Below, piece after piece: positions 1 to 34,270 of a stretch of DNA of 34,270 bases. Below the pieces are notes generated by a model. That model was not told the DNA's origin. It searched no databases and saw nothing but the letters and a program-made list of their open reading frames with translations. Location of the stretch: positions 2,429,005 to 2,463,274 of the forward strand of contig NZ_JAUQYP010000001.1 in NCBI RefSeq assembly GCF_030586465.1, read 5' to 3'. Position 1 is the stretch's first letter, and each line of letters starts with the position of its first letter. The stretch comes from Actinotalea lenta (GTDB lineage Bacteria; Actinomycetota; Actinomycetes; Actinomycetales; Cellulomonadaceae). A program made the position numbers and the translations under genes.

Positions 1-290
1 GCGATCACCCGGCCCCAGTGCGTTGCCGGCACCACGATCGCATCGAAGTCGTGGGTGCGATGCAGTGACTCGATCAGGCGTGCCAGCGTGGCGGAGTCGT
101 GGTTCGCCACCGGGCCGCTCCTGGCCCGGAAGACGTGGTCGAACCGGCGCTCTGCCTCGGGTGCCGGCCCCCCGACAGCCAGCGCGAAGGAACGGAACCC
201 TCGCCTGCCGTACATCTGCCGGCCGACCTGGAGAAGGCTGACCGAGTCCTCGACCGCGTCCTCGTCGACGTACACCAGCACCCGTTTCAC
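1..290 (-). CDS. etfA: Electron transfer flavoprotein alpha subunit (FixB/EtfA), N-terminal part only
   Basis: Only about the first 96 codons lie in the window; the gene runs off the left edge. The translation begins VKRVLVYVDEDAVEDS and continues into an ETF-like alpha/beta fold segment. ETF-alpha forms a heterodimer with ETF-beta, holds the FAD that accepts electrons from flavin dehydrogenases, and passes them to an ETF:quinone oxidoreductase. The GTG start at 290 overlaps the TGA of the ETF-beta gene (GTGA), so the two are translationally coupled. The FAD-binding C-terminal domain is outside the window, so I cannot tell whether this is an ordinary or a bifurcating ETF. The call rests on the N-terminus plus its position directly after a clear ETF-beta. 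Confidence 0.85.
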   Translation of the reverse strand, partial: MKRVLVYVDEDAVEDSVSLLQVGRQMYGRRGFRSFALAVGGPAPEAERRFDHVFRARSGPVANHDSATLARLIESLHRTHDFDAIVVPATHWGRVI

Positions 291-1087
291 CGGCAGAGGA
301 ATCCCTTCTCGGCGAGCGTGCGGAAGACCTCGTCGATGCCCTCACGATCCGCCCGAACCCGGATCGGGTCCTTCGCCTCGAGCGCATCGGTCTCGATCCG
401 ACGAACCTGGGTCAGAGAGCCGCGCAGCCCTAGCTCGGACTCGTCCATCCCGAGGGCGTCGAACCCGAGGACGGCGACCTGGCCCGCGACGTCGCGGGTC
501 AGGTCGCCGTACCCGATCGGAGGCAACGTCCGCGAGGGCGCGTACCGGAAGGCCAGAACGGCGGGCAGCCCCACGCGGAACCGCAGCACGACGTCCTCCG
601 CGTCCACGTCGACCACCGCCCAGCCCTCCTCGGTGTTCAGGTCGACGAGCTCGGCCACCCCCGCCATGAGGGGAAGATCCAAGGCCTCGGCGACCTGCGC
701 CGGTACCTGACCGGTGCCGCTGTCCAGGGTGTGGGTGCCGCACAACACGAGATCGAAGTCGCGCGTCGCGAGGTGGTGCGCCAGCACCCTGCTCGTCGCC
801 CAGGTATCGCTTCCTGCGTGACGCCGATCGGTGAGCAGGGTCGCCTGGTCGACACCGCGGCGGACGAGGTCCTCGAGGTGTGGCATGGCTCGCCGCGGAG
901 CCATGCTCACAACCTCGATGGTGGCGGCGGGGTCCGCTCGTTTGAGCTCGAGTGCCATGGCCACGGCGGTGGCATCCTCAGGGTTCAGCACGAGCCGTGC
1001 TCGGTCGCGCTCGAGGACGTTCCGATCGCGGTTGTACCGAAGCTCCCCCACATCGAGCACGGGCTTCAGCATGCACGCAATTCGCAT
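287..1087 (-). CDS. etfB: Electron transfer flavoprotein beta subunit (FixA/EtfB)
   Basis: A 266-residue protein with the ETF-beta layout: the N-terminal MLKPVLD segment, then NPEDATAVAMALELK, a VVSMAP strand, a GSDTWATSRVLAHHL helix and a CGTHTLDSGTGQVPAQVAEAL segment that matches the family nucleotide-binding region. ETF-beta partners ETF-alpha in the cytoplasm and carries electrons from acyl-CoA or hydroxy-acid type flavoenzymes to the quinone pool. The ATG at 1087 lies 15 bp after the MFS gene, and the stop overlaps the next GTG. The same operon holds a FAD-linked oxidase, which suggests that enzyme is the electron donor (inference). Length is normal for the family. Confidence 0.92.
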   Translation of the reverse strand: MRIACMLKPVLDVGELRYNRDRNVLERDRARLVLNPEDATAVAMALELKRADPAATIEVVSMAPRRAMPHLEDLVRRGVDQATLLTDRRHAGSDTWATSRVLAHHLATRDFDLVLCGTHTLDSGTGQVPAQVAEALDLPLMAGVAELVDLNTEEGWAVVDVDAEDVVLRFRVGLPAVLAFRYAPSRTLPPIGYGDLTRDVAGQVAVLGFDALGMDESELGLRGSLTQVRRIETDALEAKDPIRVRADREGIDEVFRTLAEKGFLCR

Positions 1088-1102
1088 GAGCGGATTTCCG
1101 GC

Positions 1103-2395
1103 CTACTCCGCGTCGACCGGGAGTGCTTCGGGTGCCTCGTGCGCTGTCGCGCGCGCCGCCGCCCGGTGCTGTGCCTTGTAGACCAGGGCGAACACGATCC
1201 CGATCAGAGCCAAGGCTGCGCTGGACAGGAAGTACGCGTTGTAGCCGCCGGTGTCGCCGAAGGTGTCGAACAGGAACGAGTTGAACTGCGGCAGCAGGAT
1301 GTCCGGCATGTACCCGATCAAGGAGATCACGCCGATGGCGCTGCCCATGACGACGACCTTGAAGCCGTCGTCGCCCAGGATGGACCAGTAGGTCCCGCGG
1401 ATCGCGTAGAGGAAGAAGCCCAGGACCACAGCCCCGGCGAAGAACACGCTGGGGGCCATGGTGGCCGGGAGGACCGCGATCGCAACAAGGCTTGCAGCCG
1501 CTCCCGCGAGCGCCATCATGATGGTGTTCGTCTTGCCGACCTTGTCGGCGAGGATGCCGCCCACGACACCGCCGAGTGGGCGCATCCACAGCACGATCAC
1601 GGTGACGGTGCCGACCGTGACGGGATCGATCTTGATGTTCGTCTCGAGGAAGCCACCGATGTAGTAGACGGTCCAGAAGACGGCGTACCCCAAGAAGATG
1701 ATCGCGCCGTGGACGTACAGGTACTTGTTCTTGAGGACCGCAGGGATGTCCGCCAGGCGGAACCGCTCGCTCTCAGCGCGCTCGCCGCTCTTGCTCGAGT
1801 CCTCGTCGACGAGGAACCAGACCAGGACCGCGACCACGGCCAGGACCGCCGAGTACATGTAGATGACGGCGACGAGTGCAGCCCGCTTGTCTCCGAGGTC
1901 GACGCTCCCTCCCAGGATCTGGGAGAAGATGAACAGCGCCACGCTCGCGAGTACTGCCTCGACGACGCCTCGGCCACCATCGAGGATGCCGAAGAAGCGA
2001 CCTTCCTCCTCCTTGGTGCTGAGCAGCTTCACCAGCTTGAGGTGGGCGCTCCAGAACGTGAAGACGCTGAAGACGCCCCAGATGGCGAAGACGACGACGA
2101 CGAAGCTGAAGTGCGGAACCTGGGCGAACCAGAAACCGCCCAGCGCTGTCCCGGCCAGCGAGATCGACAACAACTTCTTGGCGGAGAACTTGTCACTGAG
2201 GAAGCCACTCGGGATGTAGCCCGCGACGAACACGATGCCGAGGATCGAGTAGATGTTGTTCAGTTGTGGAAGCGTGATCCCGAAAACATCCAGGATGGAT
2301 TCTTGATAGTTGGTACGCAAGTACACGAGTGGATAGATGGCTCCCGCCGCCAAAACGACTAGAGCGAATTGAAGATAATGCCGGACCTTGCTCAT
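1103..2395 (-). CDS. MFS transporter in the oxidase-ETF operon
   Basis: A 430-residue membrane protein with about twelve hydrophobic segments and a central charged loop near residues 196-212 (DEDSSKSGERAESERF), the usual MFS 6+6 arrangement. A motif-A-like sequence, GFLSDKFSAKK, lies between the second and third segments. An AAAGGAG ribosome site precedes ATG 2395. The gene sits between the FAD-linked oxidase (23 bp upstream) and ETF-beta (15 bp downstream), so it probably imports the substrate of the oxidase or exports its product; I cannot name the solute. Its first part is less GC-rich than the surroundings (about 45-53 % by hand count over 2281-2400), with AT-rich codons unusual in this window. 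Confidence 0.85.
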   Translation of the reverse strand: MSKVRHYLQFALVVLAAGAIYPLVYLRTNYQESILDVFGITLPQLNNIYSILGIVFVAGYIPSGFLSDKFSAKKLLSISLAGTALGGFWFAQVPHFSFVVVVFAIWGVFSVFTFWSAHLKLVKLLSTKEEEGRFFGILDGGRGVVEAVLASVALFIFSQILGGSVDLGDKRAALVAVIYMYSAVLAVVAVLVWFLVDEDSSKSGERAESERFRLADIPAVLKNKYLYVHGAIIFLGYAVFWTVYYIGGFLETNIKIDPVTVGTVTVIVLWMRPLGGVVGGILADKVGKTNTIMMALAGAAASLVAIAVLPATMAPSVFFAGAVVLGFFLYAIRGTYWSILGDDGFKVVVMGSAIGVISLIGYMPDILLPQFNSFLFDTFGDTGGYNAYFLSSAALALIGIVFALVYKAQHRAAARATAHEAPEALPVDAE

Positions 2396-2418
2396 CCCAA
2401 TCGACTCCTTTGTCGACG

Positions 2419-3891
2419 TCAGCGCTGGAAGCGAGCGCCCTCTTCCTGGTAAAAAATGGTGCCGAAGTTCATCACGCCACGGGGATCGAACGCCTGCTTG
2501 AGCTTGTCAAGCATGTAGTACGCCGAACCGTGCTCGTCCTTGGTCCACTCATTCCGGAACTTCCCGATTCCGTGGTGGTGGCACATCGACCCGCCGAGCT
2601 TCAGCGTCTCCTCGACGATGATCCGCTGGATCGGGTGGTGGTAGACCCGCATCTCGTCTTCGGGTGCGCAGTTGATCGCGTAGTTGTAGACGAAATACAT
2701 GTTCGTACCGTTGACGTAGCTGTGGGACGAGTGACCACCCAGCATCGTCAGGTCATGTGCTCTGGGGAACTCCGACCTCACCCGTTCGATCACCCGGTCA
2801 TACAGCACAGGAATGGTGGCCCAGTCCGCCGACACCTCGGTCGTGAACCCGGAGTGGGAATCGCCGTCGACCATCTCCTGGAACTCATCGTCGATGTCCT
2901 GCTGGGACCAGTTCAGATGCTCGAACCAGGATGCGATGTGGCGGGGGTCGACCGGCTCGAGGATGCCGTCGCTGAACTTCTCCACAGCTTCCTCGATACC
3001 GGCCGAGGTGGCTTGCACGATGCCCTTGGTGCCCTCAGCCATGAACAACAGGACGCAGTGGCCCTTGTAGAAGTGTTCGAAGTGCTGGCGGGCGTCCTCC
3101 TCGGAGTACACGCGAGCGACGGAGGGCCGGTAGCCGTTGGCCATGACCTCGCGAAGCACCTTGATCCCGCTGGCCACGTCTGCCACGAGGTACCCGAAGA
3201 AGGCGTTGTTCTCGGGGAAGTGCCGGAAGAGCTTGACCGTGACCTCTGTGATGTAGCAGAGCGCGCCCTCGTTGCCGATCGCGATGTGGCGGATGTCCGG
3301 GCCGCCCGCGCGGCGGGGCACGTTCTTGATCCGCGAGACGTGGCCGTCGGGGAACACGCACTCCAGCCCGACGACCATGTCCTCGATCCCCCCGTAGAGC
3401 GTCGAGAACTGACCGATGCTGCGGGTCGCGACAAGGCCGCCGTACTTGGCGACGGGCTTGGACTGGGGCGAGTGCCCGGTCGTCAGGCCGAGCTTGTTCA
3501 CCTCGTCCTCGAGCCTCTGCAGGGTGACCCCCGCCTCGACCGTCGCCTGCATGTTGTACTCGTCGATCTCGAGGATCCGGTCCAGATCCCGAGCGTCCAC
3601 GACGAGGGTGTTCTCCTTCCAGTTCTCCAGCCCACCCTCGGTGGCGGTCTTGCCGGCTCGTGGGATCACGTTGATCCCGTGCTCGTTGCACATCGTGAGG
3701 ATCTGAGCAACCTCGGTGGTCGTCCTCGGGTAGACGATCGCCGCCGGCGTCGGGACGTCGAGGACCTTCCTTGCCTTCGCGTACTTCTTGTAACGATCGG
3801 CCGAGGCGTCGTACAGGTCATCGGCGGCCGTGTTGATCTGGCTCGCCGGGAGAACCTGCGCCACCAGCTCGATAACCGCGTTCTTGTCCAA
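2419..3891 (-). CDS. FAD-binding oxidase/dehydrogenase, alkylglycerone-phosphate-synthase-like (VAO/PCMH family)
   Basis: A 490-residue VAO-type flavoenzyme. The FAD domain shows the entry PRTTTEVAQIL, the pyrophosphate-loop segment IPRAGKTATEGG and the GQFSTLYGGIEDMVVGLECVFPDG stretch. The C-terminal cap ends in SMCHHHGIGKFR (histidines at about 438-440), the signature region of alkyl-DHAP synthases and their bacterial dehydrogenase relatives. An in-frame ATG lies at 3957, but I prefer TTG 3891: GGGAG lies 6 nt before it and the protein then begins MDKNAVIELV, where homology would start. With an ETF pair and a transporter in the same operon and a glycerol facilitator divergent, a catabolic, ETF-linked dehydrogenase of a glycerol-derived or hydroxy-acid substrate is more likely than ether-lipid synthesis (inference). 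Confidence 0.82.
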   Translation of the reverse strand: MDKNAVIELVAQVLPASQINTAADDLYDASADRYKKYAKARKVLDVPTPAAIVYPRTTTEVAQILTMCNEHGINVIPRAGKTATEGGLENWKENTLVVDARDLDRILEIDEYNMQATVEAGVTLQRLEDEVNKLGLTTGHSPQSKPVAKYGGLVATRSIGQFSTLYGGIEDMVVGLECVFPDGHVSRIKNVPRRAGGPDIRHIAIGNEGALCYITEVTVKLFRHFPENNAFFGYLVADVASGIKVLREVMANGYRPSVARVYSEEDARQHFEHFYKGHCVLLFMAEGTKGIVQATSAGIEEAVEKFSDGILEPVDPRHIASWFEHLNWSQQDIDDEFQEMVDGDSHSGFTTEVSADWATIPVLYDRVIERVRSEFPRAHDLTMLGGHSSHSYVNGTNMYFVYNYAINCAPEDEMRVYHHPIQRIIVEETLKLGGSMCHHHGIGKFRNEWTKDEHGSAYYMLDKLKQAFDPRGVMNFGTIFYQEEGARFQR

Positions 3892-3971
3892 AGCGCACTC
3901 CCATCGACTTCGGGGCCAGGCACAGTGCCCATCACCCGGCTGCGGGGTACCGTCCAACGTCGACCTAGGGC

Positions 3972-4021
3972 GGAAATTTGCTCGTTCGGTACCTCTGAGG
4001 AGGCTAACAGAGAGAATTTCC
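3972..4021. promoter_or_regulatory. Inverted repeat GGAAATT...AATTTCC, possible operator
   Basis: GGAAATT at 3972-3978 and AATTTCC at 4015-4021 are exact inverted copies in a locally AT-rich patch between two divergent transcription units, about 81-130 bp upstream of the oxidase start. Between them lies CCTCTGAGGAGG, itself partly symmetric. The placement fits a regulator site for the oxidase operon, but 7-bp arms 36 bp apart can arise by chance and I cannot assign a regulator family. Confidence 0.3.
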
Positions 4022-4121
4022 CACCGCTAGCCCCCTCGTGCACCGAGTTGGCTCGGAGTGCGTCCGTCGGCAGGTGACGCGCGCCTGCGTCAGCGCCCGG
4101 GCGACCTCCCGTGCCGACGGC

Positions 4122-4167
4122 TTCCTCTCCGCCGAGCTCGCGGCACGTTCCTCTCCGCCGAGCTCGC
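4122..4167. repeat. 20-bp tandem-like direct repeat, period 26
   Basis: TTCCTCTCCGCCGAGCTCGC occurs at 4122-4141 and again at 4148-4167 with a 6-bp spacer. It lies in the intergenic region upstream of the glycerol facilitator gene. Each copy contains the palindrome GAGCTC. It could be a pair of regulator half-sites or a simple local duplication. Confidence 0.6.
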
Positions 4168-4480
4168 CACATCGCGGTCTTGGGGACCCAGGCGTAACGT
4201 CGGCACGTCGGCCCCGGAGAGTGCGACGGCGCATCTCGGCGGCACGCTGTCCGAGGCGGGCGCCACCATCGTGGCAGCTGTGCACGGCTCGGTCGCGGCC
4301 CCACGGGACGGCCCGTCGCCTCCAACGACGCGCGCCGATGTGCCCTCGTCGCCATCCCTGCCGCCTCGCGGACATGACGCCCGGGCGTCGCGTTCGAGAT
4401 CCCCTCGCGGGTTCTGGTGCTCGGCACGACACCCGGCTCACGCCACGCGCAAGGAGTACCTGCGTCAACGGAGTCTGGTC

Positions 4481-5416
4481 ATGAGCGACATCACACCACT
4501 ACGGACTGCCCTGCGTCATGGGAGCCCGATCAAGCGCCTGGGAGGGACCTGGGGCGAGGTGCTCGCCGAGTTCCTGGGAACCTTCGTCCTCCTGGCGTTC
4601 GGCGACGGGGTCGTGGCGATGGCCGTCGCGGGACTGCCCGGGTCCGGGCGAACGTCCGGTCCGACCGTCATCTTCCAGGGCGTCGGCGACTGGCTGCTCA
4701 TCACGTGGGGGTGGGCCCTGGCCGTGGCGTTCGGCATCTACGTCGCCGGTGGCGTCAGCGGAGCCCACATCAACCCCGCCGTCACGTTGGCCTTCGCCGT
4801 CCGGCGCAAGTTCCCGTGGTACAAGGTGCTGCCCTACTGGGCGGCGCAGGTCGTGGGGGCCTTCGCGGGAGCAGCGCTCGTCTACCTCGTCTACCACAAC
4901 GCGATCGACGCCTTCAATCAGGCCTCCGGGGCCACGCGGGACTCGGCGGGCGGCCTCGCGTCGTTCTCGATCTTCGCGACCTTCCCGGCACCTTACTTCC
5001 ACGGCGGGATGATCGGACCACTGGTCGACCAGATCGTCGGGACGGCGTTCCTGGTGATGTTCGTCGTCGCGCTCGTCGATCTGCGCAACACGGCGGTGAA
5101 GGCGAACCTCGGGCCGCTGATGGTGGGCCTGGCCGTGGCGGCGATCGGGATGTCCTTCGGTGCGAACGCCGGGTACGCCATCAACCCCGCGCGTGACTTC
5201 GGCCCGCGGCTCTTCGCGTGGATGGCCGGCTGGGGTGACGTGGCGCTGCCCGGGACGGTCCCGGGCTCCTTCAGCGCCTTCTTCTGGGTACCGATCGTGG
5301 GCCCGCTGATCGGCGGGATCGTCGGGGTCTTCCTGTACGACCTGTTCGTGGGCGACGTCCTGCACTCGCGCGGCGCCGGCGAGGAACCCCCCGGCCGGGT
5401 CGTCGAGGACGAGTGA
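4481..5416 (+). CDS. glpF: Glycerol uptake facilitator / aquaglyceroporin (MIP family)
   Basis: A 311-residue MIP channel with six membrane segments and both re-entrant NPA boxes: HINPAV (98-100) and AINPARDFGPR (235-238). The Asp directly after the second NPAR motif (NPARD) is the feature that widens the pore for glycerol in GlpF-type channels, so small-polyol transport is more likely than water alone. The chosen ATG 4481 has CGGAG 7 nt upstream; the open frame extends further upstream but only as low-complexity sequence. No glpK or glpD is in the window. The divergent FAD-linked oxidase/ETF operon is the only metabolic neighbour and may use a compound that enters through this channel (inference). 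Confidence 0.9.
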   Translation: MSDITPLRTALRHGSPIKRLGGTWGEVLAEFLGTFVLLAFGDGVVAMAVAGLPGSGRTSGPTVIFQGVGDWLLITWGWALAVAFGIYVAGGVSGAHINPAVTLAFAVRRKFPWYKVLPYWAAQVVGAFAGAALVYLVYHNAIDAFNQASGATRDSAGGLASFSIFATFPAPYFHGGMIGPLVDQIVGTAFLVMFVVALVDLRNTAVKANLGPLMVGLAVAAIGMSFGANAGYAINPARDFGPRLFAWMAGWGDVALPGTVPGSFSAFFWVPIVGPLIGGIVGVFLYDLFVGDVLHSRGAGEEPPGRVVEDE

Positions 5417-5422
5417 CCTGGT

Positions 5423-5451
5423 GCGGCCGGCCCCGCCGCGGGGCCGGCCGC
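5423..5451. terminator. Bidirectional hairpin between convergent genes
   Basis: Arms 5423-5435 and 5439-5451 are exact 13-bp inverted copies (GCGGCCGGCCCCG / CGGGGCCGGCCGC) with a CCG loop. The hairpin starts 7 bp after the facilitator stop and lies 33 bp before the stop of the opposing gene. There is no U-run, as is usual in high-GC actinobacteria. Confidence 0.65.
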
Positions 5452-5483
5452 GACGTGCGCCTCGTGCCGCGACTCGAGGGCGC

Positions 5484-6344
5484 TCAGCCCACGACTGGGC
5501 AGAGCACCCGCAACGCGTCCTCCTCCAGGACGTCGGCACAGACGGCCGCGGCTGCGCGTGCGTGCGCGGCGGGCAGGGCCGCCCGTAGCAGGACCTTGTC
5601 CGAGCCACACGCCCCGACCAAGGGGACCGTGACGACCACCGTCGCGAGCAGCTGCTCGACCAGCCGTCCGGACAGCCACGCGCTCACCGCGGCCCGGTGC
5701 ATGGCCATGGACCAGTCGCCGAGGCGCCACCGGAGTGCCGAGAGGGGCGCGGCCCCGCGCTCGGCCACCCAGTCCCGCGCTCGCGAGACCGGCTCCCACA
5801 GCTCGCCCAGCGCCCGCTCCACCGCGCCCGGTGCCGGGTCGACCGCGGTCGTCCAGGGCTCCTCGAGCGCGCGGACATGCGCAGGGTCGAGCTCGTCGCC
5901 CCAGGTGGCGACCACCGCGCCGGCCGCGCCCGCGGCAGCACCCGGGATGCGCCCGAGGCCCGGTGCCTCCACACCTGCCGACCCCGACCACGTCGCGGCC
6001 TCCGCCACGACGAGCCGTGCGACGTCCAGGGCGGAACCCCGCTGGCTCGCGGCCACCACGTCCAGGTCCCGCCGACTCATCGACGCCAGCAGCCGTTCGA
6101 GCGACCCCTGCGTGTCCGGGGTCGCGCCACCCAGGAGGGCAGCCATGCCCCACGCGACGACCAGGGCCTGCGGCGCGACCGACGCCGTGGCCTTGCCGAG
6201 CGCCTCGATCTCCTCCGGTGCAAGGCAGAACGCGCGCTGCAACCGGTCGAGCACCTCGGGAGCCCGGGGCCGACACGCGGCGTCGGTCACCACGGTCGTC
6301 GGCGTCGACAACGTGTAGGGCGCGAGCGCGTCGCCGACGTTCAC
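5484..6344 (-). CDS. Hypothetical protein, unrecognised (286 aa)
   Basis: I do not recognise a family. The product is Ala/Leu/Val-rich and looks mainly alpha-helical and soluble, apart from a hydrophobic stretch near residues 240-250 (LLATVVVTVPLVGACG). No signal peptide or known motif is evident; a Gly/Ala-rich segment (GAAAGAAGAVVATWGDELD) lies near the middle. The GTG start at 6344 has only a weak ribosome site. Coding is supported by good high-GC third positions over its whole length and by the downstream hairpin shared with the facilitator gene. Its start lies 102 bp beyond the stop of the ZIP transporter gene, so co-transcription is possible. No function is proposed. Confidence 0.65.
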   Translation of the reverse strand: MNVGDALAPYTLSTPTTVVTDAACRPRAPEVLDRLQRAFCLAPEEIEALGKATASVAPQALVVAWGMAALLGGATPDTQGSLERLLASMSRRDLDVVAASQRGSALDVARLVVAEAATWSGSAGVEAPGLGRIPGAAAGAAGAVVATWGDELDPAHVRALEEPWTTAVDPAPGAVERALGELWEPVSRARDWVAERGAAPLSALRWRLGDWSMAMHRAAVSAWLSGRLVEQLLATVVVTVPLVGACGSDKVLLRAALPAAHARAAAAVCADVLEEDALRVLCPVVG

Positions 6345-6446
6345 CGCGCCGCCCGGATCATCCCCATCCGTCCAGGTTGACGGCTCGAGGACCCCGCTGC
6401 CCAGCCGTCCCGCCGGAACTCACCGGAAGGAGGGACCCGGGCAGGC

Positions 6447-7295
6447 TCACAGCCAGAGCGCGAGCAGCGCCATGACCGAGAACCCCGCCGCGACCGCCAG
6501 CCACTTCTGCCCGTGGAACCGCGGACCGTCGAACTCCGTCTTGATGATGTCCAGCGCAGCGATGTACAGGAACGTGCCCGCACCCAAGGAGTCGAACACG
6601 GCCTCGAACACCGTCGCGGTGCGCCCCGTGAGCGCCGCGCCGACCACGGAGCCCACCACGATGCCCAGCGGTGTCATCCCCGAGAAGAACGCCAACCACG
6701 GCATCGCCGCACGGCGGGTCAGTCCCGCCCGCCGGTAACCCACGCCGAGCGCAACCCCCGCCGCGGCCTTGTGGGCGATGATCGCCACGAACACGACGAG
6801 GGCGCCGGCCAACGCACTCTGCGCGCCCAGGGCCAGGCCCAGCACCACCGAGTGCACGGAGAGCACCACGAGCAGGATCACCGGCCCGAAGCGAGAACCG
6901 GCAGTCGGTGGGTGCAGGTCGACCTCGTGCTGCAGACCTGCCGGACCGCCTGTCCCCGGTGCGGTGTCGTGGCCCGGGTGCCCCGGCACGACGACGGCCT
7001 CGATGAGCAGGATCAGGAGGAAGCCCACCCCGGCCACCAGCAGCGCGAGGGGGTACGTCACGCCCGGCAGCGCCGCATGGAACGTGTCGATGCCCGCCCC
7101 GAGCAGGTGGATCATGCCCGCCCCGCCCAGCACCCCACCCGCGAACGAGTCGCTGAGTGCGAGCGTGCGATCGTCCGCTGACCACCGCCGTAGCACCCAC
7201 GGCAGCAGCGCGCCGACCAACCCGACCGCGGCGACGACGACGGCGAAGCCGAGCTTGACCGCGAGCAGGGAGTCGGGCGACAGGGCGTCCGACAT
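6447..7295 (-). CDS. ZIP-family divalent metal transporter
   Basis: A 282-residue membrane protein with about eight hydrophobic segments. It carries the two ZIP signature helices: HSVVLGLALGAQ and AHKAAAGVALGVG, whose His residues and neighbours form the metal site in TM4 and TM5. A His-containing loop (GHPGHDTAPG...EVDLHPPTAG) lies between TM3 and TM4, as in eukaryote-like ZIPs. It probably moves Zn2+ or other divalent metals into the cytoplasm. The start is ATG 7295, with GGGAGG just upstream; a longer frame reaching 7622 overlaps the debranching gene and is rejected. C-terminal TM8 ends the protein at ALLALWL. Confidence 0.85.
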   Translation of the reverse strand: MSDALSPDSLLAVKLGFAVVVAAVGLVGALLPWVLRRWSADDRTLALSDSFAGGVLGGAGMIHLLGAGIDTFHAALPGVTYPLALLVAGVGFLLILLIEAVVVPGHPGHDTAPGTGGPAGLQHEVDLHPPTAGSRFGPVILLVVLSVHSVVLGLALGAQSALAGALVVFVAIIAHKAAAGVALGVGYRRAGLTRRAAMPWLAFFSGMTPLGIVVGSVVGAALTGRTATVFEAVFDSLGAGTFLYIAALDIIKTEFDGPRFHGQKWLAVAAGFSVMALLALWL

Positions 7296-7333
7296 GCCCG
7301 CCTCCCGATCCCGCCCGGCCGGGCGTCCACCTG

Positions 7334-7354
7334 CGCACCCGCCCGCCGGGTGCG
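7334..7354 (-). terminator. Hairpin between debranching-enzyme gene and ZIP gene
   Basis: CGCACCCG (7334-7341) pairs with CGGGTGCG (7347-7354) around a 5-nt loop. It lies 19 bp beyond the stop of the debranching-like gene and 39 bp before the ZIP start. It may end the upstream operon or be part of the ZIP leader. There is no U-run. Confidence 0.4.
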
Positions 7355-7372
7355 TCGCCGCAGACAGTCCTA

Positions 7373-9496
7373 CTACGGCCCGGCGCCCGGCGCTCCCCCT
7401 GACCAGCCCTCGATGCGAATCCCCGGCGGTAGGTGCCCGACGTGTGCACCGTCCGGGTCCACGCCGATCGTCACCCGGGTGCCGGCGAGAGGCATGTCCG
7501 CGACCTCGAGCGGCAGGTAGCGCCACGGCACCACCGGGTCGATCCGGACCAGACCCTGCGGCACCGCCGGCTCCAGTCGCATGAGAGTGCGCACCAACGA
7601 CAAGGGAGCGGCCGACGCCCACGCCTGCGGCGAGCAGGATGTCGGGTACGGCACGGGGGTGGCGAACTCCTCACGGTCGAAGCCGCAGAACAGCTCCGGG
7701 AGCCGCCCGTCGAACGCGTCGGCGGCCTCGAGCACGCCGATGGCCACCCGCTGGGCTGCGTCGACGTGCCCGTAGCGCATCAGACCCGCGGCGAGCAGCG
7801 CGTTGTCGTGCGGCCACACGGAACCGTTGTGGTAGCTCACCGGGTTGTAGGCCGCCATGTCCGAGGCCAGGGTCCGCACTCCCCACCCGGTGAACATGCG
7901 CGCGCCCACGAGCTGCTCGGCGAGCGCCCCGGACCGTTCCGGCAGCACGATCCCCGACCAGAGGCAGTGTCCGGCGTTCGACGTCAGCGCGTCGATCGGA
8001 CGTTTGGCGCCGTCCAGCCCCAGAGCGAGGTAGCCCCGAGCCGGGAGCCAGAAGCGAGCGTCGAAGGCCTCTCGCAGCCGTGCCGCCCGCTCGTCCCAAC
8101 GACGCGCTCCGGCCGCGTCGCCCAGGACCGCGGCCATCTCGGACCGCGCCCGGAACGCGGCGTACACGTAGCCCTGCACCTCGCACAGCGCGATCGGCGG
8201 CTCCGCGGGCCGGCCGTCCGCGAAGGTGATCGCGTCGAACGAGTCCTTCCAGCCCTGGTGCAGCAGCCCGGCCGGTGTCGCACGGCAGTACTCCACGAAC
8301 CCGTCGCCGTCCCGGTCCCCTCGGTTCACCATCCAGTCCAGTGCCCGGTCCACGTGGGGAAGCAGCTCGGCCAGCAGCGCCTCGTCCAGCCCGAACCGCA
8401 CGAGCTCACCCACCGCCACGACGAACAGGGGCGTGGCATCCACGGAGCCGTAGTAGGCGCCCACGTCGCGCGCCCGGGCCCGCGGGCCGTGGCGCGTCTC
8501 GTGCGGGATCTTCCCCGGCTCCTCCTCGCTGCGCGGCTCGGTGCGGGTTCCCTGCAGTGCAGCGAGCGCCCGGACGGTGGACACCGCAAGACCCTGGTCG
8601 AGCACGAGCGCCATGAGGGACGTCAGGAGACTGTCGCGACCGAACAGGGCCATGTACCACGGCGCTCCGGCCGCCACGACGCCAACGTCCGGGTCGTCCG
8701 GGTCGGCGATCTGGAGGGCGCCGAGGTCCTCGACGCTGCGTTCCAGCGTGTGCGCAAGCCCCGGGTCCGCAGTCCCGATGGACGCGGTGGACGTCCGCCA
8801 GGAGCGCATCCGTGCCGCCGGCCAGGACTCGTGCACCGCGCTGCCGCACCGGTGGCTCGGGGACAGCGGCTGCCCGTCGATCACCGCGTCCGCCTCCAGG
8901 CCCACGCACACCTGCTCGCGCGGCCCCAGGGTGAGGGACCACGACAGGCCGTCCGGGCCGACGTACGCTCCCTGCCCGCTGACTCGCAGGGCGCGTCGTG
9001 GACGGTCGGGTGCCTGCAACCAGAGGCCGTCGGCGCGCACCGCACGCACCGCCACGGCCGCGGCGCGGGTCACGCCTTCCTTCACCTCGAACAGGTCGGC
9101 GAAGTCCGCGTCCACCCGCACCCTCACGGTGCAGGTGGTCGGGCGCGCCGCCAGGTTCCGCACCGTCACCTGGACGCACATACCTTCTCCGACCCTGCGG
9201 TCCACGAGGACCAGCAGGGGGCTGTCCGCCCGTCCTGGCGGCGGCGGGGTGCGCGCGACGTGCACAGCGCTGAAGCCGTCCTGGCCGGGCAGCACCGCCA
9301 GGGGCTGGATGCGGTGCCCGTCCACCTCGAGGGCCCAGCTCGACAGGATCCGCGTGTCCCGCACGTACAGGCCGGCCGCAGTGCCCGGCGCGATGTCCCC
9401 GGCGGCGTCGCTCAGGCAGAAGGTGGTGCCGTCGACCAAGGTCACGGCGTCGGCCACCAGCGGCGGGCCACCCTCGTACTCCCAACCGGCGGTCAT
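7373..9496 (-). CDS. Glycogen-debranching-like amylo-alpha-1,6-glucosidase (GDE_N_bis + (alpha/alpha)6 barrel)
   Basis: A 707-residue protein. Residues about 15-200 form the beta-rich N-terminal domain of bacterial debranching-like enzymes (LVDGTTFCLSDAAGDIAPGTAAGLYVRDTRILSSW). Residues about 240-690 form an (alpha/alpha)6 glycosidase barrel with the recognisable segments GAPWYMALFGRDSLLTSLMAL, GLLHQGWKDSFDAI and VSYHNGSVWPHDNALLAAGL. Family members act on alpha-glucans or glucosylglycerol-type substrates in the cytoplasm; exact specificity cannot be read here. No signal peptide. ATG 9496 lies 7 bp after the stop of the glycosyltransferase gene, so the two form an operon and probably work on the same glucan or compatible-solute pathway (inference). 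Confidence 0.85.
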   Translation of the reverse strand: MTAGWEYEGGPPLVADAVTLVDGTTFCLSDAAGDIAPGTAAGLYVRDTRILSSWALEVDGHRIQPLAVLPGQDGFSAVHVARTPPPPGRADSPLLVLVDRRVGEGMCVQVTVRNLAARPTTCTVRVRVDADFADLFEVKEGVTRAAAVAVRAVRADGLWLQAPDRPRRALRVSGQGAYVGPDGLSWSLTLGPREQVCVGLEADAVIDGQPLSPSHRCGSAVHESWPAARMRSWRTSTASIGTADPGLAHTLERSVEDLGALQIADPDDPDVGVVAAGAPWYMALFGRDSLLTSLMALVLDQGLAVSTVRALAALQGTRTEPRSEEEPGKIPHETRHGPRARARDVGAYYGSVDATPLFVVAVGELVRFGLDEALLAELLPHVDRALDWMVNRGDRDGDGFVEYCRATPAGLLHQGWKDSFDAITFADGRPAEPPIALCEVQGYVYAAFRARSEMAAVLGDAAGARRWDERAARLREAFDARFWLPARGYLALGLDGAKRPIDALTSNAGHCLWSGIVLPERSGALAEQLVGARMFTGWGVRTLASDMAAYNPVSYHNGSVWPHDNALLAAGLMRYGHVDAAQRVAIGVLEAADAFDGRLPELFCGFDREEFATPVPYPTSCSPQAWASAAPLSLVRTLMRLEPAVPQGLVRIDPVVPWRYLPLEVADMPLAGTRVTIGVDPDGAHVGHLPPGIRIEGWSGGAPGAGP

Positions 9497-9503
9497 GGCG
9501 CGC

Positions 9504-10550
9504 TCACGTCACCGCTCGAGCGCGGTGCCGCGCGGGGACCCCGAGCCTGACCTGCTCGTACACCCGCACGTAGTCCGCCACCATGCGCTGCATGGTGAAC
9601 CGGGCCTCGACGTCCGCACGGCAGGCCGCGCGGTCGAGCGTGCCGATGTGCCGTAGGGCGACCACGAGCTCGTCCTCGTCGTGGCACAGGAAGCCCGTCT
9701 CGCCGTGCCGGACGACCTCCGGCGCCGAACCGTAGGCCAGGGCGACGACCGGCGTGCCGGTCGCCAAGGCCTCGATCATCGCGAGCCCGAAAGGCTCGGG
9801 CCATCGGATCGGGTTGACCAGTGCGACCGCTCCCGCCAGCAGCGCCGCTCGCTGCGCCGCATCGACCTCCCCGAGGAACTCCACTCCGTCTCCGAGCAGC
9901 GGCAACACCTCGGTCTCGAAGTAGCCGACCTCGTCCGGTGCCCGCATCTTCGCGGCGATCCTCAGTGGCAGCCCCGCCGCGCGGGCCACCCGGGCCGCCC
10001 GGGCCGCCCCCTTGTCCGGCCCCATCCGGCCGAGGAACGCGAGGTACCCGCCCGAGCCGGACCCGATCGGCACGCCCCGGAGGTCGAGGCCGTGGTGGAT
10101 CACCCGCAGGACGGGCAGCTCCGGCGCGCTGCGACGCTGCGCGTAGGACACGGCAACCAAGGCCGCGTGGGCTGCGACCTGCCGGTACACGAGGCGGAGG
10201 TCCGCCGTGAAGGGGTTGTGGCACGTGGTCACGACGGGCATCGGCGCGCGGCCGGCGAAGACCAGCGGCCCGAGCAGCGAGTGGTCGTGCACCACGTCGA
10301 CGCCGTCGAGCTCTGCATAGGCGGCCACCACGTGCGCGGCTTCCGCGCTCGCTGCGCCCATCGGCTCCGCGGGTCGCTCGTACCAGAACGAGGTCGGGAC
10401 CGGACACCTCGAGCACCGCAGACTGAACAGCCGGACCTCGTGCCCGGCCTCCTGCAGGCCGCGGGCGAGGGTGTCCACGACGGCCTCGGTGCCCCCGTAG
10501 CGCTCGGGGGGGACCTCGACGAACGGGGGTGCGACAAGGCCGATGCGCAC
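9504..10550 (-). CDS. GT4-family glycosyltransferase
   Basis: A 348-residue GT-B glycosyltransferase. The N-terminal domain opens VRIGLVAPPFVEVPPERYGGTEAVVDTLARGLQEAGHEV, typical of GT4 acceptor-side folds. The C-terminal nucleotide-sugar domain has FLGRMGPDKGA and the PEPFGLAMIEALATGTPVVAL (E-x7-E) motif. Preferred start: GTG 10550, preceded by a GAGGCGGG sequence 11 bp beyond the universal-stress gene stop; an alternative ATG at 10583 would overlap that gene. Its stop is 7 bp from the debranching-like gene, so the pair is an operon. The sugar donor and acceptor are unknown; the pairing suggests alpha-glucan or glycoside synthesis and turnover. Confidence 0.85.
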   Translation of the reverse strand: MRIGLVAPPFVEVPPERYGGTEAVVDTLARGLQEAGHEVRLFSLRCSRCPVPTSFWYERPAEPMGAASAEAAHVVAAYAELDGVDVVHDHSLLGPLVFAGRAPMPVVTTCHNPFTADLRLVYRQVAAHAALVAVSYAQRRSAPELPVLRVIHHGLDLRGVPIGSGSGGYLAFLGRMGPDKGAARAARVARAAGLPLRIAAKMRAPDEVGYFETEVLPLLGDGVEFLGEVDAAQRAALLAGAVALVNPIRWPEPFGLAMIEALATGTPVVALAYGSAPEVVRHGETGFLCHDEDELVVALRHIGTLDRAACRADVEARFTMQRMVADYVRVYEQVRLGVPARHRARAVT

Positions 10551-10560
10551 GGGTCCCGCC

Positions 10561-11370
10561 TCAGGTGGATCCGGCCGCGGCACCGTGGGCCTCCCAGGCC
10601 AGGAGGTCCGTCGCGACCGAGGACGCGGGCACCAGCAGGACCGGGACGGGCGAGCCGGCGAGCAGATGGCGGACGGTCGCCGCGCGACGCCCGGAGAGAT
10701 CCTGCGCCCAGCCGACCACGACCAGCTCCGCGTCCTCGGCCAGGCACGCGTCCAGGATCACCGTGGCCGGGTCGCCATGGGTCACGTGCAGCCGGCGTGG
10801 GACCTCCGCTTCCTGGCGTCGCCCGGGGTGCGCGGTGCGCCCCAGACGCGCGGCGTGCGCCCGCACGAGGGGCAGCAGGTCCACGTCCTCGACCACGTGC
10901 ACGAGGACGACGTCCACACCGGCATCGACGAGAGTCGTGACGATCGGTTCCACCGCCGCAGCGGCCCGCGCCCTCCCGTCGAGCGGCACGACCGCCCGGC
11001 ACACGTGCCGACGATCCTGCGGGAACGACCCGGGAGGTACGGCAACCACAGGACCCGGGGCGCCGGCCAGGACGGCCCGAGCGACCCGCCCCGGACGCTG
11101 CCGGGCACCGCCGGCGCCGGACGTGCCGAGCACACCGAGCACCACGCCCGGTTCCGACATGGCCTGGTGGATCACCGCGTGCGGCGCACCCGGGCGATGC
11201 ACCAGCCGCAAGCCGGTCGCGGCCGCCTGAGCCCCCAGCCCGGGGTCGGGCTCGGCTGCCACGTGCAGGCCCTCCGGGCTCGCGCCGAGCACGTCGGCGA
11301 ACACCACGGCCGCACGCATCACCTCGGCCGCGACGGGGCTGGCGTCAACCGCCGCGAGAACCCGTCTCAC
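10561..11370 (-). CDS. Tandem universal stress protein (two Usp domains)
   Basis: A 269-residue protein made of two UspA-like domains. Domain 1 starts VRRVLAAVDASPVAAEVMRAAV and ends with GTSGAGG...LAGAPGPVVAVPPG; domain 2 has VEPIVTTLVDAGVDVVLVHVVEDVD and ends AELVVVGWAQDLSGRRAATVRHLLAGSPVPVLLVPA. The G-2x-G-9x-G(S/T) ATP loop is only partly kept in each half, so ATP binding is uncertain. Such tandem Usp proteins are commonly induced by hypoxia and other stress in actinobacteria. I chose GTG 11370, where the domain begins; an ATG at 11400 would add ten poorly fitting residues. A perfect CRP/FNR-like palindrome lies 37-50 bp upstream. Confidence 0.85.
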   Translation of the reverse strand: MRRVLAAVDASPVAAEVMRAAVVFADVLGASPEGLHVAAEPDPGLGAQAAATGLRLVHRPGAPHAVIHQAMSEPGVVLGVLGTSGAGGARQRPGRVARAVLAGAPGPVVAVPPGSFPQDRRHVCRAVVPLDGRARAAAAVEPIVTTLVDAGVDVVLVHVVEDVDLLPLVRAHAARLGRTAHPGRRQEAEVPRRLHVTHGDPATVILDACLAEDAELVVVGWAQDLSGRRAATVRHLLAGSPVPVLLVPASSVATDLLAWEAHGAAAGST

Positions 11371-11406
11371 GTCCCGACGGTACGTAGCACCGCAACGCAC
11401 CGGACA

Positions 11407-11420
11407 GTGACCTAGGTCAC
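11407..11420. promoter_or_regulatory. CRP/GlxR-type palindrome GTGACCTAGGTCAC
   Basis: A perfect 14-bp palindrome that matches the core GTGA-N6-TCAC of CRP/FNR-family sites; the centre CCTAGG carries the TA preferred by actinobacterial CRP/GlxR. It lies in the 66-bp gap between the LigD-polymerase gene stop and the universal stress gene start, 37-50 bp upstream of the latter, where it would overlap or adjoin the promoter. I found no second copy in the window. Whether it activates or represses cannot be told. Confidence 0.55.
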
Positions 11421-11436
11421 CACCCGGGCGTCCACG

Positions 11437-12342
11437 TCACTGCGCCCCGGCCAGCTCGTCCGCGCGACGGATCGCCGCTCCGAGGTCGCGCACCGGCGTC
11501 GCCCGCCGGTCCCACGGGTCCGCCCGCTGGCCGAGCCGGCGGAACACCGAACCGATCGTCACCCGCTGCGGGGCGAACCGTGACGACAGTGCCTCGTCCC
11601 AGTCCAGCGGCACCGCCACGGGAGCGCCGGGCAGGGCGCGCAACGAGTACGGTGCCACGGCGTGGTTGACCGGCGCGTTCCGCAGCACGTCGAGGAAGAG
11701 GTCTCCGCGGCGCGCGCTCTTGCGCTGCTCGAGCGTCACGCCGCCTTCGCGCGCCACCACCCGGGCGACCGACCGCGCGAACTGCTTGGTGGCGTCGAAG
11801 TCCACGTCCCGGTCCGCGACCGCGACCACCACGTGCAGGCCGCGCGAACCGGAGGACTTGACCCGCGCTTCCACGCCGACGTCCTGGAGCACGTCACGGA
11901 GTCGCGCCGCCGTGCGCCTGACCGGGCCGAGGTCCTCGTCGGCGGGGTCGAGGTCGAAGACGACCTCCACGGGACGCGCGGGTTCCTGCGCCGCCGCGAG
12001 CAGCGTGTGCAGCTCGATGGCCCCCTGGACGGCGACGTGCACCAGCCCGGCCGCGTCGGTGATCACCGGGTAGGTGGTGGTGCCGCCGTCCTGCGTGGCG
12101 ATCTCCACCCGGTCGATCCACTCCGGCGTCGACGCCGGGACGTTCTTCTGGAAGAAGCCCTGGCCACCGATCCCGTCCGGGAACCGTCGCAGCACCAGCG
12201 GCCGGCCTGCGACGTGCGGGAGCAGGCGGTCGGCGATCCGCTCGTAGTAGTCCACGACGTCGGACTTGGTGACACCCTCGAAGAACGGCTTGTCCGGGTG
12301 GCTCACCTCGATCCGGTGCCCGGCGACCGTCCGGGCGCTCAC
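11437..12342 (-). CDS. ligD (Pol domain): LigD-type NHEJ polymerase/primase domain as a stand-alone protein
   Basis: A 301-residue archaeo-eukaryotic-primase-type polymerase domain of bacterial NHEJ. Visible family segments are HPDKPFFEGVTKSDVVDYYERIADRLLPH, RRFPDGIGGQGFFQKNVP, the metal-binding DLD at 130-132 (VVFDLDPADED), KSSGSRGLHVVV and KSARRGDLFLDVLRNA. It fills and primes broken DNA ends, preferring ribonucleotides. The start is GTG 12342, overlapping the TGA of the ligase gene by GTGA with GGAGGGG upstream; longer frames read into the ligase gene. It is the last of three coupled genes that together carry the three LigD activities. Confidence 0.9.
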   Translation of the reverse strand: MSARTVAGHRIEVSHPDKPFFEGVTKSDVVDYYERIADRLLPHVAGRPLVLRRFPDGIGGQGFFQKNVPASTPEWIDRVEIATQDGGTTTYPVITDAAGLVHVAVQGAIELHTLLAAAQEPARPVEVVFDLDPADEDLGPVRRTAARLRDVLQDVGVEARVKSSGSRGLHVVVAVADRDVDFDATKQFARSVARVVAREGGVTLEQRKSARRGDLFLDVLRNAPVNHAVAPYSLRALPGAPVAVPLDWDEALSSRFAPQRVTIGSVFRRLGQRADPWDRRATPVRDLGAAIRRADELAGAQ

Positions 12343-13291
12343 GGGTGCCCCTCCGGCACCTCGCGGACGACGTCCTGCGCCCGCTTGTCCTCGCGCAGCC
12401 CGAGATAGCGGGGATGTCGCAGGCGTCCGCCCGAGGTCCACTCGGTGAAGGCGACCTGACAGACGAGGTCGGGGCGGACCCAGTGCGTTCCGGGACCGTC
12501 GGGCGCGTCAGTGAACGGTGAGGTCGGGCGCTCGCGGCCACCGAGCTCGTCGGACAGCTCCGTCAACGTCGCCTCGTCGAACCCCGTGCCCACCCTGCCC
12601 GCGTAGCGCAGCCCGTCCTGGCCCTGGTAGCCCAGCAGCAAGGCACCGATGCCCGTGCGGCTCCCCTGCGGCTCGGTGAACCCGCCGATCACGAGCTCCT
12701 GCTCGGCGACGCACTTGAGCTTGAGCCAGTCACGGCTGCGACCGGACCGGTAGGGGCGGTCCGCACGCTTGGCGATCAGCCCTTCCCACCCCCGGCGGCA
12801 CGCGTCGGCCAGCAGCTGTGGCCCGGCACCGTTGCGGTGGGCGCACAGGCGCAGCGGGTCGTCGAAGCGCAACGCGTCACGCGCGAGCTGCTTGCGTTCG
12901 CGCAAGGGACGCCCGCGACAGTCCTCACCGTCCAGGTGCAGGATGTCGAACACGTAGAAGGTCACGGCGACGCCGCTGGCGCGCGCCTCGTCCGGGTCGC
13001 GCAACCCGCTGCGCTGCTGCAGGCGCGAGAAGCTCGTCACCGACCCTTCGAACGCGACGACCTCGCCGTCCAGCACGAACCGGTCGCTGCGCTGCGCGGC
13101 CAGGGCGTCGACCACCTCGGGGTAGGTGCTCGACCGGTCGTGCCCGGACCGGGTGTACAGGCGCACGTCGCCGCCATCCCTGACGGCCTGCAACCGGACG
13201 CCGTCGAGCTTGCGCTCGAAGACCCACTCGTCACCCTCGACCGGGTCCTGCACGAGCGTGGCGAGCTGCGGCTGGACGAACTGCGGGCCGC

Positions 13292-13295
<4 letters not shown>
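12339..13295 (-). CDS. ligD (ligase domain): ATP-dependent DNA ligase, LigD-type
   Basis: A 318-residue ATP-dependent ligase. Nucleotidyl-transferase motif I is ERKLDGVR, with the adenylated lysine at 29. Motif IIIa is FYVFDILHLDG (about 113-123), motif IV EGLIAKR (171-177) and motif V DWLKLK (189-194). The C-terminal OB domain follows, with GYQGQDGLRYAGRVGTGF and HWVRPDLVCQVAFTEWT. It seals DNA ends during non-homologous end joining. GTG 13295 overlaps the stop of the phosphoesterase gene (GTGA) after a GGAGG, and its own stop overlaps the polymerase start. No Ku gene is present in the window. Confidence 0.92.
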
Positions 13296-13885
<590 letters not shown>

Positions 13886-14009
13886 CGCTCCTCCTCCGGT
13901 GGTCGGCACCCATCGTGAGCAGGCTCGAGGGACCCGCGCATCTCCAGCGGCCGCCGCGCGCATCACGTCGGCGGCCCGCAGACTGGACGAGGCCGACTCG
14001 AGGAGGGAC

Positions 14010-15398
14010 ATGCCCACCGAACGACCGCCCGCGATCCTTGTCCTGCACGGGGCACGCGGAGACCTCTCCCGCAGATTCGTCCTCCCGGCGCTCGCCGCCC
14101 TGGCCGAGGCGGATCTCCTGCCACCGGACTGGGCCCTGCTCGGAACAGGACGTTCCGACATGCCCGATGAGGACTTCGTCGAGATCGTCCGCGACACGCT
14201 CGCCGACCATCCCGCCCGTGAAGCAGTCGTCCGGCGGGCGCGGTTCACGGCCGATGTCACCCGCGACGAGCCCGGGGCGATGCCCGAGCTGCTCGACGAT
14301 CTCGCTGAGGAGCTCGGCGGCGCGCCGCACGTCGTGCACTACCTCGCTGTGCCACCGTCCGCCTTCGCCAGGACGACACGCGCCCTGGCGGCACACGGGT
14401 TGCACCGGGGGCCCGGCACGGTCCGCGTGGTGTACGAGAAGCCGTACGGGACGTCACCGGACTCGTTCGCGCAGCTCGACGCCGCGGTGCACGAGGTCCT
14501 GGACGAGGATCAGGTGTTCCGCATCGACCACTTCCTCGGCAAGGAGGCCACCCAGAACCTGCACGTGCTGCGCCTGGCCAACGAGCTGTTCGCCACCGTC
14601 TGGGACCGGGAGCACGTCGAGCAGGTCCAGATCGACGTGCCCGAGACCTTGGACGTCGCCGATCGTGCCGAGTTCTACGACGCCACCGGCGCCGCGCTGG
14701 ACATGCTCGTCACCCACCTGTTCCAGGTGCTCGCCGAGGTGGCGATGGAACCGCCGGACGTGCTGGACGCACAGCACCTCGCCGCCGCGCGGGAGGAGGT
14801 GCTGGCAGCCCTGCGTCCGATCGATCCCGCCGAGGTCGTCCTGGGACAGTTCGACGGGTACCGGGACCTCGACGCGGTCGCGGACGAGTCCGACACGGAC
14901 ACCTACGTCGCGGCCAGGGTCTGGGTGGACGACGACCGCTGGCGCGGCGTGCCCTTCCTGCTCCGCACGGGCAAGCGGATGGCTGCCGACGCGCAGCAGG
15001 TCACGCTCGTGCTCCGGCGCGGCCGCGACACGCTGCTGGGCGGCGAGGTCGCCCCGGGTAGGCTGACCGTGTCCCTTGCCGGCGACGGCGCCATCCAGCT
15101 CACCACCACCGTCAAGCGGCCCGGCCCGGTGCCTGCTCTGGCGCTCGGCACGGCGCGGCTGGACCTCGACGACGTGTCCGGCGGCGACCCCCTGCCCCCG
15201 TACGCGTCGTTGCTGGACGACGTGCTGCGCGGCGACCGCAGCCTGTTCCCCACCCCCGTAGCGCTCGAGCAGGCCTGGCGCGCGTTCGCCCCGGTCCTCG
15301 GCGACGACCGGCCCGCTCCGATCGTCTACCACCCCGACACCTGGGGCCCCGAAGAGGCCGACCGGCTCGCCGCACCGTCCGGCTGGGCCCTGCCCTGA
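14010..15398 (+). CDS. zwf: Glucose-6-phosphate 1-dehydrogenase
   Basis: A 462-residue G6PD. The N-terminal Rossmann fold has GARGDLSRRFVLPAL, a variant of the GxxGDLxxRK dinucleotide motif; EKPYG at 143-147 and the active-site RIDHFLGKE at 171-179 are intact. It oxidises glucose-6-phosphate to 6-phosphogluconolactone with NADP+ or NAD+, the first step of the oxidative pentose phosphate pathway. The start is ATG 14010 with AGGAGGG 3 nt upstream; an earlier in-frame ATG at 13899 is rejected for lack of a site and homology. At 462 residues it is somewhat shorter than the usual 480-510. It is not next to gnd, tal or opcA, so it may be a paralogue of a main-pathway enzyme. Confidence 0.9.
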   Translation: MPTERPPAILVLHGARGDLSRRFVLPALAALAEADLLPPDWALLGTGRSDMPDEDFVEIVRDTLADHPAREAVVRRARFTADVTRDEPGAMPELLDDLAEELGGAPHVVHYLAVPPSAFARTTRALAAHGLHRGPGTVRVVYEKPYGTSPDSFAQLDAAVHEVLDEDQVFRIDHFLGKEATQNLHVLRLANELFATVWDREHVEQVQIDVPETLDVADRAEFYDATGAALDMLVTHLFQVLAEVAMEPPDVLDAQHLAAAREEVLAALRPIDPAEVVLGQFDGYRDLDAVADESDTDTYVAARVWVDDDRWRGVPFLLRTGKRMAADAQQVTLVLRRGRDTLLGGEVAPGRLTVSLAGDGAIQLTTTVKRPGPVPALALGTARLDLDDVSGGDPLPPYASLLDDVLRGDRSLFPTPVALEQAWRAFAPVLGDDRPAPIVYHPDTWGPEEADRLAAPSGWALP

Positions 15399-15440
15399 CC
15401 AGCCGACGTCCACCGAACCCCACCCAGAACGGAAGATGCC

Positions 15441-16043
15441 ATGACCATCGCGCACGACCGCCCCCTCGCCGTCCGACTGATCCGCCGTCTGGAGGAGGAT
15501 GAGCGGCTCGAACGGCTCGCGAGTGCTTTAGGTCCGCTTGCCGACCTGGTCTCCAGCCCACCGTCGAGACGCTCCATGCTGCTCGGGGCCCCCACCGGGC
15601 ACGCGGCGCACCCCTTCCTGACGGACCTGCCCCTGGGGGCGTGGACCTCGGCGTCGATCCTGGACCTGGTCGGTGGACGCCAGGCCCGACCCGCCGCACG
15701 GACGCTCATCGGGGTCGGTGTCCTCGCCGCCGTGCCCGCCTCGGTCACAGGACTCGCGGAGTGGACCCACACCGACCCCGCATCGGGACGGGTCGGGGCC
15801 CTGCACGCCGCCGGCAACACCGTGGCACTGGCCCTGTTCGGGGCGTCCTGGCTGGCCCGTGGACACGGCCACCACCGCCGAGGAGTCGTGCTCGCGCTGG
15901 CCGGCGGTGGCCTCGCTGCCGCCGCCGGGTTCCTGGGCGGCCACCTGGCCGCTGCCCGCAACGTCACGAGCCGGGACGAGGAGTTCGCGTCGTCCCTGCC
16001 CGCCGACGCGGACCAGGAGCTCCGCGGCTCGATGCTCACCTGA
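15441..16043 (+). CDS. DUF2231-family membrane protein
   Basis: A 200-residue protein with a charged N-terminal helix (about residues 1-30) and four hydrophobic segments. The HPFLTDLPLGAWTSASILDLV stretch and the GLAEW motif are typical of DUF2231 proteins, whose function is unknown. The C-terminal tail (NVTSRDEEFASSLPADADQELRGS) is hydrophilic. GGAAG lies 4 nt before ATG 15441, 42 bp after the G6PD stop, so co-transcription with zwf is likely. Several His residues face the membrane boundaries (GHAAHP, WTHTDP, HGHHRR), which could bind heme or metal (inference only). Confidence 0.75.
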   Translation: MTIAHDRPLAVRLIRRLEEDERLERLASALGPLADLVSSPPSRRSMLLGAPTGHAAHPFLTDLPLGAWTSASILDLVGGRQARPAARTLIGVGVLAAVPASVTGLAEWTHTDPASGRVGALHAAGNTVALALFGASWLARGHGHHRRGVVLALAGGGLAAAAGFLGGHLAAARNVTSRDEEFASSLPADADQELRGSMLT

Positions 16044-16197
16044 CCTGCCCCTTCGCGTCCCGACAGGTGGATCTGCGGATCTGTGCCTACCGTGGAAGAA
16101 CGCAGCTGTACGAGGCGTCTGAGCTCGGCGCCCGCAGGCACCGCGTATCCCGGCCGGGATCCGCGCGGTGCGTCCGATCGACCCAGAGGAGGACGGC

Positions 16198-18000
16198 GTG
16201 CCCACTGTCGCTGACTTCATGCTCGAACGCCTCACCGAGTGGGGTGTGCACCGCGTGTACGGATACCCCGGAGATGGGATCAACGGTTTCCTCGGCGCGT
16301 ACGACCGCGCCGACGACGACCCGTTCTTCGTGCAGGCCCGCCACGAGGAGATGGCCGCGTTCATGGCGTGCGCGCACGCCAAGTTCACCGGCGAGCTGGG
16401 CGTGTGCACCGCCACGTCCGGACCGGGAGCCGCTCACCTGATCAACGGTCTGTACGACGCCAAGCTCGATCACCAGCCGGTCCTGGCCATCGTCGGGCAG
16501 CAGAAGCGCATGACCGTCGGCGCGCACTACCAGCAGGAGGTGGACCTGCAGACCCTGTTCCGCGACCCGGCGGGCTTCGTGAGTACCGTCATGGAGCCGG
16601 AGAACGCGCGGGTCGTCCTGGACCGGGCCATCAAGTCCGCGCTCACCGAGCGTCGACCGGCGGTCGTGATCGTCCCGGACGACGTGCAGGAGGCCGAGTA
16701 CTCCGACCCGCCCCGCAAGCACGGCGGCGTGTTCAGCTCGATCGGGTGGAACAAGCCGCACATCGTCCCCGACGAGTCGCTCATCAAGCAGGCCGCCGAC
16801 GTCCTCAACGCGGGCGAGCGGGTCGCGATCCTCATCGGCCAGGGTGCTGCCAAGGCCTCACGACAGGTGGAACGTGCCGCCGACCTGCTGGGCGCCGGAG
16901 TCGCCAAGGCGCTGCTCGGCAAGGACGCGCTGCCCGACACCCTCCCGTTCGTCACCGGCGGCATCGGTCTGCTCGGCACCGAGCCCAGTCACAAGATGGT
17001 GATGGGTTGCGACACCCTGTTCATGATCGGGACGAGCTTCCCGTACGCGGAGTGGCTGCCCCCCGAGGGCCAGGCGAAGTGCGTGGAGATCGACATCGAC
17101 GGGAAGATGATCGGTGTCCGATACCCGAACGACGTCTCCCTGGTCGGGGACGCAGCCGACACGCTCGATGCGCTGCTCCCCCTCCTCGAGCACAAGGAGG
17201 ACCGCTCCTGGCGCCGCAGCATCGAGGAGGAGGTCGCGACCTGGTGGCGGGTCCTGGACGACCGTGCCCACCAGTCCGCCGACCCGGTCAACCCGCAGCT
17301 CGTGTTCCACGAGTTCGACAGCCGCGCGCCCGGGAACATGATCACCACGTCCGACTCCGGCTCGGCCACCAACTGGTGGGCCAGGCACGTGCACGCCCGC
17401 GAGGGACAGCAGTTCTCGCTCTCCGGGACCTTGGCGACCATGCTCCCCGGAGTGCCGTACGCGATCGGTGCCAAGTTCGCCTACCCGGACCGCCCGGTCA
17501 TCGCCTTCGCCGGCGACGGCGCGTTCAGCATGCTCGGCATGAATGAGCTCCTCACCGTCAAGCGGTACCAGGAGCAGCTCACGGCGCAGAACCCGACGCT
17601 GGTCTTCGCCGTGCTGGTCAACGAGGACCTCAACCAGGTCTCGTTCGAGCAGCGCGCCCTGGGCGGTGACCCGATTAACGAGGCGACCCAGAAGGTGCCC
17701 TACGTACCGGCTGCGGAGTTCGCGAAGCTGCTGGGCTTCGAGGGCATCAAGGTCGAGCGGCCCGAGGATGTCGGACCCGCCTGGGACCGCGCCCTGGCGG
17801 CCGACGGACCTGTGGTGCTCGAGTTCGTGACCGACCCGACGGTCCCGCCGCTGCCCCCGCACGTGAAGCCGGAGCAGCTGAAGAAGACCACCAAGGCGGT
17901 GCTGTCGGGCGACCCGGAGGGCGTCCAGCTCGCCACCAAGGGCGTCAAGGGCAAGCTCGCCGAGGTCAAGGAGCACGTGCCCGGCCTGCGCGGCAGCTGA
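16198..18000 (+). CDS. Thiamine-diphosphate-dependent enzyme, pyruvate oxidase/acetolactate-synthase-like (PoxB-type)
   Basis: A 600-residue three-domain ThDP enzyme. The N-terminal PYR domain has GYPGDGINGF and the catalytic Glu in RHEEMAAF (about residue 50), then TATSGPGAAHLINGLYDAKLDHQPVLAI. The central domain follows, and the C-terminal PP domain has AFAGDGAFSMLGMNELLTV with the later Asn of the GDG-N cofactor motif (LVNEDLNQVSFEQ). PoxB-type enzymes convert pyruvate to acetate plus CO2 with flavin and quinone; the exact reaction here is not certain. GTG 16198 is chosen because of the strong AGAGGAGGA just upstream; an in-frame ATG at 16168 lacks this. A 16-bp-stem terminator follows. 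Confidence 0.82.
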   Translation: MPTVADFMLERLTEWGVHRVYGYPGDGINGFLGAYDRADDDPFFVQARHEEMAAFMACAHAKFTGELGVCTATSGPGAAHLINGLYDAKLDHQPVLAIVGQQKRMTVGAHYQQEVDLQTLFRDPAGFVSTVMEPENARVVLDRAIKSALTERRPAVVIVPDDVQEAEYSDPPRKHGGVFSSIGWNKPHIVPDESLIKQAADVLNAGERVAILIGQGAAKASRQVERAADLLGAGVAKALLGKDALPDTLPFVTGGIGLLGTEPSHKMVMGCDTLFMIGTSFPYAEWLPPEGQAKCVEIDIDGKMIGVRYPNDVSLVGDAADTLDALLPLLEHKEDRSWRRSIEEEVATWWRVLDDRAHQSADPVNPQLVFHEFDSRAPGNMITTSDSGSATNWWARHVHAREGQQFSLSGTLATMLPGVPYAIGAKFAYPDRPVIAFAGDGAFSMLGMNELLTVKRYQEQLTAQNPTLVFAVLVNEDLNQVSFEQRALGGDPINEATQKVPYVPAAEFAKLLGFEGIKVERPEDVGPAWDRALAADGPVVLEFVTDPTVPPLPPHVKPEQLKKTTKAVLSGDPEGVQLATKGVKGKLAEVKEHVPGLRGS

Positions 18001-18009
18001 CCGGGGCGC

Positions 18010-18045
18010 GGTGGGCGGTGGCGGGTCCCCCCGCCACCGCCCACC
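18010..18045. terminator. Strong bidirectional hairpin terminator
   Basis: Exact 16-bp arms at 18010-18025 and 18030-18045 (GGTGGGCGGTGGCGGG and its complement) with the loop TCCC. It sits 9 bp after the stop of the ThDP enzyme gene and 1 bp before the stop of the convergent ThrE-like gene, so it can serve both. Confidence 0.8.
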
Positions 18046-18046
18046 C

Positions 18047-19444
18047 TCAGCCGGGCCGTCCGGCCCGTCTGCGCCACGCGGCGCGACGTACCGGGGCCGC
18101 GACGAGCTCGCCGAGGGTGACCCCCGCCGCGAGCCCCAGGCCGATCATGGCTGCGCCGAGGAGCGCCTGAGCCCCTGCCCCGAGGCTGCTCGAGTCGTCC
18201 ACGACCAGGAAGAGCCCCCGGTAGATCGCCAGGCCCGGCAGCAACGGCACGATGCCGCACGCCGAGGCCACGAGCGAGGGAACCCTGAGCCGCGGCCCCC
18301 AGGACTCCGCGGCGAAGCCGACCAGGAGCGCGGCACCGGCACTCGCGACGGCGGGGCCCACGTGCAGGAAGCGCAGCACGGCGAAGGCGGCCCATGCGCC
18401 ACCCCCGGCGGCCGCCGCCACCAGCGCGGCGCGCGGCGGCGCGAACGAGGCCACGGCCCAGGCCCCGGCGACCACGGCCGCGCTCGCGATCTGCAGCACG
18501 AACGGTGCAGTACCACCCAGGTCGTGCACCACGTCCAGCGCCACCCCCAACCGCCGCGAGACGTCCAGCACGGCGCCGATGCCGACCACGACGCCCAGCG
18601 TCAGGAGCATGACCTCGAACACCCGCCCGCTCGCCGTCACGTGGAACCCGCTGAGCGCGTCCTCGGCGGCTCCGACCAGGGACAAGCCGGCGAGGAGAAC
18701 CACGATGCCGGACGCCACGACCAGCGAGGGCGGCAGCACGGACAGCTCGACGGGCAGACGTGGTACGAGGACCAGCAGCAGGACCGCGACCGCTGTCGCG
18801 ATCGCGGCGCCCACGGCCTGGAGGAAGAACGCCGGCAGACCCCACCGTGCCAGGCGGCGACCGACCCGGTCGATGACCGCCGTCGTGGCCCCGGCGACGA
18901 GTGCCACCCAGGGGCCACCGCCGAGGAGCAGCGCGACCGCGGCCGCCATCGCCGAGAGCACGAGGGTGACGAGCGCCGGGCGGTACGGGTGGGGTGCGCG
19001 CAGGATCACGTCCAGGTCGTCGTGCGCACGCTCGAGGATGGCAGCCGCCTCGGAGATCGGAACCCGCCGAGTCGTGACGTCCGCCGCGAGGTCGAGCACC
19101 TTGGCCAGCCGGTCGTAGTCGACCGTGCGCATGCGCGCGACGCGCATCACCGTGATCGGCACCCCGAGGGAGCCGGGGTCGTAGGACGCGGTGATGGACG
19201 TGAACGTGAGGTCGACCTGGGCGCCCTCGAGCCCGAACGCCGAGGTGACGCGCTGGATCATGGTCGTGACGTCGGCCGCGGCGGCGCCCAGGGAGAGCAT
19301 CGCCTCGCCCACCCGGAGGCCGAGCTCGAGGACGCCGTGCACCGTCGGCAGGTCGAGCTCGCCGGCGCGGACCCGCACCGCCACGGGGATGGTCGGCGGC
19401 CCGCCGACCGCTCGTTGCGCGAGTCGCCGCACGTCCCACCGCAT
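18047..19444 (-). CDS. thrE: ThrE-family threonine/serine exporter-like membrane protein
   Basis: A 465-residue protein. The soluble N-terminal half (about 1-160) shows LGLRVGEAMLSLGAAAADVTTMIQRVTSAFGLEGAQVDLTFTSITAS, typical of ThrE. It is followed by about ten membrane segments in two groups: residues about 165-290, with LAGLSLVGAAEDALSGFHVTASGR, and about 310-440, with LRVPSLVASACGIVPLLPGLAIYRGL. Corynebacterial ThrE exports threonine and serine using the proton gradient. The ATG at 19444 sits 6 bp after a TAGGCT -10 element, suggesting a leaderless transcript. The gene ends against the shared terminator. Confidence 0.88.
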   Translation of the reverse strand: MRWDVRRLAQRAVGGPPTIPVAVRVRAGELDLPTVHGVLELGLRVGEAMLSLGAAAADVTTMIQRVTSAFGLEGAQVDLTFTSITASYDPGSLGVPITVMRVARMRTVDYDRLAKVLDLAADVTTRRVPISEAAAILERAHDDLDVILRAPHPYRPALVTLVLSAMAAAVALLLGGGPWVALVAGATTAVIDRVGRRLARWGLPAFFLQAVGAAIATAVAVLLLVLVPRLPVELSVLPPSLVVASGIVVLLAGLSLVGAAEDALSGFHVTASGRVFEVMLLTLGVVVGIGAVLDVSRRLGVALDVVHDLGGTAPFVLQIASAAVVAGAWAVASFAPPRAALVAAAAGGGAWAAFAVLRFLHVGPAVASAGAALLVGFAAESWGPRLRVPSLVASACGIVPLLPGLAIYRGLFLVVDDSSSLGAGAQALLGAAMIGLGLAAGVTLGELVAAPVRRAAWRRRAGRPG

Positions 19445-19450
19445 GGTCCG

Positions 19451-19456
19451 AGCCTA
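19451..19456 (-). promoter_or_regulatory. Candidate leaderless -10 element (TAGGCT) of the thrE-like gene
   Basis: TAGGCT fits the actinobacterial TANNNT -10 and ends 6 bp before the ATG, the spacing seen where transcription starts at the start codon. No Shine-Dalgarno sequence lies upstream, and I see no good -35. Confidence 0.45.
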
Positions 19457-19476
19457 CGTGCCTCGTCGAGCCGGGT

Positions 19477-20556
19477 TCACCGAGCGATGGTGACCGGGAT
19501 GCGGCGCGGACCGAAGTCCCCCGCCCTCCGGCCGAACCGGCCGGGCAGGGCCGTCCCACACGTCGGGCAGCGACCGTCCGGCGTGAGCCGGTACCGCGTG
19601 ATCCGGTACCGGTCCCGCGCGATGAGGGGCGTCCCGCAGCCGGTGCAGGCCGTGACCTCGCCGGACGGGTTGACGACGTTGCCGGTGTAGACGAAGTGCA
19701 GACCCTCCTCCAGGGCGATCTGCCGCGCCCGCACCAGCGTCGCGGCGGGAGTGGGGGGCACGTCCAGCATGCGCCAGTCCGGATGGAACGCCGTGACGTG
19801 GTGCGGGACGTCGGGCCCGAGCTCCTCGCGCACCCAGGCGAACATCGCGTGCAGCTCGGCGTCCGAGTCGTTGTGCCCGCCGATGAGCAGAGTCGTGATC
19901 TCGAGCCACGCGTCGGTCTCGAGATGGACGTACCTCAACGTGTCCAGCACGGGTCCCAGCCGGCCGCCGGTGATCCGCCGGTAGAAGTCGTCCGTGAAAC
20001 CCTTGAGATCGACGTTCGCGGCATCCACCGCACCGAACAGGTCGCTCCGCCCCTCCGGGTTGACGTACCCGGCGGTGACCGCGACGGACGCGAGCCCCCG
20101 CGCGCGGCACGCGTGCGCGACATCCACGGCGTACTCGGTGAAGATCACCGGATCGTTGTACGTGAAGGCCACACTGCGGGCCCCGGTGGCGCTGGCGACC
20201 TCGGCGATCTGCTCCGGGGTCGCCTGGTCCACCAGCCTGTCGGTCTCCTTCGCCTTGGAGATGTCCCAGTTCTGACAGAACCGGCAACCGAGGTTGCAGC
20301 CGGCCGTCCCGAAGGACAGCACGCTGGTGCCCGGGTAGAAGTGCGCCAGCGGCTTCTTCTCGATCGGGTCGAGGCAGAACCCCGAGGACCGCCCGTAGGT
20401 GGTCAGCACCATCTGATCGCCTAGTCGCCTGCGCACGAAGCAGAACCCGCGCTGCCCCTCGCGCAGCCGGCACTCACGCGGGCACAGGTCGCACTGGACG
20501 CGCCCGTCGGCGAGCGCGTGCCAGTACCGGGCGGGGTGCTCGGACTCGACTGTCAT
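19477..20556 (-). CDS. amrS: AmmeMemoRadiSam system radical SAM enzyme (AmrS)
   Basis: A 359-residue radical SAM protein. The [4Fe-4S]-SAM motif is CNLGCRFC (C87, C91, C94) after TSVLSFGTAG. A separate N-terminal cysteine cluster (C22, C25, C29, C39: CDLCPRECRLREGQRGFC) and a C-terminal zinc-ribbon-like pair of CxxC motifs (ACTGCG and RCPTCG) are both typical of AmrS. The radical SAM core resembles pyruvate-formate-lyase activases, but the substrate of this family is unknown. ATG 20556 overlaps the AMMECR1 stop by ATGA, showing tight coupling to the other two members. Confidence 0.92.
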   Translation of the reverse strand: MTVESEHPARYWHALADGRVQCDLCPRECRLREGQRGFCFVRRRLGDQMVLTTYGRSSGFCLDPIEKKPLAHFYPGTSVLSFGTAGCNLGCRFCQNWDISKAKETDRLVDQATPEQIAEVASATGARSVAFTYNDPVIFTEYAVDVAHACRARGLASVAVTAGYVNPEGRSDLFGAVDAANVDLKGFTDDFYRRITGGRLGPVLDTLRYVHLETDAWLEITTLLIGGHNDSDAELHAMFAWVREELGPDVPHHVTAFHPDWRMLDVPPTPAATLVRARQIALEEGLHFVYTGNVVNPSGEVTACTGCGTPLIARDRYRITRYRLTPDGRCPTCGTALPGRFGRRAGDFGPRRIPVTIAR

Positions 20557-21179
20557 GTCTCCCCCTCCCTCACCTCGACGACGCCGTACGTGGCGAGCTC
20601 GACCTGCTCGCTCCAGAATCCGGGCGGCAGTCCGGCCTTGGCGAGCAGGACGTCGAGGAACTCCTCGGCTCCGGCCACACGCGACCAGACCTGGGGCAGC
20701 AAGGTCCCGCGTCGCCCGCCGTACCGCAGCACCGCACCCATCCCGGGGTGCAGGCGATCCAGCGCGTCGGCGCGGCCGGTGACCGGCAGGGGCACGACGG
20801 GGCCCAGGACGGAGACCTCGATCTCGAGGTCGTCCAGCTCCTCGGGTGCGACCGGGGGGAACCGGGGATCCCGCGTGGCCGCGGCACGAGCGTTCTGCGC
20901 GACGTCCTCGACGAGGGCGCGGCGCGGCTCGAGCGAACCGATGCAGCCTCGCAGCCGCCCTGCCTGCGTGAGGGTCACGAACGAGGCCCAGGTCTGCGAG
21001 CAGACCGGGGGCAGTGTGGTCGGGTCAGGTTCGGGTCCCGGCCGGAGCCCCGCCGCCGCTGCCACCGCGCGGCGCGCCGTGCCCAGCAGCACACGCAGGT
21101 CCTGCGGGGACGGCAGGGGACGCGGCTCGCGAGGGTCGTCCTCAGGCGTCCCTGGCGGCGTCGAACGCCACAGCGGCAT
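20553..21179 (-). CDS. amrA: AMMECR1-domain protein of the AmmeMemoRadiSam system (AmrA)
   Basis: A 208-residue protein carrying the AMMECR1 fold: SQTWASFVTLTQAGRLRGCIGSLEPRRALVEDVAQNARAAATRDPRFPPVAPEEL with the invariant LRGCIG at about 76-81, and DLEIEVSVLGP after it. The biochemical role of AMMECR1 is unknown. I take ATG 21179 as the start; GGTGG lies 7 nt upstream and the gene then overlaps the MEMO gene by 38 bp. Frames further upstream lie wholly within MEMO. It overlaps amrS at its 3' end. A roughly 30-residue Pro-rich leader (STPPGTPEDDPREPRPLPS) precedes the domain, so a later start is possible. Confidence 0.88.
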   Translation of the reverse strand: MPLWRSTPPGTPEDDPREPRPLPSPQDLRVLLGTARRAVAAAAGLRPGPEPDPTTLPPVCSQTWASFVTLTQAGRLRGCIGSLEPRRALVEDVAQNARAAATRDPRFPPVAPEELDDLEIEVSVLGPVVPLPVTGRADALDRLHPGMGAVLRYGGRRGTLLPQVWSRVAGAEEFLDVLLAKAGLPPGFWSEQVELATYGVVEVREGET

Positions 21180-21951
21180 AGCCCACCACCCTCCGACGGT
21201 CACCCGCGGTGTCTCCGGAGCTGCACGCTCCCAGGAGCCGCGCACGCAGGCCGTGCCGCGCCGCGGCAAGCAGCAGCCCGTTCAGCGGCGCGGCTCCGCA
21301 GGCACGGGCGGGGTCGACCCGCCAGTCCAGGGCGAGGATCTGGTCCAGCGTCACCGCGTCCACCGCCGCGGCACGCTCGTAGTCCAGGTAGTGCGACAGG
21401 TCCGAGCTGACCACCACGAGCGTCTCCGCGCCGCCCCAGACCAGGTCGAGCACCTCCGCGACCTCCTGCGGCGAGGCGCGGCCGACGGCCAGAGGGAGCA
21501 CCTCCACGTCACCGAGCACCGTCTGCAGGAACGGCAGGTGCACCTCCAGGGAGTGCTCGGCCGCATGGGTGCCGGCGTTCACCCGCAGCTGGGGCACCTG
21601 CGCCAGGAGCTCAGGGTCGAGGGCGCGCACCCGCACCTGCCCGAGCGGGGTGGCGAACGCTGCGGCCGCGGGCAGCGCCAGTCCGTCGACCGCCACCCGA
21701 TGCGTCGGCCCGAGCAGGACCACACGGTTCACCACGCCGTGGGCCGCCGCGATCTCGGCGTACCCGAGCGCTGCCGTGGAGCCCGAGTACTGGTAGCCGG
21801 CGTGCGGGAGGACATAGGCCTTGGCGGTCGACCGAGAAGCGTCCCGCACCCGTTCCGCCGCCGCGAGCATCGCACCCAGCTCCCGTCGGAGCGCGCTCGG
21901 CTCGGCCGGGTAGAAGAGCCCGGCCACCGCCGCCGGCCGAACCTGTGTCAC
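21142..21951 (-). CDS. amrB: MEMO-family protein of the AmmeMemoRadiSam system (AmrB)
   Basis: A 269-residue MEMO protein, structurally related to class III extradiol dioxygenases. Family segments in order are RPAAVAGLFYPAEPSALRREL, LPHAGYQYSG (H50), LLGPTHRV, AEHSLEVHLPFLQ and VVSSDLSHYLDYERA. The histidines of these segments form the metal site of the family. It is first in the three-gene unit and overlaps the next gene. GTG 21951 has GGAG very close (2 nt), so the start is somewhat uncertain. The function of the bacterial protein is unknown; human MEMO1 has been described as iron-binding. Confidence 0.9.
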   Translation of the reverse strand: MTQVRPAAVAGLFYPAEPSALRRELGAMLAAAERVRDASRSTAKAYVLPHAGYQYSGSTAALGYAEIAAAHGVVNRVVLLGPTHRVAVDGLALPAAAAFATPLGQVRVRALDPELLAQVPQLRVNAGTHAAEHSLEVHLPFLQTVLGDVEVLPLAVGRASPQEVAEVLDLVWGGAETLVVVSSDLSHYLDYERAAAVDAVTLDQILALDWRVDPARACGAAPLNGLLLAAARHGLRARLLGACSSGDTAGDRRRVVGYAAVAFDAARDA

Positions 21952-22026
21952 CTCTCCAGTCTGCGCCTGCAGACGCCGGGACGACAGGGCCGCGGTGACC
22001 GGACCGCGCCGTCCCGACGGCTGGGC

Positions 22027-22545
22027 TCAGTCGGTGATCAGCGTCGTGGTGACCGGCGTCGGGTTCGCGAACAGGTCGAGGACCGGGCAGTGGGCGTCGA
22101 CGGCCGCCTGGAGCTCGGCGTAGCGCTCGGCCGTCTCGGGACCGACCAGGCGAACCCGCACCCGCAGGGCGCCGAAGCCCGGCCGCGTGGACTCGTCGAG
22201 GCCGAAGAAGCCCCGGACGTCGAGGTCTGCTTCGGCCTCGAGCCGGACGTCGTCGAGCCTGATACCCAGCCGTGCGGCCCAGAACCGGTAGGTGACGGTC
22301 TGGCACGCCAGGAAGGCGCCGAGGGCCGCCTCCACGGGGTTCGCCGCGGCGTCCTGGCCCCCGAGGGCGGCGGGCTCGTCGACCCGCCAGGTGTGCGCCC
22401 GGGCGCTGAGATCCGTCGCGACGCCGGCGGTGCTTCGGCCGGTCACGAGGACTGTGAGGCGGGCTGCGGCGACGTCGCGGTCGATCGCCTGACCGGTCGA
22501 CTCGACGATGCGGGTCAGCTCGTGCTCCGGGGTGGTCGTGCTCAT
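22027..22545 (-). CDS. OsmC-family peroxidase/peroxiredoxin-like protein
   Basis: A 172-residue OsmC-like protein. It has the family layout NPVEAALGAFLACQTVTYRFWAARLGI, with the first redox Cys at 81, and DAHCPVLDLFANPTPV, with the second at 153. OsmC/Ohr proteins reduce organic hydroperoxides or, in some subfamilies, process sulfur compounds, with these two cysteines. CAAGGAG lies upstream of ATG 22545. A short ORF with an RCC motif lies about 70 bp upstream on the same strand and may be a leader. It follows MntH on the same strand with about 240 bp between; it is separated from the MEMO unit by 75 bp. Confidence 0.88.
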   Translation of the reverse strand: MSTTTPEHELTRIVESTGQAIDRDVAAARLTVLVTGRSTAGVATDLSARAHTWRVDEPAALGGQDAAANPVEAALGAFLACQTVTYRFWAARLGIRLDDVRLEAEADLDVRGFFGLDESTRPGFGALRVRVRLVGPETAERYAELQAAVDAHCPVLDLFANPTPVTTTLITD

Positions 22546-22614
22546 GGGGTGCTCCTTGCTCGGGTCGTCGGTGGCGGGGCGGGCACGCGCCCGTCGACCG
22601 GCCGACCGCTCGGC

Positions 22615-22743
22615 TCAGGCGAGGCGCGCACCCCGCAGCATTCGCATACCCGTGCAGCAGCGGGGGCCCACCGCGGGCATGGCGGCACACGTCGCGGGAG
22701 CGACGACGGCGCGGGCCCGGGAGGTCATGGCGCCGAAGACCAT
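22615..22743 (-). CDS. Possible 42-residue leader ORF with RCC motif upstream of osmC-like gene
   Basis: ATG 22743 (or GTG 22746) opens a 42-codon frame with three cysteines, including CTGC-like tandem Cys codons (PRCCTGM), ending 69 bp before the OsmC gene. No clear ribosome site precedes it. A leader ORF sensing cysteine supply is conceivable because the window holds a much clearer example at 24189, but in GC-rich DNA a frame of this length is common. Treat as tentative. Confidence 0.22.
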   Translation of the reverse strand: MVFGAMTSRARAVVAPATCAAMPAVGPRCCTGMRMLRGARLA

Positions 22744-22784
22744 CACGTCTCGCGGCCGCGCGTCACCCCGTGTCCGGCATCCGG

Positions 22785-24032
22785 TCACGCTCGCCCCATC
22801 ACCGTCAGCGTCACGAGCGCCACATTGAGGGCGACGACGGCCCCGACCACGGCCCACGCCGCCCCGGCGAGGACCGGCCCGTTGGCGAAGCGCCCCATCA
22901 CGGCGCGGCTGCCGGTGAGGCGGACCAAGGGGACCAGCGCGAACGGGATGCCGATCGACAGGAAGACCTGGCTCAGCACGAGCGCCCACGTCGGGTCGAC
23001 GCCGAGGGCGAGCACGACGAGGGCCGGCACCAGGGTGACTGCACGCCGGGCGAGCAGCGGCACGCGGGCATGCAGCAGACCGGCCATGATCGTCGATCCG
23101 GCGTAGCACCCGACCGACGTCGAGGCGAGGCCTGAGGCCAGCAACCCGATCCCGAACAGCACACCGATCACCGGGCCGAGGCTGTCGGTGATCACCGCGT
23201 GGGCGCCCTCGATCGTGTCGGTGCCGGCCCGCCCCGCCAGGCCGGACGCGGCGAGGACGAGCATGGCGACGTTCACCGAGCCGGCCAGCAGCAGCGACAG
23301 CAGCACGTCCCACCGGGTGGCGCGCAGCACGACGCGCCGGTCGGCGCCGACCGGCCGGCCGTGGCGGTCCCGGGAGAGGCTCGAGTGCAGGTAGACCGCG
23401 TGCGGCATCACGGTGGCGCCGAGCATCGAGGCCGCGAGGAGCACCGTCTGCGTGCCCGCGAACCGCGGCACCAGCCCGCGGGCGACATCCGCCGACACCG
23501 GGCTCACGACGAGCCCGGCCACGAAGCCGAGGGTGATCACGGCCAGCAGGCCCACGACGACCGCCTCGAACGGGCGCTGCCCGCGGCGGCTCTGCACCTC
23601 CAGCACGGCCATCGAGACGAGCCCGACGACGAGTCCCCCGACCACGAGGGGCACCCCGAACAGCAGCTGGAGGGCGATCGCCCCGCCGATGACCTCGGCC
23701 AGGTCCGTCGCAGCTGCCACGGACTCGGCCTGCAACCAGAACGCGACACGTCCGGCACGCGGCAGGCGCCGTCCCAGGATCTCCGGAAGGCTCGCACCGG
23801 TCACCAGGCCGAGCTTCGCGGAGAGGTACTGCACGAGCACCGCCATGAGGTTGGCGCACACGAGCACCCACACGAGCAGGTACCCGTACCTGGCACCGGC
23901 GGTCAGGTTGGCGGCCACGTTCCCCGGGTCGACGTACGCGACGGCCGCGACGAAGGCAGGACCGAGCAGCGTCAGACCGCCACGACGGCGTCGCGCCGGC
24001 GCGGCCACCACGGACGCGGTCGGTGCTGGCAC
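22785..24032 (-). CDS. mntH: Nramp/MntH-type divalent metal (Mn2+/Fe2+) transporter
   Basis: A 415-residue Nramp protein with about eleven hydrophobic segments. Helix 1 contains the metal-binding DPGN (35-38, AYVDPGNVAANLTAGA), and helix 6 contains MPHAVYLHS (209-211). The QAESVAAATDLAEVIGGA segment matches helix 3. It takes up Mn2+ or Fe2+ with protons. I prefer GTG 24032 over ATG 24059: TAGGTT lies 7 bp before the GTG and neither start has a Shine-Dalgarno sequence, so the message is probably leaderless. The gene is divergent from the polycysteine-leader operon; the two promoters lie back to back between 24040 and 24150. Confidence 0.9.
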   Translation of the reverse strand: MPAPTASVVAAPARRRRGGLTLLGPAFVAAVAYVDPGNVAANLTAGARYGYLLVWVLVCANLMAVLVQYLSAKLGLVTGASLPEILGRRLPRAGRVAFWLQAESVAAATDLAEVIGGAIALQLLFGVPLVVGGLVVGLVSMAVLEVQSRRGQRPFEAVVVGLLAVITLGFVAGLVVSPVSADVARGLVPRFAGTQTVLLAASMLGATVMPHAVYLHSSLSRDRHGRPVGADRRVVLRATRWDVLLSLLLAGSVNVAMLVLAASGLAGRAGTDTIEGAHAVITDSLGPVIGVLFGIGLLASGLASTSVGCYAGSTIMAGLLHARVPLLARRAVTLVPALVVLALGVDPTWALVLSQVFLSIGIPFALVPLVRLTGSRAVMGRFANGPVLAGAAWAVVGAVVALNVALVTLTVMGRA

Positions 24033-24039
24033 GGCGTCC

Positions 24040-24045
24040 AACCTA
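24040..24045 (-). promoter_or_regulatory. Candidate leaderless -10 element (TAGGTT) of mntH
   Basis: TAGGTT matches TANNNT and ends 7 bp before GTG 24032. This argues that the RNA begins at or next to the GTG and that the upstream ATG at 24059 is not the start. Confidence 0.5.
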
Positions 24046-24120
24046 TGAGCCCCGCCCATCGGGCGCGCTGCGAGGACGGCGCTGCCGCAGCAGCCATGGC
24101 GCCCGAGGCGCGGACCGCGA

Positions 24121-24150
24121 TTGACACGGCGCGAGCCGGGTGTCTAGCGT
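24121..24150 (+). promoter_or_regulatory. Sigma-70-type promoter of the polycysteine-leader operon
   Basis: A consensus TTGACA at 24121-24126 is followed after 18 bp by TAGCGT at 24145-24150 (TANNNT). The predicted RNA start near 24157 gives a leader of about 32 nt before ATG 24189, with the strong GGGGAGGAGGGG ribosome site in it. Confidence 0.65.
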
Positions 24151-24188
24151 CCCGGCGACGGTCGACGTGCGTCCGGGGAGGAGGGGTC

Positions 24189-24242
24189 ATGACTGATCGA
24201 ATGCCGTGTGCTGCGCCCCTCTCCTGCTGTCGGTGCTGCTGA
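24189..24242 (+). CDS. Polycysteine leader peptide (17 aa), cysteine-sensing uORF
   Basis: The translated peptide is MTDRMPCAAPLSCCRCC followed by TGA, so five of 17 residues are cysteine and four of the last five are Cys. A strong GGAGGAGGGG precedes the ATG by a few bases, and a consensus promoter lies about 40-70 bp upstream, so it is the first ORF of the transcript. Polycysteine uORFs upstream of sulfur-metabolism genes are known in mycobacteria, where ribosome stalling at Cys codons during cysteine shortage relieves attenuation of the downstream gene. Here the downstream genes encode a thioredoxin-like protein and a DUF4395 protein. A hairpin starts at the stop codon. Confidence 0.78.
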   Translation: MTDRMPCAAPLSCCRCC

Positions 24243-24256
24243 GGGCGCAGCGCCCT
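24242..24256 (+). promoter_or_regulatory. Hairpin directly after the polycysteine uORF
   Basis: AGGGCG (24242-24247) pairs with CGCCCT (24251-24256) around the loop CAG. It begins at the last base of the uORF stop codon. The structural gene 43 bp further on has only a weak GGGA site, so stalling or termination at the uORF could alter its translation. Confidence 0.4.
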
Positions 24257-24298
24257 GCACCGCCCCGGCTCCACCACCTCCACCACCCTGGGACCGTC

Positions 24299-24736
24299 AT
24301 GATCTCTGTGCTCATCACCCTTGCCGTCGCCACCGGTGTCGGCCTGCTGCTGCGCCGACGGAACGGCCGCTTCCGCCGTGCCGTCTCGTCCTGGCCCGAC
24401 GCCCACCAGGCCGTGCCGGGCGCGGCCGTCACCCTCCTGCAGATCTCCGCCGAGCGCTGCGCCGTCTGCCCCCAGGTCGCCGCCACCCTGGGCGACCTCG
24501 CCGCGCGCACCCCCGGGCTCGCCCATCGGGAGATCCGCGCCGAGGACAACCTCGACCTCGTCCGTCGGCACGACGTCCTGCGCTCACCCACGGTGCTGGT
24601 CCTCGACGGCACCGGGGCGGTGGTCGCCCGGGCGTCGGGCGCAGTCACCGCCGACCAGGCATGGCAGGCGGTCGCACCGCTGCTCGCCACCTCCGGCACG
24701 CGCGATCTCGGGGAGGCTGCCCGTGCCCAGCGCTGA
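24299..24736 (+). CDS. Membrane-anchored thioredoxin-like protein (ThiX-type)
   Basis: A 145-residue protein. Residues 1-19 (MISVLITLAVATGVGLLLR) form one N-terminal membrane segment, followed by an Arg-rich loop and a thioredoxin fold. The redox pair is CAVC at 54-57 (AERCAVCPQV), and the cis-proline is RSPT at about 97. The CAVC sequence differs from the usual CGPC, and a Cys-x-x-Cys-Pro arrangement is typical of thioredoxin-like proteins paired with DUF4395 in actinobacteria. ATG 24299 is 57 bp after the polycysteine uORF; the longer frame starting at 24206 overlaps the uORF and is rejected. Its end overlaps the DUF4395 gene by 14 bp. Confidence 0.8.
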   Translation: MISVLITLAVATGVGLLLRRRNGRFRRAVSSWPDAHQAVPGAAVTLLQISAERCAVCPQVAATLGDLAARTPGLAHREIRAEDNLDLVRRHDVLRSPTVLVLDGTGAVVARASGAVTADQAWQAVAPLLATSGTRDLGEAARAQR

Positions 24737-25181
24737 CAACTCCCCGCGACAGACGCACGCCGGGATCGACCCGCGCGGACCGCGTGTCGGCGCCGTTGTC
24801 ACGAGCCTCCTGCTCGCATCGGTCCTGGTGCTCGGCGACCGCGCCGCGGGCCGCGCCCTGCTCGCGTTCGTGGTGGCCCTCTTCGTGGCCGGCGCGGCGC
24901 TCGGTCCGGCCCGGTCACCCCTGGGGCTGGTCTTCCGGCACCTGGTCGCTCCGCACCTCACCCCCGCCTCCGAGCGGGAGGACCCGCGCCCCCCGCGATT
25001 CGCCCAGGTCGTCGGGCTGCTGGTCACGGCGTCAGGCCTCGGCCTGGCCCTCCTGGGTGTGCCGATGGCACTGACCGTCGGCGCCGCGCTGGCGCTCGCC
25101 GCGGCGTTCCTCAACGCCGCCTTCGGCGTGTGCCTCGGCTGCGAGCTCTACCTGCTCGGGACCCGACTGCGGCGGGCGTAG
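24723..25181 (+). CDS. DUF4395-family membrane protein
   Basis: A 152-residue protein with two pairs of hydrophobic segments (about 23-62 and 95-147) joined by a hydrophilic loop with HLTPASEREDPRPPRF. The end carries NAAFGVCLGCELYLLG (C137, C140), the signature of DUF4395. The family function is unknown. In actinobacteria it is often found with thioredoxin-like and sulfurtransferase genes, so a role in sulfur transfer across or at the membrane is plausible. GTG 24723 lies inside the upstream gene end, with GGGGAGG 6 nt before it. It is convergent with the antiporter gene, only 7 bp away. Confidence 0.82.
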   Translation: MPSADNSPRQTHAGIDPRGPRVGAVVTSLLLASVLVLGDRAAGRALLAFVVALFVAGAALGPARSPLGLVFRHLVAPHLTPASEREDPRPPRFAQVVGLLVTASGLGLALLGVPMALTVGAALALAAAFLNAAFGVCLGCELYLLGTRLRRA

Positions 25182-25188
25182 CCGGGCC

Positions 25189-26763
25189 TCAGCCGGAGTC
25201 GCGCACGGCACGGCTCTCCACGTCGTCGAGCACCTCATCGGCCGCCTCCGGGCTGACTTCACCGTGGCGGCGGGCCCGGATCACGACTTCGCGCTCGACC
25301 TCCGCTGCACGGCGCAGCAGGTCGTCCACCGCTTGCTCGTCCCCCGGGTCCTCCTCGTCGTCGTCGGCCCCGTGCCGCGCGGTCACGAGCGCGTCCTGGG
25401 CAGCCAGGTAGCCCCGGTACTGCATGATGACGGCCTCGCGCACCCGCTCCGGCACGTCCGGTGTGCTGGACCGCAGCATCTCCAGAGCCTCCGCGGTGGC
25501 GCGCCGCCGCAACCGTCGCGACTCGCGCACCACGTCGACGTCGCTGCCCACCTTGAGCAGCCGAACGAGCGGAGCCAGGGTCAGGCCCTGGGCCACGAGC
25601 GTCACGAGCACCGTACCCAGCCCCACGAACACGATGAGACGGCGGTCGGGGAAGGTGTCGCCCGCCGTGACGGTCGCCGGGAGAGCCAACGCCGTCGCCA
25701 CGGTCACGACGCCGCGCATGCCGGCCCAGGCGGTGACCGTGGTCTCCCTGGCCCCCACCGGGGTCGCCTCCCCCGGCCTGCGCCGATGCCGCCACCGGGA
25801 CGCGGCGACCACCGGGAAGAGCCAGCCGAACCGGACGGCGATCAACGTGCCCACCACCGCGGCCGCCAGCCACACGGCGCGCGCGTCGAGCGGTTCGGTC
25901 TCGAGCACGGCCGTCAGCTCGAAGCCGATGAAGACGAACACCAGGCTGGTGATGATGTAGTCGGCGTACCGCCACACCGACCGGCCCAGCAGCCACCCCC
26001 CGGACGTCAACGCGGTGTGGCTGAACGTTCGCAGGTACAGACCCATCACCAGCACGGCCAGCACGCCCGAACCCTGGAGATGGTCGGCCAGCAGGTACAC
26101 CCCGAACGGCATCGCGAGCGTGATGGTGGTCTCCGGCGCCGGCAGGTGCAGCCGGGCCAGCGCGGCCTGGGCCAGCGCCCCACCCGCCAGGCCCACCCCT
26201 ACGCCGACGACGACCGCAAGGACCAGCGACAGCGCGAGCGAACCTCCGGAGAGACCACCCGCGATCACCGCACCGACGGCGACCTTGTACAGCACGAGGG
26301 CTGTGGCGTCGTTGAACATGCCCTCGCCCTCGAGCACCGTCACCAGGCGGCCGGGCAACCGCAACCGGCGCGCGACAGCCGTCGCGGCCACCGGATCCGG
26401 CGGGGACACCACCGCCCCGAGCACGAACGCAGGCCCCCAACCGAGTCCCATGGCGTGCGCCACGACGGCGACGACCCCGGCCGTCACGGTGGTCAGGCCC
26501 ACGGCCAGGACCAGGATCGGCCGGGCGTTCTCGCGGAAGTCCCGCGCCGTGGCCTTCTGCGTGGCCGCGAAGAGCAGCGGGGGCAGCACGAGCGGGAGGA
26601 TCAGGTCCGGCTCCACGCGGAGCGACGGAACTCCGGGAACCAGGGGCACCAGGAGGCCGAAGACGGTCAGCAGCACCGGGAACGGCACGCGCCAGCGATC
26701 GGCCAACGGGGTGAGCACGATGATGCCCGCGAGCAGGGCTGCGACGAGCAGGACGGTGGTCAC
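25189..26763 (-). CDS. CPA1-family Na+/H+ antiporter (NhaP/NHE type)
   Basis: A 524-residue protein. Residues about 1-400 hold the transport domain with some twelve membrane segments, including LGAVVSPPDPVAATAVARRL and the ion-binding GEGMFNDATALVLY (ND motif), then FVFIGFEL and WAGMRGVVTVATALALP. The C-terminal 120 residues are hydrophilic and charged (VRESRRLRRRATAEALEML...GADDDEEDPGDEQ), probably a regulatory cytoplasmic tail. It exchanges Na+ or K+ for H+. GTG 26763 has GGAGGAG 5 nt upstream; frames from 26967 are rejected. An inverted repeat lies 37-55 bp upstream, in the promoter region shared with the iron-binding protein gene. Confidence 0.88.
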   Translation of the reverse strand: MTTVLLVAALLAGIIVLTPLADRWRVPFPVLLTVFGLLVPLVPGVPSLRVEPDLILPLVLPPLLFAATQKATARDFRENARPILVLAVGLTTVTAGVVAVVAHAMGLGWGPAFVLGAVVSPPDPVAATAVARRLRLPGRLVTVLEGEGMFNDATALVLYKVAVGAVIAGGLSGGSLALSLVLAVVVGVGVGLAGGALAQAALARLHLPAPETTITLAMPFGVYLLADHLQGSGVLAVLVMGLYLRTFSHTALTSGGWLLGRSVWRYADYIITSLVFVFIGFELTAVLETEPLDARAVWLAAAVVGTLIAVRFGWLFPVVAASRWRHRRRPGEATPVGARETTVTAWAGMRGVVTVATALALPATVTAGDTFPDRRLIVFVGLGTVLVTLVAQGLTLAPLVRLLKVGSDVDVVRESRRLRRRATAEALEMLRSSTPDVPERVREAVIMQYRGYLAAQDALVTARHGADDDEEDPGDEQAVDDLLRRAAEVEREVVIRARRHGEVSPEAADEVLDDVESRAVRDSG

Positions 26764-26799
26764 GGCACTCCTCCGGATGGGTCCGGCGCCATCGAACCA

Positions 26800-26818
26800 T
26801 GCCGGGCTCGGCCCGGCA
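26800..26818. promoter_or_regulatory. Inverted repeat in the antiporter/iron-protein divergent region
   Basis: TGCCGGGC (26800-26807) and GCCCGGCA (26811-26818) form 8-bp exact arms with a TCG loop, 37-55 bp upstream of the antiporter GTG and about 112 bp upstream of the iron-protein ATG. It could be an operator or a leader hairpin; no regulator can be assigned. Confidence 0.3.
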
Positions 26819-26929
26819 CAGCGGTATCGGGACCTGTCCGCTCCGTCAGTGCGACTCGCCCGAGGTGCGGCACGCGGACCTTCGCGCGAGAGTCGACGAG
26901 GACCTACTCGCGAGCAGAGAGGAACGGTC

Positions 26930-27502
26930 ATGGTGCGACCCGACACACCCCCGATGAACCCCGACACCTCCGAGGCCGACGCCCGCCAGCTCCGCCTGGC
27001 GCGCCTCCAGGGTGATGCCTACCGCGCGGCTCTGGACCACATGGCCCTCGAGGTCGCCGAGGCAGGTGGCCACACGACGGCCGGGGACTACCTGGTCGCC
27101 TATGCCATCGAGGAGGCCGAGGGCATGTACCACCTCGAGGGCGCGGACCTGGTCTGGCACAACCCCGATGCGGGCAACGCCCACGTCGAGGTGGTGGTGT
27201 GTGACGCCGCCGACGGGCGCTTCGTCCCCGGACTCGACGTCACCGCCACCCTGGTGGGCCCGGACGGCCACGAGCACGGGCCGCACCGCCAGGAGCTCGT
27301 GTGGCACCCGATGCTCTACCACTACGCCCGCAACTGGGACCTGCCCGCGGACGGGACCTACACGCTTCGCGTGCACGTGGAGCCGCCGGCCTTCATGCGC
27401 CATGACGAGGTCAACGGGCGACGGTTCGCGCAGCCGGTCGACGTCGAGTTCCCGGGGATCGAGATCGAGCGGGGTCAGGAGCCCGTCGAGCCGCCGTCCT
27501 GA
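26930..27502 (+). CDS. P19/Tp34-like Fe2+ transport protein without signal peptide
   Basis: A 190-residue protein. Residues about 45-180 form the Ig-like beta-sandwich of the Fe2+ transport protein family (P19, Tp34, FetP). Family traits are AGDYLVAYAIEEAEGMYHLEGAD, the dGHEHGPHRQELVWHPMLYHYARNW metal-ligand region, and DGTYTLRVHVEPPAFMRHDEVNGRRFAQPVDVEF. Known members are periplasmic and bind iron or copper with Met/His residues, often next to an FTR1-type permease. Here no signal peptide or lipobox is visible and the first 40 residues are a hydrophilic helix, so the protein may be cytoplasmic. No permease gene is adjacent. AGAGAGGA precedes ATG 26930. Confidence 0.6.
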   Translation: MVRPDTPPMNPDTSEADARQLRLARLQGDAYRAALDHMALEVAEAGGHTTAGDYLVAYAIEEAEGMYHLEGADLVWHNPDAGNAHVEVVVCDAADGRFVPGLDVTATLVGPDGHEHGPHRQELVWHPMLYHYARNWDLPADGTYTLRVHVEPPAFMRHDEVNGRRFAQPVDVEFPGIEIERGQEPVEPPS

Positions 27503-27536
27503 GGCCGCGGGACCGGCTGCGCGCGGCAGCCTCAGG
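27499..27536. terminator. Hairpin spanning both stop codons of convergent genes
   Basis: CCTGAGGC (27499-27506) and GCCTCAGG (27529-27536) are exact inverted copies; inside them GGCTGC and GCAGCC can also pair. The outer arms contain the TGA stop of the iron-binding protein gene and of the opposing terC gene, so one structure serves both transcripts. Confidence 0.5.
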
Positions 27537-28533
27537 CCCGGCCCGGCTCCCGTGCCGCCGGCCCCGTACGGGTGACCGCGAGGCTCGTGACCGTGACCAC
27601 AGCGAGGATCCCGAGAACGGCCACCAGAGAGGTGACCGTGGGGATGGTCGGGACGGCGGGCCAGAGGCCGTGTGCCCAGTGCAGCACGAGCTTGACCCCG
27701 ATCAGGGCCAGGATCGCGGCCAACCCGTAGCCGAGGTGCACCAGCCGGGCCAGGAGGCCGGCGAGCAGGAAGTACAGAGCCCGCAGCCCCAGGAGGGCGA
27801 ACGCGTTGGTGGCGAACACCAGGTAGGGGTCGCCCGTGATCCCGTACACGGCGGGCACCGAGTCCACGGCGAACACGACGTCGGTGGCCAGCACCGCGAC
27901 GACGACCACCGCAAGCGGCGTCAGGACGCGCCGACCGTCCTCGAGGACGGTCATCCGCGTGCCGCGGTAGCCGTCCGCCACCGGCATCAGGCGACGCAGC
28001 AGGCGCACCGACCGCAGCGTCGACACGTCGACCTCGTGCGTGCCGCCCCGCCGCTGGTCCCGCAGCAGGCGCAGCCCGGTCAGCAGCAGCACCACGCCGA
28101 ACCCGAGGAACGCCCAGCTCAGGCGTGCCAGCGCGGCAGCGCCCAGGGCGATGAACACGCCGCGCAGCATCAGCGCACCCACGATCCCGAACAGCAGCAC
28201 CCGTTGTTGCAGCACCGCCGGCACGGCGAACGCCGACAGCAGCAGCATGAAGACGAAGAGGTTGTCCACCGACAACGACTTCTCGACGAGGTAGCCCGTG
28301 AGGTACTCGACCCCCGTGGCCGAGCCGAACCTCGCCCAGAGGAAGCCGCCGAACGCCAACGGGAGCGCCAGGTAGAAGGCGCTCCATCCCGCTGCCTCGC
28401 GCATCGAGACCGCGTGCGGACGGCGGGTGAGCAGGAAGTCGGCGGCCACCAGCACGACGACGGCCACCAGCGACGCGGCCCACAGGCCTGGGTCGGCGAC
28501 GCTGGACAGGAGCGCGGTCGACACGTGGTGCAT
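27532..28533 (-). CDS. terC: TerC/Alx-family membrane protein
   Basis: A 333-residue protein with about nine hydrophobic segments. TerC signatures are EKSLSVDNLFVFMLLLSAF near residue 84 and VLATDVVFAVDSVPAVYGITGDPYLVFATNAFALLGLRALYF in the second half; acidic residues in these helices are proposed metal ligands. Members include E. coli Alx, a Mn2+ exporter under a yybP-ykoY riboswitch, and TerC, linked to tellurite resistance. A candidate yybP-ykoY aptamer lies between the promoter and this gene, so Mn2+ homeostasis is the likely role. ATG 28533 has GGGAGG 9 nt upstream; longer frames to 29007 are rejected. Confidence 0.9.
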   Translation of the reverse strand: MHHVSTALLSSVADPGLWAASLVAVVVLVAADFLLTRRPHAVSMREAAGWSAFYLALPLAFGGFLWARFGSATGVEYLTGYLVEKSLSVDNLFVFMLLLSAFAVPAVLQQRVLLFGIVGALMLRGVFIALGAAALARLSWAFLGFGVVLLLTGLRLLRDQRRGGTHEVDVSTLRSVRLLRRLMPVADGYRGTRMTVLEDGRRVLTPLAVVVVAVLATDVVFAVDSVPAVYGITGDPYLVFATNAFALLGLRALYFLLAGLLARLVHLGYGLAAILALIGVKLVLHWAHGLWPAVPTIPTVTSLVAVLGILAVVTVTSLAVTRTGPAAREPGRA

Positions 28534-28556
28534 GATCAGGGTCCTCCCTCGGAACG

Positions 28557-28655
28557 GGTCCGAGGTCTCCTCCACCCGCCGGGCGGGCCGCCGACCGGGG
28601 CGCGGGTGCGCCGTACTGACCGGAGCGGTGCGTGGGAGTACTCCCCTCGCGGCAC
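28557..28655 (-). promoter_or_regulatory. Candidate yybP-ykoY Mn2+ riboswitch aptamer, with -10 TACCCT just upstream
   Basis: On the minus strand the leader of terC begins GCGAGGGGAGUACUCC (28653-28638) and ends GGAGGAGACCUCGGACC (28573-28557). These are the two conserved loops of the yybP-ykoY family (GGGGAGUA and GAGACCU), closed by pairing of CGAG with CUCG. Between them GGUCAGUACGG and a GC-rich stem-loop match the middle of the family pattern. A TACCCT -10 at 28656-28661 puts transcription start at the beginning of the aptamer. The terC gene is a standard target of this class. The 23 nt between aptamer and ATG contain the ribosome site, so translational control is possible. Confidence 0.7.
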
Positions 28656-28810
28656 AGGGTAGGCGACGGTCCCGAGGCTTGACCAGACGGCCGGGCCTCG
28701 TCGACCGGCCGTGCAGCGGTTGACCGCGTCGTCGGCGCACGCGACCGACCGGGCCAGGAGAACGGTGCACAGGTCTCCCGCCGCGCCGCCAGGCGTGGCA
28801 CGGTAATGCG

Positions 28811-29779
28811 ATGGAGCACGTGCACGGCAGCATCACGGACGTCCCCGGCGTGCGCGTCGGGCAGGTGCAGCGCGACACGGACGGCTGGCTCACGGGGGTC
28901 ACGGTCGTCCTGCCGCCTCCGGGGACCGTCGGCGGCGTCGACGTGCGCGGGGGCGGCCCCGGCACGCACGAGACGGACGCGCTGGACCCTCGCACCCTGG
29001 TCGCCACCGTGGACGCCGTGGTCCTGACCGGTGGCAGTGCCTACGGCCTCGTGACGGCACACGGTGCCCAACGGTGGTGCGCCGAGCACGGCCGTGGCTT
29101 CCCCGTCTCTGACCGCCCAGGGGAGGTCGTCCCGATCGTCCCCGCGGCCGCGATCTTCGACCTCGGCCGCGGCGGCGTGTTCGCCCACCACCCGACCGAG
29201 CAGATGGGCTACGACGCGGCGGCGGCGGCCGGTGCCGCACCCGAGCACGGTGCGGTGGCCCGCGGCTCGGTGGGCGCCGGGACGGGCGCGGCGATAGCGG
29301 GGCAGCAGTTCAAGGGCGGCGTCGGCACGGCCTCGATCCGGATCGCCGGGGGGTGCGTGGTGGGTGCCCTGGTCGTCGTCAACGCGGCGGGGGCTCCGCT
29401 GCCCCGGACCGGGGAACCCCCGCAGGCGGCCCCCTGGGCGGTGGCCGGTTCGGAGACCAACACGACGCTCGCCGTCGTGGTCACCGACGCCGCTCTCGAC
29501 CCCGCCGAGACGTCCCGGACCGCGACGGCGGCGCACGACGGCCTGGCCCGTGCGCTCGACCCTGTGCACACGCTCGCGGATGGCGACACCGTCTTCGCGT
29601 TGGCGACCGGCCGGTTCGAGCTGCCGTCCGACCGGCCGGCGCGGGTCGCGTCCCTCGTGGCGCTCCAGGCGGCTGCCGCGACTGCGGTCCGGCTGGCGGT
29701 CCTGGACGGCGTCGCCCACGCAACACCGGCCCGCACGGACCGCGTCGACCTGCCGGTCTGGCCTCATCCTCTGAGCTGA
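28811..29779 (+). CDS. P1-family peptidase (DmpA/BapA-like, S58)
   Basis: A 322-residue protein of the Ntn-hydrolase-like P1 family. It opens ITDVPGVRVGQVQ, has GGSAYGL at about 74-80, GVGTASIRIAGG in the middle, and the autoproteolysis region SETNTTLAVVVTDA (N217, T218, T219), where DmpA-type enzymes cut themselves to free the N-terminal nucleophile. Such enzymes are aminopeptidases acting on D- or beta-amino acid amides or peptides. No signal peptide, so cytoplasmic. The start ATG 28811 has little ribosome-site support; TAATGC immediately before it is too close for a usual -10. The gene is divergent from terC, 277 bp away, the riboswitch occupying much of that gap. Confidence 0.85.
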   Translation: MEHVHGSITDVPGVRVGQVQRDTDGWLTGVTVVLPPPGTVGGVDVRGGGPGTHETDALDPRTLVATVDAVVLTGGSAYGLVTAHGAQRWCAEHGRGFPVSDRPGEVVPIVPAAAIFDLGRGGVFAHHPTEQMGYDAAAAAGAAPEHGAVARGSVGAGTGAAIAGQQFKGGVGTASIRIAGGCVVGALVVVNAAGAPLPRTGEPPQAAPWAVAGSETNTTLAVVVTDAALDPAETSRTATAAHDGLARALDPVHTLADGDTVFALATGRFELPSDRPARVASLVALQAAAATAVRLAVLDGVAHATPARTDRVDLPVWPHPLS

Positions 29780-29828
29780 CCGGACGCGCGTCGGGACCTC
29801 CGGACCACGGGGAATACTCCGCACTGGG

Positions 29829-29834
29829 TAGCGT
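29829..29834 (+). promoter_or_regulatory. Candidate -10 element (TAGCGT) of the thioredoxin operon
   Basis: TAGCGT matches TANNNT and is identical to the -10 of the polycysteine-leader operon. Transcription would start near 29841, inside the palindromic operator 29836-29851, so a bound repressor would block it. The -35 is not clear. Confidence 0.5.
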
Positions 29835-29835
29835 T

Positions 29836-29851
29836 ATACCCCCCAGGGTAT
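29836..29851. promoter_or_regulatory. CsoR/CstR/RicR-type operator ATACCC-N4-GGGTAT (copy 1)
   Basis: The inverted hexamers ATACCC and GGGTAT are separated by CCCA. This is the hallmark of operators of the CsoR superfamily (copper-sensing CsoR/RicR, persulfide-sensing CstR). It sits 22 bp upstream of the thioredoxin ATG and just downstream of a TAGCGT -10 element. The same pattern recurs upstream of the rhodanese gene at 31380. Confidence 0.7.
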
Positions 29852-29873
29852 TTCCGACCGACTGAGGAGCACC

Positions 29874-30257
29874 ATGCCCACCGTCACCCTGACCGCCGAG
29901 ACCTTCGAATCCACCATCGAGGGCGAGGGCCTCGTCCTCGTCGACTTCTGGGCCGCGTGGTGCGCGCCCTGCCGGCGCTTCGCGCCGGTCTTCGAGCAGT
30001 CCTCCCAGGACCACCCGGACGCCGTGTTCGCCAAGGTCGACACCGAGGCCGAGCAGGAGCTCGCCGCCCGTCTCGGGATCACCTCGATCCCGACCCTGAT
30101 GGTGTTCCGCGACGGCATCCTGCTGTACGCGGACGCCGGCGCGCTGCCCGCCGCCGCGCTCGAGGACCTCATCGGCCAGGCCGAGCGGCTCGACATGGAC
30201 GACGTGCGCCGCCAGGTGGCCGAGCACGAGGCCCAGCACGACCACAGCCACGCCTGA
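29874..30257 (+). CDS. trxA: Thioredoxin
   Basis: A 127-residue thioredoxin with the classical active site WCAPC (29-33), the cis-proline SIPT (P73) and the LVDFWAAWC strand. The core fold ends near residue 108; the last 20 residues form a charged tail ending in EAQHDHSHA, a His-rich end that could bind metal. GGAG lies before ATG 29874. It reduces protein disulfides or persulfides in the cytoplasm. It is first in a three-gene operon under a CsoR-type operator, an unusual regulator for a thioredoxin gene, suggesting duty in reactive-sulfur or copper stress rather than general housekeeping (inference). Confidence 0.9.
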   Translation: MPTVTLTAETFESTIEGEGLVLVDFWAAWCAPCRRFAPVFEQSSQDHPDAVFAKVDTEAEQELAARLGITSIPTLMVFRDGILLYADAGALPAAALEDLIGQAERLDMDDVRRQVAEHEAQHDHSHA

Positions 30258-30258
30258 G

Positions 30259-30609
30259 GTGGGCGGTCCCGCCGCCGGGCCGGCCGGGCACACCCCCGAC
30301 CCGGCCCGGCTGGCCACGGTCGTCGCCGAGCGGGAGGCGGAGGTGCGCACCCGGCTCGCCGACGCCGTGGGTGACGGTCCCATGTGCCGCGTCGACGGGG
30401 CACGGGCACGCCCTGCGAAGCACTGGGAGGGTCGCGCTGCGGCGCTGGCCCAGCTCAGACGTGCCCTGCGCCGCGGCGGCGACCCCGGGCAGGAGCTCGC
30501 CGACCTCCGCGCGCAGTGGACCTCCCAACGCGCCATCGACCGTGGTGAGGCGTGGCGGGTGTACACGGATGCGGGACTGGACGCCCTGACCGAGCTGGAG
30601 GACCTGTGA
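30259..30609 (+). CDS. Hypothetical protein in thioredoxin operon (116 aa)
   Basis: No family is recognised. The product is hydrophilic and mostly helical, with many Arg, Ala and Glu (ATVVAEREAEVRTRLADAVGDG, ALAQLRRALRRGGDPGQELADLRAQW), a single Cys at 43 and no membrane segment. GTG 30259 lies 1 bp after the thioredoxin stop and the stop overlaps the next GTG as GTGA, so it is translated with its neighbours. The tight operon structure supports a real gene. It might be a small partner of the thioredoxin or of the following membrane protein; no function is proposed. Confidence 0.6.
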   Translation: MGGPAAGPAGHTPDPARLATVVAEREAEVRTRLADAVGDGPMCRVDGARARPAKHWEGRAAALAQLRRALRRGGDPGQELADLRAQWTSQRAIDRGEAWRVYTDAGLDALTELEDL

Positions 30610-30992
30610 CCGCCGACCGCGCCGACCTCACACGCGCCCCGGCGCACCGCTCGTTCCTCCGCGTTGGCCGACCCGGTCGGCGCGCCATCGCCTGGGTGCT
30701 CCTGGCACCCGTGTTGGCGACCGCGGGCTACGCAGCACTGCACCCAGCGGCGGCCACCGACCGGGTCGCGCTCGTCGTGGTCGCCGCCCTGGGGGCGGCG
30801 ACCCTCGCGCGGTACGTCCCCACGGTCGGTCTGCGACCGGTGCTCGGGTGCACGCCGTGCGCCGTAGCGGCCGGGCTCAGCGTCCCGGTGGCGGCCGCAC
30901 TGCTCGCGTCAGGCGCCGCCGGCCTGGGCGTCGCGGTGGCCGCCATGGGGCTGGTCCAGCGGCTGCGGCAGCCGGACACCTGCCCGACCTGA
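30606..30992 (+). CDS. Small membrane protein with CTPC motif in thioredoxin operon (128 aa)
   Basis: Not assignable to a known family. It has three hydrophobic segments (about 28-46, 54-72 and 86-116) and a CTPC pair at 82-85 placed at a membrane boundary, plus a third Cys near the C-terminus (C126). The GTG at 30606 has GGAGG upstream and overlaps the preceding stop. A CxxC membrane protein next to a thioredoxin recalls the thioredoxin/DUF4395 pair at 24299-25181, so a redox relay at the membrane is a reasonable guess. Coding is supported by the operon overlap and the downstream terminator. Confidence 0.6.
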   Translation: MTADRADLTRAPAHRSFLRVGRPGRRAIAWVLLAPVLATAGYAALHPAAATDRVALVVVAALGAATLARYVPTVGLRPVLGCTPCAVAAGLSVPVAAALLASGAAGLGVAVAAMGLVQRLRQPDTCPT

Positions 30993-30996
30993 ACAT

Positions 30997-31025
30997 CTCG
31001 CACGCCGCCCCGGGCGGCGTGCGAG
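30997..31025. terminator. Bidirectional hairpin between thioredoxin operon and rhodanese gene
   Basis: The 13-bp arms CTCGCACGCCGCC (30997-31009) and GGCGGCGTGCGAG (31013-31025) are exact inverted copies around a 3-nt loop. The hairpin lies 4 bp after the membrane-protein stop and 2 bp before the rhodanese stop, serving both transcripts. Confidence 0.7.
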
Positions 31026-31027
31026 CC

Positions 31028-31351
31028 TCAACCTCGTGGCCCCGGGACGACGGGGTGCCCCGCCCCCACCCACGCGGACGTGCCCCCCATGACGCTGCGG
31101 GCGTCGAAGCCGTGCCGCTCGAGGAGCTCGCACACCGAGGCGCTGCGGTTGCCGCTCTGGCAGATGACGTAGACAGGCTCGGCGCGCGGAAGCTCGTGGA
31201 CGCGCCGAGGGACCTGGTCAACAGGGAGCATCCGCGCCCCTGGCACGTGTCCGGTGACGTACTCGTGCGGCTCGCGCACGTCGAGCACGATCGCCCCATC
31301 CCTGCGCGCCGCCGCCGCGACGTCCACGGCTACCGTCCTGGCCACTGCCAT
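31028..31351 (-). CDS. Single-domain rhodanese (thiosulfate sulfurtransferase-like)
   Basis: A 107-residue rhodanese. The CDC25-like start IVLDVREPHEYVTGHVPGARMLPVDQVP and the active loop VYVICQSGNRS (catalytic C64) are intact, followed by VMGGTSAWVGAGHPV. It moves sulfane sulfur between donors through a Cys persulfide, in the cytoplasm. ATG 31351 has GGAGGAGG just upstream; GTG 31345 is an alternative. The promoter has a TATGCT -10 overlapping a CsoR/CstR-type operator, which fits repression relieved by persulfide or metal. The gene is convergent with the thioredoxin operon and divergent from the copper module. Confidence 0.9.
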   Translation of the reverse strand: MAVARTVAVDVAAAARRDGAIVLDVREPHEYVTGHVPGARMLPVDQVPRRVHELPRAEPVYVICQSGNRSASVCELLERHGFDARSVMGGTSAWVGAGHPVVPGPRG

Positions 31352-31379
31352 CCTCCTCCGGTCTACGAGTACCGTGAGC

Positions 31380-31395
31380 ATACCCCGGGGGGTAT
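31380..31395. promoter_or_regulatory. CsoR/CstR/RicR-type operator ATACCC-N4-GGGTAT (copy 2)
   Basis: ATACCC and GGGTAT flank CGGG; with the outer bases the symmetry extends to CATACCCC-GG-GGGGTATG (31379-31396). It overlaps the TATGCT -10 (31377-31382) of the leftward rhodanese promoter, so binding should repress that gene. It lies about 80 bp upstream of the divergent membrane-protein start, too far to cover its -10. The pattern is the same as at 29836. Confidence 0.72.
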
Positions 31396-31462
31396 GGTCT
31401 TCGCCCGTGCAGCCCATGGCGACGAGGTGGGGCCTCGGCCTTCCTACCGCGGTCCGCTCCGG

Positions 31463-31468
31463 TAGCGT
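31463..31468 (+). promoter_or_regulatory. Candidate leaderless -10 element (TAGCGT) of the copper module
   Basis: TAGCGT ends 7 bp before GTG 31476, which has no Shine-Dalgarno sequence. Spacing and sequence match the leaderless-type elements seen upstream of the mntH and thrE-like genes in this window. Confidence 0.5.
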
Positions 31469-31475
31469 GACGGGC

Positions 31476-32057
31476 GTGCGGACGGTCGAGCGCGGTGTGC
31501 TCCTCGCCCGCGCCCTCGCCACGTCGGCCATGACGCTCGCGGTCGCCACCGCCGCGCACGTGGCGGGCGGCGGGCAGCCTCCGCCGCTGCTGCTCCTGGG
31601 GCTCCTCGGTGCGCTGCTGCTCGCTGCGGCCGCGCCCTTGGCACGTCGCAGCCTCCGTGCTGCCCCGCTGCTCGCCTGGGCCGCCGCCGGACAGCTCGTG
31701 GTGCACCTGACCCTGAGCCGGGCACACCTGGCGGCCGGGACCGCCGTCACCCTCGCGCTGCACCACGGGCCCGGGACGGCGCCCGCGCACGGCGGCGCGC
31801 ACCCGACGACGGTCGTCCCGATGCTGGCCGCCCACGTGATCGGGACCGTGGTCGGCGTCGCACTCGTCGTCGCCACCGACCGGTCCGCGTGCGCAGCCCG
31901 CCGTCACTGGCTGCGGGTCTGGACCGTGCTCGTCGGCGCTCCTGCGCTGCCAGAAGGCCGCATCCTCGTGGCTCCTCGTCGGACGCCGCGCCCGGCGCTG
32001 AGCGCGGTCGTGCTCGGCGTGCTGCGCCGCGGGCCCCCGGTGCTGCTGAACGCCTGA
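31476..32057 (+). CDS. His-containing membrane protein of the CopC/PCu(A)C/DyP module
   Basis: A 193-residue membrane protein with about four or five hydrophobic segments. A His-rich loop (LHHGPGTAPAHGGAHPTTVVPMLAAHVIG) lies near residues 97-125. I recall similar proteins of unknown function next to CopC and PCu(A)C genes in actinobacteria, where the His/Met pattern suggests copper contact; this is from memory of family context and cannot be proven here. Start GTG 31476 follows a TAGCGT leaderless-type -10. It is divergent from the rhodanese gene and 69 bp upstream of copC. The C-terminal 45 residues are basic (RRTPRPALSAVVLGVLRRG). Confidence 0.6.
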   Translation: MRTVERGVLLARALATSAMTLAVATAAHVAGGGQPPPLLLLGLLGALLLAAAAPLARRSLRAAPLLAWAAAGQLVVHLTLSRAHLAAGTAVTLALHHGPGTAPAHGGAHPTTVVPMLAAHVIGTVVGVALVVATDRSACAARRHWLRVWTVLVGAPALPEGRILVAPRRTPRPALSAVVLGVLRRGPPVLLNA

Positions 32058-32059
32058 TC

Positions 32060-32101
32060 CGGCGCCCCAGGCGCCGCCCGTCCACGCCGGCTCGCGGCGT
32101 G
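32060..32101. terminator. Two tandem hairpins before copC
   Basis: CGGCGCC (32060-32066) pairs with GGCGCCG (32070-32076), and CACGCCG (32083-32089) pairs with CGGCGTG (32095-32101), each a 7-bp stem. They lie between the membrane-protein stop and the copC ribosome site. They may be terminators or attenuators, or merely leader structure. Confidence 0.35.
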
Positions 32102-32126
32102 CCGTCTGCTACCCCGGAGGACGTCC

Positions 32127-32639
32127 GTGCCTGTCCGCCCCGCCCGCCCGATGACCGCGATGCTCCTCGCCGGCCTTGCTCTCATCGGGCTCGCCGGCCC
32201 CGCCCGAGCGCACGACCAGCTGGTCGGCACCGACCCCGTCGACGGTGCGGTGGTCGACGCGGTCCCGTCGCAGGTCGCTCTGACCTTCAGCGAGGACGTG
32301 CTGGACATCTCGACCACAGTCGTCGTCGCCGGTCCGGACGGCCGGGTGCCGACCACACCGACGGTTGACGGCAGCACGGTCACCGCGCCCCTGCCCGACG
32401 GCCTGCCGGACGGGCCCTACACGGTCACCTGGCGCGTCGTCTCCGCCGACGGCCACCCCGTCCAGGGCAGCTTCGCGTTCACCGTGGGCGCCTTCGCTGC
32501 CACACCGTCACCATCGGCCGCTCCCGCGCCGGGCACGACAGCCCCGGCGACCCCCACCGGCCTGTTCGTCGGGATCGGGATCGCTGTGGCACTGGCGGTG
32601 GCGCTCGTCGTCGCCCGCCGCGCCGCCACCACCCGCTGA
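32127..32639 (+). CDS. copC: CopC-domain copper-binding protein with C-terminal membrane anchor
   Basis: A 170-residue protein with a signal peptide (1-28, ending PARA). Cleavage would leave His29 at the mature N-terminus (HDQLVGTDP), as in the Cu(II) site of CopC. Other expected ligands are in SADGHP (D108, H110). The CopC beta-sandwich ends near residue 122, followed by a Ser/Pro/Thr linker and one membrane segment (about 145-163). It holds copper outside the cytoplasm. GTG 32127 has GGAGGA 5 nt upstream. It heads a run of exported copper/heme proteins (PCu(A)C and DyP peroxidase). Confidence 0.9.
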   Translation: MPVRPARPMTAMLLAGLALIGLAGPARAHDQLVGTDPVDGAVVDAVPSQVALTFSEDVLDISTTVVVAGPDGRVPTTPTVDGSTVTAPLPDGLPDGPYTVTWRVVSADGHPVQGSFAFTVGAFAATPSPSAAPAPGTTAPATPTGLFVGIGIAVALAVALVVARRAATTR

Positions 32640-32693
32640 GGGGCGCCGGTCCTTCCCGACCTCATCGACAGACCGATCCTCAAGGAGCACCCC

Positions 32694-33224
32694 ATGACCC
32701 CGTGGCGCCGCACGCGACTCGCCGCGCCCGTCCTCGTCCTCGCCGTCACGCTCGCCGCGTGCGGCACGTCCGCCCCCGAGAGCTCCGCCGCCCTCACCGT
32801 GACCGACGGGTGGGTGAAGGCCGCCGACTCCGGCATGACCGGCGCGTTCGGCACGCTCGTCAACGCGACCGGCTCGGACATCACGATCACGGAGGCGTCC
32901 TCGGACGCCTCCCGCATGGAGCTGCACGAGATGGCCAAGGCCGCCGACGGCACGATGCTCATGCGTCCCAAGGAGGGCGGCTTCGTCGTCCCGGCGCGCG
33001 GGGAGCACACGCTCGCACCAGGCGCCGACCACGTCATGTTCATGGACCTGACGCAGCCGCTGAAGCCCGGCGACGAGGTGGCGGTCACCCTCACTGCCGA
33101 CGACGGCTCGAGCTGGACGGTCACCCTTCCGGTACGCACGTTCACCGGAGCACAGGAGAGCTACCAGGGCAGCGACGGGGGCATGACCACGAATCCGACC
33201 GGCACGCCGGCAGGGACTCCGTGA
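32694..33224 (+). CDS. PCu(A)C copper chaperone lipoprotein
   Basis: A 176-residue lipoprotein with a lipobox LAAC (Cys23). The PCu(A)C ligands follow the family pattern: H78, M90, H113 and M115 (MELHEM...TMLMRPKEGG...ADHVMFMDLTQPLKPGDEV), the set that binds Cu(I). Such chaperones deliver copper to cytochrome oxidase or, in Streptomyces, to copper radical oxidases linked with DyP peroxidases. AAGGAG lies 7 nt before ATG 32694. The C-terminal tail after the domain is Ser/Gly/Thr-rich. Its stop overlaps the DyP start as GTGA. Confidence 0.9.
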   Translation: MTPWRRTRLAAPVLVLAVTLAACGTSAPESSAALTVTDGWVKAADSGMTGAFGTLVNATGSDITITEASSDASRMELHEMAKAADGTMLMRPKEGGFVVPARGEHTLAPGADHVMFMDLTQPLKPGDEVAVTLTADDGSSWTVTLPVRTFTGAQESYQGSDGGMTTNPTGTPAGTP

Positions 33225-34270
33225 GCCCGCTCGACCGTCGCTCGTTCCTCCAGGGCGGGGCCGCCGCCGTCGGGGGCGCTGCGCTCGGACTCGGAGGTGC
33301 CACCGTGTGGGACCACGCGGTGGCACCTGCGCCGGCCGACGCCGTCGGGCGCTCCCGCGTCGCCTTCCGCGGCCCACGGCAGGCGGGCGTCGGGACACCA
33401 CCGCAGGCATTCGCGACGCTCGTCGCCTTCGACCTCGCACCCGGCATGGACCGGGACGGGATGACTCGCCTCATGCGGGTGTGGACCGACGACATCGAAC
33501 GCCTCACCCAGGGGCGGCCGGGGCTGACGGACACCGAGCCCGAGCTCGCCACGGCCCCTGCCCGGCTCACGGTGACGGTCGGCTGGGGTCCCGGGGCCTT
33601 CGCCGCGGCAGGGCTGGAGGATCGACGGCCGGGCTGGCTGGCCCCGCTCCCCCGGTTCGGGATCGACCGCCTCCAGGACGCCTGGTCGGATGGCGACCTG
33701 CTGCTCCAGCTCGGCGCCGACGACCCGCTCACGGTGGCGCACGCGACGAGGCTGCTCCTCAAGCAGGCAGCGACCTTCGCCACACCGCGGTGGACGCAGC
33801 AGGGCTTCCGCGAGGCTGTCGGGACGCACCCGGTCGGGACGACCACGCGCAACCTCATGGGCCAGGTCGACGGCACCGTCAACCCGGACCCGGCGAACGA
33901 ACCGGACCTGATCTGGCACGGCGCCGACGCAGCACCGTGGCTGGCCGGGTCGACCTCGATGGTCGTCCGCCGGATCGCCATGCAGCTCGACTCGTGGGAC
34001 CGGGTGGATCGCGCCGGCCGGGAGTTCACCATCGGGCGTCGGCTGGCCGACGGGGCGCCACTGACGGGCACGCGGGAGCACGACACGCCCGACCTGGACG
34101 CCGTCGACGAGCTCGGCCTGCCGGTGATCGACACCGCGGCCCACATCCGTCGAGCGCACGCCATGGCGCCGGATCAGCGGTTCCTCCGGCGCCCCTACAG
34201 CTATCACGACCCCGCACAACCGCCGGACGAGCAGTCCGGGCTCGTCTTCATCGCGTTCCAGCGGGACGTC
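33221..34270 (+). CDS. DyP-type heme peroxidase, Tat-exported (C-terminus beyond window)
   Basis: 350 codons are visible and the frame is open at the window end, so the C-terminus is missing. A Tat signal is at the N-terminus: DRRSFLQ at 5-11 followed by a hydrophobic Gly/Ala segment. The DyP fingerprint GXXDG is present as GQVDG at 214-218 (NLMGQVDGTVNP), and the domain begins VAFRGPRQAGVGTPPQAFATLVAFDL. Family members oxidise dyes, or act on heme and Mn; the EfeB group has a similar layout. GTG 33221 overlaps the PCu(A)C stop (GTGA), so copper chaperone and peroxidase are coupled. The proximal His cannot be assigned with confidence. Confidence 0.9.
   Translation, partial: MSPLDRRSFLQGGAAAVGGAALGLGGATVWDHAVAPAPADAVGRSRVAFRGPRQAGVGTPPQAFATLVAFDLAPGMDRDGMTRLMRVWTDDIERLTQGRPGLTDTEPELATAPARLTVTVGWGPGAFAAAGLEDRRPGWLAPLPRFGIDRLQDAWSDGDLLLQLGADDPLTVAHATRLLLKQAATFATPRWTQQGFREAVGTHPVGTTTRNLMGQVDGTVNPDPANEPDLIWHGADAAPWLAGSTSMVVRRIAMQLDSWDRVDRAGREFTIGRRLADGAPLTGTREHDTPDLDAVDELGLPVIDTAAHIRRAHAMAPDQRFLRRPYSYHDPAQPPDEQSGLVFIAFQRDV

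Follow-up and report, generated by a model that had tools for sequence, protein, structure and literature searches.

In the E. coli tna operon, tryptophan is sensed via the nascent leader peptide, and a ribosome that remains on the final codons of the leader ORF can block access of Rho to a loading site next to the stop codon. For cysteine, polycysteine upstream ORFs (uORFs) of mycobacteria are said to function as attenuators, reportedly in work by Canestrari from 2020. Cys leader peptides were predicted in Actinobacteria in 2005 (PMC1262725); that paper places them before cys operons of Mycobacterium and P. acnes and before cbs of B. longum, describes Cys codons grouped in runs close to the stop codon with no conserved terminator and possible Rho-binding motifs behind the ORF, and names the tna operon as a model. 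In mycobacteria, a Cys-ended small ORF also lies before cysA2, and attenuation is raised there as a speculation (Shell 2015, PMC4633059).

For a comparison with mycobacterium-like arrangements, 29 loci of the phylum were examined, 11 of them belonging to one family (f22). In 8 of these 11 loci, a thioredoxin-like gene (trx) is followed by a leaderless-type uORF (for example, VLTRLELALTKRRAVDLCRVAGCCCCCCSC) and then by a DUF4395 gene, and these eight loci have a sulfurtransferase start behind in every case and a DUF1416 start motif in seven. The Pfam names of the neighbouring genes were checked for a single locus (L153), whose sulfurtransferase gives a full-length match to PDB 3aax (563 bits). 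Because 3aax is presumably an M. tuberculosis protein, we take f22 to be the mycobacterial family. Cys leaders as a kind, and their tie to DUF4395, are thus already known: the preliminary description of the locus studied here had seen in it a lead on DUF4395 function, but this lead is not a new one because the leaderless uORF of f22 already precedes that gene.

Here, we analyse a Cys-ended uORF that precedes trx and DUF4395 genes in Actinotalea lenta (genome G000). The sequence comparisons show that this uORF is real and is kept in few species; most likely, it is a cysteine-reading attenuator. In the limited literature consulted, we found no description of the SD-led form with this peptide, of the inclusion of trx or of the recurrence of unlike leaders; among the papers listed for one very broad query, none dealt with Cys leaders in Actinotalea, which carries little weight.

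The leader region and the two-gene operon

The window is the whole stretch of 34,270 nt that was analysed. As the preliminary description had claimed, a Shine-Dalgarno (SD)-led uORF of 17 codons with a Cys-Cys-Arg-Cys-Cys-stop end is read in the sequence (Table 1). Its Cys codons are clustered near the stop codon of a short ORF before trx, as in Cys leader-peptide attenuators in general. Transcription is predicted to start near position 24157, giving a leader of about 32 nt before the uORF. A strict E. coli-type promoter scan of positions 24050-24350 found no promoter; the counterparts of the -10 element in three congeners read TACCGT (G015), TAGCGT (G001) and TACCGT (G009).

Table 1. Features of the leader and of the genes behind it (window coordinates)
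Feature	Position	Strand	Remarks
-35 element TTGACA	24121..24126	+	sequence; identical at the corresponding position of G015, G001 and G009
-10 element TAGCGT	24145..24150	+	sequence; TANNNT form, 18-nt spacer
SD of the uORF, AGGAGG	24179..24184	+	sequence; 4 nt 5' of the uORF ATG
uORF, MTDRMPCAAPLSCCRCC-stop	24189..24242	+	17 codons; 5 Cys codons, 4 in the last five
Inverted repeat AGGGC-GCAGC-GCCCT	24242..24256	+	sequence, at the uORF stop codon; putative role
C-rich, G-poor gap between uORF and trx	24243..24298	+	C 0.54, G 0.25; Rho may load here
Thioredoxin-like protein (trx)	24299..24736	+	145 aa; N-terminal hydrophobic stretch, CAVC motif
DUF4395 protein	24723..25181	+	152 aa; CLGC motif; start overlaps the trx end

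Pfam thioredoxin matches of the trx product fall below the cut-off, and a profile of four sequences matches solved thioredoxins with a best E value of 3.5e-11. The second protein matches PF14340 with an E value of 2.2e-36 (125.5 bits, curated cut-off 24.5); its CLGC motif is invariant across five sequences, and its predicted structure is a helical bundle (pLDDT 76). Because the neighbouring genes, of the Nramp-type transporter type upstream and the Na+/H+ exchanger type downstream, are both on the opposite strand, trx-DUF4395 looks like an isolated two-gene operon.

The gap between the uORF and trx is short, as previously described, but measures 56 nt to the trx ATG rather than 57 bp. Likewise, the observation that trx has almost no ribosome site of its own holds for the window sequence, CTGGGACCGTC-ATG. 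This weakness is not conserved: G015 and G001, the two closest relatives, carry CAGGA before trx. A strong SD at the uORF and a weak one at trx would also suit a translation enhancer, in which ribosomes loaded at the uORF reinitiate at the trx start and no amino acid is sensed. Leader genes have indeed been proposed in the literature as reinitiation helpers, and in Actinobacteria they are reported to be most frequent 10-11 bp from the gene. The gap found here is far from that peak, and an enhancer leaves it unexplained that mutually unlike uORFs in this position all have Cys codons at their ends. We therefore regard it as an unlikely explanation.

The uORF in congeners and constraint on its silent positions

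The genus of the window genome is represented by 19 genomes, 12 of which have a trx match; the locus of G013 is truncated where its contig stops. By pattern, the same uORF is found in two of the 18 other genomes, reading MTERRMPCAASLPSCRCC in G015 and MERRMSCAAPTPSCRCR in G001, at the same place and with corresponding promoter and SD sequences (SD GGAGGAGGAG in both). Their trx proteins share 57% and 56% identity with that of the window. Lack of conservation in relatives had been named as grounds for rejecting the proposal; instead, promoter, SD, ORF and position are all kept in these two congeners. One of the terminal Cys codons is Arg in G001, so that its end reads C-R-C-R. Among 221 genomes of the bacterial family, the exact uORF pattern occurs in three, all of this genus and each time before trx-DUF4395 (reversed control, 0).

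Other congeners have different short ORFs in the leader. G009 carries a VRAMCRCCA uORF behind TTGACA-N17-TACCGT, G017 a diverged uORF (MSRTTYGRRMSRAACLTGCCPR) that is similar in its second half and lies 227 nt before trx, and G002 a leaderless-type uORF (MPLVLVRRVHVDLLRTAGCLCRV) before trx-DUF4395. No such uORF was seen before trx in G003, G011, G012, G016 and G018.

Between G015 and G001, third codon positions are identical at 18 of 18 sites in the uORF and at 75 of 137 in trx (Fisher 4.9e-5), and the codon changes in the uORF comprise none that are silent and four that alter the amino acid. In the comparisons with the window, the corresponding values are 14/18 and 85/145 for G015 (p 0.09) and 14/17 and 74/133 for G001 (p 0.03). 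The identity of third positions in G015 and G001, with no silent change, suggests that the uORF is a cis-acting leader and not a peptide with a function of its own, a conclusion that comes mainly from one species pair. Were the peptide itself the active product, it would be a Cys-rich partner of the thioredoxin-like protein that binds metal or sulfur, in line with its five Cys among 17 residues and with the two CxxC-motif proteins encoded behind it. However, selection on a peptide is at odds with a set of four changed codons that all alter the amino acid, and with the unlike short peptides that occupy the same place in some relatives, and we consider a peptide function improbable.

Expectation by chance and distribution in the family

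None of 5,000 dinucleotide-shuffled versions of the upstream region contained an SD-led ORF with four or more Cys in its last 8 codons, and 26 contained one with two or more. The uORF is the sole example of the former kind in the whole window on both strands; one other SD-led ORF with at least two terminal Cys is present in the window, on the minus strand. Across the whole genome, the pattern of an SD and an ORF ending in TGY-NNN-TGY-TGY-TGA has a single match, the uORF (reversed control, 0).

DUF4395 is present in 98 of the 121 family genomes searched. Of 110 prepared loci, 91 had a trx gene, and 87, each from a different genome and each containing DUF4395, were tested for a uORF with at least two Cys in the last 8 codons together with either a leaderless-type promoter or an SD match of 5. 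Such uORFs were found at 8 of the 87 loci, whereas shuffling gave 0.47 on average and no more than 2 in any of 100 rounds, and the reverse-strand control gave none of 87; with at least three Cys required, five loci remained and the shuffle mean was 0.04. The eight comprise the MPCAA..SCRCC type (G000, G001 and G015, diverged in G017), VRAMCRCCA (G009), leaderless-type HVDL (G002) and VDLMR (G085), and G104, which is probably a chance match. Thus, Cys-ended uORFs before trx-DUF4395 are above chance but patchy in the family. That the uORF of the window is a chance ORF in a GC-rich leader, as might be thought from the 79 of 87 family loci that have no Cys-ended uORF by the survey criterion, is very improbable in view of the empty set of 5,000 shuffles, its retention, promoter and SD included, by two congeners and the eight family cases where 0.47 were expected.

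The uORF of G085 (L066; ...RRAFVDLMRTCTACCQPS) resembles the VDLCR leaders of f22. In one other genus, similar Cys-rich short ORFs with no clear SD lie before trx at L079 (G117) and L123 (G093), reading ...RCRACCCPVG and ...RCCRPLCCPAAR, respectively.

Putative mechanism, sulfur setting and relation to known leaders

The Cys-ended uORF before these redox-type genes, kept in a few relatives, is probably a cysteine-sensing switch. We consider it likely that the leader acts as an attenuator in which ribosomes gauge the cysteine supply and thereby control the trx-DUF4395 operon. In this model, a ribosome would initiate at the uORF, guided by its strong SD. With ample Cys-tRNA, it would complete the uORF and depart at the stop codon, and expression of trx-DUF4395 would stay low. 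With scarce Cys-tRNA, it would stall on the Cys codons before the stop and mask the start of the stretch behind the uORF; as a result, trx-DUF4395 would be expressed. The sequences show that the uORF exists, is conserved and exceeds chance expectation, and that its silent positions are constrained in one pair of relatives; translation of the uORF, ribosome pausing and the direction of the effect are inferred.

What the stalled ribosome would act on is less clear-cut. The preliminary description had placed a hairpin at the uORF stop codon. An inverted repeat does start there, and G015 and G001 have a similar one (GAGG(G)C-GCA-GCCCTC), but a working role for it is not supported: no terminator-like site, i.e. 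a G+C-rich hairpin with a U run, is found in positions 24050-24350, the leader folds no more stably than shuffles (z 0.11), and consensus folds of the three species reveal no excess of stability or covariation (z 0.25 and 0.82). In the mycobacterial type of attenuation, to which the preliminary description likened the locus, a paused ribosome would moreover free the trx start. When folding was computed around a ribosome footprint whose A site was set to the terminal C/R codons, the unpaired probability of the trx AUG region was 0.01-0.05 with the ribosome vs 0.05 without it in the window, 0.03-0.12 vs 0.04 in G015 and 0.22-0.30 vs 0.30 in G001. In other words, a paused ribosome does not open the trx start in the computed folds of the three species. 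Of the cysteine attenuation originally proposed, a real and conserved uORF in excess of chance therefore stands, but the role of the hairpin and the unmasking of the trx start are not supported by the computed folds.

The placement of the Cys codons immediately 5' of the stop and the composition of the gap are compatible with tna-like attenuation of the Rho type. In G015, G001 and G009, the corresponding stretch has C 0.54-0.55 and G 0.23-0.29, and in G002 C 0.44 and G 0.27; the C-minus-G excess of the gap in the window is unmatched in the 60-nt stretch before trx (not always intergenic) of the 87 family loci. A Rho-type effect over the C-rich gap is the slightly favoured possibility, to which we give somewhat less than even chances, and unmasking of the ribosome site, as reported for mycobacteria, is a slightly less favoured one.

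The window genome has no match to PF01507 (PAPS reductase/CysD type; 14 of 14 control genomes positive) and none to PF01077 (sulfite reductase type; 11 of 14 positive), and PF01507 is present in 3 of the 19 genomes of the genus. Because both are absent, the organism probably lacks assimilatory sulfate reduction by the usual enzymes. It has a CysK above the profile cut-off, and the next gene reads by eye as a serine acetyltransferase (cysE-like). Before cysK lies an SD-led short ORF with Cys near its end (VAYAPFGRPSSVRPCRRSCL; L182, about G000:C1:1804991-1805053, minus strand), a configuration that 2 of 2,000 shuffles reproduced. It is a second candidate Cys leader, and the genome may thus have several. 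Elsewhere in the genus, a leader of the ...VRRVHVDLLRT..C... type precedes a 2OG-Fe(II) oxygenase-type gene at seven loci (L140-L145 and L148), the gene family having been assigned by search for L145 and by eye for the other six, and the same type of leader precedes trx-DUF4395 in G002 (L147).

If the attenuator reading is true, Cys-codon leaders occur, in SD-led form, in the Actinotalea lineage as well, and control of this kind covers the thioredoxin-like gene in addition to DUF4395. Unlike Cys leaders that recur before the same genes make a stronger case than any single leader that Trx-DUF4395 has a part in the handling of cysteine or sulfur. More tentatively, we speculate that unlike Cys uORFs, SD-led or leaderless, have been gained repeatedly before trx-DUF4395 in one family, whereas mycobacteria have one before DUF4395, and that these genes may form a cysteine-economy module under recurrently selected pausing control, which in the window organism, lacking the sulfate-reduction enzymes searched for, may extend to cysK-cysE.

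With respect to known systems, the mycobacterial layout invoked in the preliminary description differs from the one found here. The mycobacterial uORFs are leaderless, whereas the uORF described here is SD-led and its promoter predicts a leader of about 32 nt, so that it is predicted not to start at the 5' end of the mRNA; they lie between trx and DUF4395 in 8 of 11 f22 loci, whereas here the uORF lies before trx; in the eight f22 loci they are followed by a sulfurtransferase and mostly by a DUF1416 start motif, whereas no sulfurtransferase follows in the window operon; and their peptides mostly have an R.VDLCR stretch with up to six Cys in a row, from which the window peptide differs. The leaders predicted in 2005 (PMC1262725) are alike in their Cys runs near the stop codon, in having no conserved terminator and in the possible Rho-binding motifs behind the ORF, but the genes controlled are different. 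As in tna, a ribosome at the end of the leader ORF might mask a Rho-loading stretch, although tna senses tryptophan and the role of Rho here is putative. What the locus has in common with the mycobacterial polycysteine uORFs is a short Cys-ended ORF that precedes a DUF4395-containing operon and is conserved in relatives.
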